Shown here: one piece after another, positions 1 through 64,000 of the stretch
Position numbering within the stretch: position 1 is the stretch's first letter
Layout: each line of letters begins with the position of its first letter
Source of the DNA: Pararhizobium sp. A13
Lineage (GTDB): Bacteria > Pseudomonadota > Alphaproteobacteria > Rhizobiales > Rhizobiaceae
Direction of reading: 5' to 3'
Length of the DNA: 64,000 bases
Assembly (NCBI RefSeq): GCF_040126305.1
Contig: NZ_CP149511.1
Coordinates: 1,441,861-1,505,860 of the forward strand
Notes under the pieces: generated by a model
What the model was told of the DNA's origin: nothing
Databases searched by the model: none
Seen by the model: the letters and a program-made list of their open reading frames with translations, nothing else
Made by a program: the position numbers and the translations under genes

Positions 1-999
1 GAGCGCCTTCGCCTCGACGAAGGAACCGATATCGGCATCCGACTCGTCGATCTCCAGCGGGATGCGGCAGGAAATGTCCGCAACCGATCGCGACAGCGCC
101 TCGGCGCGGGCGATCGGCTGCTCAAAGAACAGGATCGAGCTGCGTAGCCGGGCGAGGCGCGGTTCGGCCGCAATCCGGTCCAGCAGGTCCGCGACGGCCT
201 CGCTGCCCTCGAATTGTTCGTTGCCATCGAGCGTCGCCACGCAGCTCTCGGTCGCCGCATCGAGCACTTCGGCAATCCGGATCAACCGTCCAGTATCCTC
301 TGCCGGGCGGCCGGAGACCTTGATCTTGAAATGGCGATGGCCATAGACGGCGATGACGTCCTGAAGCGTCTGCGGCAGGCCGTCGCCGATACGCGCGCCC
401 TCGGCGATATCGGCCGCGGTCAGCGCATCGGCGAGACCGATCGTGTGACGCACGGCCATCGTCGCGGCAGGGGCGAGACTTGCGAAGTAGCCGTTCAGAT
501 CGAAGCCTCGCAGGTCGGGTGCTGTCGCCGCGTCGATGCCCAGACGGTTGAACCGGACTGCCTCGGCGACACTCAGCCCATCGAGGCGGCAGACCGCATC
601 GATGAGGGCACGATCGATGAGCGCCAGCCCGTAGGATGCAACGAGCCCCGGCAGCCCCTGCTCCGCCGCACGGCGGTGATGCTCCCCTTCGATTGCCGCA
701 TGCAGCGCGAAAGGCGTGCCACTTCCGGCGTCGCGATAGGCGCCAATAGCAAGTCGAAGGCTCGTGCGCAGTTGTTCGACATTGTCGTCCGGCGAAAGCA
801 CGGGGCTCTTGTCGAACCATTTCGGCATCATCATTTCCGCCGCCCTGCCGATGGCGCTGCGCCCCGACCTATCGCTGATACGCACGCGGACAAAGGCCTG
901 CGGCGCCGCCTCGACGCGCGCAGCGCCGAAGCGGAAAGGGAAGCGGAAGCGGACCGAGCGTTCGAAGACCGCCGCTTCTTCGAGCCTGATCTCCATCAT
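1..999 (-). CDS. Enolase-superfamily (mandelate racemase/muconate lactonizing-like) protein, 3' end missing
   Basis: The reverse-strand frame is open from ATG 999 to the window edge (333 codons), so the C-terminus lies outside. Enolase-superfamily barrel marks are visible: a KIK motif (K225, K227), the metal ligand D258 in TLDGNEQ, E293 in FFEQP, and a third acidic site in EIDESD (about 316-321). These proteins abstract a proton alpha to a carboxylate, often as sugar-acid dehydratases or racemases. The start is the first of two tandem ATGs with AAGGGG upstream, 17 bp after the DUF993 stop, so it is the third gene of a leftward operon. Its substrate cannot be read from sequence; the context suggests a sugar acid. 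Confidence 0.85.
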   Translation of the reverse strand, partial: MMEIRLEEAAVFERSVRFRFPFRFGAARVEAAPQAFVRVRISDRSGRSAIGRAAEMMMPKWFDKSPVLSPDDNVEQLRTSLRLAIGAYRDAGSGTPFALHAAIEGEHHRRAAEQGLPGLVASYGLALIDRALIDAVCRLDGLSVAEAVRFNRLGIDAATAPDLRGFDLNGYFASLAPAATMAVRHTIGLADALTAADIAEGARIGDGLPQTLQDVIAVYGHRHFKIKVSGRPAEDTGRLIRIAEVLDAATESCVATLDGNEQFEGSEAVADLLDRIAAEPRLARLRSSILFFEQPIARAEALSRSVADISCRIPLEIDESDADIGSFVEAKAL

Positions 1000-1016
1000 A
1001 CCGGTCCCCTTCGCCT

Positions 1017-2180
1017 TCAAACGACGCCATGCACGGCGAGAACGTGGCGCATGCGCTCTGCCGCCTGCTCCGGATCGGCAAGGACGCGAGCCCGGTCGGC
1101 GAGACGGAACAATTCGGCGAGATGCACGAGCGACCGGGCACTCTCCTGGCCGCCGATCATGGTGAAATGGTGCTGAAGGCCGTTGAGATAGGCTAGGAAG
1201 ACGACGCCCGTCTTGTAGAAGCGCGTTGGCGCCTTGAATATGTGCCGGGAGAGCGGAACGGTCGGCTCGAGCAGATCGAAGAACGAGCGCTGACGGTCCG
1301 CGCCAAGCGCCGCCATGGCCGCGGAAGCGGCGGGCGCGATGGCGTCGAAGATCCCGAGCAGCGCATCGGAATGCCCCTGCTCGTCGCCGGCGATCAATTC
1401 GGCATAGTTGAAGTCGTCGCCGGTATACATGCGCACGCCCTTCGGCAGGCGTCGGCGCATCGCGATTTCCTTTTCCTTCGACAGCAGCGAGACCTTTATA
1501 CCGTCAACCTTGGCCGCATGCGCCACGATCACGTCGAGGCAGGTTTCCATCGCCGTCAGATGATCGCGATTGCCCCAGTAGCCTTCGAGCGCCGGATCGA
1601 ACATCTCGCCAAGCCAATGGATGATCACCGGTTCGCGCACCTGCGACAGGATGCGGGCATAGACCTTGATGTAGTCGTCAGGGCCGCGCGCGGCAGCAGC
1701 AAGGGCCCGGCTCGCCATCAGGATGATCCGGCCCCCGGCAGCCTCCACTGTCTCGATCTGCGCCTCATAGGCCCTGATGATCGTATCGAGCGTCACGTCC
1801 GGTCCCGGTGCAAGATGGTCGGTCCCGGCACCGCAGGCAATCAGGGCGCCGCTGCGACCGCGCGCTTCGGCAAGCGCGCGCCGGATCAGCTCCTGCGCCT
1901 CCGCCCAGCCAAGCCCCATGCCGCGCTGGGCGGTATCCATCGCCTCGGCGACACCCAGCCCGAGGTCCCAGAGCCGATGACGAAAGGCAAGCGTGCGCTC
2001 CCAGTCGATCGCCGGTGTCAGCCAGGGGTCATTGTCGGCCAGCGGATCGGCGACCACATGGGCTGCGGCAAAGACGACACGCGGGAACGATTTCGCCTCC
2101 CGCCGCGCAAGCGGGATCGGCGTTCCGGTAAGCGTGTAGGGTGTAATGCGGCCGCCGAGCGGCAGGTTGATCGTCACCAT
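1017..2180 (-). CDS. DUF993 family protein (dihydrodipicolinate synthase-like TIM barrel)
   Basis: The 387-residue protein matches the DUF993 family, usually annotated as dihydrodipicolinate synthase family. It shows the N-terminal stretch FPRVVFAAAHVVADP, a CGAGTDHL motif, and DGIKVSLL near the position where class I aldolases carry their Schiff-base lysine. It starts 3 bp downstream of the Gfo/Idh stop codon and is almost certainly co-transcribed with it. DUF993 genes in rhizobia commonly sit beside Gfo/Idh oxidoreductases and sugar ABC transporters, as here. A role as aldolase or retro-aldolase on an oxidised sugar is an inference; no activity can be read directly. Confidence 0.85.
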   Translation of the reverse strand: MVTINLPLGGRITPYTLTGTPIPLARREAKSFPRVVFAAAHVVADPLADNDPWLTPAIDWERTLAFRHRLWDLGLGVAEAMDTAQRGMGLGWAEAQELIRRALAEARGRSGALIACGAGTDHLAPGPDVTLDTIIRAYEAQIETVEAAGGRIILMASRALAAAARGPDDYIKVYARILSQVREPVIIHWLGEMFDPALEGYWGNRDHLTAMETCLDVIVAHAAKVDGIKVSLLSKEKEIAMRRRLPKGVRMYTGDDFNYAELIAGDEQGHSDALLGIFDAIAPAASAAMAALGADRQRSFFDLLEPTVPLSRHIFKAPTRFYKTGVVFLAYLNGLQHHFTMIGGQESARSLVHLAELFRLADRARVLADPEQAAERMRHVLAVHGVV

Positions 2181-2183
2181 CGC

Positions 2184-3332
2184 CTAGAACTCCAATGCCG
2201 GCACGTCGAGCCAGCGGCGCTCGGCCCAGGATTTCAGTCCCAGTTCGGCAAGCTGCACGCCCCTGGCGCCCGCTTCGAGCCCATAAGGCCATGGCGCATC
2301 TTCCGCGACATGGCGCAGGAACATTTCCCACTGCACCTTGAAGCCGTTGTCGAAGACTTGCGTGTCTGGAACCTCGTCCCAGGTCTTGTAGAAGTCGATC
2401 GTCTGCGGCTGGTCCGGGTTCCACACCGGCTTCGGTGTATTCACCCGGTGCTGCGTCCAGCATTTTGTCAGTCCTGCGACCGCCGAGCCATGGGTGCCGT
2501 CGACCTGGAACGTCACCAGATCGTCGCGCCGGACCCGCACCGCCCAGGAGGAGTTGATCTGCGCGATCACGCCACCGTCGAGCTCGAACGTCGCATAGGC
2601 AGCATCATCGGTGTCGCAATTGTACGGCTGCCCACCCTCGTCGACGCGTGCCGGAATGTGGGTGGCACCAAGGCAGGACACCGCCCGGACCTCGCCGAAC
2701 AGGTTGTCGAGCACGTAGCGCCAGTGGCAGAGCATGTCGAGTATGATACCGCCGCCGTCACCCTTGCGGTAGTTCCAGGACGGCCGCTGCGCCGGCACGC
2801 CCCAATCACCCTCGAACACCCAGTAGCCGAATTCGCCGCGCACCGAGAGAATCTTGCCGAAAAAGCCCGAGTCACGCAGAAGTGCCAGCTTGCGCAGGCC
2901 GGGCAGAAACAATTTGTCCTGAACGACACCGTGTTTCAGGCCGGAGGCGCGCGCTTTGCGGGCGAGCTTGATCGCGACTGCAAGATCGTCCGAGATCGGC
3001 TTTTCGCAATAGACGTGCTTGCCGGCATCGATCGCCCGGCTCAAAAGCTGCGCCCGCATCAGCGTCGTGCCGGCGTCGAAGAAGATCGTATCGTTCGGAT
3101 TGGCAAGTGCTGAAGCGATATCGCTCGACCAGCGGGCGATGCCGTGCTTGCGGGCAAGCTCCTCCATCTTGGCGGCGTTGCGACCGACGATGATCGGATC
3201 GATCTCAAGGCGCTCGCCCGACTTCAGTATCAGGCCGCCCTGATCCCTGATGGCGAGAATGGAGCGTACAAGGTGTTGATTGTATCCCATGCGTCCGGTG
3301 ACGCCGTGAAGAATGATCCCGAGACGTGCCAT
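2184..3332 (-). CDS. Gfo/Idh/MocA family oxidoreductase
   Basis: An NAD(P)-dependent sugar or polyol dehydrogenase of the Gfo/Idh/MocA family, 382 residues. The N-terminal Rossmann region begins ARLGIILHGVTGRMG, and the family motif is present as YCEKPISDD, whose Lys is the usual catalytic or cofactor-contacting lysine. The start at 3332 is chosen over an upstream in-frame ATG because GGGGAGGA lies 6 nt before it. It is the first gene of the leftward operon with DUF993 and the enolase-superfamily gene. A GTAAC/GTTAC palindrome about 60 bp upstream is probably its operator. Exact substrate unknown. Confidence 0.9.
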   Translation of the reverse strand: MARLGIILHGVTGRMGYNQHLVRSILAIRDQGGLILKSGERLEIDPIIVGRNAAKMEELARKHGIARWSSDIASALANPNDTIFFDAGTTLMRAQLLSRAIDAGKHVYCEKPISDDLAVAIKLARKARASGLKHGVVQDKLFLPGLRKLALLRDSGFFGKILSVRGEFGYWVFEGDWGVPAQRPSWNYRKGDGGGIILDMLCHWRYVLDNLFGEVRAVSCLGATHIPARVDEGGQPYNCDTDDAAYATFELDGGVIAQINSSWAVRVRRDDLVTFQVDGTHGSAVAGLTKCWTQHRVNTPKPVWNPDQPQTIDFYKTWDEVPDTQVFDNGFKVQWEMFLRHVAEDAPWPYGLEAGARGVQLAELGLKSWAERRWLDVPALEF

Positions 3333-3390
3333 TGATTCCTCCCCTGCCATCGTCGAGCTGAAGGGGCGACTATGGCCTTTGCTTCAGCCG

Positions 3391-3406
3391 GTAACTAAAC
3401 AGTTAC
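3391..3406. promoter_or_regulatory. Candidate operator GTAACTAAACAGTTAC
   Basis: A palindrome with GTAACT/AGTTAC arms and a 4-nt centre lies between the Gfo/Idh gene and the tetR-like gene. The same architecture (GTAAC-N6-GTTAY) recurs at 4263-4278 in front of the sugar ABC operon. Paired identical sites flanking a TetR gene suggest its binding site; this is inferred, not shown. Confidence 0.55.
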
Positions 3407-3459
3407 TTGATGACAGAGAGACCACGCACTTGTCAACAAAAAAAATAACATGTTTGGAA

Positions 3460-4137
3460 TTATCGGCGGATTGAGGCGAGCGTCACATGCACGATATGAT
3501 GTTCCCACCGGCCGACATTCGCAGGCTCGATTAGGTCGCGCCCGAAGATCGTCGACAGCGTGTACTGATTGGAAAGATAGAAATATCCGAGCGAGGCGAT
3601 CGTCAGGTAGACGTGAAGAGGATCGGCATCCTCGATGAAGGTGCCCTCGGCTTTTCCACGCTGAAGCAGGTCGGCGAGTTCGCCGATCAGATGCGAATGC
3701 AGCTCGCGCAGGCGCTTCGACTGGCGAAGCCAACGCGCCCTGTGCAGGTTCTCCGTCCCCAGCAGGCTGAGGAACTCGGGATTGTCGAGAAAATAACGCC
3801 AGGTGAATAGGGAAAGCTCGCGAATCCCGTCTTCCGGGCTCCGATTTGCAAGATCCAGCGCCCGCTCCGCCGAGCGGATATTGATGTAGGCTTGCTCGAG
3901 CACGGCGAGATAAAGCTGCTCCTTGTCCCCGAAATAATGGTAGAGCATGCGCTTGTTGGTGCCTGCTCGTTCGGCGATCGCATCAACACGGGCGCCACCC
4001 ATGCCGTTGCCCGCAAATTCCACCGTTGCAGCATCCAGAATTGCCGCTCGCGTGCGCTCGGGATCGCGCTGGTTCGCGCGCTCCGACACGCCACGGCGAC
4101 CACGCCCAGTTCGACCAGCCTCGCCGCTTCCATCCAT
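3460..4137 (-). CDS. TetR/AcrR family transcriptional regulator
   Basis: A 225-residue regulator. The N-terminal DNA-binding domain is clear: ERTRAAILDAATVEFAGNG, then the helix-turn-helix GGARVDAIAERAGTNKRML ending in YHYFGDKEQLY. The C-terminal helical half is the ligand domain. The frame is open further upstream to 4287, but ATG 4137 is preferred because GGAGAGG lies about 8 nt before it and the upstream residues do not look like TetR. It sits between a leftward catabolic operon and a rightward sugar ABC operon. Matching palindromes lie at both promoters, so it probably represses both and itself. Confidence 0.88.
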   Translation of the reverse strand: MDGSGEAGRTGRGRRGVSERANQRDPERTRAAILDAATVEFAGNGMGGARVDAIAERAGTNKRMLYHYFGDKEQLYLAVLEQAYINIRSAERALDLANRSPEDGIRELSLFTWRYFLDNPEFLSLLGTENLHRARWLRQSKRLRELHSHLIGELADLLQRGKAEGTFIEDADPLHVYLTIASLGYFYLSNQYTLSTIFGRDLIEPANVGRWEHHIVHVTLASIRR

Positions 4138-4185
4138 CCGAGCACCCTCTCCATCGACACATTTGCAATAGCCGCACCGATCATA

Positions 4186-4204
4186 TTGTAAAATAAATTT
4201 ACAA
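4186..4204. promoter_or_regulatory. Inverted repeat TTGTAA-N7-TTACAA
   Basis: A perfect 6-bp inverted repeat with a 7-nt spacer, about 50 bp upstream of the tetR-like start. The identical arms and spacing occur again at 11858-11876 before the DapA-like gene. The bound regulator is unknown; TetR (3460-4137) and GntR (12866-13588) are the local candidates. Confidence 0.5.
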
Positions 4205-4262
4205 GATAATGATAGATCGCTAAACAGGTGCTTGACACCTTCCATACTTTCCAACATAACTT

Positions 4263-4278
4263 GTAACCAATTAGTTAT
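4263..4278. promoter_or_regulatory. Candidate operator GTAACCAATTAGTTAT
   Basis: Second copy of the GTAAC-N6-GTTAY palindrome, about 60 bp upstream of the solute-binding protein start, mirroring the site at 3391-3406. It is probably the TetR operator for the rightward ABC operon (inference from symmetry and duplication). Confidence 0.5.
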
Positions 4279-4338
4279 TTGTTGCAAGGGAAATCAAGGG
4301 GACTGCTGGGAGGCGGCCCCAATGAGGAGGAGGAGCAG

Positions 4339-5628
4339 ATGACGCCACGCGTAAGCAGACGGAATTTCGTTGCGGGGGGAGCAGCGCTTCTATCGCTCGG
4401 AGCACTTGGCGCGGGCAACGCCCTCGCCCAAGACTCTCGCCTTCGGGTTCTTTGGTGGGGCTCGCAGGCCCGTGCCGACCGCACCAACAAGGTCTCGCAA
4501 CTCTATCAGACCAAGAATGCCGGCACGTCGATCAACGGCGAGTTCCTCGGATGGGGCGACTACTGGCCGCGTCTTGCCACCCAGGTCGCCGGGCGCAATG
4601 CGCCGGATGTCATCCAGATGGACTATCGCTACATCGTCGAATATGCCCGCCGCGGCGCTCTGGCTCCACTGGAGGCCTATGTCCCGGCGAAACTCAAGGT
4701 CGACGACTTCGACAAGTCGCAGATCGAAGGCGGCAGCGTCGACGGACATCTCTATGGCATCAGCCTCGGCGCGAACGCTGCCGCGACCGTACTCAATGCG
4801 TCGGCCTTCGAGGAATGCGGCGTCGATTTGCCGACGCAGGCAACGACCTGGGAAGAATTCGCCCGCATGGGCGCAGAAATCACCAAGGCGGGCAAGCGCA
4901 AGGGCATGTACGGCCTGGCCGACGGCAGCGTCAACGAGCCGCTGTTTGAAAACTGGCTGCGCCAGCGCGGCAAGGCGCTCTACACCGTCGAAGGCAAGAT
5001 CGCCTTCGATCTTGACGACGCCACCGCATGGTTCGACATGTGGGCGAAGTTCCGCCAGGCCGGTGTCTGCGTTCCGCCGGATGTCCAGGCGCTCGACAAG
5101 AACGATATCGAGACGAACACGGTATCGATCGGTCGCTCCGCCGCATCCTTCGCCCATTCCAACCAGTTCGTTGGCTATCAGGCGATCAACAAGGACAAGC
5201 TCAGTCTCACCAACCACATGCGCATCGAAGCGGCCTCGAAGGGCGGTCACTACCGCAAGCCGTCAATGTTCTTCTCCATCTCGGCCCAGTCGAAGGCCGT
5301 CGATCAGGCCGTCGCCTACATCGACTTTTTCGTGAAGAACCCGCAAGCCATAGAAATCCTCGGCGTCGAACGGGGCATCCCGGAATCGGCTGCCATGCGC
5401 GAGGTTGTCGCGGCGAAGCTCGATCCGCAGGGCAAGATAGCGCTCGACTATGTCGCCGGTCTCGGCGATCTCGTCGGCAAGCTGCCGCCGCCACCGCCGG
5501 CAGGTGCCGGCGAGGCAGAACTCGCCCTGCGAAGCATCGGCGAGCAGGTCGGCTTCGAGCAACTTTCGCCCGCCGACGGCGGCAAGGCGCTCGTTGACGA
5601 AATCGCGCGCATCGTCGGACGAGGCTGA
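4339..5628 (+). CDS. Sugar ABC transporter, extracellular solute-binding protein (family 1)
   Basis: A 429-residue periplasmic binding protein for a CUT1-type sugar importer. The N-terminus carries a twin-arginine signal (VSRRNFVAGGAALLSLG, cleavage after NALAQ), so it is probably exported folded by Tat. The mature part starts RLRVLWWGSQARADR, typical of bacterial extracellular binding protein family 1. The start at 4339 is preferred to 4279 because of the purine-rich GAGGAGGAGGAG just upstream and because it puts the signal peptide at the N-terminus. It is first in an operon with two permeases, two Gfo/Idh oxidoreductases and an ATPase. The sugar is not known. Confidence 0.92.
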   Translation: MTPRVSRRNFVAGGAALLSLGALGAGNALAQDSRLRVLWWGSQARADRTNKVSQLYQTKNAGTSINGEFLGWGDYWPRLATQVAGRNAPDVIQMDYRYIVEYARRGALAPLEAYVPAKLKVDDFDKSQIEGGSVDGHLYGISLGANAAATVLNASAFEECGVDLPTQATTWEEFARMGAEITKAGKRKGMYGLADGSVNEPLFENWLRQRGKALYTVEGKIAFDLDDATAWFDMWAKFRQAGVCVPPDVQALDKNDIETNTVSIGRSAASFAHSNQFVGYQAINKDKLSLTNHMRIEAASKGGHYRKPSMFFSISAQSKAVDQAVAYIDFFVKNPQAIEILGVERGIPESAAMREVVAAKLDPQGKIALDYVAGLGDLVGKLPPPPPAGAGEAELALRSIGEQVGFEQLSPADGGKALVDEIARIVGRG

Positions 5629-5633
5629 TCGGC

Positions 5634-6596
5634 ATGCACAGCGTGACGCGCACCGCCACGACGGCCATTGCCGTGCACGGGCCGCGGCCAGTGGTGAAGG
5701 CTAAGGGGCGCCTTGCGCGCCTCTGGGCCGCCAACGGTCCGGGCTACATGTTCCTCCTGCCGTGGCTAATCGGCTTCTTCGGCCTGACGCTGGGGCCAGC
5801 CCTTGTCTCGCTGTACCTTTCCTTCACGAACTTCGACCTCATTCAGTCTCCGGAATGGACAGGAATGGCGAACTATGTCCGGATCGCCACCGCCGATCCG
5901 AAATTTGCCGCAGCCATGAGCGTCACACTCACGTATGTGGTGCTTTCCGTTCCCTTCAAGCTGGCTTTTGCGCTGCTGGTCGCAATCGCGCTCAATCGCG
6001 GCATCAACGGACTGACCCTCTACCGGGCGATCTTCTACCTGCCGTCACTGCTCGGCGGCAGCGTTGCCATCGCGGTTCTCTGGCGGCAGCTCTTTGCCGG
6101 CGACGGGCTGGTCAATGCAGCACTCAGCCAGTTCGGCATCGAAGGGCCAAGCTGGATCTCGCATCCGAACTATTCGATCTACACGCTGGTTGCGCTGTCG
6201 GTCTGGCAGTTCGGCTCGCCGATGATCATCTTCCTCGCCGGTCTCCGGCAAATCCCGACCGACATGTATGAAGCCGCAAGCCTCGACGGGGCCTCGAAAT
6301 TCCGCCAATTCTACAAGATCACCCTGCCCCTGTTGACGCCGGTCATCTTCTTCAACGCCGTGGTACAGACGATCGACGCGTTCAAGGCTTTCACCCCGGC
6401 CTTCATCATCTCGGGCGGCACCGGCGGACCGATCAATTCGACGCTGTTCTACACGCTCTACCTCTATCAGGAGGCGTTCGGAAACTTCCGGATGGGCTAC
6501 GCCTCGGCGCTTGCCTGGATCCTCGTCGTGATCATCGCGATCTTCACCGCCTTTTCTTTCCTGACATCGCGCTATTGGGTGCACTACGATGACTGA
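5634..6596 (+). CDS. Sugar ABC transporter permease (MalF-type)
   Basis: A 320-residue inner-membrane permease of the CUT1 family. It has a short N-terminal cytoplasmic tail, then hydrophobic segments starting at GYMFLLPWLIGFFGLTLG. The EAA loop that docks on the ATPase is visible as YEAASLDGASKFRQFYKITLPLL. It begins 5 bp after the binding-protein stop and overlaps the next permease by 8 bp, so the three are translationally coupled. It forms the membrane channel with the following gene. Confidence 0.92.
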   Translation: MHSVTRTATTAIAVHGPRPVVKAKGRLARLWAANGPGYMFLLPWLIGFFGLTLGPALVSLYLSFTNFDLIQSPEWTGMANYVRIATADPKFAAAMSVTLTYVVLSVPFKLAFALLVAIALNRGINGLTLYRAIFYLPSLLGGSVAIAVLWRQLFAGDGLVNAALSQFGIEGPSWISHPNYSIYTLVALSVWQFGSPMIIFLAGLRQIPTDMYEAASLDGASKFRQFYKITLPLLTPVIFFNAVVQTIDAFKAFTPAFIISGGTGGPINSTLFYTLYLYQEAFGNFRMGYASALAWILVVIIAIFTAFSFLTSRYWVHYDD

Positions 6597-7473
6597 CATT
6601 CCGATGACTGCCGTCACTGCTCCGCCCCCGCCGTCAACCGGACGCAGCCCCGTCGCCAGCGCGCTGATCCACGCAGCCCTGATCGCCGCATCGATCGCCA
6701 TGATCTACCCGCTCCTGTGGATGGTCTCGGCGTCCGTCCGGCCGGAGGACGAGATTTTCTCCTCGACCTCACTCCTGCCGTCGTCGATCGATCTCGGCTC
6801 CTATGTCCGCGGCTGGTTCGGCCTCGACATTTCCTTCGGGCGCTTCTTCTGGAACTCGCTCGTCGTCTCGGTGCTGACCGTGATCGGCAACGTCGTCGCC
6901 TGTTCGCTCGCGGCCTACGCCTTCGCGCGGCTTCGGTTCAAGGGCCGGAACTTCTGGTTCGCGATCATGCTCGGAACGCTAATGATCCCCTATCACGTGA
7001 CGCTGATCCCGCAATATGTGCTGTTCCTCAACCTCGGCTGGGTCGATACCTACCTGCCTCTGATCGTCCCGAAATTCCTGGCCTCGGACGCCTTCTTCAT
7101 CTTCCTCATGGTCCAGTTCTTCCGGGGCATCCCGCGTGAGCTTGACGAGGCGGCGATGATGGACGGCTGCAGCCCCTGGCGCATCTACTGGAAGATCATG
7201 GTGCCCTTGTCGCTTCCGGTTCTGGCAACGGCCGCGATCTTCTCCTTCATCTGGACCTGGGACGATTTCTTCGGTCCGCTGATCTACCTCAACGACATGA
7301 ACAACTACACGATCCAGCTTGGGCTCAGGACTTTCGTCGACTCGAGCAGCACGTCCGACTGGGGCGGCCTGTTCGCCATGTCGACGCTGTCGCTGGTGCC
7401 GGTGTTCTTCTTCTTCCTGTTCTTCCAGCGGCTGCTCATCGAGGGCATCGCGACGACGGGCATGAAGCGGTGA
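6589..7473 (+). CDS. Carbohydrate ABC transporter permease (MalG-type)
   Basis: The 294-residue second membrane subunit of the importer. Hydrophobic segments start at IHAALIAASIAMIYPLLWM, and the MalG-type EAA loop is DEAAMMDGCSPWRIYWKIMVPLSLP. It overlaps the upstream permease gene by 8 bp. It pairs with that permease and the ATPase at 9723-10805 to make the inner-membrane complex. Confidence 0.92.
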   Translation: MTDIPMTAVTAPPPPSTGRSPVASALIHAALIAASIAMIYPLLWMVSASVRPEDEIFSSTSLLPSSIDLGSYVRGWFGLDISFGRFFWNSLVVSVLTVIGNVVACSLAAYAFARLRFKGRNFWFAIMLGTLMIPYHVTLIPQYVLFLNLGWVDTYLPLIVPKFLASDAFFIFLMVQFFRGIPRELDEAAMMDGCSPWRIYWKIMVPLSLPVLATAAIFSFIWTWDDFFGPLIYLNDMNNYTIQLGLRTFVDSSSTSDWGGLFAMSTLSLVPVFFFFLFFQRLLIEGIATTGMKR

Positions 7474-7493
7474 CACGATCAATCTGAACGCAA

Positions 7494-7515
7494 TCAATGA
7501 TCCCCCGGGGATTGA
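7494..7515. repeat. Near-perfect palindrome between permease and oxidoreductase genes
   Basis: TCAATG-ATCCCCC-GGGGATTGA forms an inverted repeat in the gap of about 70 bp between the MalG-type permease and the next gene. It could be an attenuating hairpin or a protein site inside the operon. There is no clear T-run, so a strong terminator is unlikely. Confidence 0.35.
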
Positions 7516-7546
7516 CCGAAGCCATGCATGTAAGGTGTCTGTATCG

Positions 7547-8560
7547 ATGGGTGACTTGCGTTTTGCAGCCGTTGGATTGAACCACAGCCACATCTATGGC
7601 CAGGTCAACTGCCTGCTGCGTGCCGGAGCAAAACTTGTCGGCTTCCACGACGAGGACGATCAGCTTGCTGCCGAGTTCTCCGGTGTGTACCAGGACGTAC
7701 CGCGCAAGACGCTCGAAGCGATCCTCGAGGACAGGACGATCGGCCTCGTCACATCGGCGGCGATCTCCGCGCGCCGCGCCGAACTTGCGATCTCGGTCAT
7801 GCGCCACGGCAAGGACGTGCTGGTTGACAAGCCCGGCATGACCTCGCTGGAGCAGCTTGCCGCAGTAAAACGCGTCCAGGCCGAAACGGGGCGGATCTTC
7901 TCGATCCTCTATTCCGAGCATTTCGAAAACAGTGCTACCGTCAAGGCTGGCGAACTCGTCGCTAAGGGCGCGATCGGCGAAGTAGTCCATACCGTCGGTC
8001 TCGGTCCGCACCGGCTGCGGCGCGATACACGGCCGGACTGGTTCTTCCGCCGCGCCGACTATGGCGGCATCCTGACAGACATCGCTTCGCACCAGTGCGA
8101 GCAGTTCCTGTTCTTCACCAATGCGAAGGACGCCCGGGTGCTGTCGGCCAGCGTTTCCAACCACGCCAACGTCGACCGGCCGGAGCTGCAGGATAGCGGC
8201 GACATCCACCTCTTGGCGGGCAAGACCACCGGCACGATCCATGTCGACTGGTTCACACCGGACGGCATGCCGAGCTGGGGCGACGGCCGTCTCTTCATCA
8301 TCGGCACCGCCGGCACCATCGAGATCCGCAAGACCGTGGACCTCGCAGGCCGCGAAGGTGGCAACCACCTGTTCCTGACGGACAGGACCGGTGTGCGGCA
8401 CTTCGATTGCTCGGCGCTGGAACTGCCCTTCGGCCGGCAACTCGTCGCCGATATCCGAGACCGGACGGAAACCGCAATGCCGCAGGCCCGCTGCTTCAAA
8501 GCCATGGAACTGGCGTTGACGGCGCAGGAGATGGCCGAGACCAATCAGGAAAGACAGTGA
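7547..8560 (+). CDS. Gfo/Idh/MocA family oxidoreductase
   Basis: A 337-residue NAD(P)-dependent oxidoreductase. It starts GDLRFAAVGLNHSHIYG, with the family lysine motif as VLVDKPGMTS. ATG 7547 is chosen because AAGGTG sits about 9 nt upstream; an in-frame GTG at 7535 is possible. It ends one base before the next Gfo/Idh gene, so the two are a tandem pair. Pairs of this kind often act in successive oxidation and epimerisation or keto-reduction of a sugar, but here that is inference. The HSHIYG variant near the nucleotide site differs from the classic GxGxxG. Confidence 0.88.
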   Translation: MGDLRFAAVGLNHSHIYGQVNCLLRAGAKLVGFHDEDDQLAAEFSGVYQDVPRKTLEAILEDRTIGLVTSAAISARRAELAISVMRHGKDVLVDKPGMTSLEQLAAVKRVQAETGRIFSILYSEHFENSATVKAGELVAKGAIGEVVHTVGLGPHRLRRDTRPDWFFRRADYGGILTDIASHQCEQFLFFTNAKDARVLSASVSNHANVDRPELQDSGDIHLLAGKTTGTIHVDWFTPDGMPSWGDGRLFIIGTAGTIEIRKTVDLAGREGGNHLFLTDRTGVRHFDCSALELPFGRQLVADIRDRTETAMPQARCFKAMELALTAQEMAETNQERQ

Positions 8561-8561
8561 A

Positions 8562-9635
8562 ATGAGCATCAGGACAGTCGCTGTCGTCGGTTGTGGCATT
8601 GGCAGATCGCACATCGTCGAAGGCTATCTTCCACACCCCGACAAGTTCCGCGTGGTCGCGATCTGCGACCTCGACGAAACGCGGCTGAAGCAGGTCGGCG
8701 ACGAGTTCTCTATTGCCCGCCGCACGACCGCGTTCGACGAGCTGCTTGCCGACGTCACGATCGACATCATCGACATCTGCACGCCGCCGAGCATCCATCT
8801 CGGCCAGGTGGTCGCGGCCCTTCGCGCCGGAAAACATGTGATCTGCGAAAAGCCGCTCACCGGCTCGATCGCCGGCGTCGACGAGATCATCGAGGCGGAA
8901 AAGAACGCCAAGGGCGTGCTGATGCCGATCTTCCAGTATCGCTACGGAGACGGCATCGAGCAGGCAAGGCGCATCATCGACGCCGGCATCGCCGGCAAGC
9001 CCTATCTCGGCTCGGTCGAGACCTTCTGGCTGCGCATCCCGAAATACTACACCGTTCCCTGGCGCGGCAAATGGGCGACCGAGCTTGGCGGCGTCCTCGT
9101 CACCCACGCGCTGCACCAGCACGACATGCTGACCCATCTGATGGGGCCGGTCGCCAAGGTCTTCGGCCGCGTCGCAACCCGCGTTAACGACATCGAGGTC
9201 GAGGATTGCGCAACGGCGAGCCTGCTGATGCAAAGCGGCGCCCTTGTCTCGCTTTCCTGCACGCTTGGTTCGCAGGAGCAGATCAGTAGGCTGCGCCTGC
9301 ATTTTGAAAACGTGACATTCGAAAGCAGCCATGATCCCTATGCGCCGGGCAAGAATCCGTGGAAGATTGTCGCAGCGAACGACACCGTGCAGGCAAGCAT
9401 CGACGCGCTGCTTATCGACTGGAAGCCCGTCGCGCCGCGCTTCACAACGCAAATGAAACATTTCCACCGGTACCTCAGCGGCGAAGGTCCGCTGCCGGTG
9501 ACTAGCCGTGACGCCCGGAAGGCGCTGGAGCTGGTGACGGCGATTTACCAGTCGTCCGACAGCGGTTCGGAAGTCACGTTGCCAATCACATCGGACAGTC
9601 CGAAATATGCCGACTGGCGCGCTAGAACACGCTAG
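8562..9635 (+). CDS. Gfo/Idh/MocA family oxidoreductase
   Basis: A 357-residue oxidoreductase with a canonical Rossmann start (TVAVVGCGIGRSHIVEGY), the motif HVICEKPLTG, and a C-terminal substrate domain containing ELGGVLVTHALHQHD. It follows the previous Gfo/Idh gene with a one-base gap. With that protein and the one at 2184-3332, the locus encodes three paralogues, suggesting several redox steps on one substrate. Confidence 0.9.
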   Translation: MSIRTVAVVGCGIGRSHIVEGYLPHPDKFRVVAICDLDETRLKQVGDEFSIARRTTAFDELLADVTIDIIDICTPPSIHLGQVVAALRAGKHVICEKPLTGSIAGVDEIIEAEKNAKGVLMPIFQYRYGDGIEQARRIIDAGIAGKPYLGSVETFWLRIPKYYTVPWRGKWATELGGVLVTHALHQHDMLTHLMGPVAKVFGRVATRVNDIEVEDCATASLLMQSGALVSLSCTLGSQEQISRLRLHFENVTFESSHDPYAPGKNPWKIVAANDTVQASIDALLIDWKPVAPRFTTQMKHFHRYLSGEGPLPVTSRDARKALELVTAIYQSSDSGSEVTLPITSDSPKYADWRARTR

Positions 9636-9722
9636 CGACGCCCAGGCGATTGAACCAACTCCGCCCGAGCAATTCGGTGCGGCGTCAAAACACCGGGAAC
9701 GGTCCAAGGGAGGATGTGGACG

Positions 9723-10805
9723 ATGTCGACGAGTGTAGTCCTGGAGAAGGTTGAAAAGCGTTACGGAACGTTCGGCGTCATCCATGGCATCGACCTCAAT
9801 ATCGAGCCCGGAGAGTTCGTCGTTTTCGTCGGGCCATCCGGATGCGGAAAGTCGACGCTGCTGCGCATGATCGCCGGTCTCGAGGAGATCAGCGGCGGCG
9901 CCCTGCTGCTCGACCGCGAGCGCATGAACGAGGTGGCGCCAGCCAAGCGAGGGATTGCCATGGTGTTCCAGTCCTACGCGCTCTATCCGCATATGTCGGT
10001 CTACAAGAACCTGGCCTTCGGCCTTGAGACGGCGGGCTACAAGAGAGCCGAGATCGAGCCCCGCGTGCGTCGTGCCGCCGGAATTCTGCAGATCGAGAAG
10101 CTGCTTGAGCGCAAGCCGAAGCAGCTTTCGGGCGGCCAGCGTCAGCGCGTCGCCATCGGCCGGGCCATCGTGCGCGAACCGCGCATCTTTCTTTTCGACG
10201 AGCCGCTGTCCAACCTCGACGCGGAGTTGCGCGTGCAGATGCGTGTGGAAATCTCCCGCCTTCACCGCAGCCTCGGCAACACGATGATCTACGTGACCCA
10301 TGACCAGGTCGAAGCCATGACCATGGCCGACAAGATCGTCGTGCTCAACGCCGGTCGCATAGAGCAGGTCGGCCCGCCTCTGGAGCTCTATAACCGCCCG
10401 GTCAACCGCTTCGTCGCCGGCTTTATCGGCAGCCCCAAGATGAATTTTCTCGATGCCCGGCTCGAGGCTTCCGATGGCGAAGGCACGATGATGAGCGTTG
10501 GCGGCAACGCCGTCCGCTTGCCGCGCCGCCTGAACGCCGGCGCCCCCGGCGACACGGTCACCTTCGGCATCCGGCCCGAGCACCTGGTGGCCGAACGCGA
10601 GGCAGGGATCGCGCTCGGCACCGTCAATGTTGATCTCGTCGAAAACCTCGGCGGTGCGACGATGCTCTATACGACGACGCCCGACGGACAGGCGCTGACG
10701 GTGGCTCTCGACGGCCAACAGGACGTGCAGCGCGGCGCCAATCTCAAGGTCTATTTCGATCCGGCCCGCTGTCACGTTTTCGCCGCCGACGGCACCGCGA
10801 TCTAG
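9723..10805 (+). CDS. Sugar ABC transporter ATP-binding protein (MalK/UgpC type)
   Basis: A 360-residue ATPase of the CUT1 importer. Walker A is GPSGCGKST (about 36-44), the signature is LSGGQRQR, Walker B is [11 protein letters not shown], and the switch His is in YVTHDQ. The C-terminal extension (FGIRPEHL) is the TOBE/OB regulatory domain of MalK-type ATPases. ATG 9723 is used because AGGGAGG lies about 9 nt upstream, whereas it abuts the earlier ATG at 9714. It is the last gene of the transport operon and converges on the SMP-30 gene. Confidence 0.93.
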
Positions 10806-10843
10806 TTCCAGGACTGTCGGGTGGTTGTCCGTCGGGCAGCCCC

Positions 10844-11731
10844 TCAGACAAGTGCACTGTCGTCGAAGCGATGAACGGCGGCGCCTGCGACAGGGCTTTG
10901 GGCAACGAAAATTCCGCTGGCGAGACTGCCGGCTGGCGCACCGGCAGGCCGCAGCGAGGTCACGATCATTGTCCTCAGCCCCGGACCTGCGAAACACGGC
11001 ATCGTCGGCGCGCCAACCGGAAATGGATGGCGCTCGACGATCTCGCCGTCCGGTGAGAACCGGTTGAGTACTCCGGCCGAGACACCGGCGCTCCAGTAGA
11101 AGCCCTCGCTGTCGATGGCGGCACCATCCGGCCGGCCGGTGGCCTCGTCAGGGGTGGCAATGCGGCGGCGATCGAAGAGGAGGCCTGTCGCCGCGTCGAA
11201 ACGCCACCGGTCGATCCATTGCGCGCGGGAGTCCGAATGGAAGAGAAGGCTACCCTCGGCAGTCCAGGCAAGCCCGTTGGAACATATGATACCGTCGACC
11301 TTGCGCTCCACGGCGCCCGTCGGTGTCACGCGATAGAGGGAGGCAACCGGCCGCCGGTCCGCGACCTCATGCATGGTTCCGACCCAGAAGGCGCCATCGG
11401 GACCGACCTTGCCGTCGTTGAGCCGCGTATCGATCCGTTCCGCCTCGATGCTGGCAACGATCCTGCAGGCTTTTCCGGCGTCCGGATCGAACAGGATCAC
11501 AGTGTCGCGAAGTGCTGCTATCAGCAGGCCGGAGCGGGTAAGGCCGATGCTGCATACCTCGCTGTCGAAGGTCCACAAGATAGGACCGGACCCGTCGAGT
11601 CCCACCCGATAGAGAGCCTTTCCTGGAATGTCGACGAAGAAGAGGCAGTTGCGCCGATCGTCGTAGACCGGACTCTCCGCAACGCCGAACTCGTCGTCGA
11701 GAAGGCAGGTGAATGTCAATTTATCATACAT
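10844..11731 (-). CDS. SMP-30/gluconolactonase/LRE family protein
   Basis: A 295-residue six-bladed propeller lactonase. The metal ligands of the family are recognisable: E19 in VAESPV, N105 in RLNDGK, N152 in CSNGLAW and D202 in GRPDGAA. These enzymes hydrolyse sugar lactones to aldonic acids, the step expected after a Gfo/Idh dehydrogenase oxidises an aldose. It is transcribed toward the ATPase gene and shares an upstream region of about 170 bp with the divergent DapA-like gene. Confidence 0.9.
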   Translation of the reverse strand: MYDKLTFTCLLDDEFGVAESPVYDDRRNCLFFVDIPGKALYRVGLDGSGPILWTFDSEVCSIGLTRSGLLIAALRDTVILFDPDAGKACRIVASIEAERIDTRLNDGKVGPDGAFWVGTMHEVADRRPVASLYRVTPTGAVERKVDGIICSNGLAWTAEGSLLFHSDSRAQWIDRWRFDAATGLLFDRRRIATPDEATGRPDGAAIDSEGFYWSAGVSAGVLNRFSPDGEIVERHPFPVGAPTMPCFAGPGLRTMIVTSLRPAGAPAGSLASGIFVAQSPVAGAAVHRFDDSALV

Positions 11732-11857
11732 GATTGATCAAAATCGCCCCAGATATCGTTTGCTCCACTCGATACGGATCACCTGCATCCAGCATATGAA
11801 AATAAAAGATATTTGTCTCCACGAAAAACGAAGGTCGGCTACTTGCAACAGATAATC

Positions 11858-11876
11858 TTGTAAACTAAAATTACAA
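11858..11876. promoter_or_regulatory. Inverted repeat TTGTAA-N7-TTACAA
   Basis: Same 19-bp architecture as 4186-4204, centred about 32 bp upstream of the DapA-like start. Shared flanks include TTGCAAGGGARAT near the ribosome site of both the ABC operon (about 4281) and this gene (about 11882), supporting co-regulation of the two promoters. Confidence 0.5.
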
Positions 11877-11898
11877 ATAGCTTGCAAGGGAGATTTCC

Positions 11899-12855
11899 AT
11901 GAAAACCACGCCCGTCACCCCGGAAGACCTCGCCGCCTCGGTTCTTTCCGTGCCGCCTTTGTCGCGCGATCCGGCTGGGCTGCCGCTCGAAGGCGAAAAC
12001 CGCAAGCTAGTCGACTGGCTTCATTCTGGCGGCGTCACGACCTACCTTTATGGCGGCAACGCCAATCTCTACAATTTCGGTGTCGCCGGCTTTGACGGCC
12101 TGCTCGACATGCTGGAGGCGATTGCGCCCGACGAGAGCTGGATGATCCCGTCGATCGGCGCCGATTTCGGCAAGGCGGCCGACCAGGCGGCCGTGCTTCG
12201 CGGGCGCGACTTCCCCACTGCCATGGTCCTGCCGCTCTCATTCCCGGCAACGCCGCAGGGCCTGGCCGCCGGCATCGGCAAGCTCGCCGACATCGCAGGA
12301 CGGTCGCTGATCCTCTACATCAAGAACGAGGGCTACGTGTCCCCGGCCGACGTCGCCCGCCTGTTCAACGATGGCGCCATTTGCACCTTGAAATATGCGG
12401 TGGTTCGTCCAAACCCGACAGATGACTCCTATCTGCAATCGCTCCTCGATACCGTCGGGTCCGGCGCGCGCATCATCAGCGGCATCGGCGAACGTCCGGC
12501 AATCGACCATCTCGAGATGGGCCTCGGCGGCTTCACGTCAGGCTCGGTCTGCATCGCGCCGCACCTTTCGATGGCGATTCTGCGCGCCTGCAAGGCTGGC
12601 CAGACCGCCGAAGCGCGGCGCATCCGCGAAGCGTTCCTGCCGCTCGAAGATCTGCGCGACGCTCATTCGCCGATCCGCGTACTTCACGAAGCGGTTCGCC
12701 TCGCGGGCATCAGCGAAACCGGACCTATCGGCGATTTCCTGTCGAATCTCGACGGAGACGAGCGTCTTGCCGCGATATCGGCCGCGGCTTGCTTCTTGAA
12801 GACGGCCAGCGAGGCTTTCGCCGTGCCGGCATCGAAGGCCGCGGCGCGAGGTTAA
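11899..12855 (+). CDS. DapA-family (dihydrodipicolinate synthase/NAL superfamily) aldolase or dehydratase
   Basis: A 318-residue class I aldolase-fold protein. The Schiff-base lysine is probably K165 in CTLKYAVVR, with the partner tyrosine Y140 in LILYIKNEG and a glycine-rich GGVTTYLYGGN phosphate/carboxylate loop. Family members cleave or dehydrate 2-keto-3-deoxy sugar acids. AAGGGAG lies 5 nt before the ATG. Beside an IlvD/Edd dehydratase and a lactonase, a role as the final aldolase or dehydratase of an oxidative sugar pathway is likely but inferred. Confidence 0.85.
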   Translation: MKTTPVTPEDLAASVLSVPPLSRDPAGLPLEGENRKLVDWLHSGGVTTYLYGGNANLYNFGVAGFDGLLDMLEAIAPDESWMIPSIGADFGKAADQAAVLRGRDFPTAMVLPLSFPATPQGLAAGIGKLADIAGRSLILYIKNEGYVSPADVARLFNDGAICTLKYAVVRPNPTDDSYLQSLLDTVGSGARIISGIGERPAIDHLEMGLGGFTSGSVCIAPHLSMAILRACKAGQTAEARRIREAFLPLEDLRDAHSPIRVLHEAVRLAGISETGPIGDFLSNLDGDERLAAISAAACFLKTASEAFAVPASKAAARG

Positions 12856-12865
12856 GATGATCCGG

Positions 12866-13588
12866 TCAGAAGTCCCGGTGAGACCCAACGATACGGGCGC
12901 GCGATTCCGTGAGGTGGTAGCGCATGTAGAGGCGCGCGAGATCGCTATTCTGGCTGGAGATCGCCTGGAGGATCTTGCGGTGCTCCTCGATCACCCGCCG
13001 CCGCCGCTCGTCGGAACCTTGCCGCGTCAGGCTGAGCGCCATGCGCATCGAGCCGCTGAGAATGTCACGCAATTCCCGCAGCAGGCGGGGAAAAAGTTCG
13101 TTGCCGGCCGCGTCAGCGACAGCGAGGTGGAAGGCGAAGTCCTCCTCCCAGCCGGTATCGCCCTTGCTGAAGGCCGCCTCGAGCGCGCCAAGCGCATCGG
13201 CGATCTGGCCGAGCTGCCGCTTGTTGCGGCGCGCAGCGGCAAGCGCGGCGCATTCGGTCTCGAGCGCCAACCGCGGCTCGAAGGCCCTGAGATAGGATGC
13301 GATCTCGGCCGAGGCGGCGAAGTCCGTCAAATTCTCGGATGGCCGCGACTTGACGAAGGTGCCGATGCCCTGGCGCGAAACGACGAGGCCATCGGCCTGC
13401 AGCCGCATCAGCGCTTCGCGCACGACCGGTCGCGACACCTCGAAGTCGTGGCAGATATGAGCTTCCGACGGGAGCTTGTCACCCTCGCCCAGTCGGCCGC
13501 TGGTGATCTGCTCGAGGATCTGTCCGTAGAGCACATCGGCAAGGCGTTCGCGCCGCGCCGGCTTCAGCTTCAAAATCGCTTCGTTCAA
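12866..13588 (-). CDS. GntR family transcriptional regulator (FadR/FCD type)
   Basis: A 240-residue regulator. The N-terminal winged helix-turn-helix reads YGQILEQITSGRLGEGDKLP, then SRPVVREALMRLQADGLV. The all-helical C-terminal FCD domain contains FHLAVADAAGNELFPR and ends in a His-containing helix (MRYHLTESR), typical of metal/carboxylate ligand binding. It is divergent from the IlvD/Edd dehydratase, and a CCTGTC/GACAGG palindrome lies in the gap of about 70 bp, the natural operator site. It probably responds to a sugar acid. Confidence 0.9.
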   Translation of the reverse strand: MNEAILKLKPARRERLADVLYGQILEQITSGRLGEGDKLPSEAHICHDFEVSRPVVREALMRLQADGLVVSRQGIGTFVKSRPSENLTDFAASAEIASYLRAFEPRLALETECAALAAARRNKRQLGQIADALGALEAAFSKGDTGWEEDFAFHLAVADAAGNELFPRLLRELRDILSGSMRMALSLTRQGSDERRRRVIEEHRKILQAISSQNSDLARLYMRYHLTESRARIVGSHRDF

Positions 13589-13598
13589 TCTGCACCCG

Positions 13599-13619
13599 CC
13601 TGTCTATTTTGTGGACAGG
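13599..13619. promoter_or_regulatory. Candidate GntR operator CCTGTC-N9-GACAGG
   Basis: Inverted repeat between the divergent gntR and ilvD/edd-type genes, overlapping the expected promoters of both. Position and symmetry fit an FCD-type GntR operator; binding is not shown. Confidence 0.55.
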
Positions 13620-13659
13620 CAATTTAGACGAACCATTCGCGCATGCAAAGGAGGCATCC

Positions 13660-15384
13660 ATGGCCGAACGCAAAAAGCCGGAAGATTTACGCAGCTTTCG
13701 CTGGTTCGGCGCCCATGATCTGCGCTCTTTCGGCCATCGTTCACGCGCCTATCAGATGGGTTACGAGCAGGCGGAATTCGCCGGAAAACCTGTCATCGCG
13801 ATTATCAACACCTGGAGCGACATCAACCCCTGCCACACGCATCTGCGCACCCGGGCGGACGAGGTCAAGCGTGGCGTATGGCAGGCCGGCGGCTTCCCGA
13901 TCGAGCTGCCCGCCATGTCGCTTGCGGAAACCTACGTCAAGCCGACGACCATGCTCTACCGCAATTTTCTGGCCATGGAAGTCGAGGAACTGATCCGGTC
14001 GCATCCGGTTGACGGCGTCGTGCTGCTTGCCGGTTGCGACAAGACCACGCCCGCGACGATTATGGGCGCGATCCAGGTCGACTTGCCGACAATCCTCGTT
14101 CCGGCTGGGCCAATGCTTCGCGGCAACTACCGCGGCCAGACGCTCGGTTCCGGATCCGACGTGTGGAAATACTGGGCGGAAAAAGAGGCGGGCCGCGTCA
14201 GCGAAGTGCAATGGGCAGAGATGGAACGCGGCATCGCCCGCTCCTTCGGCACCTGCATGACCATGGGTACGGCCTCGACCATGACGGCGCTCGCCGACAC
14301 ACTCGGCCTATGCCTGCCGGGCGCCTCCTCGATCCCGGCGCCTGACGCCGGTCATTCGCGCATGGCGGCGCTCTCGGGCCTCAGAATCGTCGATATGGTC
14401 TGGGAAGACCTGAAGCCATCCGATCTGCTCACCGAAAATGCCTTCGAAAATGCCCTCGTCGTCCACATGGCCATGGCCGGGTCGACCAATGCCATGATCC
14501 ATCTGATCGCGATGGCGCGCCGGCGCGGCATCAATCTGACACTCGATGATTTCGACCGCGTGTCGGAACGGGTGCCGGTCCTCTGCAACATTCGTCCGAC
14601 CGGCACCTTCCTGATGGAGGATTTCTACTATGCCGGTGGTCTGCCGGCCCTGTGGAAGCAGCTCGGGACACTGCTCAACACCGACGAGCGCACAGTATCG
14701 GGCACGCTCGGCGAGACGATCGCTCGCGCTGAGGTCCATCTCGCCGACGTCATCCGGCCACTCGATAAACCGGTCGCGGCACGCGGCGGAACGGCGATCC
14801 TCAAGGGTAACCTGTCGCCGTCAGGCTGCGTCATGAAACCCGCGGCCGCCGATCCCTCACTCCTGAAGCACCGAGGCCCTGCGCTTGTCTTCGACGACTA
14901 TGATTCGATGACGAAGGCGGTCAACGACGAGGACCTCGATGTCACCCGCGACACGGTGCTGGTCCTGCGCAATGCCGGACCGGCAGGCGGCCCCGGCATG
15001 CCGGAATGGGGCATGCTGCCGATTCCGCGCAAGCTGCTGAAGCAGGGTGTGCGCGATATGGTACGCATCTCCGATGCCCGCATGAGCGGCACCAGCTACG
15101 GCGCGTGCATCCTGCACATCGCACCTGAAGCCTATGTCGGCGGGCCCTTGGCCGCCGTCCGGAATGGCGACATCATCGCGGTTGACGTCGCATCCCGGAG
15201 CCTGACGCTGGAGGTGCCCGACGAGGAGATCGCCCGCCGCCTTGCCGCCTGGACGCCGCCTGTGCGGGACTACAGCCGCGGCTACCTTAAAATGCACGCT
15301 GAAAACATCCAGCAGGCGCCCGACGGCTGCGACTTCACCTTTCTCCAGTCCGCATACAAACTGCCGGAACCGGAGATCCACTGA
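13660..15384 (+). CDS. IlvD/Edd family dehydratase, L-arabinonate dehydratase-like
   Basis: A 574-residue Fe-S sugar-acid dehydratase converting an aldonate to a 2-keto-3-deoxy acid. The cluster cysteines are C58 (INPCHTH), C126 (LAGCDKTT) and C199 (FGTCMTMG), matching the spacing known for the Rhizobium leguminosarum L-arabinonate dehydratase. The catalytic serine loop RMSGTSYG is present near the C-terminus. ATG 13660 is chosen because AAAGGAGG is just upstream. Length is normal for the family. Together with the lactonase and DapA-like protein it gives the core of a non-phosphorylative sugar pathway; the actual sugar acid is not determined. Confidence 0.9.
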   Translation: MAERKKPEDLRSFRWFGAHDLRSFGHRSRAYQMGYEQAEFAGKPVIAIINTWSDINPCHTHLRTRADEVKRGVWQAGGFPIELPAMSLAETYVKPTTMLYRNFLAMEVEELIRSHPVDGVVLLAGCDKTTPATIMGAIQVDLPTILVPAGPMLRGNYRGQTLGSGSDVWKYWAEKEAGRVSEVQWAEMERGIARSFGTCMTMGTASTMTALADTLGLCLPGASSIPAPDAGHSRMAALSGLRIVDMVWEDLKPSDLLTENAFENALVVHMAMAGSTNAMIHLIAMARRRGINLTLDDFDRVSERVPVLCNIRPTGTFLMEDFYYAGGLPALWKQLGTLLNTDERTVSGTLGETIARAEVHLADVIRPLDKPVAARGGTAILKGNLSPSGCVMKPAAADPSLLKHRGPALVFDDYDSMTKAVNDEDLDVTRDTVLVLRNAGPAGGPGMPEWGMLPIPRKLLKQGVRDMVRISDARMSGTSYGACILHIAPEAYVGGPLAAVRNGDIIAVDVASRSLTLEVPDEEIARRLAAWTPPVRDYSRGYLKMHAENIQQAPDGCDFTFLQSAYKLPEPEIH

Positions 15385-15424
15385 AGATGGCCGCATGAAT
15401 TCTACGCGAGCCCGCTTCTCTGCC

Positions 15425-15731
15425 GCGCGGCGGTGGTCGTGCAATGGGATGGCGCTACCCAGTGCATCGCAGCGCCATCGTGATCAAGGAAATCGTGCTG
15501 CGGGCACGTTCCGCTTCGATGCCGAGTTCGAATGGGCTGCCAAGCTGATCGCCGAACGCCGCATCAACGTTCGCCCGATCCTGACCGCCCAGATACCGAT
15601 GGAGCGGCCGTCGAGGCCTTCAACCTCGCAAGTGACCGCACGAAATCGATGAAGGTCCACGTGGTTTTCTGTCCCCCGACCCACAGCCGGCCCCCTACCC
15701 GGGGTGAATTAGCGGTGTCTTGCTCGCGTTG
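15425..15731 (+). pseudogene. C-terminal remnant of an L-idonate 5-dehydrogenase-like Zn-dependent dehydrogenase
   Basis: Three successive frames give fragments that read as the end of an MDR dehydrogenase: SAIVIKEIVLR, then GTFRFDAEFEWAAKLIAERR, then AVEAFNLASDRTKSMKVHVVF. That order and content match the IdnD-type C-terminus (KEIxLRGxFRF ... ASDR ... MKVxxxF). Two frame shifts, each equivalent to one lost G in a G run (near 15503 and 15607), separate them, and no N-terminal two-thirds is found. It is a truncated decayed copy just after the IlvD gene, implying the pathway once included this dehydrogenase. Sequencing error could explain single frameshifts but not the missing N-terminus. Confidence 0.7.
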
Positions 15732-15973
15732 AAAGGAATCGAACTGCAGACCATGTCATTTGCCGTCAGTTGGTTCACCAAGAAGTTACTCCACGTCCGC
15801 GGCGGCATTCTGTCAATATACCGGAGACACCCTGCGCGTTCCGATAGCACCGGCCTCATTAATTCAGCCATCAAGCAGAGGTGCATCGCAGTTCATAGCA
15901 CAAATCGGTCCTTCCCGGGGCAAGCCATCCACCCAACGCAGCGGACAGCTTGTTCCGAAGAAGTCCGTGCAAC

Positions 15974-17497
15974 TCAGTTCTTGACGGTGTCTTCGAGGAA
16001 GAACCTGCCGAGCGGGTTCTGGTCGAAGTTCTCGATGTTCTTGCGCGAAACGTTGATGTAGGGGCTGTAGTAGAGATCGATCCAGTGGACGTCGTCCTTG
16101 GCCATCTTCTGGATATCGACATACATCGCCTCACGCTTGACCGGATCGAGTTCGAGGCGGGCGGCGGCCACCAGATCCTTGACCTTGTCGTTCTTGTAGC
16201 GCGTCATGTAGTTCAGGTTGGTGTCGTGACCGAGAACGAAGGTGGTCTTCTGGTCCGCGTCGAGAATGTCGTTGGTCCAGTACATAACCGAGATATCGTA
16301 ATCGCCGGCCACCAGCATGTCCCAGCTCTGGCTCGGATCGACCTTCTGCAGGTTGACGGTGACACCAGCCTTCTGAAGCTGCTGCTGCAGGAGAACGGCG
16401 ATCTGCTCGTCGACCTCGTTGCCGGCATTGACGATGTAGTTCAGCGACAAATCCGACGCTCCGGCCTCCGCCAGCATCGCCTTGGCCTTTTCCGGGTCAT
16501 ACGGGTACTGATGGTTGGCATCGTAGTGATAGAGCGAGCCCTTCGGGATATAGGAATTGGCGACTTCGCCAAGCCCGAAGGTCACGGTATCGACGATCGC
16601 CTTCTTGTCGATCGCCATGTCGAGCGCCTGGCGGACTTCCTTTTTTGCCAGCGCGCCATGCTCATGGTTGATCAGCAGATGATCTTCGCGGGTCGAGGTA
16701 TCGATGTGGACCTCAAGGTTCGGATCCTTCTTCAGCTCCTCCACGCGCGAAAATGGTACAAAAATCGCTGTATCGAGCTCGCCAGCCTGAACGTTCAGCA
16801 TGCGGGTGTTGTCGTCCGGCACAGAGATCCACTCGACACCGTCGAGCTTCACCCGATCGGCCTGCCAGAAATTCGGGTTCCTTTCGAGGATGACGCGGTC
16901 ACCGCGACGCCATTCCTTGACGGTGAAGGCGCCGGACGATGCGGTCGGCTTTTCGGCGAAAGCTTCCTCGCCTTCGGCTTCCAGTGCCTTCTTCGACAGC
17001 ACCGAAACGTTCGGCAGCGCCAATGTCGACAGGAACGGGGCGGATGGCGTCCTCAGCTTGACGACCAGCGTGCGGTCGTCGGCGGCTTCCGCCGTTTCGA
17101 CGATCTTGTAGCTGTCGCTCCACAGCGAGCCTTCATTGTCGCGAATGCGCAGCAGGCTGAAGGCGGCGTCTCCGGCGGTGATCGGCGAACCGTCGGAGAA
17201 TTTCGCGTCGCGGATCTTGAACGTATAGGTCAGGCCGTCATCGGACACCGTCCAGCTTTCGGCCAAGCCGGGCTCCAGCTTGGTACCGGTCTTGTCGACG
17301 CGGATCAGCACGTCGAAGACGTTGGAGAAAACCCAGTTATCGACGTTCTGCGCCGACTTGATCGGGTCGAACGTGGTCGAGTCCTCGCGGCGTCCGATGG
17401 TGAGTACCCCCGCGGCTTCGGCGATGCTTGCTCCGAATGTGACCACGGCAAGCACCGTGGCTATGCTTAAAGTCTTCCATTTGCTTTTCATGGTCAC
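15974..17497 (-). CDS. Peptide/nickel-type ABC transporter substrate-binding protein (DppA/OppA family 5)
   Basis: A 507-residue periplasmic binding protein with a Sec signal (KTLSIATVLAVVTFGASIAEA). Family 5 marks include STTFDPIKSAQN near the mature N-terminus, LAESWTVSDDGLTYTFKIRD and FSDGSPITAGD. Length is typical. It is the last gene of a leftward operon whose earlier genes encode a proline-iminopeptidase-like hydrolase, two permeases and a fused ATPase. The context of two peptidase-like genes and a LuxR solo suggests import of a small peptide or peptide-like plant signal. Ligand unknown. Confidence 0.92.
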   Translation of the reverse strand: MTMKSKWKTLSIATVLAVVTFGASIAEAAGVLTIGRREDSTTFDPIKSAQNVDNWVFSNVFDVLIRVDKTGTKLEPGLAESWTVSDDGLTYTFKIRDAKFSDGSPITAGDAAFSLLRIRDNEGSLWSDSYKIVETAEAADDRTLVVKLRTPSAPFLSTLALPNVSVLSKKALEAEGEEAFAEKPTASSGAFTVKEWRRGDRVILERNPNFWQADRVKLDGVEWISVPDDNTRMLNVQAGELDTAIFVPFSRVEELKKDPNLEVHIDTSTREDHLLINHEHGALAKKEVRQALDMAIDKKAIVDTVTFGLGEVANSYIPKGSLYHYDANHQYPYDPEKAKAMLAEAGASDLSLNYIVNAGNEVDEQIAVLLQQQLQKAGVTVNLQKVDPSQSWDMLVAGDYDISVMYWTNDILDADQKTTFVLGHDTNLNYMTRYKNDKVKDLVAAARLELDPVKREAMYVDIQKMAKDDVHWIDLYYSPYINVSRKNIENFDQNPLGRFFLEDTVKN

Positions 17498-17511
17498 TGT
17501 TCCCTTTGTTG

Positions 17512-19236
17512 TTATTGCATGCTGATGAGTGATCGGCGTCGAAGGACCGGCGGCGCCTTCGGCTCGCTCCGCGGCGGCAAATCTCCTTGCGGCAATGGTT
17601 TGTCCGGGTCGATGTCGGGAATGGCGCTGATCAGCGCCGCCGTATAGGCGTGGCGCGGGCTGGCAAACACAGCGTCGCAGCGGCCTTCCTCGACGATTTC
17701 GCCGCGATACATAACGACGACCCGGTCGCAGAGATTGCGGACGATGGCGAGATCATGGGCGATGAAGAGCAGCGCCAGGTTCATCCGCGCCTTGAGATCG
17801 CGAAACAGCTCGATGATCTGCGCCTGGATGGTGACATCGAGGGCAGCCACGCATTCGTCGGCGATGATCAGCTTCGGATCAACGGCGAGCGCCCGCGCAA
17901 TGCCGGCACGCTGGCACTGCCCGCCGCTCATGCTGCGTGGACGGCGGGTCGCGAATGCGCGGTCCAGTTCAACGAGATCGAGCAATTCGCCGATCCTATC
18001 CGGAATGCCCAGCGGCGGCGTGTTGCCCTGCACCGTCAGAACTTCGGCGAGCATGTCGCCGATGGTCAGGCGCGGGTTGAGGGCGTTGTAGGGATCCTGG
18101 AACACCATGGCCGCCTCGGTCCGCAGCTTTGCCAGTGTCTGACGTCTCTGTTGGGCAAGATCGGATCCCTCAAAGCTAATGTGGCCAGACGTTAGCGGCG
18201 TGAGCCCGAGAATGGCGCGGGCCAACGTACTCTTGCCGGAACCACTTTCGCCAACGATGCCGACAGTCTCGCCCGGCATGATCCGCAAGCTGACACCATT
18301 GACGGCGGCGATGTGTATTTTGCCTTTCTTGAAAAGACCCAGACCGGGCGTCGGAAAACGCACCACCAGATCGTCGATTTCCAGTAGGGGTCGTGCGGAC
18401 ATTTGCGGTGCGGCCTGCGTGACCGCCATCAAGCCGCCCTCCTCCGGCATCGACGGATGGCTTTTCAACAGGCTGACCGTATAGGCATGCTGCGGCTCGG
18501 CAAGAACGCGGCGTTTGGGACCGTGTTCCAGAAGCTTGCCGTTGCGCAGCACGGCGATGCTGTCGCAGGTCTGGGCGACGATGCCGAGGTCATGGGTGAT
18601 CAGGATGATCGACAGACCGCGTTTGTCGCGCAAGTCCATCAGCAGACGCAGGATCTGCGCCTGGATGGTGACGTCGAGCGCCGTGGTCGGCTCGTCGGCT
18701 ATCAGGATTTTCGGATTGCAGGACAGAGCCACCGCGATCATGGCACGCTGGCGCATGCCGCCGGAGAACTCGTGCGGATAACTGTCATATTGGCTCTCGG
18801 GATGAGGAAATCCGACCTGGCCGAGGATATCGACCGCAACAAGCCGTGCCTGATCGCGGCCAAAGCCCTGATGATAGCGGATACCTTCGGCGATCTGGTC
18901 GCCAATACGCATGACAGGATCGAGATGGCTGGTCGGGTTCTGGAAGATCATGCCGATCTCCACCCCGCGCACTGTACGCATCACATCTTCATCGAGCGCC
19001 GTCAGTTCCCTGCCCCCGAGCAGAATGGAGCCGCCGGTGATTGCGATCGCGGGGGACGGCAGAAGCTTGACGAGCGCGCGGCAGATCATGCTCTTGCCGG
19101 AGCCGCTTTCGCCGACCAATCCGAGGATTTCGCCCCTGGCGAGGTCGAACGAGACTGCATCGATGAGCGTGCGGGTTTCGCCGTCGATCGAAACTGTTAT
19201 CGTCAGATCGCCGATGGAAAGAACCGGGCCGGTCAT
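17512..19236 (-). CDS. Peptide ABC transporter ATP-binding protein, fused DppD-DppF
   Basis: A 574-residue protein with two complete ATPase domains in one chain. Domain 1 has Walker [10 protein letters not shown], signature FSGGMRQR and Walker [13 protein letters not shown]. Domain 2 has [17 protein letters not shown] and [12 protein letters not shown]. Most Dpp/Opp systems carry these as two genes; the fusion is common in rhizobial versions. Start 19236 overlaps the stop of the upstream permease (ATGA) and has TAGGAG about 8 nt before it, so it is preferred over 19254. It energises the permease pair encoded upstream. Confidence 0.92.
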
Positions 19237-20087
19237 TCGTTCACTCCTAGCCATTCGCCGAGACCATCGCCCAGCAGGCTAAAGCCGAAGGCCAGTACGA
19301 CGATGGACAGGCCGGGAAACAGCGTGATCCACCAGGCCGTGGTGATGAAGCTCTGGCCCTCGGCAACCATGACACCCCATTCGGCGACCGGCGGCTGAAC
19401 GCCGAGGCCGAGATAGCTGATCGCCGCGCCATTGAGCAGCACCAGCACTGCATCAGACATGGAAAAGACAATGGAGCCGGCAACCGCATTCGGCAGGAGG
19501 TGGCGGAACATGATGCGAGCGCGGCTGAAACCAAGGCTGACGGCGGCCACCGCATAATCGCTGCTTTTCAACACCAGCATCTGCGCTCGGATCAACCGCG
19601 CATAGGAGACCCAGCCGACCAGGGCCATGGCGATATAGAAACTCGACAGTCCCGGGCCGAGGATGGCGATGATCGACAGCATCAGCACGAGAAAGGGAAA
19701 GGCGAGGACTATGTCGACCAGCCGCATGAAGACCGTATCGACGATGCCGCCGAAGAAGCCCGCGACCGTGCCGATGAAGGTACCGATGAGAAACGGAAAG
19801 ATGACGCCGATGACGGCGATCTGCAGGTCGATGCGGGTGCCCCAGATGACGCGCGAGAGAATATCCCGGCCAAAATTGTCAGTGCCAAAGGGATGGGCAA
19901 GCGAGGGCATGGCGAGACGGACGGCAGCATCCTGATAGATCGGGTCATAGGGTGCGACCAACGGCGCGGCGAGAGCGACAGCCAGGAATAGTCCGAGGAT
20001 TCCAGCGCCGATCGTCCATGTCATATGCCGGCCGAGAAAACGGCTCCAGGGCACGTTCATGCGGGTGGCCGTAGCAGCTGAGGTCAT
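19233..20087 (-). CDS. Peptide ABC transporter permease (DppC type)
   Basis: A 284-residue membrane subunit. An N-terminal cytoplasmic segment is followed by WTIGAGILGLFLAVALAAPLVAP and the typical DppC sequence HPFGTDNFGRDILSRVIWGTRIDL. The frame is open much further upstream, but those residues are the antisense-like shadow of the DppB gene. ATG 20087 overlaps the DppB stop by the ATGA arrangement and gives the normal family length. Confidence 0.92.
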   Translation of the reverse strand: MTSAATATRMNVPWSRFLGRHMTWTIGAGILGLFLAVALAAPLVAPYDPIYQDAAVRLAMPSLAHPFGTDNFGRDILSRVIWGTRIDLQIAVIGVIFPFLIGTFIGTVAGFFGGIVDTVFMRLVDIVLAFPFLVLMLSIIAILGPGLSSFYIAMALVGWVSYARLIRAQMLVLKSSDYAVAAVSLGFSRARIMFRHLLPNAVAGSIVFSMSDAVLVLLNGAAISYLGLGVQPPVAEWGVMVAEGQSFITTAWWITLFPGLSIVVLAFGFSLLGDGLGEWLGVNE

Positions 20088-21022
20088 AGCCGGACCCTCG
20101 GATCGAGACTGACCGTGACGATGTCGGCGAGGAAATTGACCAGCACCGTGGCGCAGGCAAAGACCATGGCGACACCCTGCACCACCATGTAGTCGCGCGA
20201 GAAAATGGCCCGCACCAGCAGCTGCCCCATGCCCGGAATGGCAAAGACCGTTTCGACGACGACGGTGCCGCCGATCAGCCAGCCGATATTGACGGCGAGC
20301 AGATTGACTGTCGGCACCAGCGAATTTGGCAGGACATGCCGCCGGAAGACGATGTTTTCCGGCATGCCACGCGCTCTTGCCGCTGTCGCAAGATCGGATT
20401 TCAACGCGACGATCATCGCCGCCCTCAGGCTTCGCGTCAGCACCGCCGAGAGCGACAGCGCGATGGTCAGGCTTGGCAGGACGAGATGCGCCAGCTTGTC
20501 GCCGATCGTTTCGCCATAGCCGGACACCGGAAAGATGCCGAGCCGGACCGAAAACAGGATGATTAGCATCAGCGCCAGCCAGAAGGGCGGAAAACCGATG
20601 CCAAGTGTCGAGACGATCCGCACCGCATGGTCCGCAAGATGGCCGCTGTTGCGCGCGGCGATCGCCGACATCGGCACCGCGATCAAGATAGACAGGAGAA
20701 CGCTCGTGAGGACCAGGGTCAGTGTCGGCTCGATGCGGGTGGCGATCAGCTTCAACACGTCGATCTTGTACAGGATCGACTTGCCCATCTCGCCCTTGCC
20801 GAGATTTTCGAGAAAATAGAAATATTGCAGCCACAGCGGCTCGTCGAGGCCGTATTGCGCCCGGATGCGGGCAATTGCCGTCGGTGTAGAGCGGGCGCCC
20901 AGCAGTACGCGGGCCGGATCGCCGGGAATGAGCCGTACCAGAATGAAGGTGATGATGCTGATCCCGAAAAGCACCGGCAGGAACTGCAGTGGCCGGAACA
21001 GAACGAACCTATAGCGGTGCAT
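20084..21022 (-). CDS. Peptide ABC transporter permease (DppB type)
   Basis: A 312-residue membrane subunit starting with the family N-terminus RFVLFRPLQFLPVLFGISII, followed by LIPGDPARVLLG. The binding-protein-dependent transport signature lies around ALKSDLATAARARGMPEN. It overlaps the DppC gene by 4 bp and begins 57 bp after the alpha/beta hydrolase stop, so it belongs to the same leftward operon. Confidence 0.92.
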   Translation of the reverse strand: MHRYRFVLFRPLQFLPVLFGISIITFILVRLIPGDPARVLLGARSTPTAIARIRAQYGLDEPLWLQYFYFLENLGKGEMGKSILYKIDVLKLIATRIEPTLTLVLTSVLLSILIAVPMSAIAARNSGHLADHAVRIVSTLGIGFPPFWLALMLIILFSVRLGIFPVSGYGETIGDKLAHLVLPSLTIALSLSAVLTRSLRAAMIVALKSDLATAARARGMPENIVFRRHVLPNSLVPTVNLLAVNIGWLIGGTVVVETVFAIPGMGQLLVRAIFSRDYMVVQGVAMVFACATVLVNFLADIVTVSLDPRVRL

Positions 21023-21079
21023 GCGCGTGCACCCCTTTCTGCCACCGGATCTCAGCCGCCATCGACTTTTGTGTCGTCA

Positions 21080-21970
21080 TCACGCCGTCCCGCGTCGTGA
21101 CAGGAAATCAAGCACGGCCGGATAATACGACTGCGGATTCTCGTAGAACGGCATGTGGCTCGCGTTGGCAAACACCTTTAACTCCGCATCCGGTAGACCG
21201 AGCTTCATGCGAAGCGCGCAGGCCGGCGTCAGTTCGTCGTGTTCGCCGCAGGTGATCAGAACCGGGACCGTAATTTTCGGCAGGTCCGCGACGCGATTCC
21301 AGTCCTTCAGGTTGCCGGTGTAGAGAAACTCGTTCGGACCCTGCATGGTACCGTAAGGACCCATGTTCCAGTCGTCCAGCGACCGCTTGACCGGGGCCGG
21401 CCAGACAGAGAGGCGGCAGACGTGCCGGTAGTTGAGGATGGTGATCGCCGCCAGATATTCCGGATGATCGATCGTCCCCTGCGCCTCGTGCTTCTGCATC
21501 ATGGCAACCGTTTCGGAACCCAGGGCCGCGCGCAGGCGTTCAAGTTCCTGAACCAGATGCGGCATGTCGGCGACCGTATCTTCGAGGATCAGCGTTTTCA
21601 GGTTTTCCGGATAGGTCAGCGCATAGTCGATGGCAAGCCAGCCACCCCAGGAATGGCCGAGCATATGCACCTTGCCGAGGTTCAGTGCCTTGCGCACCGT
21701 CTCGGTCTCCTCGACATAACGGCCGATCGTCCAGAGGCCGGCATCCGCCGGACGGTCCGACGCGCCGGTGCCGAGTTGATCGAAGGCGACGATGCGGTAC
21801 CCCTCGTCGATGAGGCAGGAATGCGCCTCGCGCAGGTAGTCGCATGGCAGCCCCGGTCCGCCGTTCAGGCAGTACACCACCTCGTCGCCGGTTCCGAAGG
21901 AATATGCGACGACCTTGAAGCCATCAACCTCGACCTCATAGCGCTCGTTAGGCTCGATCTCCCGCCACAT
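21080..21970 (-). CDS. Proline iminopeptidase-family alpha/beta hydrolase
   Basis: A 296-residue hydrolase of the proline-specific peptidase (S33) family. It has an oxyanion NGGPG motif (36-40, replacing HGGPG), the nucleophile S107 in GHSWGGW, acid D245 in CGEHDELTP and H272 in NASHMPF. It has no signal peptide, so it acts in the cytoplasm and would release N-terminal Pro or act on an imported amide. It is the first gene of the peptide-transporter operon and is divergent from a LuxR solo. A second homologue lies at 22943-23863. In plant-associated bacteria pip genes are the neighbours and targets of OryR/PipR-type LuxR proteins. Confidence 0.88.
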   Translation of the reverse strand: MWREIEPNERYEVEVDGFKVVAYSFGTGDEVVYCLNGGPGLPCDYLREAHSCLIDEGYRIVAFDQLGTGASDRPADAGLWTIGRYVEETETVRKALNLGKVHMLGHSWGGWLAIDYALTYPENLKTLILEDTVADMPHLVQELERLRAALGSETVAMMQKHEAQGTIDHPEYLAAITILNYRHVCRLSVWPAPVKRSLDDWNMGPYGTMQGPNEFLYTGNLKDWNRVADLPKITVPVLITCGEHDELTPACALRMKLGLPDAELKVFANASHMPFYENPQSYYPAVLDFLSRRGTA

Positions 21971-22011
21971 CCCAGTCTCCGAAAAAATCGCTTGCCCATC
22001 TTTTGAGCATG

Positions 22012-22024
22012 GCTAATTTTTAGC
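22012..22024. promoter_or_regulatory. Palindrome GCTAA-TTT-TTAGC in the luxR/pip intergenic region
   Basis: A perfect 5-bp inverted repeat with a 3-nt centre in the 138-bp gap between the divergent hydrolase and luxR genes. It does not look like a classic 18-20 bp lux box, but it is the clearest dyad there. Confidence 0.3.
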
Positions 22025-22108
22025 GGAATATCGGTTCTGCGCCAGCTATAAGAAGTGATAGGATCGCTCCCGACAGGTTCAATCGCATATATGACTTGGA
22101 GTTCAGCT

Positions 22109-22888
22109 ATGCTTGACGACATCGGTGAGATCAGACAGCGTTTCTCGGCGGAGGCGACGCTTGAAGGCCGCATCGATCAGGTGTTTGAAGCGATGAAACG
22201 GCTGGGTTTCGACGCACTGATCTACGACTATACGCCGGTGCCTTATGATCTTGCCGGTGACCTGATGATCCCGTCGCTGTTGAAGCTTCGCAACATTTCC
22301 AACGACATGCACGAATACTGGTGCGAACGCGGCTATTTCCGCATCGACCCCGTCCAGCAACTTGCGTTGCGCACGACGACACCCTTCTTCTGGAACTACG
22401 ACAGGAATGCCGGCACGCTGATCAATCGTTTCATGAACGAGGAGACGGCGCCGGTGGCGCATTATCTGCGCGAACGCGACATGTCCTGCGGCGTGACGGT
22501 ACCAGTGCACATGCCGCGCGGCGACTATGCCACCGTGACGGGCCTACGTATCGGCGACAAGCGCGATTTCGAACGGGATGCCGGCCATGCGCTTGCCGAT
22601 TTTGGCCTGCTCGCCCATGTTTTCCATGAAACCGCCTATCCGGTTTTTGACCGGGACGCGCGCGCATCGACGACGATGCGGCTGACCGAACGCGAGCGGG
22701 AATGCCTGCGCTACTCCGCCGAAGGCCTCTCCGCCAAAGAGATTTCGCGGATCATCGATCGTTCGGTACCAACCGTCGTCATGCACCTCAATGCGGCGGC
22801 GAAGAAACTCGGCGCCAAGAACCGGACCCAGGCCGTGGTGCGCGCCACCCACTATCGCCTGCTCGACGACACACCCTATTACTTATGA
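22109..22888 (+). CDS. LuxR-solo regulator of the plant-signal (OryR/PsoR/PipR-like) group
   Basis: A 259-residue regulator with an N-terminal autoinducer-binding domain and a C-terminal LuxR helix-turn-helix (LTERERECLRYSAEGLSAKEI, then NAAAKKLGAKNRTQAV). Aligning YWCERGYFRIDPV to TraR/LasR puts Met67 where AHL sensors have Trp (TraR W57) and Trp71 where they have Tyr (TraR Y61), with the conserved Asp at D80. This M/W pair marks the plant-associated LuxR solos, which sense plant compounds or peptides rather than AHLs. No luxI gene is seen. ATG 22109 has GGAG 7 nt upstream. It probably activates the flanking pip and peptide-transporter genes. Confidence 0.88.
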   Translation: MLDDIGEIRQRFSAEATLEGRIDQVFEAMKRLGFDALIYDYTPVPYDLAGDLMIPSLLKLRNISNDMHEYWCERGYFRIDPVQQLALRTTTPFFWNYDRNAGTLINRFMNEETAPVAHYLRERDMSCGVTVPVHMPRGDYATVTGLRIGDKRDFERDAGHALADFGLLAHVFHETAYPVFDRDARASTTMRLTERERECLRYSAEGLSAKEISRIIDRSVPTVVMHLNAAAKKLGAKNRTQAVVRATHYRLLDDTPYYL

Positions 22889-22942
22889 TAGCTGCCGATC
22901 CTGACGCACCCGCATTATGGTTTCCCCATCTTGAGCGAACGG

Positions 22943-23863
22943 ATGGAGAAGAACGTGGCGACGGTGGTTGTTGAGGAAGATTTCATGCCATTTCGCGAAT
23001 TCCGGACATGGTATCGCGTCAGCGGATCGCTCGATTCTCCCCTGCTGCCGCTGGTGGTCGCCCATGGTGGCCCCGGCTGCACACACGACTATGTCGATTC
23101 CTTCAAGGATATCGCAGCCCTCGATGGCCGCGCCGTCATCCATTACGACCAACTCGGCAATGGCAACTCCACGCGGCTTCCGGAGAAAGGCCCGGACTTC
23201 TGGACGGTGTCGCTGTTTCTGGAGGAACTCGACGCGCTTTTGAGCCACCTCGGCATTGCCAGCCGCTATGCCTTCCTCGGCCAGTCCTGGGGCGGCATGC
23301 TCGGCGCTGAACACGCCGTGCGCCAGCCGGAAGGGCTGAAGGCACTGGTGATCGCCAATTCGCCGGCCAATATGCACACCTGGGTGGCCGAGGCCAACCG
23401 CCTGCGCCGCGACCTGCCGCAGGCCGCGCAGGATACGCTGCTGAAGCACGAGGAAGCCGGTACCCTGACCGACCCGGACTATATCGCCGCCTCGCGGGTG
23501 TTCTACGACCGCCATGTCTGCCGTGTCGTGCCCTGGCCGCCCGAAGTGGCCCGCACCTTTGCGATTATGGATGTGGACAACACCGTCTACCGCAACATGA
23601 ACGGCCCGACCGAATTCCATGTCATCGGCACGATGAAGGACTGGACCATCGAGGATCGCCTGTCACAGATCTCCGCTCCGACCCTGTTGATCTCCGGGCG
23701 TCATGACGAGGCAACCCCGGAGGTCGTTCGCCCATACGTGGAAAATGTTCCCGATTGCCGCTGGGTGGTGTTCGAAGACTCCAGCCATATGCCGCATGTC
23801 GAGGAGAAAGCCCTTTGCCTTGCGACTGTCTCGGACTTCCTCAAGCTGCATGACGAAAGTTGA
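22943..23863 (+). CDS. Proline iminopeptidase-family alpha/beta hydrolase
   Basis: A 306-residue S33-family hydrolase with the canonical HGGPG oxyanion motif (41-45), nucleophile S115 in GQSWGGM, D255 in SGRHDEATP and H282 in SSHMPH. It follows the LuxR solo by 54 bp in the same direction. The start is uncertain: ATG 22943 is preferred, with TTG 22931 and ATG 22985 as alternatives. It is clearly homologous to the 21080-21970 hydrolase but diverged. Such pip genes release N-terminal proline from small peptides or hydrolyse related amides. Its location suggests processing of whatever the Dpp-type transporter imports. Confidence 0.88.
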
Positions 23864-23994
23864 ATAAGTTGATAATTTCGTTTCCGGCGTACGTACAACT
23901 ATCAATCAGCTCCGCGCGCGGCGACCCACGCATTGCGTCCGAACCAGATCTGCATTGGCGCGTTAATTAGGGCACCGATTTGCGGAGAACTAAA

Positions 23995-24352
23995 GTGAAT
24001 CGCTTTCTTTTTCGAATGGCTGATTTTCTTTCTCGCCCTCCCGGCTTTTATTTCGTTATCGTGGCGATGGTTGGCAGCACCGCCCTGGTGCCTTTTGGCT
24101 TCACAAACGTCATCACCTATGCTCTGTCGGTCGCGGCAATCGTGATCACCAGCGCCGTTTTGGTCCAAGGCTATCGCGACACCGCGGCAATCCACGCCAA
24201 GCTCGACGAAATCATCGTGCCAAATGCGTGAGACCCGGAATGAAGTGGTCGGCCTCGAGCACGAACAGCCCGAGCATATCGCGGCGGCAGTCGAGCGGCT
24301 CGCACAGGAAGCTGACAAGCAAGACCCAGCCAATCGGGAGACCCCTTTATAG
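23995..24352 (+). pseudogene. Low-affinity Fe/Cu permease family protein, frameshifted
   Basis: From GTG 23995 (GGAGAAC upstream) the frame reads NRFLFRMADFLSRPPG, two hydrophobic segments, then RDTAAIHAKLDEII, which is the low-affinity iron permease family. It stops at 24231. The expected continuation (RNEVVGLEHEQPEHIAAAVER) is found in the +1 frame from about 24227 to a stop at 24352. A single frameshift near 24227 therefore splits a gene of about 119 codons. It may be a real pseudogene or a sequencing error. Family members sit in the inner membrane; iron transport itself is poorly supported for this group. Confidence 0.6.
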
Positions 24353-24673
24353 TGGAATTGCATATACTCGACGGCAGTATCTCTTCGGTGCGCCAGCCTA
24401 TCCGCGCGGGTACCGACGTGAAGGTGCTCGGCTTCCACAAGGCGAGCGCCGATACCGCAGACAAGTTCGCGCTCCACGACAAGGACGCGCGGTAGGCAGC
24501 CAGCCCCTCGTTGGGTTGACCAACCTTCTATTGTCCGGTGACCCGGCAACAGCGCATGGTCCTCGTGGATCAAGCGAGCGTTCCGTTAATAGTGTCAGGT
24601 TTTTCAAGAACTGTGACCGCAGTTCTCATGATCGGGAAGGTCCGCCGGCCACGACCCGAACCCATCGGAAGCC

Positions 24674-24862
24674 TTAGGCCGCAACGGCGACGCGTTGTGT
24701 CACATGGGCTCTAACGGCTTCGCGCGCTTCGGAAGCCGACGAAAAGCTCCTGCCATCAAGCTCCATGACATCGTATTTCACTGCCATGAAGGCAAGGCAT
24801 CCGTCACGCGGTATAAGAACACCAACCGGGACACCCTGGTATTCGACAACCTGCTTCATCAC
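24674..24862 (-). CDS. Small hypothetical protein
   Basis: A 61-62-residue protein with tandem GTG/ATG starts (24862/24859) preceded by GGAGAA. The sequence VVEYQGVPVGVLIPRDGCLAFMAVKYDV, then FSSASEAREAVRAHV, looks like a compact alpha/beta fold in which the Arg-Asp-Gly turn follows two strands. I do not recognise a named family. It stands alone in a gene-poor zone. The coding call rests on the ribosome site and on protein-like composition. Confidence 0.5.
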   Translation of the reverse strand: MMKQVVEYQGVPVGVLIPRDGCLAFMAVKYDVMELDGRSFSSASEAREAVRAHVTQRVAVAA

Positions 24863-25696
24863 TGAATTCTCCGTTCAGGGCGCAATACTGATTGGCACGG
24901 ATACGAGCGGACGCGGTTTGCGTCACATTCGATCTCGACAACCATGCACCTTCTGGATGGAAATGAGAGACAAGGTTCTTGTGAAAATATTCAAGATACT
25001 CTCCTCCTCATCCCGGGTCTGACCTATCGGCTAACAGGGTTTGAAAGTACATTACATGTCGGGTTTGTCAATTCGATATCAGAAGATAGTAGAATGAAAT
25101 TTCAATAGTATGACATTTGGTGAGTTTTCTAGGAACTGCGTTCCTTAATGCCCTTTTGCAACGCAACATAATTCCGTGCGGCGCAATAGACCCTGCAGAT
25201 GGATCAGTCTGCTGTCTGCAGTCAACGAAGCCGCAATTGGCGATCATGTGCGCCGCTTCAGGATGAGCAACGTCCTATAAGCGGAGTGGCTAATCTCGTT
25301 GCATTCGCGCTGCCGATGGTCACACATCAGGGGCCCGATGAAAGAGCGGTTGCACCCGCACGGGCGACCCGCAGCGGAGCGCCGAGACCGGGACAATTTT
25401 GTTGCGCGAGAAGATCCCAAAGGGACCGGGGAAAACCGTTCCGGACAAAGGTTGCGGCCGATCCGGACGGCCCTAATGAATCCTACGCCGGGTGCTGCAG
25501 AGAGATGGTCGCGTGAAATCAGCCACTTTAATGCGGACTGGGAATGAATTTGTTCCCAAAGGTAACGTCGGGGACATTTCTGCCGCCGAACTGTGATTCC
25601 AAAGGTCCTGTCGCAAACCGATTAAGCATCTCCGGGCCGAACGAGCCCGATTTCGTACGGCCAGGAGAGTTCTTGAAGATGGCGAGGCTTTAAGAT
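24863..25696. other. Non-coding or decayed stretch
   Basis: No supported gene is seen on either strand. Composition shifts between AT-rich (about 24980-25110) and GC-rich parts. A short dyad AGGAAC-TGC-GTTCCT lies near 25131. The reverse strand around 25500-25600 reads as short protein-like pieces broken by stops, perhaps an old insertion-sequence end, but this is not firm. Confidence 0.4.
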
Positions 25697-26128
25697 TCAG
25701 GCGAATATTCCGCGCAAGCGGCCCCAAATGCCTTGCCCCCGGTCAATATGCTTCGCCCGGATATAGCGCCCGACCTTTGCAGCGCTTACTATCGCACCAA
25801 AATGACAGGAGCAGACAATTCTGTGCAACTGCCTGTCGGACAGCTCGAAAAACCGCTTCGCCTCCCCGTAAGTGTCGTTCTCCAGCCCAGCTGCCCGAAG
25901 GAGCGGGTCACTTAAGGCAACGGAGATCGCCGAATTGTTGCAACGGATAGCCGCTCGCACCGTCGCTGGCTGATATTCGGTCTCTTGCAATGTCGAAAGT
26001 ACCCGGGAGGGATCCCCTTCGAGAAGCTCCACCCATCGTTGGAGACGTTTGTCCCGCGGCATGAGCTGAGGGTAATCCTGGCCGATCCTGGCGAGGGTCT
26101 GCAGTTGATCGAGTCCATGGTGCTTCAT
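25697..26128 (-). CDS. Hypothetical protein
   Basis: A 143-residue protein. ATG 26128 is favoured over the longer frame (26170) because GGGAGGA lies 5-6 nt upstream. The N-terminal third is helical and charged (QTLARIGQDYPQLMPRDKRLQRWVELLE), and the C-terminal third contains paired Cys/His residues (RIVCSCHFGAIVSAAKVGRYIRAK). No signal peptide or membrane segment is seen. I do not recognise the family. The upstream 96-residue DUF1330 gene is divergent. Confidence 0.6.
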   Translation of the reverse strand: MKHHGLDQLQTLARIGQDYPQLMPRDKRLQRWVELLEGDPSRVLSTLQETEYQPATVRAAIRCNNSAISVALSDPLLRAAGLENDTYGEAKRFFELSDRQLHRIVCSCHFGAIVSAAKVGRYIRAKHIDRGQGIWGRLRGIFA

Positions 26129-26281
26129 ATCGTCCTCCCGACGAGTGATGCTGACCTCCATGCCGATCAAAGGCAGGTTGTATTCTGATCGGCGGTTATA
26201 ATTTTAGAGCTATGGCAAATACCTGCAATATCAAGAGCTATCGTCATGCTGGCTGAGGACAATTTGTGCTAAACTCGCCGG

Positions 26282-26572
26282 ATGAGCGCCTACTACATCT
26301 TTCAAGAGAATTTGCACGACCCGGCAAAATTCGAAGCCTATCGAAAGGTGGTCATGTCGACGCTGGCGCCGTTCGAGGGAAGGATCATCGCCCGAGGCGG
26401 CGAACTCACCGTGGTCGAAGGCGAGTGGCCATTCGATCGGACAGTGATCCTGGAATTCCCCTCCCGGACTGCCGCTGAGGCCTGGTACAACTCTCCCGCA
26501 TATCAGGTGATCCTACCACTCCGTCTGCAAAGTATGATGTGTAATGCGATCTTGATTGACGGAGTGGGATAA
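26282..26572 (+). CDS. DUF1330 domain-containing protein
   Basis: A 96-residue dimeric alpha/beta-barrel type protein. The family pattern is visible: AYYIFQENLHDPAKFEAYRK at the start, GRIIARGGELTVVEG in the middle and EFPSRTAAEAWYNSPAYQ toward the end. It is a cytoplasmic orphan gene divergent from a hypothetical protein. Molecular function of DUF1330 is not established. Confidence 0.85.
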   Translation: MSAYYIFQENLHDPAKFEAYRKVVMSTLAPFEGRIIARGGELTVVEGEWPFDRTVILEFPSRTAAEAWYNSPAYQVILPLRLQSMMCNAILIDGVG

Positions 26573-26740
26573 AGCCCTGAAATGGATAAAAATGCCGCCG
26601 ATGCCGGACCAGCGCATCCGCTACGTCGATGCGCTAGCCATCGAGGCTACATAATCCACCAGCGGTCACCGTGCGCGGTGCAGTGCTGATTGACAGGCTC
26701 GCACACGCGTCAAGCCACCCCAATGTGAATGATGTTGCCC

Positions 26741-26839
26741 ATGACTCGTGTCGGCTATGCCCGCGTCAGCACGACTGATCAGGATCTCGATATCCAGATC
26801 GCCCGGCTCAATGCTGCCGGTTGCGACATCGTCCGATAG
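26741..26839 (+). pseudogene. Serine recombinase (resolvase/invertase) N-terminal stub
   Basis: ATG 26741 opens TRVGYARVSTTDQDLDIQIA and stops after 32 residues. YARVSTTDQ is the catalytic serine motif at the N-terminus of Tn3-type resolvases and DNA invertases, normally about 185-200 residues. The rest of the gene is absent or destroyed, so this is a relic of a transposon or invertase. Confidence 0.7.
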
Positions 26840-26862
26840 GTGACTGGATCAGGCGGCGCTGA

Positions 26863-27066
26863 AGTTTCGTTAATCTTGATGCGATTGAAGCCAGGACAAA
26901 AGCCATTAAGGAAGGCCTGAAATCTAAGGCCACGCAACTCAAGGAAGCTGTCGACGAGAAGGTGGAGAAGCTTGGCGACAAGTCTCCGACCAAACGCCGC
27001 AACTTTCTGGAGATCTTCGACACGACGGTGCCTGACCCAGTGGAAGTTGGCATGACAGCCGAATGA
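26863..27066 (+). pseudogene. C-terminal fragment of an unrecognised protein
   Basis: An open frame without a good start reads VNLDAIEARTKAIKEGLK, then a lysine-rich amphipathic stretch and RRNFLEIFDTTVPDPVEVG, ending at a TGA at 27064-27066. Composition is protein-like and coiled-coil-like, but an in-frame stop at 26860 removes any N-terminus. It directly follows the resolvase stub. It could be the tail of a passenger gene. Confidence 0.35.
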
Positions 27067-27510
27067 CTATGAGGCGAGCGAGGCATTTAAATGGATCGCC
27101 TTGGTTAGGCCGAACGCTCGTTAACGTGCCCAAAGCAGCTCGCGGATCGTCCTGAAATATTCACCTCTGCGGTTCATTTCAGCCTGCAACGCTGCTATAG
27201 GTTGAAGGGAGTGGCGACCCGAAGCGGCCGTTTGATATGGTCTTCGTGTGGCTCAGCACCAAAGGTTGATCCCGATGAGATCCGGGACAACGATCTGGAG
27301 TTACTGCAGAAACAGAAAAAACAGCGGGGTTACGATCAGTGCCGGTCGCGGGTTCTTCTCCGCGTCGAACTTCGTTTGAGAATCAGCAGGTTGCGCTTCG
27401 CCAGCGAGGGGCCAACCTTCGGTGCTGATTCACACCACATCTGCCTTGGTGCACTTTTTTACATGCTGGTTCGAAAACGCACGGCTCAATACGTCACAGC
27501 TTCCCCATAG
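27067..27510. other. No supported gene
   Basis: No convincing coding frame or RNA gene is visible. The stretch lies between the decayed fragment and the hairpin that follows the DUF1127 gene. Confidence 0.4.
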
Positions 27511-27533
27511 CGGTCGCCGCCCAGCGGCGACCG
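27511..27533 (-). terminator. Hairpin downstream of the DUF1127 gene
   Basis: A perfect 10-bp stem CGGTCGCCGC / GCGGCGACCG with a 3-nt loop begins 4 nt after the stop codon of the DUF1127 gene. The minus side lacks a T-run, while on the plus side ATTTTAA follows. Placement suggests mRNA 3'-end formation or protection for the DUF1127 transcript. Confidence 0.55.
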
Positions 27534-27537
27534 GATT

Positions 27538-27771
27538 TTAAAGCCGGATATCCCAAAGGGAAAGTCTGGCTTCCAGGAGCACGTCCTCAATCTCCGGAAG
27601 GCCAATATCGCGACGCATGCGATTTGACAGGTGCGAGACCTGGTTCGTTTGACGACGCCTCAGGGCGGCCCGAAGCAACGCAACCACGGTCTTCCAGACG
27701 CCGAATTTCAGGTACAGCTCATCCACAGCTGCCGTCAGGGTATCAACAACTAAAAATTGGGTTTCGCTCAT
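27538..27771 (-). CDS. DUF1127 domain-containing small protein
   Basis: A 77-residue protein with the C-terminal DUF1127 (YjiS-like) motif SHLSNRMRRDIGLPEIE. A helical N-terminus precedes it (VVDTLTAAVDELYLKFGVWKT). DUF1127 proteins are abundant in Rhizobiaceae; some are arginine-rich regulators of RNA turnover and phosphate or carbon metabolism. Here the domain is only moderately basic. It is a monocistronic gene in the relic zone with a strong hairpin at its 3' end. Confidence 0.85.
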   Translation of the reverse strand: MSETQFLVVDTLTAAVDELYLKFGVWKTVVALLRAALRRRQTNQVSHLSNRMRRDIGLPEIEDVLLEARLSLWDIRL

Positions 27772-28683
27772 GATTTTCTATCCCGGCGCTATCACGCAAC
27801 CAGGTCCTCTCGAAGGTCAAAAAAGACGTGCGAATGCAGATGCTGAAACGAGAACAGTCGTTTCGTCAGCCGGTCACGTCAGGTCAGTTGGGGAAATGCC
27901 AAGTGGCAAACGGGCTTAAAAGCCTCGGGAGCAAGATCGGCTTGGGGTAGATGCGCGACGCATCGAAACCATGAGAGCCGGTCCGTCAGAGAGGCGCACA
28001 AACACTCGAATAGATATCATCTCATGCCCTCCTCTGCTTTAAATTGCGAGCAAGACCAAGATACATGAGGTTGCTTGATCGGCAAGTACAGAATTTCTGC
28101 TTGTAGAAACCTCACAGGATCCGTTGCAGCAATGCAACACTAACCCCGATGATGCTCGCTCCCCCTTAAGCCGCCACTCTGTTTCAGCGCGCTGCGCCGT
28201 AGCTCGGCTTGTTGCCGTCGGCTGTCGAACACTTGAGCTTGTTCGGCTCACTCCGTTGCTTGTTGCATAGCGCTCTGGCCAAATGTGGCGGACACATCGC
28301 TGACGCTCGGCGATGTCGGTGGCCGCGGTGATCCTTGTTGTCGAAACCATCGTGACCGGCGGGCATGTGATCCTTGCCGGCCGAGCCGCAAACTCTTGCG
28401 CACCCCTCCGCTGGCGTCATCCATGTCACAGCCGCCTCGAGGCTTCCGTGGTGCCCTGATCCTGGCTCTGCATCCCATGCGAAATTCGTGAACAGAAAAC
28501 CAGCGTTCCCAGGGGGGAACGCTGGTTCTGATGCCGACGCATTGAAGAACAAAGCGTCGATTGGTGAGGCTTTGTTGGGGGAAGAAAGGCCTCAACCTTC
28601 CTAAAAGACACCGAGACCAATTTGGTTCCACCATGTCCTAGCCGGCATCGTTGTACCGGGCATTGAAAATCCGGGAGGAAATC
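27772..28683. other. Gene-poor region before the giant repeat gene
   Basis: No gene is supported on either strand. The reverse frame at 28184-28552 gives a His/Gly-rich product, but no ribosome site or family supports it. The only clear structure is the hairpin at 28499-28526. Confidence 0.4.
28499..28526 (-). terminator. Strong hairpin, terminator-like on the minus strand
   Basis: A perfect 12-bp stem (ACCAGCGTTCCC / GGGAACGCTGGT) with a 4-nt loop. On the minus strand the stem runs into TTTTCTGTTC, like an intrinsic terminator. It lies about 500 bp beyond the end of the octad-repeat gene on that strand and could end its transcript or that of a small RNA. Confidence 0.5.
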
Positions 28684-28923
28684 ATGAAGAAACTGATCAG
28701 ACCTCCCGTATCCCTGTTCTTGTCGCTCGGCGGGGTGGCGACCACGCAGACAGCGACGGTCGTCGTTCCGGCGAGGTCAGGACCTATGCAGTTCAGGAGG
28801 ACGGAAGATGACAGTGGCTCGGCATGCAAACTGCCGGGAGCTTTCGACATCGACTGGCGGCGCCATGCCGGAGCCGGTACGATCTTCCTCAATCTCATCC
28901 ACGACGTCGACAACTGCGCGTGA
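28684..28923 (+). CDS. Small hypothetical protein with N-terminal signal-like segment
   Basis: A 79-residue frame from ATG 28684, with GGGAGGA 5 nt upstream, a strong ribosome site. The N-terminus KKLIRPPVSLFLSLGGVATTQTA is basic then hydrophobic and could be a secretion signal. The remainder has no recognised domain. It is convergent with the giant repeat gene and its 3' end lies about 100 bp from that gene's stop. Confidence 0.45.
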   Translation: MKKLIRPPVSLFLSLGGVATTQTATVVVPARSGPMQFRRTEDDSGSACKLPGAFDIDWRRHAGAGTIFLNLIHDVDNCA

Positions 28924-29028
28924 CCGATGGATATGCGCGGCGACACAATCGCCAAGGACGGCACGAGATGCTCCCGCTACCAAAGGGGCCTTTGCCGTTG
29001 CCGTGCACTTCGTGGCTGCGGAGAAGGG

Positions 29029-32000
29029 TTAGACTGCTAGATAAGCCGAAATGACTGCCGCAATCTGATCCGAATTCAGAGCCGCCATCTGGGAGTCTAT
29101 CAAAGCGTCCAGTTGTTTGCTGGACAGGCTCGCGATGTCTCCCGTTGACAGCCCCGCTACACCAGTTGAGCTAAGAGACGCAACATCGTCCGTTGAGAAG
29201 GTTGCCAGATCGTCCGTGGTCAGTGCCGCTATTTGCGCTGAAGTCAGGGCACTGACTTGGGCTGATGTCAGAGCCTCAGCCTGCTCCGTCGTCAAGGCGG
29301 CAACGACCCTGGTGCTCAATCCCGAGACCGCACTCGAGCTCAAGGCGACGATATGATCGGTGGAAAACTGGGCGATGTCGTCTGTGCCGAGCGCTGCCGC
29401 CTGCATTGCGTTCAGAGCGCTGACCTGCGACGTGGACAACGCCGCAATTTGGCCAGTGCTCATCGCCGCCACCTGGTTGTATCCCAGCGAACCAATCTGA
29501 CTTTTGCTCAAACCGGCAATCTCGTCAGGGGAAAGGGCCGCTATAACATCCGTGGATAGTCCCTTAATGGCATCCAAGCCGATCAACGCGAGTTCGTCGG
29601 TTGAGAACGTTTCCAGATCCCCCGTGGTCAGGCCCGCGAGCCCATCCGCACTCAAAGCGGCAATCTGGCCGGTGGAAAGCGCTTCGATCTGCTCGGTACT
29701 CAAGGCGCTAACCTGATCGCTGCTTAGGCCCGCAATGCCCTTCGTGCTCAAGGCGGCAATCTCGGCAGTGGAGAACGCAGCGACAAAGTCCGTGGACAAT
29801 CCGGAAATGCCATCCGAGCTGATTGCCGCAAGTTCCTCGGTCGAGAATGTTTCCAGATCTTCCGTGGTTAGGCCAGCGAATGCATCCGCACTCAAAGCGG
29901 TAATCTGGCCGGTGGACAGCGCTTCGATCTGCTCGGGACTCAAGGCACTGACCTGATCGCTGCTCAGGCCCGCAATGCCGGCCGGGCTCACGGCGGCGAT
30001 CTGGTCGATCGAGAGAGCCGCTACCTCGTCAGTACCCAGGGCTGTAACCTGTTTGGAGCTGAGAGCGCTGACCTGCTTGGTAGACAAGGCTTCAATCTGG
30101 TCGGTGCTCAACGCATGGATCTGGCCAGTGGAAAGGCCTGCAATGCCTGCCGTGCTCAAGGCGGCAATCTGGTCCGTCGAAAAGGCAGCTATCGTGTCTG
30201 TGGACAACCCCGAGACGGCACTCGAGCTGATCGCCGCGATATGGGCGGTCGAGAAGGCTTGCAGATCGTCGGTACCGAGCACAGCAATCTGCTTCCAACT
30301 CAGCGCAGCAACCTGCTCGGTCGACAAGGCCTCAATCTGGTCGGTGCTCAACGTATTGATCTGGCCGGTGGAAAGGCCCGCGATGCCAGCCGTGCTCAAC
30401 GCGGCAATCTGGTCCGCCGAAAAGGCGGCTATCGTGTCCGTGGACAATCCCGAGACGGCACTGGAGCTGATCGCCGCGATATGGGCGGTCGAGAAGGTTT
30501 CCAGATCGTCCGTACTGAGCGCCGCAATCTGCGTCGAGCTCAGCGCAGCAACCTGATCGGTGGACAAGGCCTCAACCTGGTCGTTGCTCAACGCATTGAT
30601 CTGGCCGGTGGAAAGGCCCGCGATGCCAGCCGTGCTCAAGGCGGCAATCTGGTCCATCGAGAGAGTCGGTATGTTGTCAGTGCCCAGGGTTGCAATCTGT
30701 TTGGAGCTGAGAGCACTGAACTGCCAGGTCGACAAGGCCTCAATCTGGTCGGTGCTCAACGTATTGATCTGGTCGGTGGAAAGGCCCGCGATGCCAGCCG
30801 TGCTCAAGGCGGCAATCTGATCCGCCGAAAACGCCGCTATCGCGCCCGTGGACAATCCCGATACGGCACTCGAACCGATCGCAGCGATATCGGCGGTTGA
30901 GAAAGTCTCCAGATCGTCCGTGCCCAGGGCTGCAATCTGCGTCGAACTCAGCATTGCAATCTGGGCAGCGGTCAAGGCCTCAACCTGGTCAGTGCTCAAA
31001 GCAACGATATTTGTGGTGCTCAGGCCCTTGATGCCAGCCGTGCCCAAGGCAGCAATCTGGTCGGTCGAGAGGGCCGCCATGTCTTCGGTATCCAAGGCTG
31101 CAACTTGTTTGGAGCTGAGAGCGCTGACCTGGGCAGCGGTCAAGGCCTCAATCTGGTCAGTGCTCAACGTATCGATCTGGTCGCTGGAAAGGTCCGCAAT
31201 GCCGGCTGTGCTCAACGCGGCAATCTGGTCAGCGGAAAGGGCGGCGATGAGGTCTGTCGACAATCCCGATATAGCGCTCGCGCTGATCGCCGCGATGTCG
31301 TTGGTAGAGAGGGCCTCGAAGTCGTCCGTTCCCAGGACCGCGACCTGTGTCGAGCTGAGAGCGCCGACCTGGGCAGTTGTCAAGGCCTCAAGCTGGTCGC
31401 TGTTCAAAGTAACGATCTGTGTAGTGCTCAGTCCCGCAATGCCAACCGTGCTCAGGGCCGCGATCTGGTCGATCGAGAGAACCGCTATGCCGTCAGTACC
31501 CAGGGCTGCAATCTGTTTGGAGGTGAGAGCGCTGACCTGCCTGGTAGACAAGGCCTCAATCTGGTCGGTGCTCAACGCGTTGATCTGGCCAGTGGAAAGG
31601 CCTGCAATGCCTGCCGTGCTCAAGGCAGGGATCTGGTCCGTCGAAAAGGCGGCTAGGGTGTCTGTGGACAATCCCGAGACGGCACTCGAGCTGATCGCCG
31701 CGATATCGGCGGTTGAGAAAGTTGCTATGTCATCCGTGTTCAAGGCAGCGACTTGCTTTGAACTGAGGGCGCCGATCTGAGCAGTGGTCAAGGCCTCAAC
31801 CTGCACAGAGCTCAACGTGACGATATCTGTGGTGCTCAGCCCCGCAATGCCAGCCGTGCTCAAGGCGGCAATCCGATCGGTCGAGAGTACCGCTACATCG
31901 TTCGTGCTCAAGGCAGCGACTTGTTTGGAGCTGAGAGCGCCGATCTGGTCAGCGGTCAAGGCCGCAACCTGGTCGGTGCTCAACGCATCGATCTGCTTGG

Positions 32001-35000
32001 TGCTTAGTCCCGCAATGCCAGCCGTGCTCAGGGCGGCAATCTGGTCGGTCGAGAGAGCTGCTATTACATCTGTGGACAGTCCATATATGACATCCGCGCT
32101 GATCGCCGCAATGTCCTTGGTCGAAAAGGCCTCTATATCGTCTGTATCAAGCACTTTAATTTGTTGGGAGCTGAGAACGCTGATCTGCTTGGTTGATAGG
32201 GCCTCAATCTGCTCGGTGCTTAGGACGTCGATCTGCTTCGTGCTCAGTCCGGCAATGCCAGCCGCGCTCAAGGCGGCAAGCTGGTCGGTCGAGAGAGCTG
32301 CTACAACAGCTGTGGACAGGCCCGACATGGCGCTCGAGCTGATCGCCGCCATGTCCTTGGTCGAGAAGGTTGCTATGTCATCCACTTCCAGGGCAGCGAT
32401 CTGTGTCGAGCCGAGAGCGCCGACCTGGACGGTTGTCAGGGCCTCAACCTGGTCGGTGCTTAGAGCAACGATCTGTTTGGTGTTCAGTCCCGCAATGCCA
32501 GCCGCGCCCAAGGCGGCAATCTGATTGGTCGAGAAGGCCGCTAAATCGCTCGTGCCCAAAGCTGCGACCTGCGCCGAACTCAACACTGCAACCTGCTTGG
32601 TGCTCAAAACGGCGATCTGGCTGGTGCTGAGGGCGTCGATCTGGTCGGTGCTTAGTCCGGCAATGCCAGCCGTGCTCAGGGCGGCAATCTGGTCGGTCGA
32701 GAGGGCTGCTACAACAGCTGTGGACAGGCCCGACATGGCACTCAAGCTGATCGCCGCGATGTCCTTGGTCGAGAAAATTGCTATGTCGTCCGCTCCCAGG
32801 GCAGCGACCTGTGTCGAGCCGAGAGCGCCGACCTGGGCAGTGGTCAAGGCCTCAATCTGGGCGGTGCTTAGAGCAACAATCTGTTTGGTGCTCAGTCCCG
32901 CAATGCCAGCCGCGCTCAGGGCGGCGATCTGCTCGGTCGAGAAGGCCCCTAAATCGTTTGTCTCCAAGGCTGCGACTTGCGCCGAACTTAGCACTGCAAC
33001 CTGCTTGGTGCTCAAAACGGCGATCTGGCTAGTGCTCAGGGCGTCGATCTGGTCGGTGCTCAGTCCGGCAATGCCAGCCGTGCTCAAGACGGCGATCGTG
33101 TCGGAGGACAATGCAGCAACATTGTCTGTGCTCAAGGCAGCAACTTGCGTCGAACTCAGTACTGCAATCTGTTTGGTGCTCACAACGACGATCTGCTCAG
33201 TGCTCAGGGCGTCGATCTGGTCGGTGCTCAGACCCGCAATGCCAGTCGTGCTCAGGGCGGCAATCTGATCCGTCGAAAGCGCGGCTATCGTGTCTATCGA
33301 CAATCCCGATATGGCACGCAAGCTGATCGCCGCGATATCATCGGTCGAGAAAGTTGCTATATCGTCCGCATCCAGGGCCGCAAGCTGTGTAGAGCTGAGA
33401 ACACCAATCTGTGCAGAGGACAAGGTTTTAACCTGGTCGGTGGACAAGGCTTCAATCTGATCGGTGCTCAGGCTCTTAGCGGCCTTCGTGCTCAGGGCGG
33501 CAACCTGGTCGGTGGAAAGGGCCGCGATGACGTCTATCGACAATCCCGATATGGCACTGGAGCTGATCGCCGCGATATCATCGGTCGAGAAAATTGCTAT
33601 ATCGTCCGCATCCAGGGCCGCAAGCTGTGTAGAACCGAGAACAGCAACCTGTGCAGAGGACAAGGCTTCGACCTGGTCGGTGGATAACGATTCAATTTGA
33701 TCGGTGCTCAGGCTCGTAACGGCCTTCGCGCTCAGGGCGGCAACCTGATCGGTGGACAAGACGGCGACATTGTCCGGGCTCAAGGCAGTGATTTGCGTCG
33801 AGCCCAACATCTTGATCTGTGCAACGGAAAATGCCGCAGTCTGGTCGGTGGACAAGGCGCTGATCTGCGTGGTCGTCAGGCTCGCGACCGCGCTGATGCT
33901 AAATGCAGCAATCTGGTCAGTGGAAAGGGACGTGATAACATCCGTGGTCAAGCCTGCTATGGCTTTATTACTGATCGCTGCAATATCGGCGGTCGAAAAT
34001 GTCGCTATGGCGTCCGCCCCCAGGGCCACAAGCTGCGTCGAGCTCAGCGACTTCACCTGTAAGGTGGATAGCGCCGCAGCCTGGCCGGTCGACAAGGCAG
34101 CGATCTGTGCGGTCGTCAAACTCACGACCGCACTCGTGCTCAAGGCAGTAATGTGATCGGAGGAAAGCGCGGCGATAACGCCCGTGGTCAAGCCCGCTAT
34201 GGCTTTACTACTGATCGCTGAGATATCGGCGGTCGAAAATGTCGCTATGTCGTCCGTCCCCAGGGCCGCAAGCTGTCGCGCGCTCAGCGATTTCACCTGT
34301 GAGACGGATAGTGCCTCGGCCTGGTCGGTCGACAAGGCACCGATCTGACTAGAAGTCAGGCCTGCGACGCCATTCGTACTCAGGGCGGCAACCTGATCGG
34401 TGGACAAGGCCGCAATCTTGTCCGTGCTCAATGTAGCGACTTGCGTCGAACTCAACGTCTTGACCTTTGCCACCGAAAATGCCGCGATGTGGTCGGTGGA
34501 CAACGCGCCGATCTGTGCGGTCGTCAGGCTCGCGACCGCACTCGTGCTCAAGGCAGTGATCTGTTCAGTCGAAAGCGCCGCCATAACGCCCGTGGTCAAG
34601 CCCGCTATGGCTTTATTACTGATCGCTGCGATATCGGCGGTCGAAAATGTCGCTATGGCGTCTGTCCCCAGGGCCGCAAGCTGTCGCGCGCTCAGCGACT
34701 TCACCTGTGAGACGGATAGTGCCTCGGCCTGGTCGGTCGACAAGGCACCGATCTGACTAGAAGTCAGGCCTGCGACGCCCTTCGTGCTCAGGGCGGCAAT
34801 CTGATCGGTGGACAATACCGCAATCTTGTCCGTGCTCAAGGCAGCGACTTGCGTCGAACCCAACATCCTGACCTGTGTAACGGAAAATGCCGCGATCTGG
34901 TCGGTGGACAAGGCGCCGATCTGTACGGTCGTCAGGCTCGCGACAGCACTTGTGCCAAAGGCGGTGATCTGTTCAGTGGAAAGCGCCGCCATAACGCCCG

Positions 35001-35700
35001 TGGTCAGGCCCGATACGGCTTTATTGCTGATCGCTGCAATATCGGCGGTCGAAAATGTCGCTATGTCGTCCGTCCCCAGGGCCGCAAGCTGTCGCGAGCC
35101 CAGCGACTTCACCTGTAAGATGGATAGTGCCTCAGCCTGGTCGGTGGACAAGGCGCCGATCTGTGCGGTCGTCAGGTTCGCGACCGCACTCGTGCTAAAG
35201 GCGGCAATCTGGTCAGTGGAAAGGGACGCGATAACATCGGTGGTCAGGCCCGATACGCCTCTCCCGCTGATAGCCGCGATATCAGCGGTTGAGAAGGTTG
35301 CCAGGTCATCCGTGCTTAGGGCCGCAAGTTGCGACGCGCTAAGGGCGCTTACTTGCGAGGAGATCAAGGCTTCCGCCTGATCTGTCGTCAAAGCTCCAAT
35401 CTGCGTCGTGGTGAGTGCTGCAACCTGACTCGAGCCCAAACTTTCGACGTCATATTTATCCAGAATAGCCAATTGATCCAGAGTCAAACCAACGATGGCG
35501 CTTTGCGAAATGGCGCTTAGCTGCCGGGTGCTGAGGGCTTCAACATCCTCCGTGTCCAAAGCGGCGACTTGAGCTGAAGAAAGCGCTTTGATCTGATTTG
35601 TAGAAAGGGACGCCACCTCGTCCGTAGTCCAGGTAGCGACTGCCGCAGTTGAAAGAGACCTGATCTGATTGGCGCTTAGGGAAGAGATGATCGAGGTCAT
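29029..35700 (-). CDS. Giant octapeptide-repeat protein (2223 aa), function unknown
   Basis: A single frame of 2223 residues. After six residues (MTSIIS) almost the whole protein is one array of octads of form x-L-S-T-x-Q-[IV]-x, for example ALSTDQIA, with no phase slip: 277 octads plus one residue fill it exactly. No cysteine is seen, tryptophan is nearly absent and no Sec signal is visible. Super-repeats of 10 and 17 octads are marked by TFSTADIAAIS blocks. The S/T-x-D-Q pattern fits helix N-caps, so a solenoid of short helices or a beta-solenoid is possible. ATG 35700 has AAGGG about 9 nt upstream. It may be a surface or type I-secreted adhesin, but no secretion genes are nearby. I do not recognise a family. 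Confidence 0.85.
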   Translation of the reverse strand: MTSIISSLSANQIRSLSTAAVATWTTDEVASLSTNQIKALSSAQVAALDTEDVEALSTRQLSAISQSAIVGLTLDQLAILDKYDVESLGSSQVAALTTTQIGALTTDQAEALISSQVSALSASQLAALSTDDLATFSTADIAAISGRGVSGLTTDVIASLSTDQIAAFSTSAVANLTTAQIGALSTDQAEALSILQVKSLGSRQLAALGTDDIATFSTADIAAISNKAVSGLTTGVMAALSTEQITAFGTSAVASLTTVQIGALSTDQIAAFSVTQVRMLGSTQVAALSTDKIAVLSTDQIAALSTKGVAGLTSSQIGALSTDQAEALSVSQVKSLSARQLAALGTDAIATFSTADIAAISNKAIAGLTTGVMAALSTEQITALSTSAVASLTTAQIGALSTDHIAAFSVAKVKTLSSTQVATLSTDKIAALSTDQVAALSTNGVAGLTSSQIGALSTDQAEALSVSQVKSLSARQLAALGTDDIATFSTADISAISSKAIAGLTTGVIAALSSDHITALSTSAVVSLTTAQIAALSTGQAAALSTLQVKSLSSTQLVALGADAIATFSTADIAAISNKAIAGLTTDVITSLSTDQIAAFSISAVASLTTTQISALSTDQTAAFSVAQIKMLGSTQITALSPDNVAVLSTDQVAALSAKAVTSLSTDQIESLSTDQVEALSSAQVAVLGSTQLAALDADDIAIFSTDDIAAISSSAISGLSIDVIAALSTDQVAALSTKAAKSLSTDQIEALSTDQVKTLSSAQIGVLSSTQLAALDADDIATFSTDDIAAISLRAISGLSIDTIAALSTDQIAALSTTGIAGLSTDQIDALSTEQIVVVSTKQIAVLSSTQVAALSTDNVAALSSDTIAVLSTAGIAGLSTDQIDALSTSQIAVLSTKQVAVLSSAQVAALETNDLGAFSTEQIAALSAAGIAGLSTKQIVALSTAQIEALTTAQVGALGSTQVAALGADDIAIFSTKDIAAISLSAMSGLSTAVVAALSTDQIAALSTAGIAGLSTDQIDALSTSQIAVLSTKQVAVLSSAQVAALGTSDLAAFSTNQIAALGAAGIAGLNTKQIVALSTDQVEALTTVQVGALGSTQIAALEVDDIATFSTKDMAAISSSAMSGLSTAVVAALSTDQLAALSAAGIAGLSTKQIDVLSTEQIEALSTKQISVLSSQQIKVLDTDDIEAFSTKDIAAISADVIYGLSTDVIAALSTDQIAALSTAGIAGLSTKQIDALSTDQVAALTADQIGALSSKQVAALSTNDVAVLSTDRIAALSTAGIAGLSTTDIVTLSSVQVEALTTAQIGALSSKQVAALNTDDIATFSTADIAAISSSAVSGLSTDTLAAFSTDQIPALSTAGIAGLSTGQINALSTDQIEALSTRQVSALTSKQIAALGTDGIAVLSIDQIAALSTVGIAGLSTTQIVTLNSDQLEALTTAQVGALSSTQVAVLGTDDFEALSTNDIAAISASAISGLSTDLIAALSADQIAALSTAGIADLSSDQIDTLSTDQIEALTAAQVSALSSKQVAALDTEDMAALSTDQIAALGTAGIKGLSTTNIVALSTDQVEALTAAQIAMLSSTQIAALGTDDLETFSTADIAAIGSSAVSGLSTGAIAAFSADQIAALSTAGIAGLSTDQINTLSTDQIEALSTWQFSALSSKQIATLGTDNIPTLSMDQIAALSTAGIAGLSTGQINALSNDQVEALSTDQVAALSSTQIAALSTDDLETFSTAHIAAISSSAVSGLSTDTIAAFSADQIAALSTAGIAGLSTGQINTLSTDQIEALSTEQVAALSWKQIAVLGTDDLQAFSTAHIAAISSSAVSGLSTDTIAAFSTDQIAALSTAGIAGLSTGQIHALSTDQIEALSTKQVSALSSKQVTALGTDEVAALSIDQIAAVSPAGIAGLSSDQVSALSPEQIEALSTGQITALSADAFAGLTTEDLETFSTEELAAISSDGISGLSTDFVAAFSTAEIAALSTKGIAGLSSDQVSALSTEQIEALSTGQIAALSADGLAGLTTGDLETFSTDELALIGLDAIKGLSTDVIAALSPDEIAGLSKSQIGSLGYNQVAAMSTGQIAALSTSQVSALNAMQAAALGTDDIAQFSTDHIVALSSSAVSGLSTRVVAALTTEQAEALTSAQVSALTSAQIAALTTDDLATFSTDDVASLSSTGVAGLSTGDIASLSSKQLDALIDSQMAALNSDQIAAVISAYLAV
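29035..35682 (-). repeat. 24-bp coding tandem array (277 units) with 240- and 408-bp super-repeats
   Basis: The DNA under the octad protein is a tandem array of diverged 24-bp units, 6648 bp in all. Near-identical blocks recur every 240 bp (compare 30121, 30361, 30601, and 33301 with 33541) and every 408 bp (around 34201 and 34609). This indicates growth by unequal crossing-over of multi-unit blocks. Because the unit is a multiple of three, long false frames are open on the plus strand. Confidence 0.85.
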
Positions 35701-36330
35701 GAGTGAAAGCCCTTGATGTAAGCCGATTGTCTAATCAATTTAATTTACCGACAGTCGCCCTGTAGAAGATGGAACCTTCCATGCAAGAACCTGCAGCGCA
35801 TCCACGGTCGGTGGCGGGCGTTGCCTGTCTGACCAGACGCTGACATTGCTACCGGTCATTCGAGCCCACCACCTCACTGGAAAGTGATTATAGGCGAATT
35901 GGCTTGCCTGAACCTGAAGTTGTGACGTGCTCACCCTCATTTGGAACTGGAATTTTCCACTCATGATCTTGCGGGGGAACAAGGAGCTCGATCAGGCACT
36001 GGCGTTTTTCGAGGCGCAAATTGCCTTTGAAGTGGACGGAGGATGCCGCACCGATCGCGGAGGTCTGCCGCAAGGTGAGATGAATCAGAGCGGACGGTTG
36101 CCCCCTCAAGGTCCCTCAATTTCGACACGCACAGTGTAGGGTTTGCTTTCACCCAGATGGAAAAATCGCGGTTCACCAAAAGTCATTGTCCAAGCCCCGT
36201 ATATCGCGGAAAGCCTGTGAGTACCGAGAGCGGTGCAATGCGCTGCCCCAGGGCGCCGGCAGCTTTGACAGCCACAGGCGTGATCAGGGACATCAGCCAA
36301 CCGCGTGAACGCCTTTTCACGCGACAGGCC
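35701..36330. other. Upstream region of the giant gene, possible decayed gene
   Basis: No intact gene is supported. The minus strand between about 36300 and 35890 gives protein-like pieces in different frames (FFHLGESKPYTVRVEIEG, then SALIHLTLRQTSAIGAASS), which could be a frameshifted relic. The promoter of the octad-repeat gene must lie in the first couple of hundred bases. Confidence 0.35.
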
Positions 36331-36663
36331 TTAGATAGGCATGGCGAGCAGGATCGTCGCCGGATCATTGGTGCAGTTCACCAGGGCCCGCGCCTCGCCG
36401 GGCGCAAGCCGACAGCTATCGAGGTAGCATAGCGTCGCCGTTTCCGTGGGCGTCTCCACGGTTACCTCCCCGGCGACAACGATGTAGATCTTTTCGACGG
36501 CAGCGTCCTTGAGCGAGGTTCGCCCGCCAGGCAGAAGATGCGACAGACCGATCCAGATCGTATCGGTTTCCGTCGCCTCCTTGCCCTGCAGGCGCAGGCA
36601 GCGCATGTCGTAATGCTCCGCCGCTTCGTAACGTTTTGCTTCTGCGTAGCGGGTTACCTGCAT
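36331..36663 (-). CDS. Cupin domain-containing protein
   Basis: A 110-residue single-domain cupin. The barrel pattern is readable: LLPGGRTSLKDAAVEKIYIVVAGEVTVET is motif 1, with the first metal His of classic cupins replaced, and APGEARALVNCTNDPATILL is the second motif region. It is the last gene of the leftward catabolic operon. It may bind or isomerise a pathway intermediate; because the usual His ligands are not evident, a metal-free role is possible. Confidence 0.8.
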   Translation of the reverse strand: MQVTRYAEAKRYEAAEHYDMRCLRLQGKEATETDTIWIGLSHLLPGGRTSLKDAAVEKIYIVVAGEVTVETPTETATLCYLDSCRLAPGEARALVNCTNDPATILLAMPI

Positions 36664-36673
36664 CGTCGGCGCC

Positions 36674-37678
36674 TCACGGCTTCAGCAGGACGCGATCCGG
36701 TGTGCTGCGTAGCACCGAGGCATAGGCCTTGGCCGCATCGGCAAGGCTGTAGCATGTCGCCGGATTGATCGGGAAAGGCTTCAGAAGACCTTCGTCGAAT
36801 TTCGGCTTCAGCCGATCGAAGATGCGCGCGCCGTCGACGGAAGACAGCGCCAGCGTGTCGATGCCGATATATTTGTGGCGGCCGCGGAAAAAGTTGAAGA
36901 TATCAAAAGGCACGGCCCGGTCGAAGGTCGAGATGAAGATCTGCCGCGCCTGTTTCGCCATCGCCTTGTTGGCGATCTCGAAATAGGGACTGCCAACGGT
37001 GTTGAAGACGATGTCGGCGCCGTGGCCGCCGGTCTGGTCGCGAACGATCTGCGCCACGTCATCCGTGCTGCTGTTGAGCATCGTCACCGGCGCGTTGGTG
37101 TGCCCTTGCAGCGGCTGGTCGTTGTATTCGACGGCGAAGACCTTGGCACCGGCCATGGTCGCGAGCTGGATCGCGGCCTGGCCGACTTTGCCATTACCGC
37201 CGCAGACGAGAACGACATCGGTCGGCTGGACGCCGCCTGCTTCCCGCAGACCTTCGTAAGCGGTGATGAAGGGCACGCCGATCGATCCCGCCTCCTCCAT
37301 GGTGAAGTTGGCCGGCTTCTCACGCACCGCCTTCTGGTCGAGCACCATCCACTTGGCATGGCTGCCGTCCTGGCTGATGCCGAGCTCGCCGCCGCCGCCC
37401 CAGACTTCCATCCCGATCATCTGCTTCGGCCCTTCACGGACGATCCCGCCGAAATCGCGACCGGGAGTGCGCGGCCAGACGGCATGCGGCATATGGCCGA
37501 GGGAGGCCTTGACGTCGCTGGGATTGACGCCCGCGGCGACAATTTCGACCAGCACCTGCCCGGGGCCGGGACGCGGGACGCTGACATCGACGAGATCGAT
37601 CAGCAGATTGTCGAGATCGGTGGACGCCTGCGAAACACGCAGTGCCTTGCCGGCCTTTGTCTCTGTCTGGATGTTCAT
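36674..37678 (-). CDS. Zinc-independent MDR alcohol dehydrogenase / quinone oxidoreductase-like
   Basis: A 334-residue medium-chain dehydrogenase/reductase. The N-terminal GroES-like domain shows VAAGVNPSDVKAS and TPGRDFGGIV; the nucleotide domain shows VVLVCGGNGKVGQAAIQLA. Cys/His zinc ligands are missing, so it resembles the quinone-oxidoreductase or enoyl-reductase side of the family and probably uses NADPH. It lies 33 bp downstream of the BKACE gene and 10 bp upstream of the cupin gene in the operon. Confidence 0.87.
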   Translation of the reverse strand: MNIQTETKAGKALRVSQASTDLDNLLIDLVDVSVPRPGPGQVLVEIVAAGVNPSDVKASLGHMPHAVWPRTPGRDFGGIVREGPKQMIGMEVWGGGGELGISQDGSHAKWMVLDQKAVREKPANFTMEEAGSIGVPFITAYEGLREAGGVQPTDVVLVCGGNGKVGQAAIQLATMAGAKVFAVEYNDQPLQGHTNAPVTMLNSSTDDVAQIVRDQTGGHGADIVFNTVGSPYFEIANKAMAKQARQIFISTFDRAVPFDIFNFFRGRHKYIGIDTLALSSVDGARIFDRLKPKFDEGLLKPFPINPATCYSLADAAKAYASVLRSTPDRVLLKP

Positions 37679-37711
37679 TGGCTTTGTCCTTTCATAGGTG
37701 CTTCGGGCCGC

Positions 37712-38590
37712 TCAGGCCTTCAATTGCAGGATGTCTCTGGCTTCCGACGGGCCCGCGATCTGCCCGCCCAGTTTTTCGACGATGTCGCGGGCGCGCTCGA
37801 CGAGTTCGCCATTGCCTTTCGCAAGCACGCCCTTGGCGATGTAGGAATTGTCCTCCAGCCCGACCCGCACATGACCGCCGAGCAGATAGGACTGCGCTGC
37901 CATCGGAAACGACATGCGGCCGACGCCGAAACCGGTCCAGACCGCATCGCGCGGCAGCATCCGCGCGGCGAGCGCCATCGCGTCCGGTGTGGCCGGAAGG
38001 CCGTATTTGACGCCGGTGACGATGGTGAACATGGCGGGCGACTTAAGCACCCCGGCCCTAAGCAGATCGTTGGCGAGCTGAATATCACCAGTGTCGAAGA
38101 CCTCCAGTTCCGGCTTGACGCCGGCGCCGTTGATGAGTTCGGCCATGATCTTCACATTGCCGGGCGTGTTGATCACCACCTCGGCGCCGAACGTCATGGT
38201 GTTGAGGTCGAGCGTCGCGATATCAGGCTTCAGCGCGACGATGTGCTCCACCCGCCGCTCCGGCCGCATCAATGTCGTGCGTGGCCCCGCGACAGCCGGG
38301 TTTTCGTCACTCGGATGATAACGCCCGCCCGGCCCCGTCGTGACGTTGAGGATCACCGCGCTGTCCTTCGCCCTGATGCGCTCGATGACCTCGCGGTAAT
38401 ATTTGAGTTCCATCGACGGCCTTGCCGTTTCGGGGTCGCGCACATGGATGTGCACGACCGCAGCGCCAGCGTCGGCCGCCTCGAGGCAGGAGTTGGCGAT
38501 CTCCTCGGGCGTTACAGGTAGGCCGGGATGGTTTTCCCGAGTGGTGAGGTTGCCGGTGACGGCACAGGTGATGATGACTTTCGGTTGCAT
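37712..38590 (-). CDS. BKACE family beta-keto acid cleavage enzyme (DUF849)
   Basis: A 292-residue TIM-barrel enzyme of the 3-keto-5-aminohexanoate cleavage (Kce/BKACE) family. The start VIITCAVTGNLTTRENHPGLP is typical. The zinc ligands H47 and H49 are in HIHVRD, and the distal Glu is in VRVGLEDNSY. Members condense a beta-keto acid with acetyl-CoA, giving acetoacetate and a new CoA ester. ATG 38590 shares its A with the SDR stop (TGATG), and GGGGAGG is upstream. Beside a ring-cleaving dioxygenase, the natural substrate could be a beta-ketoadipate-like product (inference). Confidence 0.9.
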   Translation of the reverse strand: MQPKVIITCAVTGNLTTRENHPGLPVTPEEIANSCLEAADAGAAVVHIHVRDPETARPSMELKYYREVIERIRAKDSAVILNVTTGPGGRYHPSDENPAVAGPRTTLMRPERRVEHIVALKPDIATLDLNTMTFGAEVVINTPGNVKIMAELINGAGVKPELEVFDTGDIQLANDLLRAGVLKSPAMFTIVTGVKYGLPATPDAMALAARMLPRDAVWTGFGVGRMSFPMAAQSYLLGGHVRVGLEDNSYIAKGVLAKGNGELVERARDIVEKLGGQIAGPSEARDILQLKA

Positions 38591-39342
38591 CAGAGGTGCC
38601 TCCCCCCATCGACCACGATCCGCGTGCCGGTCGAGAATTTGAGATGCGTCGCGCAGGCGAGGATCGCTTCGGCGACATCGGTTGTTGTCGTCAGCCTCTT
38701 CAGTGGCGTCGCGGCGGCGGCCTTGTCCTTGAAATCCTGTCCCCGACCAGGGACGAAATCGGTATCCACCATGCCCGGCGAGATCGCCATGACACGGATT
38801 TGCGGCGCCAGAGCCCGGGCCAGCGAATTGCTCATGATGTCTAGCCCGGCCTTGGCGCCGCAATAGGCGATGTTGGAGCCGATGCCGGTGAAGGCTGCGA
38901 TTGAGGAGACGTTGACGATCAGCCCGTCGCCGCTTGCTTTCAGCGCCGGCGCGAAGGCCCTGACCGTCGAAAACACGCCGCGCCAGTTGTTGACGAAGAT
39001 CTGGTCGATCAGATCGTCGGTCAGCGCATCGAGATCGGCATGCGGGACCGGCTGGGTGACGCCCGCCGTATTCACCAGAATATCCGCTTTGCCGAGTCTG
39101 GAAAGCACGGCATCGCGAAACGCCTCGATGCTTGGCGTGTCTTCGATCGACACCGGCAGGGCCGCGTGGCCGTTACCCGGCAGGGCCGCGACGAGCGCTT
39201 GGGCCTTCTCCTTGGCCGACCGATAGCCAACCGCGACACGGGCGCCAGCCTCCGCCAGCAGCCGGCAGGTTTCCTGGCCGATCCCCCCGGAGCCGCCGAC
39301 CACCACTGCGACCTTGCCTGTCAAAGCATACGACATGTTCAT
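38590..39342 (-). CDS. SDR family NAD(P)-dependent oxidoreductase
   Basis: A 250-residue classical short-chain dehydrogenase. The cofactor motif is VGGSGGIGQ (TGxxxGxG variant), then NTAG, the catalytic Ser in NVSSIAAF and Tyr-x-x-x-Lys as YCGAKAG. Start is uncertain: ATG 39342 has GGAG 6 nt upstream, while GTG 39357 overlaps the dioxygenase stop. It probably oxidises or reduces an intermediate between ring cleavage and the BKACE step. Confidence 0.88.
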   Translation of the reverse strand: MNMSYALTGKVAVVVGGSGGIGQETCRLLAEAGARVAVGYRSAKEKAQALVAALPGNGHAALPVSIEDTPSIEAFRDAVLSRLGKADILVNTAGVTQPVPHADLDALTDDLIDQIFVNNWRGVFSTVRAFAPALKASGDGLIVNVSSIAAFTGIGSNIAYCGAKAGLDIMSNSLARALAPQIRVMAISPGMVDTDFVPGRGQDFKDKAAAATPLKRLTTTTDVAEAILACATHLKFSTGTRIVVDGGRHL

Positions 39343-39353
39343 CATCTGCTCCG

Positions 39354-40280
39354 TCACGACTTCTTGCCCGAGATCGGCGGCACCGGATAGCTCGGCTCGC
39401 CCTCGACCAGCTTGAACTGATATTCGCAGGTGTAGAAAGGCAGTGGCGCATCCGGATAGTCGCCATGCGGCTCGGTATGCTCGACGAAATCGCCGATGAT
39501 CTGCGTCTTGGCGCCGAAGACGACGTCGGTCGCCAGCGCATCATGCGTGTCCGAGAAGATCTGGGTGACCAGCGTCTTGTGACCGGGCGCCGAGACGATG
39601 AAATGGATGTGCGCCGGCCGCATCGGATGGCGTTGCTGGGCCTGTAGGAGATCGCCGACGGGTCCATCGACCGGCACGGGATAGCCGGCCGGCTTTACCG
39701 ATGTGAAGTGGAAGCTGCCATTCGCATCGGTGCGGAAAACACCGCGCAGGTTGAAATCGTCCTGGCCCGTATCCTGGTTTTCATAGAGACCGACAGGGGA
39801 CGCCTGCCAGACATCGAGCTTGGCGTCTTCGATAGGCTTGCCATCGACACCGGTCACCCTGCCCTTGAAATAGAGCGCCAGACCGGGCGTTTTCGATCGG
39901 GCGATGCAGTCGCCGCGGGCGCAGTCCGGGGCCTGTCCGCGATAGAACGGCCCGAGCAGTGCCGACATGGTTTCGCCCTGCATGCCGTCATTGTTGATGA
40001 GGTCGATCAGCGTCGAGGCGCCGACGACATCGGCGGCGAGCACCACCTCGTTGTTGCTCTCGTTGGTGTGATGGCCAAGGGCTGCGATCCAGCGCAGGCC
40101 CTGCTCGAATTCTTCCTCGGTCGGCTGCGTCTCAATGATGAACGCGTGCAGGTGCCGAACCATGGAATCCATGATCTGCTTCAGGCGCGGATCGGAGGTG
40201 CGCGACATCGCCGCCAGCACCGTCGGCGTCACGTCGGCAACGGTGCTGATGAGCTTCGGTTCGATTGTTACGTGCTGCAT
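39354..40280 (-). CDS. Intradiol ring-cleavage dioxygenase (catechol/hydroxyquinol 1,2-dioxygenase family)
   Basis: A 308-residue non-heme Fe(III) dioxygenase. The four iron ligands are in place: Y166 (GLYENQD), Y200 (AGYPVPVDGP), H224 and H226 (RPAHIHF). The N-terminal helical dimerisation domain (HHTNESNNEVVLAADVVGAS) is of the catechol/hydroxyquinol 1,2-dioxygenase kind rather than protocatechuate 3,4-dioxygenase. It opens a 1,2-dihydroxylated ring between the hydroxyls. In the operon it lies between the GST and SDR genes. Substrate (catechol, hydroxyquinol or another catechol) cannot be assigned from sequence. Confidence 0.92.
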   Translation of the reverse strand: MQHVTIEPKLISTVADVTPTVLAAMSRTSDPRLKQIMDSMVRHLHAFIIETQPTEEEFEQGLRWIAALGHHTNESNNEVVLAADVVGASTLIDLINNDGMQGETMSALLGPFYRGQAPDCARGDCIARSKTPGLALYFKGRVTGVDGKPIEDAKLDVWQASPVGLYENQDTGQDDFNLRGVFRTDANGSFHFTSVKPAGYPVPVDGPVGDLLQAQQRHPMRPAHIHFIVSAPGHKTLVTQIFSDTHDALATDVVFGAKTQIIGDFVEHTEPHGDYPDAPLPFYTCEYQFKLVEGEPSYPVPPISGKKS

Positions 40281-40307
40281 GATGCTTCTCCTGTCGTTGC
40301 CCGCGCT

Positions 40308-41081
40308 TCAGGCGGCTACGGTCTTCAAAGCCTGCAGATGCGGATATTTTTCCGTCAGCAGGGCACCGTGGTAATAGGTCTTGGCAAAAGCGTCGGTCGT
40401 GCGAATGCGGTCGAGCCACTCGCTGATTTCCGGCGCATCCGCCCAGAGGTGGCCGAGATTGATGTCGTCCATGCGCACGATGACGGGCATGATGGCGATG
40501 TCGGCGAGCGTCAGGTCCTTGCCCATCAGCCAGGGGCCGCCGCTCTCCCGGAGCCAGCTTGTCATGCGCTCTATCCCGCGCCGCAGGCGGCCGAGCGCTT
40601 CGTCCATTTCCGACTGCGGAAAGCCGGTGCGGCCCATCTTCAGCAGGAACTCGCGGCGAAGCGGCTTGCTCTCACAGACGGCAAGGAATTCCTCTTCCGT
40701 CATCGCCTGATAGTGCGGCAGGAAGGCCAGGTTATAGGACGGCACGCGGACGGCGGGCGTCGGCACTTCATCGACATAGCGCATCATCGCCCGCATACGG
40801 GCAACCTTCAGCGGATCCTCCGGTCGCAGTGGCGAGATGGTGCCCAGGATATCTTCGAGATATTCCATGATAACGGCTGAATCGATGACGGCGTTGCCGT
40901 TGTGCACCAGCGCCGGCACCAGCCCGTTCGGATTGATCTTCAGATATTCCGGCTTCAGCTGGTCGCCCTTGAAGAGGTCGAGCTTGTGCTCCTTGAACTC
41001 GCGGCCCTTGGCATGCAGCACATAGCGCACGCGCTGGCTGCAGGTGGATTGCGGCGCATTGTAAACAACATATTCCGGCAT
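40308..41081 (-). CDS. Glutathione S-transferase family protein
   Basis: A 257-residue GST. The N-terminal thioredoxin-like domain begins EYVVYNAPQSTCSQRVRYVLHAKG with the glutathione-site VPALVHNG, followed by DSAVIMEYLEDI. The C-terminal helical domain includes DLTLADIAIMPVIVRMDD. ATG 41081 is chosen for the very strong GGAGGAGG upstream. In ring-cleavage operons GSTs act as maleylpyruvate/maleylacetoacetate isomerases or glutathione-dependent ether-cleaving enzymes; which applies here is unknown. Confidence 0.87.
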   Translation of the reverse strand: MPEYVVYNAPQSTCSQRVRYVLHAKGREFKEHKLDLFKGDQLKPEYLKINPNGLVPALVHNGNAVIDSAVIMEYLEDILGTISPLRPEDPLKVARMRAMMRYVDEVPTPAVRVPSYNLAFLPHYQAMTEEEFLAVCESKPLRREFLLKMGRTGFPQSEMDEALGRLRRGIERMTSWLRESGGPWLMGKDLTLADIAIMPVIVRMDDINLGHLWADAPEISEWLDRIRTTDAFAKTYYHGALLTEKYPHLQALKTVAA

Positions 41082-41157
41082 GACTTTCCTCCTCCTGCCG
41101 TGCGGCAAGGTTCAAACCAAAGCATTGTGACAGTGCCCCGCGGGGCGGTCCGCGCGA

Positions 41158-42204
41158 TCAATCCCAGTTGAGAACGCGCGGCAGTTTGCCTTTCCTCGCC
41201 AGCGTTCCGACGAGGCCGAGCGGGAAGAACATCAGGCCCGCCGCCATCACCATGCCGGTGCCGAGGATGTTGATTTCCGAGGCGCCCATGGTGGCGACGA
41301 ACAGTTCGTTGAGCGCCACGATCAGGATCGCGCCGATCACCGGCCCGGCCACCGTTCCCTTACCGCCAAGGATCGACATCAGCACGAGGTTGGCCGACAC
41401 CAGGATCACCAGGAAGATATTGGGCCGCAGATAGGTGAGGTATTCGCCCCAGACAGCACCCGCCATGCCGACGAAAAAGGCAGAAAGCGCAAAGGCCGTG
41501 ACCTTATAGAAGCGCGTGTCAATGCCGGCACTTTCCGCCTTGATCTCATCCTTGGAGATTGCCCGGAGGCCAAGACCGAACTTCGAATGCTTGATCCTGT
41601 AGCTCGCCCAGACGGTGAAGGCGGCAATTGCCAGCATGGCGTAATAGTAGGGAACTTTGGCCCATTGTACGGGAAGGTCGTTGACAGGCAGCGTCACGCC
41701 GTTGGCACCGCCGATGAGTTCCCAATTATCAAACAGGATACGGGCGATCATCAGGAGCGCGATCGACGAGATGATGAAGCTCGGGCCGCGGACCTTGAGT
41801 GTCACCATACCGACCAGGTAGCCGACCACCGCGGCGAGCAGGCCGGCGAGCGGCGCGGTGATGATTGTCGAGATGCCGTAGCGCGCCAGGATCATGCCGG
41901 AAAAATATCCGCCGATCGCGAAGAACACGCTGTGGCCGAGCGATATATAGCCGGCAAAGCCCCCGAGGATGTTCCAGCCCGATGCCATCGCCACATAGGA
42001 CGCCGTGAACAGCACCATATGCAGCAGGTAGTTGTAGTTGCCCGTGAACTGCAGAAGCGGCAGGGCGGCAAGTGCAGCCAGGATGACCAGCGGAAACCAC
42101 GTGGCCCTCATCTGGTCGGCCTTGCGGGCGAGCTTTTCGTTGTGGGCACGGCGCGCTTCGACAACGGCGCTGGCGCTGGATTGCTGAAGAGTAACGGCCA
42201 TCAT
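41158..42204 (-). CDS. Branched-chain amino acid-type ABC permease (LivM)
   Basis: A 348-residue membrane subunit with the typical LivM order: hydrophobic segments, GNYNYLLHMVLFTASYVAMASGWNILGGFAGYISLGHSVFF, and a C-terminal SILGGKGTVAGPVIGA. The start is one of two tandem ATGs (42204/42201) overlapping the LivH stop. The Liv-type transporter lies in a ring-cleavage operon, so it probably imports an aromatic or organic acid rather than leucine. Confidence 0.9.
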   Translation of the reverse strand: MMAVTLQQSSASAVVEARRAHNEKLARKADQMRATWFPLVILAALAALPLLQFTGNYNYLLHMVLFTASYVAMASGWNILGGFAGYISLGHSVFFAIGGYFSGMILARYGISTIITAPLAGLLAAVVGYLVGMVTLKVRGPSFIISSIALLMIARILFDNWELIGGANGVTLPVNDLPVQWAKVPYYYAMLAIAAFTVWASYRIKHSKFGLGLRAISKDEIKAESAGIDTRFYKVTAFALSAFFVGMAGAVWGEYLTYLRPNIFLVILVSANLVLMSILGGKGTVAGPVIGAILIVALNELFVATMGASEINILGTGMVMAAGLMFFPLGLVGTLARKGKLPRVLNWD

Positions 42205-43082
42205 GCCATCTCCGGTTTTTCGCCGAACAGGCCCTGGGGCCGCACCAGCAGGATGAGGAAAAGAGCGAGGAAGAAGGTGAGCGTCGACCATGTCGCACCG
42301 ACCCAGGTGCCGACAAAGGCGGCGATGACCGAGAGCATAAGCGCTGCGACCACCGTGCCGAGAATGCTGCCCATGCCGCCGAGCACGACGACCGACATCA
42401 GCATGGCAATCCATTCCCAGTGTTTTGCCGGGAAGAAGCTGAAGACGAAGCTGACGAGCGAACCGGCGGCACCCGCAAGACCGATGCCGATGGCAAAGGC
42501 GAGAATGCAGATGAAGTTGACGTTGACGCCCAGAAGTTCGGCCGCCTCGCGGTTCTGCGTCGTCGCCCGGATGGCATAGCCGAGACGGGAATATTTGAGA
42601 AACAGGGTGAGCGCGGTAATGATCGTCAGCGAGACGATGCCGGCATAGAGCTGCCCTTTCGGGATGAAAAGGTCACCGACGAAGAAGGCATCGGTCGCAT
42701 AGTCCGGCGAGACGACGCGCTGCGTGTTGGTGAAGAGGCCGCCGAGCAGGCCTTCGACCATCATTGCTAAGGCAAAGGTCAGAAGCACCGTCATTTCGGA
42801 ATATTTGGCGCTCTTGGTCTCCCTCTCGAACATCAGCCGGTAGAGCAACACGCCGACGGCAGCCATGATGACGGAGGCCACCGGCAGCATGACGATCGGA
42901 TCGACACCTGTCACCTTGAAGGCCCAGTAGGTGACATAGGCGCCACCGATGATCAGCGAGGGGTGCGCGAGATTGACGATGCGCATCACGCCGAAGACCA
43001 GCGACAGGCCGGACCCCATCAGCGCGATGACGCCGCCGAGAGCGAGGCCGAGAATGAGAATTTGCAGGATATCTGCCATCAT
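42201..43082 (-). CDS. Branched-chain amino acid-type ABC permease (LivH)
   Basis: A 293-residue membrane subunit starting LQILILGLALGGVIALMGSGLSLVFGVMRIVNLAHPSLI, the standard LivH N-terminus, with ATTQNREAAELLGVN in the coupling loop. It overlaps the LivM start and lies 8 bp after LivF. It forms the channel with LivM. Confidence 0.92.
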   Translation of the reverse strand: MMADILQILILGLALGGVIALMGSGLSLVFGVMRIVNLAHPSLIIGGAYVTYWAFKVTGVDPIVMLPVASVIMAAVGVLLYRLMFERETKSAKYSEMTVLLTFALAMMVEGLLGGLFTNTQRVVSPDYATDAFFVGDLFIPKGQLYAGIVSLTIITALTLFLKYSRLGYAIRATTQNREAAELLGVNVNFICILAFAIGIGLAGAAGSLVSFVFSFFPAKHWEWIAMLMSVVVLGGMGSILGTVVAALMLSVIAAFVGTWVGATWSTLTFFLALFLILLVRPQGLFGEKPEMA

Positions 43083-43090
43083 GTCCTCCG

Positions 43091-43822
43091 TCAGGCGGCC
43101 TTCTTGCCGCCGAGGTAGAGTTCCTGGATGCGGGGATCACCAAGCACGTCGGCGGCAGGCCCCTCGAACAGCGTGCGCCCGAGATCGAGCACCACGCCCC
43201 AGTCGGAATTCCTCAGGCCCATCAGCGCGTTCTGCTCAACAAGCAGAACGGTCACGCCTTCGGCCGACATCATCTTCATGATGTCGAACATCTCCTGGAT
43301 GATCTTCGGCGCCAGCCCCAGCGAAGGTTCGTCGAGCATGACGATCGCCGGCTTGATGATCAGCGTGCGCGCCATCGCTAGCGTCTGTTGCTGGCCGCCG
43401 GACATGGTGCCGGCATGCTGGTCGGCCCGCTCGCGCAGGATCGGGAAGCGTTCGAGGATGCCTTCGATACGGCGTTCCAGTTCCTTCTTGTCGTCAAGAA
43501 TGAAGCCACCCATGCGCAGGTTTTCGCGCACCGTCATCTTTGGAAACAGCGCCCGCTCCTGCGGCACGAAACAGATGCCTTCGCGCAGAATCTGGTCCGG
43601 GCGCATGCCGTTCAAGCGTTTTCCCTTGAAGACGACATCGCCTTTGCGGATCGTCAGCATGCCGCAGATGGCTTTCATCAGCGTCGATTTGCCGGCACCG
43701 TTCGGGCCGATGATGCAATGGACCTTGCCGGGCTCGACGGTCAGATGGGCGCCGTCGAGGATTGCCGGGCCATCGCCGTAACCGGCGGTGATATTGGTGA
43801 CCTGAAGCAGCTCCGTCATCAC
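43091..43822 (-). CDS. Branched-chain amino acid-type ABC ATPase (LivF)
   Basis: A 243-residue ATPase. Walker A is GPNGAGKST, the signature MSGGQQQTLA and Walker B IVMLDEPSLGL. The short C-terminus and PQERALFPKMTVRENLRMG are typical of LivF. Its ATG overlaps the LivG stop by four bases. Confidence 0.93.
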   Translation of the reverse strand: MMTELLQVTNITAGYGDGPAILDGAHLTVEPGKVHCIIGPNGAGKSTLMKAICGMLTIRKGDVVFKGKRLNGMRPDQILREGICFVPQERALFPKMTVRENLRMGGFILDDKKELERRIEGILERFPILRERADQHAGTMSGGQQQTLAMARTLIIKPAIVMLDEPSLGLAPKIIQEMFDIMKMMSAEGVTVLLVEQNALMGLRNSDWGVVLDLGRTLFEGPAADVLGDPRIQELYLGGKKAA

Positions 43823-44565
43823 GCCGCCTCCTGATCGAGCACGCCGCCGAGATAGGCATCGAGCACTTGGCGGTCCTTGCGCACCACGTCCGGCGTGCCG
43901 TCGCAGATCACCCGTCCCTGCGCCATTACGACGACGCGATGCGAGAGCCGCATGATCAGGTCCATGTTATGCTCGACGATCAGCACCGTCAGCCCGCGCG
44001 CGTTCAAAGCCTGGATATGACCGATGATCTCTTCGAGCAGCGACGGGTTGACGCCACCGGCCGGCTCGTCGAGCAGGATGATTTTCGGGTCGGACATCAG
44101 CAGTGCCGCCAAATCCATCAGCTTCTTCTGCCCGTAGGAGAGGTTGTTGCCGTCCTCATAGGCGATGCGGGTGATGCCGAGGAAATCGAGGATGGACATC
44201 GCCTTGTCCTTTTCCTCCCGGCTCATCGCCGGCTTGAACAGGCCGGCGATGCCATCGACGCGCGACTGGACGATGACGTTCTCGATGACCGTCATGTCGG
44301 AGAGGTTACGGGAAATCTGGAAGGTGCGGCTCAGGCCCCTGGCGGTCACCTTGTGCGGCCGCAGATGGTCGATCCGCTGGCCGTCCAGCCAGACCTCGCC
44401 CGATGTCGGCGCAACGGTGCGGCTGATACAGTTGAAGGCGGTCGTCTTGCCGGCGCCGTTCGGGCCGATCAGGGCTGTGATCGAGCCCTCCTCGACGGTG
44501 AAGGTCGCGCCGTCGACGGCCCGGATGCCTCCATAATGCTTGCTGAGATTCTTCACTTCGAGCAT
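43819..44565 (-). CDS. Branched-chain amino acid-type ABC ATPase (LivG)
   Basis: A 248-residue ATPase. Walker A is GPNGAGKTT, the signature LSYGQKKLMD (the LivG variant) and Walker B IILLDEPAGGV. The C-terminal CDGTPDVVRKDRQVLDAYLG is the family ending. It is the second gene of the operon, 75 bp after the binding protein, and pairs with LivF. Confidence 0.93.
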   Translation of the reverse strand: MLEVKNLSKHYGGIRAVDGATFTVEEGSITALIGPNGAGKTTAFNCISRTVAPTSGEVWLDGQRIDHLRPHKVTARGLSRTFQISRNLSDMTVIENVIVQSRVDGIAGLFKPAMSREEKDKAMSILDFLGITRIAYEDGNNLSYGQKKLMDLAALLMSDPKIILLDEPAGGVNPSLLEEIIGHIQALNARGLTVLIVEHNMDLIMRLSHRVVVMAQGRVICDGTPDVVRKDRQVLDAYLGGVLDQEAA

Positions 44566-44640
44566 GCGTCTTACCTTCCATCACGTCTGCATTCGGCAGC
44601 CAGGATGTGAGGCCGCGATGCGGCCCCACAATAGAAAAGA

Positions 44641-45918
44641 TCAGAACCCGGCCTTCGGGTAACTGAACGGCACGACGCCTTCGAACTCGCCTTTCGGGTA
44701 GACGAACTTCAGCTGGCCGTCCTGCCACTGGGTCATGATGTGCTCCTTGTCCTTGGCAAGGCCGCGGTCGTCCCAGGTGAAGCGGCCAAGAACGGTGCGC
44801 ACCGGATCGTCCTTGGTGCGCGCGTGCAGCCATTCGCCCATCTTGGCATTGTCGGTCGAATTGGCTCCGGTGATCGCCTGCTCGATGCCCTGGCAGACGG
44901 CGAATGGAATAGCGCTGTCCTCATCCGGCTCGACGCCATAGGCCGTTTCGAAGGCCTTGACGAAATCCGCATTGTTGAACGGCTTGCCGGCCAGCGTTCC
45001 CTCAAATGGCACGTCCTTGTGCCAGGTCGTATGGATCAGCACGCCATCGGCGGCTTCCTTGCCCACTCCTTCGATGAATTCGTTCTGGGCGCCCTGGCTG
45101 AGATAGACCAGCTTCGGCGCTGCACCGACGGTCTTCAGCGCACGGGTCAACTGAACGGCCTCTTCAGCAGATGCCGTCAGGCCGACGATCATCTCGGCAC
45201 CGGAGCGTTTGATGGAATTGGCAAGGTTCAGCCAATCGTTGAAACCTTCTTCCGGCCACTTCTCCTGCATCACCACCTCGATGCCGGCGTCCGCCAGGTA
45301 GCCGGGCGCGAGATCGGCGATCTCCTTGTCGGTTGCCGGGTCTTTGACCTTTTGGCCCAGAAGACCGGCTGAAATGGCGTTGGCGAAGAAGTCGTCGGCG
45401 GAAACGACCGCAACCGTCTTCGGGGCCTGGCCGGAGGCGACAATGTCCTTCATCACGGCGATCACGTCCTTGCCGGTATATTCGGCGGCGCTCACCTGGA
45501 AATAGAACAGGTTCTTGTAGCCCTGTTCATAGATGCGCAGCGCGCCGCCCGAGGGGACCGGATGCACCATGTTGTACTTGGAAAGGATGCTAGCGACGGG
45601 GAAGGTCAGCCGACTGGAGAAGGTGCCATAGACGGCATCGACCTTGTCAACGTTGATGAAGCGTTCGTACTGGTTGATCGCGGTTGCCGGGTCGGAGCGA
45701 TTGTCGCTGACGACCAGCTCCACCTGCCTTCCGAGAATCCCGCCGGACTCATTGATCAGCTTGGTACACAGCTCGTAGCCGCGCTTGTGTTTTTCACCGC
45801 TGACCGAAAGGCCGCCGGTGATCGGCAGCGATGCGCCGATCTTGATGTTCGCCGCCTGCACAGCGCTTGCAAGCAAGGCCACTGCCGCTGTCGTCGCTAG
45901 AAATCTCGCCAGTTTCAT
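44641..45918 (-). CDS. ABC transporter substrate-binding protein (type I periplasmic-binding, LivK-like)
   Basis: A 425-residue periplasmic protein with a Sec signal (KLARFLATTAAVALLASAVQA). The mature start ANIKIGASLPITGGLSVSGEKHKRG and GGILGRQVELVVSDNRSDP are typical of Peripla_BP_6 proteins, which also bind aromatics. ATG 45918 is used because GGAGGAGGAA precedes it; the upstream ATG at 45951 lies within an operator palindrome. It is the first gene of the Liv/ring-cleavage operon. Confidence 0.92.
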   Translation of the reverse strand: MKLARFLATTAAVALLASAVQAANIKIGASLPITGGLSVSGEKHKRGYELCTKLINESGGILGRQVELVVSDNRSDPATAINQYERFINVDKVDAVYGTFSSRLTFPVASILSKYNMVHPVPSGGALRIYEQGYKNLFYFQVSAAEYTGKDVIAVMKDIVASGQAPKTVAVVSADDFFANAISAGLLGQKVKDPATDKEIADLAPGYLADAGIEVVMQEKWPEEGFNDWLNLANSIKRSGAEMIVGLTASAEEAVQLTRALKTVGAAPKLVYLSQGAQNEFIEGVGKEAADGVLIHTTWHKDVPFEGTLAGKPFNNADFVKAFETAYGVEPDEDSAIPFAVCQGIEQAITGANSTDNAKMGEWLHARTKDDPVRTVLGRFTWDDRGLAKDKEHIMTQWQDGQLKFVYPKGEFEGVVPFSYPKAGF

Positions 45919-45936
45919 CGATGTTCCTCCTCCGGG

Positions 45937-45950
45937 TGCAATCGATTGCA
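45937..45950. promoter_or_regulatory. LacI-type operator O1, TGCAATCGATTGCA
   Basis: A perfect 14-bp palindrome about 20 bp upstream of the binding-protein start. The 12-bp core GCAATCGATTGC has the CG-centred symmetry typical of LacI/PurR operators and occurs three times in the divergent intergenic region. Confidence 0.75.
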
Positions 45951-46077
45951 CGACTTGTCAAAAAAATCGACGGACAATCGAATTGTCCGCTCCGCGCACC
46001 TCATCCACCCTTAAGGCTCCTCCTCAGGCAATGATTGCGCGAATTATCGACAGACAGCGTCTCGCCGTGCAAGATCG

Positions 46078-46091
46078 TGCAATCGATTGCA
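46078..46091. promoter_or_regulatory. LacI-type operator O2, TGCAATCGATTGCA
   Basis: Identical copy of O1, 141 bp away, in the middle of the liv-lacI intergenic region. A degenerate copy (GCAATGATTGC) lies at about 46028-46038. Multiple sites fit DNA looping by a tetrameric or cooperative LacI protein. Confidence 0.75.
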
Positions 46092-46134
46092 GAAATTACT
46101 ACCACCTCATATTCGAATGGTCAAGGAACATTAT

Positions 46135-46146
46135 GCAATCGATTGC
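46135..46146. promoter_or_regulatory. LacI-type operator O3, GCAATCGATTGC
   Basis: Third copy of the core, about 50 bp upstream of the lacI-type start, so the regulator probably represses itself. Distance to O2 is 57 bp. Confidence 0.75.
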
Positions 46147-46194
46147 TTAATTCGATGCACGCTGTAGAATGTGGCACGGCACGAGGCGATGGAC

Positions 46195-47223
46195 ATGCAG
46201 AAAAAACGAATTACCTTGAAGGACATAGCGCGAGAGACCGGCGTTCACGTGTCGACCGTGTCGCGGGCATTGGACCCTGTCGAACGCAAGACGATCACGG
46301 AAGAAGTCGCAAAAAGAATCCAGGCTGCGGCGGAAAACCTCGGCTACCGCCCGAACCGGATCGCGGCGGGGCTCAGGACCAACCGGACCATGACCGTTGG
46401 CGTGATGATCCCCGACATCACCAACCTCATCTTCCCGCCGATCCTGCGCGGCATCGAAAGCGTACTCGAACCGCTCGGCTATGCCTCGATCATCGTCAAC
46501 ACCGACAGCGAGAGGGACCGCGAAATCCGTCTGCTCGATGTTCTGCGCGATCGCGGCGTCGACGGCATCATTCATGCCGCCGTGCTGCGCAATGACCCGT
46601 CGATAGCCAAAGCGGCGCACGACGGATTGCCGGTCGTGACGCTCAACCGAAAGGTCGAGGCTTCCGACATCCCCTATGTCATCAACGACGAAGACGCCGG
46701 CATCTGCCTGATGCTGCGGCATCTTCGTGAGCTCGGTCATACCAGTATCGGGCATATCGCCGGTCCGCAGGATCTCTCCACCGGGCAGTTGCGGCTCGCC
46801 GCGTTTCGTCGGGCTGCACACGACCTTGATGCCGAGATCGATGATGACCTTATCGTCGTAGCCACCCGTTTCGACGAGCAGGAGGGTGCCCGTTGCTTGG
46901 GCGAACTGCTCGCCTCCGGCAAGACCTTCACCGCCGTGCTGTGCGCCAACGACCGCCTGGCGCTGGGCGCCATTGAGGCCCTGCGCGAACGCGGCATCGA
47001 CTGCCCGCGCCAGGTTTCCGTCACCGGCTTCAACGACATGCCCTTCCTCGACCTGATCCGGCCGAAGCTGACGACGGTCCGGATCCAACAGCATTGCGCC
47101 GGACGCGCCGCCGCCGAAATCCTGCTGCGGCTCCTGAACGGCGAGACGGCGGATGACATCGACATCGAGACGATCCTGCCGGTCGAGCTGGTGATCCGCG
47201 AAAGCACGGCGCCCTGCCCCTGA
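46195..47223 (+). CDS. LacI family transcriptional regulator
   Basis: A 342-residue regulator. The N-terminal helix-turn-helix is ITLKDIARETGVHVSTVSRALD, with the hinge helix AAENLGYRPNRIAAGLRT. The C-terminal periplasmic-binding-like domain (VGVMIPDITNLIFPPILRGI) binds the inducer. ATG 46195 is preferred with GAGGCG upstream; ATG 46171 or 46189 are alternatives. It is divergent from the Liv/ring-cleavage operon, and three GCAATCGATTGC palindromes lie between. It is probably a repressor released by the transported compound or a metabolite. Confidence 0.92.
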   Translation: MQKKRITLKDIARETGVHVSTVSRALDPVERKTITEEVAKRIQAAAENLGYRPNRIAAGLRTNRTMTVGVMIPDITNLIFPPILRGIESVLEPLGYASIIVNTDSERDREIRLLDVLRDRGVDGIIHAAVLRNDPSIAKAAHDGLPVVTLNRKVEASDIPYVINDEDAGICLMLRHLRELGHTSIGHIAGPQDLSTGQLRLAAFRRAAHDLDAEIDDDLIVVATRFDEQEGARCLGELLASGKTFTAVLCANDRLALGAIEALRERGIDCPRQVSVTGFNDMPFLDLIRPKLTTVRIQQHCAGRAAAEILLRLLNGETADDIDIETILPVELVIRESTAPCP

Positions 47224-47342
47224 CACCCTGCCGCTAGCCTCGCCTTTCGCCGATGCGCGCCAAAAACGAATATCATGCTCGACCTCCCAGGGTGCCAACT
47301 GGATCGACAATGCCGCGAGCGTCGGCTTCCGGCCGGCAGATG

Positions 47343-47774
47343 CTACCCGAAGCTGACGTCGAGCGTGATCGGAACAGCCGCCAGCGCCTTTGACACAGGG
47401 CAGCCGGCCTTGGCCTTGTTGGCGAGATCGGTAAATGTCGCCTTATCGGTTCCGGGGACTTTAGCTGCCAGCTTGAGATTTATCGCCGTAATCGCGAAGC
47501 CGCCTTCCACGCTTTCAAGTGTCACGGTCGCTGTCGTGTCCAGGCTTTCCGCCGTAAGACCCGCCTCGCCAAGAATAAGCGAAAGGGCCATGGTGAAGCA
47601 TCCTGAATGTGCAGCGCCGATGAGTTCTTCAGGATTGGTTCCTGAGACACCCTCGAAGCGGCTCGCGAATCCATAGGGGTAGGAGGTGAGCGCGCCGCTC
47701 TTGGTTGAGATTGCGCCCTTTCCGTCCTTCAGGCCGCCGGTCCAATGTGCCGATGCTGTGCGTTCGATTTTCAT
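47343..47774 (-). CDS. OsmC family peroxiredoxin
   Basis: A 143-residue OsmC-type hydroperoxide reductase. The two catalytic cysteines are C59 (AHSGCFTM) and C125 (KAGCPVSK), with the N-terminal Arg in IERTASAHW. It detoxifies organic hydroperoxides using thiols. The gene overlaps the DUF599 stop (ATGA), so the two are co-transcribed. Confidence 0.93.
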   Translation of the reverse strand: MKIERTASAHWTGGLKDGKGAISTKSGALTSYPYGFASRFEGVSGTNPEELIGAAHSGCFTMALSLILGEAGLTAESLDTTATVTLESVEGGFAITAINLKLAAKVPGTDKATFTDLANKAKAGCPVSKALAAVPITLDVSFG

Positions 47775-48544
47775 GTCCGTTCTCCTGTTGCATTCGGTTG
47801 GGACTGCAGTTCGGCATGTGAAATCGGTGCGGCGTCAATAGCCGGAGCATTTTCGTCGAGCAGCTTGCGGATTGCCATCACGCCTTTCGCAGTGTCCGAC
47901 CAACTCTGCCTCCAGACAAGGAGCCCGACACTGCAAAACGTGGCGACGATGAAGGCAACCGGCCCCAGGAACCAGAGCGCTGCCGCGATGGTAAAATAGT
48001 AGGATCGGACGCCGACGCTGAACGAGCGGAGTGCTGGATTGACAACCAGGGTCAGAGCATCCGTCCAGGCTTCGATGTCGCGTTGTTCCTCTCTGGATGG
48101 GCTTGCTCCGATGGAGGCGAGACAATAATTGATCTGCCTGACTGCCCAGATGAAATCCGACAATCCGCGCAGCAACGTTGCCATCACGAGCACTACCTTG
48201 CACTGAAACAGCCAGATCGGCCCGACAGCGGTGAACCGGGCAATAATACCCTCTTCCGCACCAACGTTGGGCTCCATGAACAGGGCGCTGCTCATGCCGA
48301 CGATGACGATGAGGTTGGCAGATCCGAAGAAGGACGCGGAGTTGATGGTGTGGCCAAGGATGGCGGCGTCGCCAATGAAATTGTTGTCGCGCGTCAGGAC
48401 TTCGCGCATCCAGGCTTTGCGAACACGCGCCATATCCAGAAGCAAGCTGTTTGTCCGGCGCGGCCAACCGATCGCCATCATCGGTTCCAAGCCAATCCAG
48501 GTGACCAAGAACAAGGCGATCGCAATCCAATCCAGATGTTGCAC
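47771..48544 (-). CDS. DUF599 domain-containing membrane protein
   Basis: A 257-residue inner-membrane protein with about four hydrophobic segments: LDWIAIALFLVTWIGLEPMM, FGSANLIVIVGMSSALF, a QCKVVLVMATLL segment, and the diagnostic RSYYFTIAAALWFLGPVAFIVATFCSV. This is the DUF599 family common in rhizobia. Function is unknown. It is first of a two-gene unit with OsmC, hinting at an envelope or oxidative stress link. Confidence 0.87.
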   Translation of the reverse strand: MQHLDWIAIALFLVTWIGLEPMMAIGWPRRTNSLLLDMARVRKAWMREVLTRDNNFIGDAAILGHTINSASFFGSANLIVIVGMSSALFMEPNVGAEEGIIARFTAVGPIWLFQCKVVLVMATLLRGLSDFIWAVRQINYCLASIGASPSREEQRDIEAWTDALTLVVNPALRSFSVGVRSYYFTIAAALWFLGPVAFIVATFCSVGLLVWRQSWSDTAKGVMAIRKLLDENAPAIDAAPISHAELQSQPNATGERT

Positions 48545-48763
48545 TGACGCCCTCCTCTGCTCCGATATCTAATAGATGGTCGGATGGCGGCTGCGTCAAC
48601 GACGAACTTCGCCCGTCAGAAGAACGCCGAATGTTGTTACTTGGCGGATATCGTTGAAAACTCGGCCAATTAACTATTCATCGGGCTGTTTCAGCGGTGC
48701 TCCGGTGAGGCGGATCGGTTATCTGCCCCGCACTTTCGCGCAGGGTATCCTTTATAGCCGCTT

Positions 48764-48878
48764 TTATGCGGCAATTGCGCCGTGTGGTGACCTTGGCGGT
48801 CTGAGTTTCTCCAGTCTCCTCAGGTTCTGGGCGGTTGCTTCAAGCAGGAATTCATCGCGTGCGCCACATGGGCCGCGT
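48764..48878 (-). pseudogene. Transposase C-terminal remnant
   Basis: The minus strand ends in the frame DEFLLEATAQNLRRLEKLRP followed by a short Pro/Ala tail and TAA at 48766-48764. This is the characteristic end of IS-encoded DDE transposases found in rhizobia. An in-frame stop about 38 codons upstream and no intact remainder show it is a relic. The exact IS family is not assigned. Confidence 0.55.
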
Positions 48879-49067
48879 AGTCAGCCTAGCAATCTGGAGA
48901 ATGCGATTGAGGCGATCGAAGAGAATTGTCAGTCAGTCGTCGGATCGCGCGGCCGTAGAGAGTGAAGCCGGCCGAACGACATGCCCGGCTTGCGGTGAAC
49001 TTATCCGGCACGATGGCGATGTTCCTGCTCTCTACGTAGTCAGCTAGGAAGGAAGGGCGCTGATCTC

Positions 49068-50663
49068 TCAATGTGCGCCTGCGCCTCGGCCTACATTCGT
49101 CTTCCTTGTCAGCAGTAGGGCTACTGCGGCAATCGCGAGTACCACGCCTATGACGGCAAATGTGTCGCTGAACCCCATGATCAGCGCCTGGCGTTTCACC
49201 ACCCTCCCCAGCGCCACGATGGCCTGGCTGGCTGCCTTGGCGTGATCCGAGACGCCATGCGCCATGAAGTATCCGGTCAACTGATCCAGACGCTCTCTAA
49301 CCTCGTCTCGGCTCGCCGTTACCGACTGCCCGATGATGTTGGAATGGAACTGTTCGCGTTTCGTCAGTACCGTTCCAAGCGTCGCTGTTCCAACTGCGCC
49401 GCCGAGGTTTCGAAGCATATTCGTGAGGCCGGACGCCGCAGCCGCATCGGAAGGCGCGATGCCGCCTGTCGTAATGGCGGTGATCGGCGTGAGTACCAAT
49501 GCTTGGCCAATGGCGCGGACGATGTTCGGGATCCAGAACTGGTCTCCGGAATTGTCGCCTGACAGCAGGACGTTCATGAAGCAGCTGATGGCGAAGATGC
49601 TGATACCCAGAAAGCCTATGTACCGGGCATCAAAGCGCTTCATCATCATTGGTACCAGTGGAATTAAAAGGAGTTGCGGCAATCCTGTCCAGGCAAGCAC
49701 ATTGCCAATCTGCTCGGCGTTGTAGCGCTGAACCTGACCAAGATACTGCGGCAGGATATAGACGGTTCCAAACAGCGCGACGCCGACGAGGACGTTGACC
49801 AGAACACCGATGCCGAAATTGCGCTGGGTCAGCAGGCGGAGTTTCACCAAAGGCTTCTCCACCTTGACTTCGATCCAGATGAACGCTGCGAGGAATACAA
49901 ACGCGATGATGCTCAGTTTCAGGATGAACGGTGATGAGAACCAGTCCTCCTTGTTGCCTTCCTCGAGAACCGTCTGCAACGCTGCAAGCCCGATTGCCAT
50001 CGTGAATATACCTGCCCAGTCGCCCTCACGCAGCAGGCCAAGGCGCATCGGCTGCCGCTCAAGCGTGGCCGCTAGCGCGACTGCCATGATCGCGCTCGGA
50101 ATCGTATTGATGAAGAAGATCGTCTGCCACCCGTAGTTCTCTGTCAGGTAACCGCCGATCGTTGGACCAATGGCCGGGGCGAAGGTGACCGACAGGGCGA
50201 AGATCGCGAGACCGATCGGCTGTTGGGACTTCGGCAGCTTGGTGAGCACCATCGTGAAGGCCATCGGGATCAGGATACCACCCGCGAATCCTTGCAGACC
50301 ACGGAGCACGATCATTGTGTTGAGATCGTGTGCGAATGCACAGGCCATCGAGAACAGCGGAAAGAGGATCGTGTTCACGAGGATGTATTTCCGGAAGGAA
50401 AAGACATTGCTGAAATACGCGGTCAAAGGAATGACGATGATTTCGCCGATCAGGTAGGATGTCGAAATCCACGCGCCGTTGTCCACTCCAGTTCCGATGC
50501 CACCTTCGATTTCGAGAAGCGACGCATTGGTGATCTGGATGTTGAGGATCGCCATGAACGCGCCGATCATTCCGGCGAGGACGGCGATCCATTCCTTGGT
50601 CCCAGCTTTTTGTGAGGCAGCAGCTGACAGCATAGCTGTCGGTGTCGAAGCTACTGTGGACAT
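49068..50663 (-). CDS. emrB: MFS transporter, DHA2 family (EmrB-type, 14 TM)
   Basis: A 531-residue drug:H+ antiporter. The N-terminus WIAVLAGMIGAFMAILNIQITNASL and motif C-like GLAIFALSVTFAPAIGPTIGGYLTENYGW are typical of DHA2/EmrB pumps, and the length fits 14 membrane segments. It follows the EmrA-type gene by 25 bp. The pair, with an outer-membrane channel encoded elsewhere, would export hydrophobic toxins. The gene symbol reflects family similarity only. Confidence 0.88.
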   Translation of the reverse strand: MSTVASTPTAMLSAAASQKAGTKEWIAVLAGMIGAFMAILNIQITNASLLEIEGGIGTGVDNGAWISTSYLIGEIIVIPLTAYFSNVFSFRKYILVNTILFPLFSMACAFAHDLNTMIVLRGLQGFAGGILIPMAFTMVLTKLPKSQQPIGLAIFALSVTFAPAIGPTIGGYLTENYGWQTIFFINTIPSAIMAVALAATLERQPMRLGLLREGDWAGIFTMAIGLAALQTVLEEGNKEDWFSSPFILKLSIIAFVFLAAFIWIEVKVEKPLVKLRLLTQRNFGIGVLVNVLVGVALFGTVYILPQYLGQVQRYNAEQIGNVLAWTGLPQLLLIPLVPMMMKRFDARYIGFLGISIFAISCFMNVLLSGDNSGDQFWIPNIVRAIGQALVLTPITAITTGGIAPSDAAAASGLTNMLRNLGGAVGTATLGTVLTKREQFHSNIIGQSVTASRDEVRERLDQLTGYFMAHGVSDHAKAASQAIVALGRVVKRQALIMGFSDTFAVIGVVLAIAAVALLLTRKTNVGRGAGAH

Positions 50664-50688
50664 GACCTGGCCCTCCTGGCCTACGCAA

Positions 50689-51867
50689 TCAGAGATCGCG
50701 GTTTTCCTTCGGATCCTTGGTATCGATGCTTGGCTGGACAGACATTCCGGGTCTCAGGTCTCCTGAAGCCGCGCTGTCCGCGTCGAGGACGATCCTGACC
50801 GGAATCCTCTGCACGACCTTGGTGAAGTTGCCCGTGGCGTTGTCGGGCGGCAGCAACGCGAATTCCTGACCGCTTGCCGGAGCGATGCTTTCCACATGTC
50901 CGCGGTAGACATGGCCAGGGAACATGTCGACGTCGATGTCGACAGGTTGGCCGGGACGGACGTCTGTAAGCTGCGTCTCCTTGTAGTTCGCCACGACGTA
51001 CGCGGCGCTCATCGGCACGACCGTCATCAACTGAGTTCCGGCCTGGACATACTGGCCGACACGCAGCGTCCTGTTACCGACTATACCGTCGATTGGAGCC
51101 ACGATAGTCGCGTAGGAAAGGTTAAGCTCGGCCTGGCGCTGGACTGCGAGATAGCGGGCTAACATTGCCTTCGCCTGCGCCAGTTCGGCCTTCAGGATAT
51201 CGACCTGTCTGGTCGCTCCTTCGAGGGCAGCAATGTCACGGGCGGTGGTAGCTCGGAAGGCCGCGATCTGCGATGCAGCCTGCTGCGCGGACTGGATCGG
51301 CGCGTTGCCAGTGACTGCAAGACGCGAATACCGCTTGTCGTTCTGTTCCGCGTATGCTTCGTTGGCATGGTCGATATCGATCGAGGCTTGCGCCGCCGCG
51401 ATCACCGACTTCTGGGTCTCAAGGGCAGCCTGTTTTCCGTCCACCGTAGCCTTCGCGGCTTCGACATCGGCGCGAGCCTGATCGAGAAGTGTCGTGTAGT
51501 CCCGATCGTCGATCGCGGCGAGTACCTGCCCTGCCTTGACTGGCTGGTTGTCCGCGACGAGCACCTTTGCCAGATATCCGGAAACCTTAGGCGCGATCGC
51601 GCTGCTGTCGGCTTTGATATAGGCATCGTCTGTCGAAACGTGGAACCGTCCGACGGTCCAATAGTCGTGACCGTAATGGACGCCTGAAGCCAAGATGGCC
51701 GCAGCTGCCGCAACCATCAACGTCTTCTTGAATGCTGAACTTCTGACCGGCGGCACGGCTTCAGCCTGCGCGGTCTGGGGTGGATGCTTGGATTCAACTT
51801 CTATTGGAAGCTTTTCCGCCGCGGGTCTGCGGTCGGTCTTGTTGAGACTAACGATGTTCTCGTCCAT
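50689..51867 (-). CDS. emrA: HlyD/EmrA family membrane-fusion protein
   Basis: A 392-residue periplasmic adaptor. A single N-terminal membrane anchor (FKKTLMVAAAAAILASGVHYG) is followed by the first lipoyl half (VSTDDAYIKADSSAIAPKVSGYLAKVLV), a long coiled-coil hairpin and the second half (ATIVAPIDGIVGNRTLRVGQYVQAG). The longer frame to 52125 runs through operator DNA; ATG 51867 with GGAG upstream is preferred. It bridges the EmrB pump to an outer-membrane channel. Confidence 0.9.
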   Translation of the reverse strand: MDENIVSLNKTDRRPAAEKLPIEVESKHPPQTAQAEAVPPVRSSAFKKTLMVAAAAAILASGVHYGHDYWTVGRFHVSTDDAYIKADSSAIAPKVSGYLAKVLVADNQPVKAGQVLAAIDDRDYTTLLDQARADVEAAKATVDGKQAALETQKSVIAAAQASIDIDHANEAYAEQNDKRYSRLAVTGNAPIQSAQQAASQIAAFRATTARDIAALEGATRQVDILKAELAQAKAMLARYLAVQRQAELNLSYATIVAPIDGIVGNRTLRVGQYVQAGTQLMTVVPMSAAYVVANYKETQLTDVRPGQPVDIDVDMFPGHVYRGHVESIAPASGQEFALLPPDNATGNFTKVVQRIPVRIVLDADSAASGDLRPGMSVQPSIDTKDPKENRDL

Positions 51868-51910
51868 TTTCGTTTGCTCCGGAAAGCTCGTCGCTGAAGA
51901 CGAATATGCA

Positions 51911-51936
51911 TTTAGGAAACTATATATTTTCCAAAA
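51911..51936. promoter_or_regulatory. Candidate TetR operator, copy A
   Basis: A 26-bp element with GGAAA and TTTCC arms about 8 nt apart (core GGAAAC ... ATTTTCCAAAA), about 45 bp upstream of the emrA start. It matches copy B at 52079-52104 at most positions. A weaker half-site lies near 51965. Confidence 0.65.
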
Positions 51937-52078
51937 TACGCCCATTCCGATCGATGTCAACGACATTTTAGAAAATCGTCGTATTCCTAATTGTGCGGCC
52001 CGGATCGCCAGTGGTTCTTGGGCCATCGGAGATGGTCGCTCTTCCGGTCCTAAACTGAACGGAGCCTCGGCAAATATC

Positions 52079-52104
52079 TTTTGGAAACTTGCTATTTTCC
52101 AAAA
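52079..52104. promoter_or_regulatory. Candidate TetR operator, copy B
   Basis: A 26-bp near-perfect palindrome with arms TTTTGGAAA and TTTCCAAAA, about 40 bp before the tetR start. Two matching sites at the two ends of the divergent region imply one regulator controlling both promoters. Confidence 0.65.
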
Positions 52105-52145
52105 TCGGCGTATTCTGACTGGCACGAGAAAATCGGGAAAGCAGA

Positions 52146-52829
52146 ATGACGCAGGACATTTGTGCGGAGAAACGCGGCCGGGGGCGACCCCAAGTAAGGT
52201 GCGACGAAGAGACCAAAGCTGTCATCATCGAGGCGGCCAACGATCAGTTCAAGAAGGCCGGTTATGCGACGGCCAGCATCAGCACAATCGCGCAGACGGC
52301 GGGGGTCTCCACCAAGACCTTGTACCGGTTGTTCCCCGCGAAAGCCGATCTGTTCTCGGAACTCATCTCGACCAAGATCAGCGAATATTTCCTTGGCCTC
52401 GATGAGAACAGCTTGGCCAGCCTTGCCGTGCGCGATGGACTAGAGCGGCTCCTGTTGGCCTATGGTCGCCTCACATTGTCGTCCGACACGATCGCAATCA
52501 CTCGTCTGGTCCTGAGCGAGTCTGACCGGTTCCCGGAGATCGCAAAGGTTTTCTATGAGCAAGCCATAACTCGAACCAGCGTCGCCATGGAAAAGTGGCT
52601 GTCGCTGCAAGCCGAACGCGGTCTGATAGCTCTGCCGGACCCGGCCATGGCGACGGGGATGTTGCGAGGCATGATGGTCATGGAGCCGCAGCGCGCGGTC
52701 ATGCTCGGGCAGCTCGTCGATATTCCGGACGAGCGCATCGTGGAGCGTTCCCACATCTGCGCATCGCTTTTTCTTCTCGGATGCATGACCGCACCAGATG
52801 CTGTCGAGTCCGCTGGGGCGGTCGCCTGA
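52146..52829 (+). CDS. TetR/AcrR family transcriptional regulator of the emrAB-type pump
   Basis: A 227-residue regulator with the N-terminal helix-turn-helix AGYATASISTIAQTAGVSTKTLYRLFPAKADLF. The N-terminal tail RGRGRPQVR is basic. The C-terminal half is the usual helical ligand domain (AefR/TetR_C type). It is divergent from the EmrA-type gene and lies next to the palindrome at 52079-52104. It probably represses the pump until a toxic substrate binds. Confidence 0.9.
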   Translation: MTQDICAEKRGRGRPQVRCDEETKAVIIEAANDQFKKAGYATASISTIAQTAGVSTKTLYRLFPAKADLFSELISTKISEYFLGLDENSLASLAVRDGLERLLLAYGRLTLSSDTIAITRLVLSESDRFPEIAKVFYEQAITRTSVAMEKWLSLQAERGLIALPDPAMATGMLRGMMVMEPQRAVMLGQLVDIPDERIVERSHICASLFLLGCMTAPDAVESAGAVA

Positions 52830-53084
52830 ATCCAAGCGGGATGTGCGTCTCGCTTTCGGCCGCACCGTTTCCGGCAACCGCTCGGTGAAGATCCGCCGGT
52901 GGCATTGCGGATCGGTGCAACGGAAAATTGCCCGCGCGTTCCGCCAGATGCGGCAATGCCCATTGCCAGCCCTCGGTTCGCGTCGAAAAACCTTGCGATG
53001 GCCGCCGATACTGATGCCGGCTGTCGCGGGGCAGGCGGAGTGTTCGCAGAGCTACAATAGGCGCTACGCCAAGCAGGCGATGGC

Positions 53085-53888
53085 TTACTGTCCCAGGCTT
53101 CTCAGATAGATCGACAAGAGCTGCGTCTGCGAGGAAATACCAAGCTTGCGATAGACATTGCGCCGGTGGACCTTCACTGTGCCGGTGGAGATACCGAGCC
53201 GCAGGCCGATCGATTCCGATGAATGGCCCTGCAGGACAAGCTCGATGATCGAGGCCTCCCGTTCCGTCAGATTGAGATTGCGCCAGACCCGATCCGAGGC
53301 CGGATGAGCAGACTTGCGCTTGCCCTTGTCTCTCTTGGTAAGAGCTGCATCGAACCGACGGCCAAGGTCCGGCCAGGCGTGGCGAACCAAACCGGCGACC
53401 ACGGGTTCGGCCTTTCGCAACAGTGAGAATTCGGCAGTCGTAAAGGCGCCGGACCGTTCCCGCCGCATCAGCGACAGAACGACGGTGATACCATCCTTCA
53501 GCGCAATGAAGAATCCGATCTCTTCCGCCAGCCCGGTCTGCGTATAGTAGCTGCGGAAATACTCACTGGAAAAGAAACGGTCCGGAGCCAACTCGCGCAT
53601 GCGCCAGACACCGGACTTCGGCTCGCGCGCTGCATGAAAGAAGGGATCGAGCAGGAACGGACCGGCCTGGTACATGCTGACGAAGATCACATGTTCATCC
53701 GGCGTGAACGTGCTGTAGAGGTCAATCGGGCGTTCCTTTTCGCGATAGGCGAAAATGACTGCGTAATCGAATGTCACCAGGGAGCGCGTCAGAGCGGAGA
53801 AGACGTTGCCTGCCTCTACATCGCCCGTGGACGTGGCACCGATCATCGGCCCGAGCGTTTTGAACAATGTTTCCAGATCAATGCCCAT
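53085..53888 (-). CDS. LuxR family transcriptional regulator (helix-turn-helix)
   Basis: A 267-residue regulator. The C-terminal LuxR domain is LNLTEREASIIELVLQGHSS, then STGTVKVHRRNVYRKLGISS. The N-terminal part (LVTFDYAVIFAYREKERPIDLYS ... YYTQTGLAEEIGFFIALKDG) is not an AHL-binding domain of the TraR type; it resembles regulators found beside polyamine-like ABC operons. It is divergent from such an operon, and GGGGTATA direct repeats lie between them. Confidence 0.88.
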   Translation of the reverse strand: MGIDLETLFKTLGPMIGATSTGDVEAGNVFSALTRSLVTFDYAVIFAYREKERPIDLYSTFTPDEHVIFVSMYQAGPFLLDPFFHAAREPKSGVWRMRELAPDRFFSSEYFRSYYTQTGLAEEIGFFIALKDGITVVLSLMRRERSGAFTTAEFSLLRKAEPVVAGLVRHAWPDLGRRFDAALTKRDKGKRKSAHPASDRVWRNLNLTEREASIIELVLQGHSSESIGLRLGISTGTVKVHRRNVYRKLGISSQTQLLSIYLRSLGQ

Positions 53889-53927
53889 ATGTCACGTCCA
53901 GCCTGCAAAAAAGAGCGGCAATTGCCC

Positions 53928-53989
53928 TCGGGGTATACACCTTCCACAGCGACGAGCGGCTTGAAATACCTCTTTCGGGGTATATACCG
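53928..53989. promoter_or_regulatory. Direct repeats TCGGGGTATAYACC (two copies)
   Basis: Copies at 53928-53941 and 53975-53988, 47 bp apart, in the luxR/ABC intergenic region. The second contains the palindrome GGTATATACC. They are candidate binding sites for the divergent LuxR-type regulator. Confidence 0.5.
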
Positions 53990-54087
53990 CCGGCGACCGC
54001 TTTGAATAGGCTGATGGCCAGACGGTGAGAAGCGGGGCACGACAAGATTGCCCGGTATTCTGAAAAACAACCGCGGGGAATTTAGAC

Positions 54088-55176
54088 GTGACATCCGCTT
54101 CATCGAACGACATCGAGTTCCGTTCGGTCGCCAAACGCTATGGCAGTGTGACCGCCGTATCGGACATAAACCTAGTCGTTCCGAAAGGTGCCTTCGTGGC
54201 ACTGCTCGGGCCGTCCGGTTGCGGTAAGACCACGTGCCTGCGGATGATCGGCGGTTTCGAACAGCCCAGCGAAGGCACGGTGCTGATCAACGGCCGCGAG
54301 ATGAACGGCGTTCCGCCCTATCGCCGTCCCGTCAACATGGTGTTCCAGCACTATGCTCTCTTCCCGCACTTTGATGTCGAGCAGAACGTCGCCTATGGCC
54401 TGAAACAGGAGCGGCCGAAGCTTGCCGCTTCCGAGATTTCCGCCCGAGCGCGCCAGGCCCTGGAAATGGTGCGGCTCGGTGGCTTCGAAAAGCGACGCAT
54501 CCATGAAATGTCCGGTGGCCAGCAGCAGCGCGTGGCGCTCGCCCGCGCCATCGTCAACAAGCCTTCGGTGCTTTTGCTCGACGAGCCGCTGGCAGCCCTC
54601 GACAAGAAGCTGCGCACCGCGATGCAAATCGAACTGCAGACGCTGCAGCGCGAGCTCGGCATCACCTTCGTCCTCGTCACCCATGATCAGGAAGAAGCGC
54701 TGTCGATGAGCGACATGGTCTGCGTTATGAACGCTGGCCGCATCGTGCAGATGGCCAAACCCCAGGATGTTTACGATAAGCCCGCCGATCTTTTTGTTGC
54801 CGATTTCGTCGGCAAGACCAACCGGATCCCAGCAACCGTCGAGGCCGATGGCGCGATCTTGCGGCTCTCGAACGGGATGGCGCTCGCGGCCGTGGGCAAG
54901 ACCGGCCTCAAGCCCGGTGCAGCGACGGTGGCATTGCGGCCGGAAGCCATCGAACTTCTCCGGCAATCATCCGGTGCGGGCAACCAGTTGAGCGGCACCG
55001 TGACCCACCGCATCTTTCTCGGCTCCACGGCAGAATACCAAATCAACGTCGATGGATTGGGCGATTTCCTCGTCACGGCTGACCGGCGCAGCGTGCAGGA
55101 AAGCGACCTCGTCGAACCGGGCGAACGGGTCGTTCTCAACTTCGATCCCGACAAAGTGCATGTTTTTCCGGCCTGA
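54088..55176 (+). CDS. Spermidine/putrescine-type ABC transporter ATP-binding protein (PotA-like)
   Basis: A 362-residue ATPase with a GTG start preceded by GGGGAA. Walker A is GPSGCGKTT, the signature MSGGQQQR and Walker B LLLDEPLAALDKKL, with FVLVTHDQEEALSMSD following. The C-terminal TOBE domain has VALRPEAIELL. It is the first gene of an operon encoding a binding protein, two permeases and an SDR. Confidence 0.92.
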   Translation: MTSASSNDIEFRSVAKRYGSVTAVSDINLVVPKGAFVALLGPSGCGKTTCLRMIGGFEQPSEGTVLINGREMNGVPPYRRPVNMVFQHYALFPHFDVEQNVAYGLKQERPKLAASEISARARQALEMVRLGGFEKRRIHEMSGGQQQRVALARAIVNKPSVLLLDEPLAALDKKLRTAMQIELQTLQRELGITFVLVTHDQEEALSMSDMVCVMNAGRIVQMAKPQDVYDKPADLFVADFVGKTNRIPATVEADGAILRLSNGMALAAVGKTGLKPGAATVALRPEAIELLRQSSGAGNQLSGTVTHRIFLGSTAEYQINVDGLGDFLVTADRRSVQESDLVEPGERVVLNFDPDKVHVFPA

Positions 55177-55217
55177 GGAAAGGCCGTACACGTCAAGACA
55201 AAAAAGGGAACAGCGTC

Positions 55218-56378
55218 ATGACAAAGTGGTACAGAGAAAATGCTCCGATATCAGCCGAAAAACTCAGTAACGAATGGATGCGCCTCAAGCGCGGCTCCGT
55301 CACCCGCCGCCACTTCCTCGGCGTCACCGGCCTCGGCCTTGCCGCCGCCGTGGTCGCCCGCCAGCCGGGCGTGTTCAACTCGACCGCCTATGCGGAAGAT
55401 CTCGGCACGACCATGTCGCTCGCCACTTGGCCGAACTATCATGATCCGGCGACCTTCGAAGCCTTCACCGCCGCGACCGGCGTTGCCGTCGAAGTCAACG
55501 TCTTCGGCTCGAACGAGGAAATGCTGGCGAAGCTGCAGGCCGGCGGCACCGGTTGGGACCTGTTCGTTCCGACCAACTACACGATTTCCACCTATGTAAA
55601 GCTCGGCTTGATCGACCCGCTTGATATGTCGAAACTGCCGGCCTTCTCGCAGGCAACGCAGTCGCCGCGCTTCACCTCGGAAGGTGCCGTCGACGGCACG
55701 GCCTATGCCCTGCCGAAGAACTGGGGTACGACCGGCGTGGCCGTTAACACCTCCAAGATCAAGACGAAGATCGCCTCGTGGAAGGATTTCTTTGAGGTCG
55801 CCATGACCGAGGCGGATGGGCGCGCCATGGTGCACGACTACCAACTGACGACAATCGGCAGCGCGCTGGTCTCGCTCGGCTATTCCTTCAACTCGATCAA
55901 GCCGGAAGAGCTTGCCAACGCAGAGGAACTGCTGATCAAGGTCAAGCCGCATCTCTACGGCATCAACAGCGACTACCAGCCCGGCATGCGCGCCACGGAC
56001 GCATGGATGACCATGTGCTGGACCAATGACGGCGCCCAACTCAACCGCGACATGCCGGAAATCGCCTATATCCTCGGCACCGACGGCGGTGAAATCTGGA
56101 CCGATTTCTATGCCATCCCGAAGAGCGCCGCCAACAAGCCGGCCGGCTACGCTCTGCTCAACTACCTGATGAAGCCCGAAAACGCCGTCAAAGAACATAT
56201 CGCCAACGGTGCCCCGACCACCGACAGCCGCGTTCTGGGGCTGCTTCCGGCTGACGTCACATCAAACAAGATCGTCTATCCGGACGAGGCATCACTGACC
56301 AAGCTCGAATTCGGCGCTGCGGTGACTCTGACCGATCCGGCCCGCGCGGAGCTGATGGCCCGGTTCAAGTCGGCTTGA
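55218..56378 (+). CDS. Polyamine-type ABC transporter substrate-binding protein (PotD-like)
   Basis: A 386-residue periplasmic protein with a twin-arginine signal (VTRRHFLGVTGLGLAAAVVA) after an extended N-terminus. The mature part SLATWPNYHDPATFEAFTAATGVAVEVN and GWDLFVPTNYTISTYVKLGLIDPLD are typical of the PotD/PotF family. AAAAAGGGA is upstream of the ATG. The ligand may be a polyamine, opine or related amine; not determined. Confidence 0.92.
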   Translation: MTKWYRENAPISAEKLSNEWMRLKRGSVTRRHFLGVTGLGLAAAVVARQPGVFNSTAYAEDLGTTMSLATWPNYHDPATFEAFTAATGVAVEVNVFGSNEEMLAKLQAGGTGWDLFVPTNYTISTYVKLGLIDPLDMSKLPAFSQATQSPRFTSEGAVDGTAYALPKNWGTTGVAVNTSKIKTKIASWKDFFEVAMTEADGRAMVHDYQLTTIGSALVSLGYSFNSIKPEELANAEELLIKVKPHLYGINSDYQPGMRATDAWMTMCWTNDGAQLNRDMPEIAYILGTDGGEIWTDFYAIPKSAANKPAGYALLNYLMKPENAVKEHIANGAPTTDSRVLGLLPADVTSNKIVYPDEASLTKLEFGAAVTLTDPARAELMARFKSA

Positions 56379-56387
56379 GCCATGGGT

Positions 56388-56512
56388 TAATCTCCCCCTT
56401 GCGGGCAGATGTCACGAAGTGTCAGAGGTGGCAAAGCCTGCCCGAGTCATGAGGTGAGTTTACCCCCTCTCTCGGCGCTGCCGAGATCTCCCCCACAAGG
56501 GGGAGATCGAAC
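56388..56512. repeat. Rhizobial intergenic mosaic element (RIME-like)
   Basis: The 180-bp gap between the binding-protein and permease genes contains CTCCCCCTTGCGGGC at one end and CTCCCCCACAAGGGGGAG at the other, with CCCCCTCTCTCGGCGCTGCC between. This is the layout of the short palindromic mosaic elements of Rhizobium-related genomes. It interrupts an otherwise tightly packed operon and could form strong RNA hairpins that lower permease expression. Confidence 0.65.
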
Positions 56513-56558
56513 TGCGCCAGGATCAGTCCCTTCGCACGAACCACCACAGGATCACCGC

Positions 56559-57425
56559 ATGCCCATGACGACCGAGAGAAAGAGGCAACTGATAACGGCC
56601 GCACTTGTGGCGCCGGCCGGGTTGTGGCTGTTCGTCTTCCTCGTCCTGCCCTTCATCGCCATTGTGGTCTTTTCCTTCGGCGAGCGCGCACCCGAAGGCG
56701 GCTATCAGGCGGCGTTCACCTTCTCCCAGTTCGCCAACCTGCCGTCTCGTGCCGCCGCCTTCTGGAACACGCTGATGATTGCGCCCGCAGGCGCATTCCT
56801 CTGCCTGATCGTCGCCTACCCCGTGGCCTATTTCCTCGCGGTGAAATCCAATGCGAAATACCGGCTAATGCTCGTCTCGCTCGTCGTCGTGCCTTTCTGG
56901 ACGAGCCTTCTCGTGCGCACTTATGCCTGGATGTACATCCTCGGCTCGCGCGGCATCCCGAATCTGCTTGGCATGATCGGCATCGAGGACGTAAGGCTGC
57001 TCAACACTCCGGGCGCAGTGCTGCTCGGCATCGTCTATGGCTACTTGCCGCTGATGATCATGCCGATCTACGTCAGCCTCGAAAAGCTCGACCGCCGCCT
57101 GCTCGAAGCCTCGGCGGATCTCGGTGCGAAACCCGTCTCGACTTTCTTTGGCATCACCCTGCCGCTGTCGCTTCCGGGCGTCATGACCGGCGTGGCGCTC
57201 GTCACCATCCTACTGCTCGGCGAATACCTGATCCCGCAGCTTCTCGGAGGCGGCAAGGTGTTCTTCATCGGCAATGCGCTGGTCGATCTCTTCTTGCAAT
57301 CGCGCAACTGGCCCTTCGGCTCGGCAATCGCCGTGACTCTGGTGGTTGTCGTGGTGATCGTCCTTAGCGTCGCGATGCGGATCGCCTGGAAGATTTCCGG
57401 CTCCAGACAGGTGGACCTCGTCTGA
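56559..57425 (+). CDS. Polyamine-type ABC transporter permease (PotB-like)
   Basis: A 288-residue membrane subunit. The frame is open to 56409, but that part is RIME sequence; ATG 56559 gives the family start KRQLITAALVAPAGLWLFVFLVLPFIAIV. The coupling loop is EKLDRRLLEASADLGAKPVSTFFGITLPLSLPG. The stop overlaps the next ATG by one base. Confidence 0.92.
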   Translation: MPMTTERKRQLITAALVAPAGLWLFVFLVLPFIAIVVFSFGERAPEGGYQAAFTFSQFANLPSRAAAFWNTLMIAPAGAFLCLIVAYPVAYFLAVKSNAKYRLMLVSLVVVPFWTSLLVRTYAWMYILGSRGIPNLLGMIGIEDVRLLNTPGAVLLGIVYGYLPLMIMPIYVSLEKLDRRLLEASADLGAKPVSTFFGITLPLSLPGVMTGVALVTILLLGEYLIPQLLGGGKVFFIGNALVDLFLQSRNWPFGSAIAVTLVVVVVIVLSVAMRIAWKISGSRQVDLV

Positions 57426-58255
57426 TGCGCGCGCTGGTCGCTTTCGTCTATCTGTTCCTCTACGCGCCGATCGCGCTGGTTGTGTTGTTTTCGTTCAACG
57501 CGGGACGCAGCGCCAGCGAGTTCACCGGCTTCTCCACGGCGTGGTATGGCAAGGCACTTGGAAACACGTTCCTCATCACCGCCCTGCAGAACAGCCTGAT
57601 GATCGCGCTCACCAGCGCCGTGCTTGCTGCCGTCTTCGGCACAATGGCTGCGCTCGGCACGCAGCGCCTGAGCAGCCGCGGCCGCGCTATTTTCGATGGG
57701 CTCTTCGCCGCGGCGATCGTCGTGCCCGGCGTCGTCATCGGCATCGCCACGCTGGTGGCTCTGGTCGAGGTTTTCTCTTTCCTCAATCCGGCGCTCGCCT
57801 CAATCTGGCCGGGCGAAAAACCGCCGCAGCTCGGACTCGGCTACGGCTCGATCATCGCCGCCCACGGCCTGTTTTCGCTGGCACTGGTGACCATGATCGT
57901 CAAGGCGCGCATCGCCAGCCTCGGCCGCGATATCGTGGAAGCCTCGAGCGATCTCTACGCCACGCCGTTCACGACTTTCCACCAGATCGTTCTGCCGCAG
58001 ATCCTGCCCTCAGTGCTCAGTGGTTTCCTGCTTGCCTTCACCTTCTCGTTTGACGATTTCATCGTCGCTTTCTTCGTCGCGGGCTCGAAGACGACCTTGC
58101 CGATCTACGTCTTCGCCTCGATCCGCCGCGGCGTGACTCCGGAAATCAACGCGATCGCGACGATGGTTCTGGTCGCCTCGCTGCTCCTGATCCTGATTGC
58201 CCGCGCACTGATGCGGGACAAGACAACAAAAGCGCATGCTGGGGGTAGATCATGA
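57425..58255 (+). CDS. Polyamine-type ABC transporter permease (PotC-like)
   Basis: A 276-residue membrane subunit with the PotC N-terminus FVYLFLYAPIALVVLFSFNAGRSASEFTGFSTAWYGKAL. The coupling loop is RDIVEASSDLYATPFTTFHQIVLPQILPS. It overlaps the PotB-like gene by one base and the SDR gene by four bases, so all are one transcription unit. Confidence 0.92.
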   Translation: MRALVAFVYLFLYAPIALVVLFSFNAGRSASEFTGFSTAWYGKALGNTFLITALQNSLMIALTSAVLAAVFGTMAALGTQRLSSRGRAIFDGLFAAAIVVPGVVIGIATLVALVEVFSFLNPALASIWPGEKPPQLGLGYGSIIAAHGLFSLALVTMIVKARIASLGRDIVEASSDLYATPFTTFHQIVLPQILPSVLSGFLLAFTFSFDDFIVAFFVAGSKTTLPIYVFASIRRGVTPEINAIATMVLVASLLLILIARALMRDKTTKAHAGGRS

Positions 58256-59013
58256 TCCTGAAAGACCGGGTGGCCATCGTCACCGGCGCCGGCTCCGGCA
58301 TCGGCCAGGCTGGGGCTGCGATCATGGCCCGCGAAGGCGCCCATGTGGCTGTCGCCGACCGGAGCGCCAAAGGCGCCGCTGAGACCGTTGCGATGATCTG
58401 CGATGCGGGCGGCAGTGCCGAGAGCCTCATCCTTGACGTCACCGACGACGTGTCGCTCGAAGCGGGCATTGCTTCCGTTCTCTCGCGCCGCGGCCGCATC
58501 GACATCCTGCACAATCACGCCGGTGCACAGGTGGCGGGTGATCTTGAACAGGTTGAGGTCGAAGGTTTCGACCGCTCCTGGAGCCTGAACGTGCGCGCCC
58601 ATTTCATGGCTGCACGCTTCGTCATGACGGCGATGAAGCGCCAAGGCTCCGGCGTCATCCTCAACACCTCCTCCTCCTCCGGCGTGCTCTACGACCGCGA
58701 GATGATCGCCTACACCACCACCAAACACGCCGTCATCGCCATGACCAGGCAGATGGCCGGCGACTACGCAAAATTCGGCATCCGCGTCAACGCGCTCTGC
58801 CCCGGCTGGGTCGACACCCCCTTCAACACCCCCTTCATCGCCCAGATGGGCGGCCGCGAGGCCATCGAAGCCTATGTGCGGGAAAAGGTGCCGATGGGCC
58901 GATGGGCCAGCGTCCACGAGATCGCGGAGTCGATCCTGTTCCTGGTGTCGGACCGGTCATCATATATGACAGGGCAGATTCTGGTAGTGGATGGCGGAGA
59001 AGCGGTCGTCTGA
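58252..59013 (+). CDS. SDR family NAD(P)-dependent oxidoreductase
   Basis: A 253-residue classical SDR. Motifs are TGAGSGIGQ for cofactor binding, HNHAG (in place of the usual NNAG), the catalytic Ser in NTSSSSG, and YTTTKHA for Tyr-x-x-x-Lys. The PGWVDTPFNTPF and DGGEAVV ends are typical. It is the last gene of the PotABCD-like operon, overlapping it by ATGA, so it probably metabolises the imported compound. Confidence 0.9.
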   Translation: MILKDRVAIVTGAGSGIGQAGAAIMAREGAHVAVADRSAKGAAETVAMICDAGGSAESLILDVTDDVSLEAGIASVLSRRGRIDILHNHAGAQVAGDLEQVEVEGFDRSWSLNVRAHFMAARFVMTAMKRQGSGVILNTSSSSGVLYDREMIAYTTTKHAVIAMTRQMAGDYAKFGIRVNALCPGWVDTPFNTPFIAQMGGREAIEAYVREKVPMGRWASVHEIAESILFLVSDRSSYMTGQILVVDGGEAVV

Positions 59014-59414
59014 GAACGGATCGGGCGGGCTCAGGCTGGCCAACATTGGGAACGGTTAGCGCATTCGGAAAGGCCGAAGTGGCAAAGAACGGATTTCCGA
59101 AGAAGGTCGCGGGCTACAGATCCCCAAAACCATTCGCAAGTCAGCCGTTATCCGCTCACTGCTCGGTGCCGATCTTGGCCGCGGCGAGCTCGCCAACTCG
59201 GTCGGCACGAGCGCTTTCATCTGCCGCAATCCACCCCGTAAGGGGAATCGAACTGGCGACCAAGCATGTGAAGTCGGCGATCGGCGCCACAAGGGAGAGG
59301 CTTCTATGAGTCGAACCTGGGCGTGCGCAATGATGGTTATTGTCATCAAGGGAAACACATACCCCGCATAAGATCTCGTCGCATCAACGATCAATCCATG
59401 AAAGGAAGACAAAA
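59014..59414. other. Intergenic region with a partial mosaic repeat
   Basis: No gene is supported. CACCCCGTAAGGGGAATCGAACT near 59230-59253 resembles one end of the RIME-like element at 56388-56512, suggesting a degenerated copy. The remainder shows no clear structure. Confidence 0.4.
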
Positions 59415-59780
59415 ATGGCAAAAGCGCCGAAGGTTGGAGAACCAATTCCGTTGGACGTCATCGAGCCGACAAGCCCCGTAATCGACGAGACCGTTTTGGC
59501 AGTAGGCGGGCAAAGTGACACTGTCGACGACGTTCAAGACGTCGCAACCAGCATTGTCAGCGAAACCGCCGAAGCTATCGGCGATAGAGCCGAGATCGTT
59601 GAAGAGCAAACAGAGGGCTCCACGCGTACATCGGCTGAGCAAGGCGATCGGGCCGGTGATGTAAATCCACTTTCAGTGGTGGCCGTTTTGCCGCTGGTGG
59701 TCTGGGCAGCGATCGCCGCATCCTATTTGCGAACGATTACTTTCCTGGCCACTGACCACTGGATTGGCCGCCAGGCGTAG
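59415..59780 (+). CDS. Hypothetical protein with C-terminal membrane segment
   Basis: A 121-residue protein from ATG 59415 (AAAGGAAG upstream). The first 90 residues are acidic and low in complexity (VDDVQDVATSIVSETAEAIGDRAEIVEEQTEG). The C-terminal part has one hydrophobic stretch, LSVVAVLPLVVWAAIAASYL, so it may be a tail-anchored membrane protein. I do not recognise a family. It stands alone between transporter operons. Confidence 0.55.
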   Translation: MAKAPKVGEPIPLDVIEPTSPVIDETVLAVGGQSDTVDDVQDVATSIVSETAEAIGDRAEIVEEQTEGSTRTSAEQGDRAGDVNPLSVVAVLPLVVWAAIAASYLRTITFLATDHWIGRQA

Positions 59781-59898
59781 GCTTCAAGGCGCTGTCCACC
59801 GACGTGGAGGCGCAGCTTGTTGAGCAGATCAGCAAGATGAGCTGCGCCCCGTCACGCCGGATATTCCGCAGCATTTTTAGCAATTGCACGACACAAGG

Positions 59899-60030
59899 TC
59901 AGTTCGGCAGCGAGCCAAGCAAGGCGCCGATCGCCATGGCCAGCTGCAAAACACCAATTGCGAGAATAACGACCGCAAGGATTGTCTCTCGCATGCTTCT
60001 CGAAAATCGTTGCATGAGGCTTTCTATCAC
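59899..60030 (-). CDS. Possible small membrane peptide
   Basis: A short frame from GTG 60030 or ATG 60015 gives MQRFSRSMRETILAVVILAI, then VLQLAMAIGALLGSLPN. It has a basic N-terminus and one strongly hydrophobic helix. Two positive-inside arginines and no interrupting charge fit a one-pass membrane peptide. The ribosome site is weak, so the call is tentative. Confidence 0.3.
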   Translation of the reverse strand: MIESLMQRFSRSMRETILAVVILAIGVLQLAMAIGALLGSLPN

Positions 60031-60228
60031 AACCCGGATATCAGGCCCATACTGATCATGCGTTAACCTGACATCACCCTCAACTGCGTAGCAAGAATCC
60101 CCAAGCCCGACGACAGGATCCTCGCTCGTGCCCGCGCATTATTTTCCGTATGCACCGAACCCAGAGTCGGCCAACAGGCCAGGGCTCCTCGCAGTGCGTG
60201 CACGCAGAATAGGATGGGCGCTAGTCCA

Positions 60229-61143
60229 TCATTTAACCGCCCCCGCTGTTAGTCCCTTGACGATATAGCGTTCGAGGAAAATGCCGATCAGCACGAGTGG
60301 CATGATCGCCGCCGTTGCGATCGCGGCCATGGACCACCAGTTGATCCCCTGCGAGCCAGTCTGGCTGGCAACCATAACCGGCAGGGTCTTGGCATTGGAA
60401 CTTGTCAGAAGGGCCGCGAAAAAATACTCGTTCCAGCACAGGATTACGGAGAGGATAAAGGCCGCGACCATGCCCGGAAGGGCGATAGGCAACACGATGC
60501 GCAGGAACGCACCCCAGATTGAGCAACCGTCAACCATGGCCGCCTGCTCCAGCTCCAGCGGGATTGTGTCGAACTGGTCGCGCATGATCCAGATCACGAT
60601 CGGAAGCACCATCAGCGTGTAGACGAGCATGAGGCCAATCAGCGAATCCAGCAACATCAGGTGTTTGTAGAGAACCAGAAACGGCATGGCGAGCACAACC
60701 GGCGGCAGGATCAACTGCGAGAGGAAGAAGAAGGAAATGTCTTTGTTTCGCATCCAGAGAAATGTGTAGGTAAAGCGGCTTAGCCCATAGGCAGCAAGCG
60801 AGCCGAGGATCACGGCGATGAAGGATGCGCCGGCTGATGCGATCACGCTGTTCAGAAACCGTCGGATGAACTCGTCCCGCACGGTCGATGTCACAAAAAG
60901 CGTGTCGGGCGAAAGCCCCAGAGACCGCCACCCCTTCCAGTCGGGCGTGAAGTCAACGAAAGGAATGAGATGCCCCTGCGTCACGTTTACGGCAGTCTTG
61001 AACGAGGTCGTGATCGTCCAATAGATCGGAAACAGCGAGATGAATGACCACAATATCAGTCCCGCATAGATCAGTATCCTCTGGGTGACAAACCGTGTGC
61101 ACCTCGAAGGATCGCGGATTGTTGCTGCAGGCATGCGTGTCAT
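60229..61143 (-). CDS. Carbohydrate ABC transporter permease (MalG-type)
   Basis: A 304-residue membrane subunit. The N-terminal segment ILIYAGLILWSFISLFPIYW and the EAA loop LEQAAMVDGCSIWGAFLRIVLPIALPG are typical. ATG 61143 is preferred because GGAGGA lies just upstream. It starts 19 bp after the MalF-type gene. No ATPase gene for this system is in the window. Confidence 0.9.
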   Translation of the reverse strand: MTRMPAATIRDPSRCTRFVTQRILIYAGLILWSFISLFPIYWTITTSFKTAVNVTQGHLIPFVDFTPDWKGWRSLGLSPDTLFVTSTVRDEFIRRFLNSVIASAGASFIAVILGSLAAYGLSRFTYTFLWMRNKDISFFFLSQLILPPVVLAMPFLVLYKHLMLLDSLIGLMLVYTLMVLPIVIWIMRDQFDTIPLELEQAAMVDGCSIWGAFLRIVLPIALPGMVAAFILSVILCWNEYFFAALLTSSNAKTLPVMVASQTGSQGINWWSMAAIATAAIMPLVLIGIFLERYIVKGLTAGAVK

Positions 61144-61162
61144 TTTTTCCTCCATTCCAGTC

Positions 61163-62275
61163 TCAGCTCGCCTTCGTCATCCAGCGGCTCACGAGCCTCA
61201 ACAGCAGCGCGACAAAAATTATGATGATAACCAAATAGAATTCGGCAAGCATCGTGCCGTAACCCACGTTTGAGCGGTCGCGATATTCCCGGAAGATGAA
61301 ACTGGAGACCGTGTCCGTGGCACCGCCCGGCCCACCCGCGGTGACATTGATCACGATGTCGGCAAGTTTCAGCTCGAAGATGATGCGCAAGACAACGGCC
61401 GTGATCGACACTGGCAGCATCATCGGAAAGGTAATTTCCCAGAAGGACTGCCAACCAGAAGCGCCGTCGACCTTGGCTGCCTCCCTGACCTCAGACGGCA
61501 GAGCCTGAAGACCGGCGAGAAGCAGGATCATTATGAATGGAATAGACACCCAGGCGTCCATCGCCATGATCGAAAACCGCGCGAGCCAGGGTGTTGAAAA
61601 GAAGGCTGGATTGTCCCAGCCGAGATGGCGCGCCAACGTAGCGGCCGGACCGAAGCGGTACTCCATCAGCGATTTTCCAATCATCCAGCTGACGGCCACA
61701 GGGCTCAACATCAGCGGCAGGAGGAAGGCCACACGGAAGAATTTTCGCGCCTTTATTTCGGCATTGAGCAGAAGCGCAAGCCCGAAAGCAATCGCGTACT
61801 GAACCAGCACCGTTAGAACATAATAGACCATGTTCAGCAGAGCGTTCCAGAAATATGCGTCCGTTAGCAAGGCACGAATGTTGTCGAGACCATTGAACTG
61901 CCGACCGCCTATGGAGCTCAGGTTCCAGTCGGTGAACGCAATGTAGAGACCAAAGACCGTTGGGAAAATGACCAGCGCGACGGTAAACAGCACCGCAGGC
62001 AGGACAAACAGCGCTCGCTCTCCGTCCTCGCCCCGGATTAACACCTGCCCCGCGCCAAGGGCCAAACTCCAGAAGACATAGGCAAACAGGAACGGTCGCC
62101 AGCTGGAAAAGCCAATGGCAAGCGCACCGGACGCATCCAGCGTCTGCAGGGCGAGCAGTGTCAGGAGGCCAAGCGAGGCGAATGCAATGATCGCCTTTCC
62201 GAGCTGTCGGCGCCCCGCCGACGGCACTCCTGCCTGCACTGGGCTCTCCGCGGAAGCGGTCATTGTTGTGGCCAT
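61163..62275 (-). CDS. Sugar ABC transporter permease (MalF-type)
   Basis: A 370-residue membrane subunit with a longer N-terminus than the first system: two extra hydrophobic segments precede LFVLPAVLFTVALVIFPTVFGLYIAFTDW. The coupling loop is SEVREAAKVDGASGWQSFWEITFPMMLP. ATG 62275 has a modest GGAG site about 10 nt upstream; a second in-frame ATG is at 62263. Confidence 0.9.
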   Translation of the reverse strand: MATTMTASAESPVQAGVPSAGRRQLGKAIIAFASLGLLTLLALQTLDASGALAIGFSSWRPFLFAYVFWSLALGAGQVLIRGEDGERALFVLPAVLFTVALVIFPTVFGLYIAFTDWNLSSIGGRQFNGLDNIRALLTDAYFWNALLNMVYYVLTVLVQYAIAFGLALLLNAEIKARKFFRVAFLLPLMLSPVAVSWMIGKSLMEYRFGPAATLARHLGWDNPAFFSTPWLARFSIMAMDAWVSIPFIMILLLAGLQALPSEVREAAKVDGASGWQSFWEITFPMMLPVSITAVVLRIIFELKLADIVINVTAGGPGGATDTVSSFIFREYRDRSNVGYGTMLAEFYLVIIIIFVALLLRLVSRWMTKAS

Positions 62276-62392
62276 AGGTGAGCATCTCCGGGCGGGGTGA
62301 AATCTTCGCATCTCGAAGCAGTTTCCGATGAGACCGGCGACGTCGTGGTGCGTCGCCGGTCCCGCGATCATGCAGGCACCTGTCTGCGCGCT

Positions 62393-64000
62393 TCAGACAC
62401 CGAGCGACGCTCTATAAAGCGCGATCTGCTTTTCACGGCCGATTTGGTCGGTGATCTTCTCCCAGGCCGCAGCAATTGCGTCCGCCCCGGCCTGGGCCGT
62501 CATCTGACCAGCGAAGACCTTCGCCAGCTCATCCTCGGCGACACTGTAGTACTGGAAGATGCCGGGAATGCGGGGCTCGATCGCGGCATTGGGGTGGTTA
62601 TAGGAGTTCGACTGTGACGCGAGATAGCTCGAAATGAACGCCTCGTCATAGCCGGCCGATACCCATTCCTTAATATCGAACTGACTCTTTCGATAGCACT
62701 GGAAGCCGGACGGATAGGCGGCTGACCACAGCGCGATATCCTTGCCTCCGAGATGGGCAGCAGCACTCCAGGCTGCCTTCTTTTTCTTCTCATCGCTGTC
62801 GACGCGGGCCATGACGTAAACACCCCAGCCGAGATAGGCCATGTTCGGAGCATGGTTCGGCCCGCTCGCGAGCTTGTCCCACTGGCCCGTCCTGGCATTG
62901 TAGACGTCATCCGAACCGGGAAGTATGTCGAAGCCAACCGTGTCGCCGATGACGGAACTGTCGCTGGTGCGGGCGCTGGAACCGACGTCGCCCCACCAGG
63001 ACACCATGGAGCCCGTACCAGCCAGGAACTGCTGGAAGGCGGTCGTGCCGGGATCGGCGTTGAGCTGGTCGCCGGCTTCCGAGGGCAGCGCGTCGATGAC
63101 ATCCTGAATGGCGCGAACCCAGGCCGGGTTGTTGATGCGCGGCTTCATCGTATCGACGTCGAACAGCCAGGCCTTGTCTTCGGGGTGCTTGGCGTAGGCC
63201 GCGGCGCGGCTGCCGAGGAAGTAGAAGCCAAAGCCGCCCCACGCCTTCGGTGCGTCGAGATAACCGACGGCTTCCATGCCGCCGATCTGCTTGCCCTTCA
63301 AGAACTTCGTGACTTCCTGGACCTTCTGCCAGGTCTTGGGGACGCCCCACTCACCTTCGTGACCCTCGTCCTTCCACGCCTTTGCCAGGGCTTCGTCGGT
63401 GAAATAGTCGGTGCGATAGTTGAAGTTGTGGCAATCGCCATCAACCGAGATACGGTAGGTCTTTCCTTCCCAGGTCCCGACCGGCGCCTTGAGATAATCG
63501 ACATAGTCATCCATGTCGATCTGCGCCTTGACCCAGTCGGGCATTTCGGACGCCAGACCCTTGCCGCAGACATCGCCCTCAAAGGGGGCGCCCATTTCGA
63601 GAATGTCGAAGTCTACGGTTCCAGTGGCGATCGCCTGCTGCAGGCGCGGATTGTAGTCGGCCTGCGCCAGATCGATCCACGAAATCTTCGCTCCGGTGTA
63701 CTCTTCCCACGATTTCAGGAAGCCACGGAACAGAAGGTTGTGGAGGTTCTGGTTGTTGAGACCCATGAAGGAGAGCTCGACACCTGCGAATTCGCCTGCG
63801 GCGACGGTCGCCTTGGTCGGACCAAGACACAGTTCACCGACCTTCTGCCAGTCGGCATCCGTAGGCGAACCCTTACCGACACCCGGGATTTGCAGCAGCT
63901 GCGTGCGCAGCGATGCCTCTTGTGCGCTGGCCGTTCCACCTGACCCAAACACCTGAGCGGTCGCCGCGAGCGCACCGAGGCTTGCCCCGGTCCTCAGGAC
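62393..64000 (-). CDS. Sugar ABC transporter, extracellular solute-binding protein (5' end outside window)
   Basis: The frame is open from the window edge to the stop at 62393 (535 residues visible), so the true start lies beyond 64000. The visible N-terminal part (RTGASLGALAATAQVFGSGGTASAQ) is the hydrophobic end of a signal peptide, perhaps Tat. The mature part shows LSFMGLNNQNLHNLLFRGFL and DFDILEMGAPFEG, typical of family 1 sugar-binding proteins but at the large end (about 510 residues). It is first of the operon with the two permeases downstream. Confidence 0.88.
   Translation of the reverse strand, partial: VLRTGASLGALAATAQVFGSGGTASAQEASLRTQLLQIPGVGKGSPTDADWQKVGELCLGPTKATVAAGEFAGVELSFMGLNNQNLHNLLFRGFLKSWEEYTGAKISWIDLAQADYNPRLQQAIATGTVDFDILEMGAPFEGDVCGKGLASEMPDWVKAQIDMDDYVDYLKAPVGTWEGKTYRISVDGDCHNFNYRTDYFTDEALAKAWKDEGHEGEWGVPKTWQKVQEVTKFLKGKQIGGMEAVGYLDAPKAWGGFGFYFLGSRAAAYAKHPEDKAWLFDVDTMKPRINNPAWVRAIQDVIDALPSEAGDQLNADPGTTAFQQFLAGTGSMVSWWGDVGSSARTSDSSVIGDTVGFDILPGSDDVYNARTGQWDKLASGPNHAPNMAYLGWGVYVMARVDSDEKKKKAAWSAAAHLGGKDIALWSAAYPSGFQCYRKSQFDIKEWVSAGYDEAFISSYLASQSNSYNHPNAAIEPRIPGIFQYYSVAEDELAKVFAGQMTAQAGADAIAAAWEKITDQIGREKQIALYRASLGV

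Follow-up and report, generated by a model that had tools for sequence, protein, structure and literature searches.

An octapeptide-repeat protein of 2,223 residues in Pararhizobium sp. A13: a predicted helical rod and the glycosyltransferase cassette of its relatives

We take HMW1C to be a member of glycosyltransferase family GT41 that is encoded at the same locus as HMW1. HMW1 is a large exported protein, glycosylated by HMW1C at N-sequons and exported by two-partner secretion (PMC3012730). The flagellin glycosyltransferase of Caulobacter, FlmG, binds its substrate through a TPR domain and acts independently of the export apparatus; its substrate is flagellin, its sugar pathway is that of pseudaminic acid, and octads find no mention in the portion of the account drawn on here (PMC7591256). 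The repeat entries nearest to the locus described below are Pfam family PF20080 (ALTTAQ repeat), which is a sequence family, and HeliScrew4 (PDB 9zem), a solved chain of 120 residues with the same octad. A literature search covering neither most subscription journals nor any bioRxiv preprints returned no paper on the PF20080 family or on 9zem, no function or structure for ALTTAQ octads, and nothing linking GT41 to octad repeats.

Here we describe an octad gene of Pararhizobium sp. A13, a soil bacterium of the Rhizobiaceae. The window, by which we mean the whole 64,000-nucleotide stretch of DNA analysed, lies at the end of contig C2 in a genome of 6.36 Mb and three contigs. The repeat, its family, the selection on it, the helix-per-octad prediction, the charge period and the gene association in relatives were computed; glycosylation and its O-linkage, the sugar, export of this protein and a surface role are proposed.

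The octad gene and its repeat family

An open-reading-frame scan identified an octad ORF of 2,223 aa with an ATG start on the minus strand, a strand that the original prediction for this DNA did not give. The plus strand across the same positions contains many stops, and the antisense ORFs found there (118–310 aa, at a 100-aa limit) seem to be side effects of the repetition. The features of the locus are as follows.

29029..35700, minus strand: coding sequence of the octad protein, stop included (PF20080 at 1479.5 bits, orthologues, dN/dS)
35710..35714, minus strand: AAGGG, putative ribosome-binding site nine bases 5' of the ATG (sequence reading)
35416..35700, minus strand: conserved N-terminal stretch, approximately residues 1–95 (alignment of 12 proteins)
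34483..35700, minus strand: N-terminal 406 residues, AF2 model (49 helices of at least 4 residues, pLDDT 94.6, pTM 0.81)
29032..29874, minus strand: C-terminal 281 residues, AF2 model (33 helices, pLDDT 93.6, pTM 0.83)
29032..29121, minus strand: apparent C-terminal cap, the last two longer helices of 14 and 13 residues (alignment, AF2)
29505..35328, minus strand: tandem super-units of 408, 240 and 168 bp, or 17, 10 and 7 octads (TRF)

Translation of the minus-strand frame confirmed the predicted architecture: six leading residues (MTSIIS), 277 octads that stay in phase throughout, and one trailing V. The octad consensus is x-L-S-T-D-Q-I-A. Position 2 is drawn from L, F, I, V, M and W in all 277 octads (L 223, F 31, I 18), and position 7 from I, V, L, A, M and F in 276 of the 277 (I 157, V 75). 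The leading residues at the remaining positions are S 205 and T 30 (position 3), T 171 and S 51 (position 4), D 101 (position 5), Q 146 (position 6) and A 159 (position 8). The predicted lack of Cys and near lack of Trp were borne out by counting (0 Cys, 3 Trp), alongside 6 Pro, 592 Ser and Thr among 2,223 residues, and a net charge of −150. We also saw no Sec-like N-terminus by eye, in agreement with the earlier reading. N-glycosylation was rejected as a modification of this protein, which holds one N-x-S/T sequon in its 2,223 residues. Super-units of 136, 80 and 56 aa (TRF periods of 408, 240 and 168 bp) are superimposed on the octads with self-identities of 61, 56 and 49%; an F / I / G triplet of octads marks them.

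Downstream of the gene, positions 24000–29000 of the window have a lower GC content (0.55 at 24–28 kb) and no large frames; four frames scanned there gave one recognised DUF1330 and one DUF1127 protein. The same genome encodes two octad paralogues of 1,279 and 304 aa, counted from the first start codon. The shorter, a third octad gene at L042:8351-9265 on contig C1, has no glycosyltransferase cassette in the stretch examined.

The original prediction knew of no named family for this architecture. A profile search overturned this: PF20080 spans the window protein in 85 stretches, with E=0 and 1479.5 bits against a curated cut-off of 26.4, so that the protein does belong to a named family. In a sequence search of the PDB, HeliScrew4 was the sole strong match (8e-19, residues 1837–1946), the next best being at 0.006. 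No NCBIfam model reached its cut-off on the window protein, and a Pfam search at E up to 1 found no RTX repeats (PF00353), Calx-beta or LapA. Matches to CAAP1, Sigma70_r4_2, HTH_26 and DUF4351 over the repeat, of which no stretch passes alone, were dismissed as helix-composition matches. As far as the searches reach, the architecture thus sits in a named repeat family that the literature searched leaves undescribed.

Octads are present in 41 of 247 Rhizobiaceae genomes, 34 of which have at least 25 matches and are called octad-rich here, as well as in 25 of 299 genomes across the phylum and in 56 plasmid records. Genomes of a distant family, f37, contain octad-bearing ORFs of 5,333–6,436 aa (G117:C1, G117:C323, G105:C1 and G065:C40). 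In other lineages (L070, L073, L074, L075 and L076), short ALTTAQ stretches accompany LysM and SH3, Ig-like, calpain-like and pilin-like N-methylation domains. Caulobacter vibrioides, a control genome, has both PF20080 and GT41 matches.

A phage structural rod, one of the identities proposed originally, was rejected. Two of 50,697 phage records matched, both from Mycobacterium phage Squirty, and one viral-contig scan confirmed no relative. The Squirty match is a weak repeat match in gene 51 (NC_026588.1 36397-36894; 24.7% identity, 3e-6).

Conservation, predicted fold and charge periodicity

One scan of genome contigs recovered 13 loci encoding relatives of the window protein, 12 in genera that we take to be Rhizobiaceae and one in a 'Rhizobiales bacterium'. 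Lengths were compared for the window protein and 11 orthologues, translated from the start codon and excluding the split frames of L053 and L054. These 12 proteins measure 2,142–3,086 aa; the window protein and two orthologues are exactly 2,223 aa long, and three orthologues are 2,303 aa long. In all eight orthologue pairs analysed, dN/dS was 0.08–0.21 (Nei-Gojobori; dS 0.4–1.7). L046, L052 and L056 align without gaps over 2,303 codons (three pairs, dS 0.4–1.1), as do L050 and L055 over 2,223 codons. The octad gene is not an idle array, because orthologues of the same length are under purifying selection; it is a real, conserved gene. Between the window protein and L046, L048, L050 and L052, most of the larger gaps are 24, 56 or 80 residues, i.e., 3, 7 and 10 octads, and L048 and L050 show further gaps of 8 and 16 residues and a few of 1–3.

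Both ends are conserved. The last 281 residues have a mean column identity of 80% across nine proteins, and the first ~95 form the part of the N-terminal 406-residue alignment of 12 proteins with the most invariant columns. The tail ..AAVISAYLAV is similar in most orthologues, with differing ends in L047, L050, L051, L053 and L055; together with the C-terminal cap, it is a candidate export signal. By their ends, octad proteins sort into window-like and paralogue-like, and at L049, L090 and L099 the glycosyltransferase cassette is flanked by one gene of each type. The paralogue-like proteins at these loci measure 1,143–2,184 aa, a size range overlapping that of the window-like ones. The octad gene of Rhizobium alarense (L054:8001-14755; L088) is split into three ORFs of 701, 838 and 1,143 aa by decay or assembly error.

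AF2 was run on shallow alignments of the window and locus proteins, with 9 rows for the C-terminal 281 residues and 12 rows for the N-terminal 406. The models contain 33 helices (pLDDT 93.6) and 49 helices (pLDDT 94.6), respectively, values to be read alongside a report that AF2 can be over-confident on repeats, which concerns beta solenoids (PMC11795689). The window protein is accordingly predicted to be an alpha solenoid with nearly one short helix per octad, in keeping with the regular solenoid or rod first proposed. A beta-solenoid or ice-binding rod, also suggested at that stage, was rejected, as neither model contains a single strand. All helices are 4–6 residues long except three of 13–14, two of which lie at the C-terminal end of the protein and look like a cap. 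The helices start at octad position 4, directly after residue 3, and therefore Ser/Thr3 would be the N-cap and Gln/Asp6 the capping-box residue, in the general terminology of helix ends. In most octads of HeliScrew4, the equivalent place has [ST]-P-[ED]-[QK].

Foldseek found no good match of the C-terminal model in the PDB (entries up to April 2026). The best E-value, 9.6e-6, came at a TM-score of 0.19; among the best 50 of 521 matches, the highest TM by query was 0.37 and 9zem was absent. Against viral proteins, the highest TM among the best 50 listed was 0.36.

In a superhelical rod, surface features should recur once per turn. Periods of 18–60 residues were scanned in 39 Rhizobiaceae proteins with at least 60 octad matches (seven near-duplicates had been dropped, and the remainder are still related) and in seven proteins from other lineages. 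The top D/E period lay at 26.4–28.0 residues in all 39 Rhizobiaceae proteins, whose mean spectrum peaks at 27.2 residues, or 3.4 octads. The mean spectrum of the other lineages peaks there too, as do three of the seven individually (L063, L064, L067 and L071 peak elsewhere), and a Gly period coincides with this peak in 26/39 and 2/7 proteins, respectively. Plotted on a wheel of 3.4 octads, the window protein has its acids of positions 3, 5, 6 and 8 directed to 99–128 degrees and its K/R to 289. Ser/Thr at positions 3 and 4 are spread all round the wheel (R 0.05–0.06), and those at positions 5 and 8 tilt off its acid side.

K/R are periodic in 32 of the 46 proteins and show no significant period in 14; where periodic, they lie opposite D/E in 27/28 Rhizobiaceae and 4/4 other proteins. 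The explanation that the basic stripe is mere exclusion from acid sites proved partly true. Under a column-preserving null, the opposition exceeded exclusion in all nine proteins tested (null reached 0–26 of 1,000); for the window protein, the null mean was −0.24 against an observed −0.44, reached by 11 of 1,000. Since exclusion accounts for part of the signal, the effect is modest in the window protein. This residue pattern suggests that the window protein is a charge-striped screw, with an acidic stripe opposite a basic one.

At this pitch, 17, 10 and 7 octads correspond to 5.0, 2.9 and 2.1 turns, and such near-integer turns may explain the tolerance for these super-units. The 277 octads would make 81 turns (277/3.4). 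Alpha solenoids have 0.9–1.0 nm per layer, and if the turns stack as in other alpha solenoids, the rod would be ~75–80 nm long; the original estimate of over 100 nm is probably too long.

Glycosyltransferase and export genes beside relatives

The strongest clue to function is the glycosyltransferase cassette of the relatives. A gene of 675–716 aa recurs next to the orthologues, and the three members scanned consist of TPR and GT41. The best PDB matches of the GT41 in the Pararhizobium genome are OGT (7yeh, 5e-77) and XcOGT of Xanthomonas (2e-74), with an HMW1C-like match at merely 1e-4. GT41 lies within 8 kb in 11 of the 13 named loci, which were not chosen for GT41 (it is absent at L045 and L051). 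It also stands beside octad genes at four of five plasmid loci opened, in Rhizobium sp. ACO-34A, Cereibacter sphaeroides, Rhodovastum and a Pseudomonas, and was not found at the Shinella HZN7 plasmid locus (L062).

At the genome level, 63 of 247 Rhizobiaceae genomes carry GT41: 27/34 octad-rich genomes vs. 36/213 others (Fisher 9e-13, kinship ignored), or 28/41 of all octad-positive genomes vs. 35/206 (1.8e-10, kinship ignored). All 16 octad-positive genomes of f37 have it. GT41 is common: 104 of the 299 genomes of the phylum have it, among them two of f37 (G097 and G153) that are off the octad list. Seven of the 34 octad-rich Rhizobiaceae genomes gave no GT41 match, and the six of these that were opened showed no cassette in the stretch fetched; the rod can therefore exist without the cassette. 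The octad proteins of other lineages with LysM, Ig-like, calpain or pilin-like domains likewise belong to genomes without GT41. A different modifying gene beside GT41-less octad genes was sought among 10 neighbours and rejected: three belong to unrelated families and seven to none, two of the seven appearing, by composition, to be antisense to other genes.

We examined 20 GT41 regions of octad-rich genomes, of which 19 had been selected since adjacency was already visible. In these 19, GT41 was present throughout, UDP-galactopyranose mutase in 18, and a gene of ~417 aa, by our own reading a putative glycosyltransferase, in seven. Overall, the mutase was found in 23 of 35 octad-GT41 loci (18/19 adjacency-selected, 5/16 others; two redundant pairs of the same species or with identical GT41, L048/L100 and L054/L088, are included) vs. 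0 of 22 control GT41 loci, where the stretches fetched held no octads, mutase or ~417-aa gene. Among the f37 octad loci opened, most chosen for a shared contig, GT41 lay in the stretch at 7/11 and was missing from it at 4/11. Near an octad gene of G105 (L165:1-10596), the 3,532-aa part of a 3,781-aa ORF contains four GT41 domains, a glycosyltransferase chain in one polypeptide.

In a first GT41 tree, which had only 26 control rows, all from Rhizobiaceae, a single clade (100/99) took in 35 of the 36 octad-adjacent rows. A single origin of all octad-associated GT41s was rejected after a wider domain tree (103 rows, quick method). There, the octad neighbours fall into separate groups, namely a Rhizobiaceae clade whose sister is an f37 class, a trio from plasmids, and additional f37 classes; deep nodes are weak. 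We therefore limit the claim to a repeated or ancient association.

Neither GT41 nor the mutase nor a type I exporter turned up in the vicinity of the window copy at 29029–35700. The only octad-type GT41 of this genome adjoins the 1,279-aa paralogue on contig C1 (L041:8781-17951 in G000), where the paralogue is divergent from TPR-GT41, a 417-aa putative glycosyltransferase and UDP-galactopyranose mutase. As the sole enzyme of this type sits beside the paralogue, modification of the window protein would have to take place in trans.

The type I exporter anticipated by the original prediction adjoins some relatives and is lacking beside the window copy. HlyD and ABC genes directly adjoin the octad gene at 6 of 11 f37 loci (G034, G041, G045, G073, G077 and G137) in the order octad-HlyD-ABC-GT41, with GT41 ~5 kb further on in G077; no exporter was found at the other five (G105 twice, G117, G065 and G101), three of which have little flank. 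Type I secretion genes also adjoin octad genes on the Cereibacter and Pseudomonas plasmids, in G258 and in Rhizobium cremeum; in R. cremeum, T1 ABC, HlyD, GT41, mutase and octad gene all lie on one strand. Among the Rhizobiaceae loci fetched, ABC and HlyD stand beside the octad gene solely in R. cremeum. Four HlyD genes of the Pararhizobium genome exceed the cut-off, none next to an octad gene.

Interpretation and comparison with known systems

These observations can be combined into one mechanism. The octad gene would encode a very long, stiff, all-helical rod in which each octad forms one minimal alpha helix, with Ser/Thr3 as N-cap, residue 6 in the capping box, and a core of hydrophobic residues from positions 2 and 7. 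At about 3.4 octads to a superhelix turn, an acidic stripe would lie on one side and a basic stripe on the opposite side, with Ser/Thr all round. The OGT-like TPR-GT41 would O-glycosylate these Ser/Thr in the cytosol, the acting enzyme in the Pararhizobium genome being most likely the paralogue-adjacent one on contig C1, in trans. The glycan probably contains galactofuranose made by the neighbouring mutase. Type I secretion would then carry the glycosylated rod to the cell surface, and its role there may lie in adhesion, in the matrix or in side-by-side assembly with other such rods. We give an even chance to the window protein being an exported helical-screw rod with a surface role, O-glycosylated in the cytosol by GT41. 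A further-reaching proposal is more speculative, and we advance it tentatively: a new class of giant glycoproteins, in which charge-striped screws of hundreds of octads, O-glycosylated all round by an OGT-like GT41 with a galactofuranose-containing glycan, would leave the cell by type I secretion and zip acid-to-basic into surface sheets or bundles, the octad being both structural unit and genetically adjustable glycosylation-site array.

The same rod could be a mechanical or adhesive surface structure that is exported yet unglycosylated, its link to GT41 being incidental or lineage-specific. Such a rod would explain why octads persist in 7/34 octad-rich genomes without GT41 and why the relatives with LysM, SH3, Ig-like and pilin-like domains live in GT41-less genomes, and it accommodates the type I genes beside some octad genes. 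It is harder to reconcile with GT41 beside octad genes in several separate lineages and with the mutase in 23/35 octad-GT41 loci vs. 0/22 controls, and we regard it as rather unlikely. Export itself is dispensed with if the protein is a cytosolic scaffold or filament, in which bipolar rods pair acid to basic face and GT41 is a regulatory OGT. The acid and basic stripes, the lack of a Sec signal by eye and the window copy without a neighbouring exporter all suit this, and in eukaryotes OGT resides in the cytosol and nucleus. Against it stand HlyD and ABC genes directly adjoining octad genes in six genomes of f37 and in Cereibacter, Pseudomonas, R. cremeum and G258, as well as the extracellular-type partner domains of some relatives; UDP-galactopyranose mutase, moreover, belongs to surface glycan pathways. 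We consider a cytosolic role improbable.

A neutral, minisatellite-like expansion without present function would account for the perfect repeat phase, and the super-units of 408, 240 and 168 bp could stem from unequal crossing-over. This explanation conflicts with a dN/dS of 0.08–0.21 in eight pairs, with three pairs gap-free over 2,303 codons at dS 0.4–1.1, and with conserved ends and a conserved charge period. The selection data already largely refute it, leaving it hardly any probability.

If the preferred reading of an exported, O-glycosylated rod is true, bacteria build very long rods from a tiny helical repeat whose pitch of 27.2 residues per turn can be read in the sequence, and give them a coat of O-linked sugar via an OGT relative. 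To our knowledge, the octad is one of the smallest helical repeats. It would offer a simple, naturally repetitive substrate for studying Ser/Thr choice by OGT-like enzymes and a scaffold that protein designers could program, and it would be a specific candidate for an as yet unknown component of the surface of many bacteria that live in soil or with plants. Octads occur widely (41/247 Rhizobiaceae and 25/299 phylum genomes) and are undescribed in the literature searched.

Overall, the octad protein resembles several described systems in part. It shares with PF20080 an identical octad, repeated along its whole length, and with HeliScrew4 the same octad at 8e-19; HeliScrew4 is short, has Pro at position 4 of most octads, and is likened to it by sequence match. 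The best, though weak, of the Foldseek matches listed for the C-terminal model include mesothelin (1.8e-4) and a designed armadillo protein (8.8e-4), both of which have longer helices per repeat than octads and reach a TM by query of ≤0.31. The type I giant adhesins of the LapA and RTX kind are similar in size, in being repetitive, and in the HlyD and ABC genes beside some octad relatives; they differ in the RTX, Calx-beta and LapA signatures that the window protein lacks. With FlmG, the octad system shares a TPR-bearing glycosyltransferase, FlmG being set apart by its flagellin substrate and pseudaminic acid pathway. Finally, HMW1 with HMW1C offers the precedent of a large exported protein with GT41-type glycosylation, a feature proposed here for the octad protein, which is unlike HMW1 in its single sequon, its OGT-like GT41, the type I genes of its relatives and its predicted all-helical octads.
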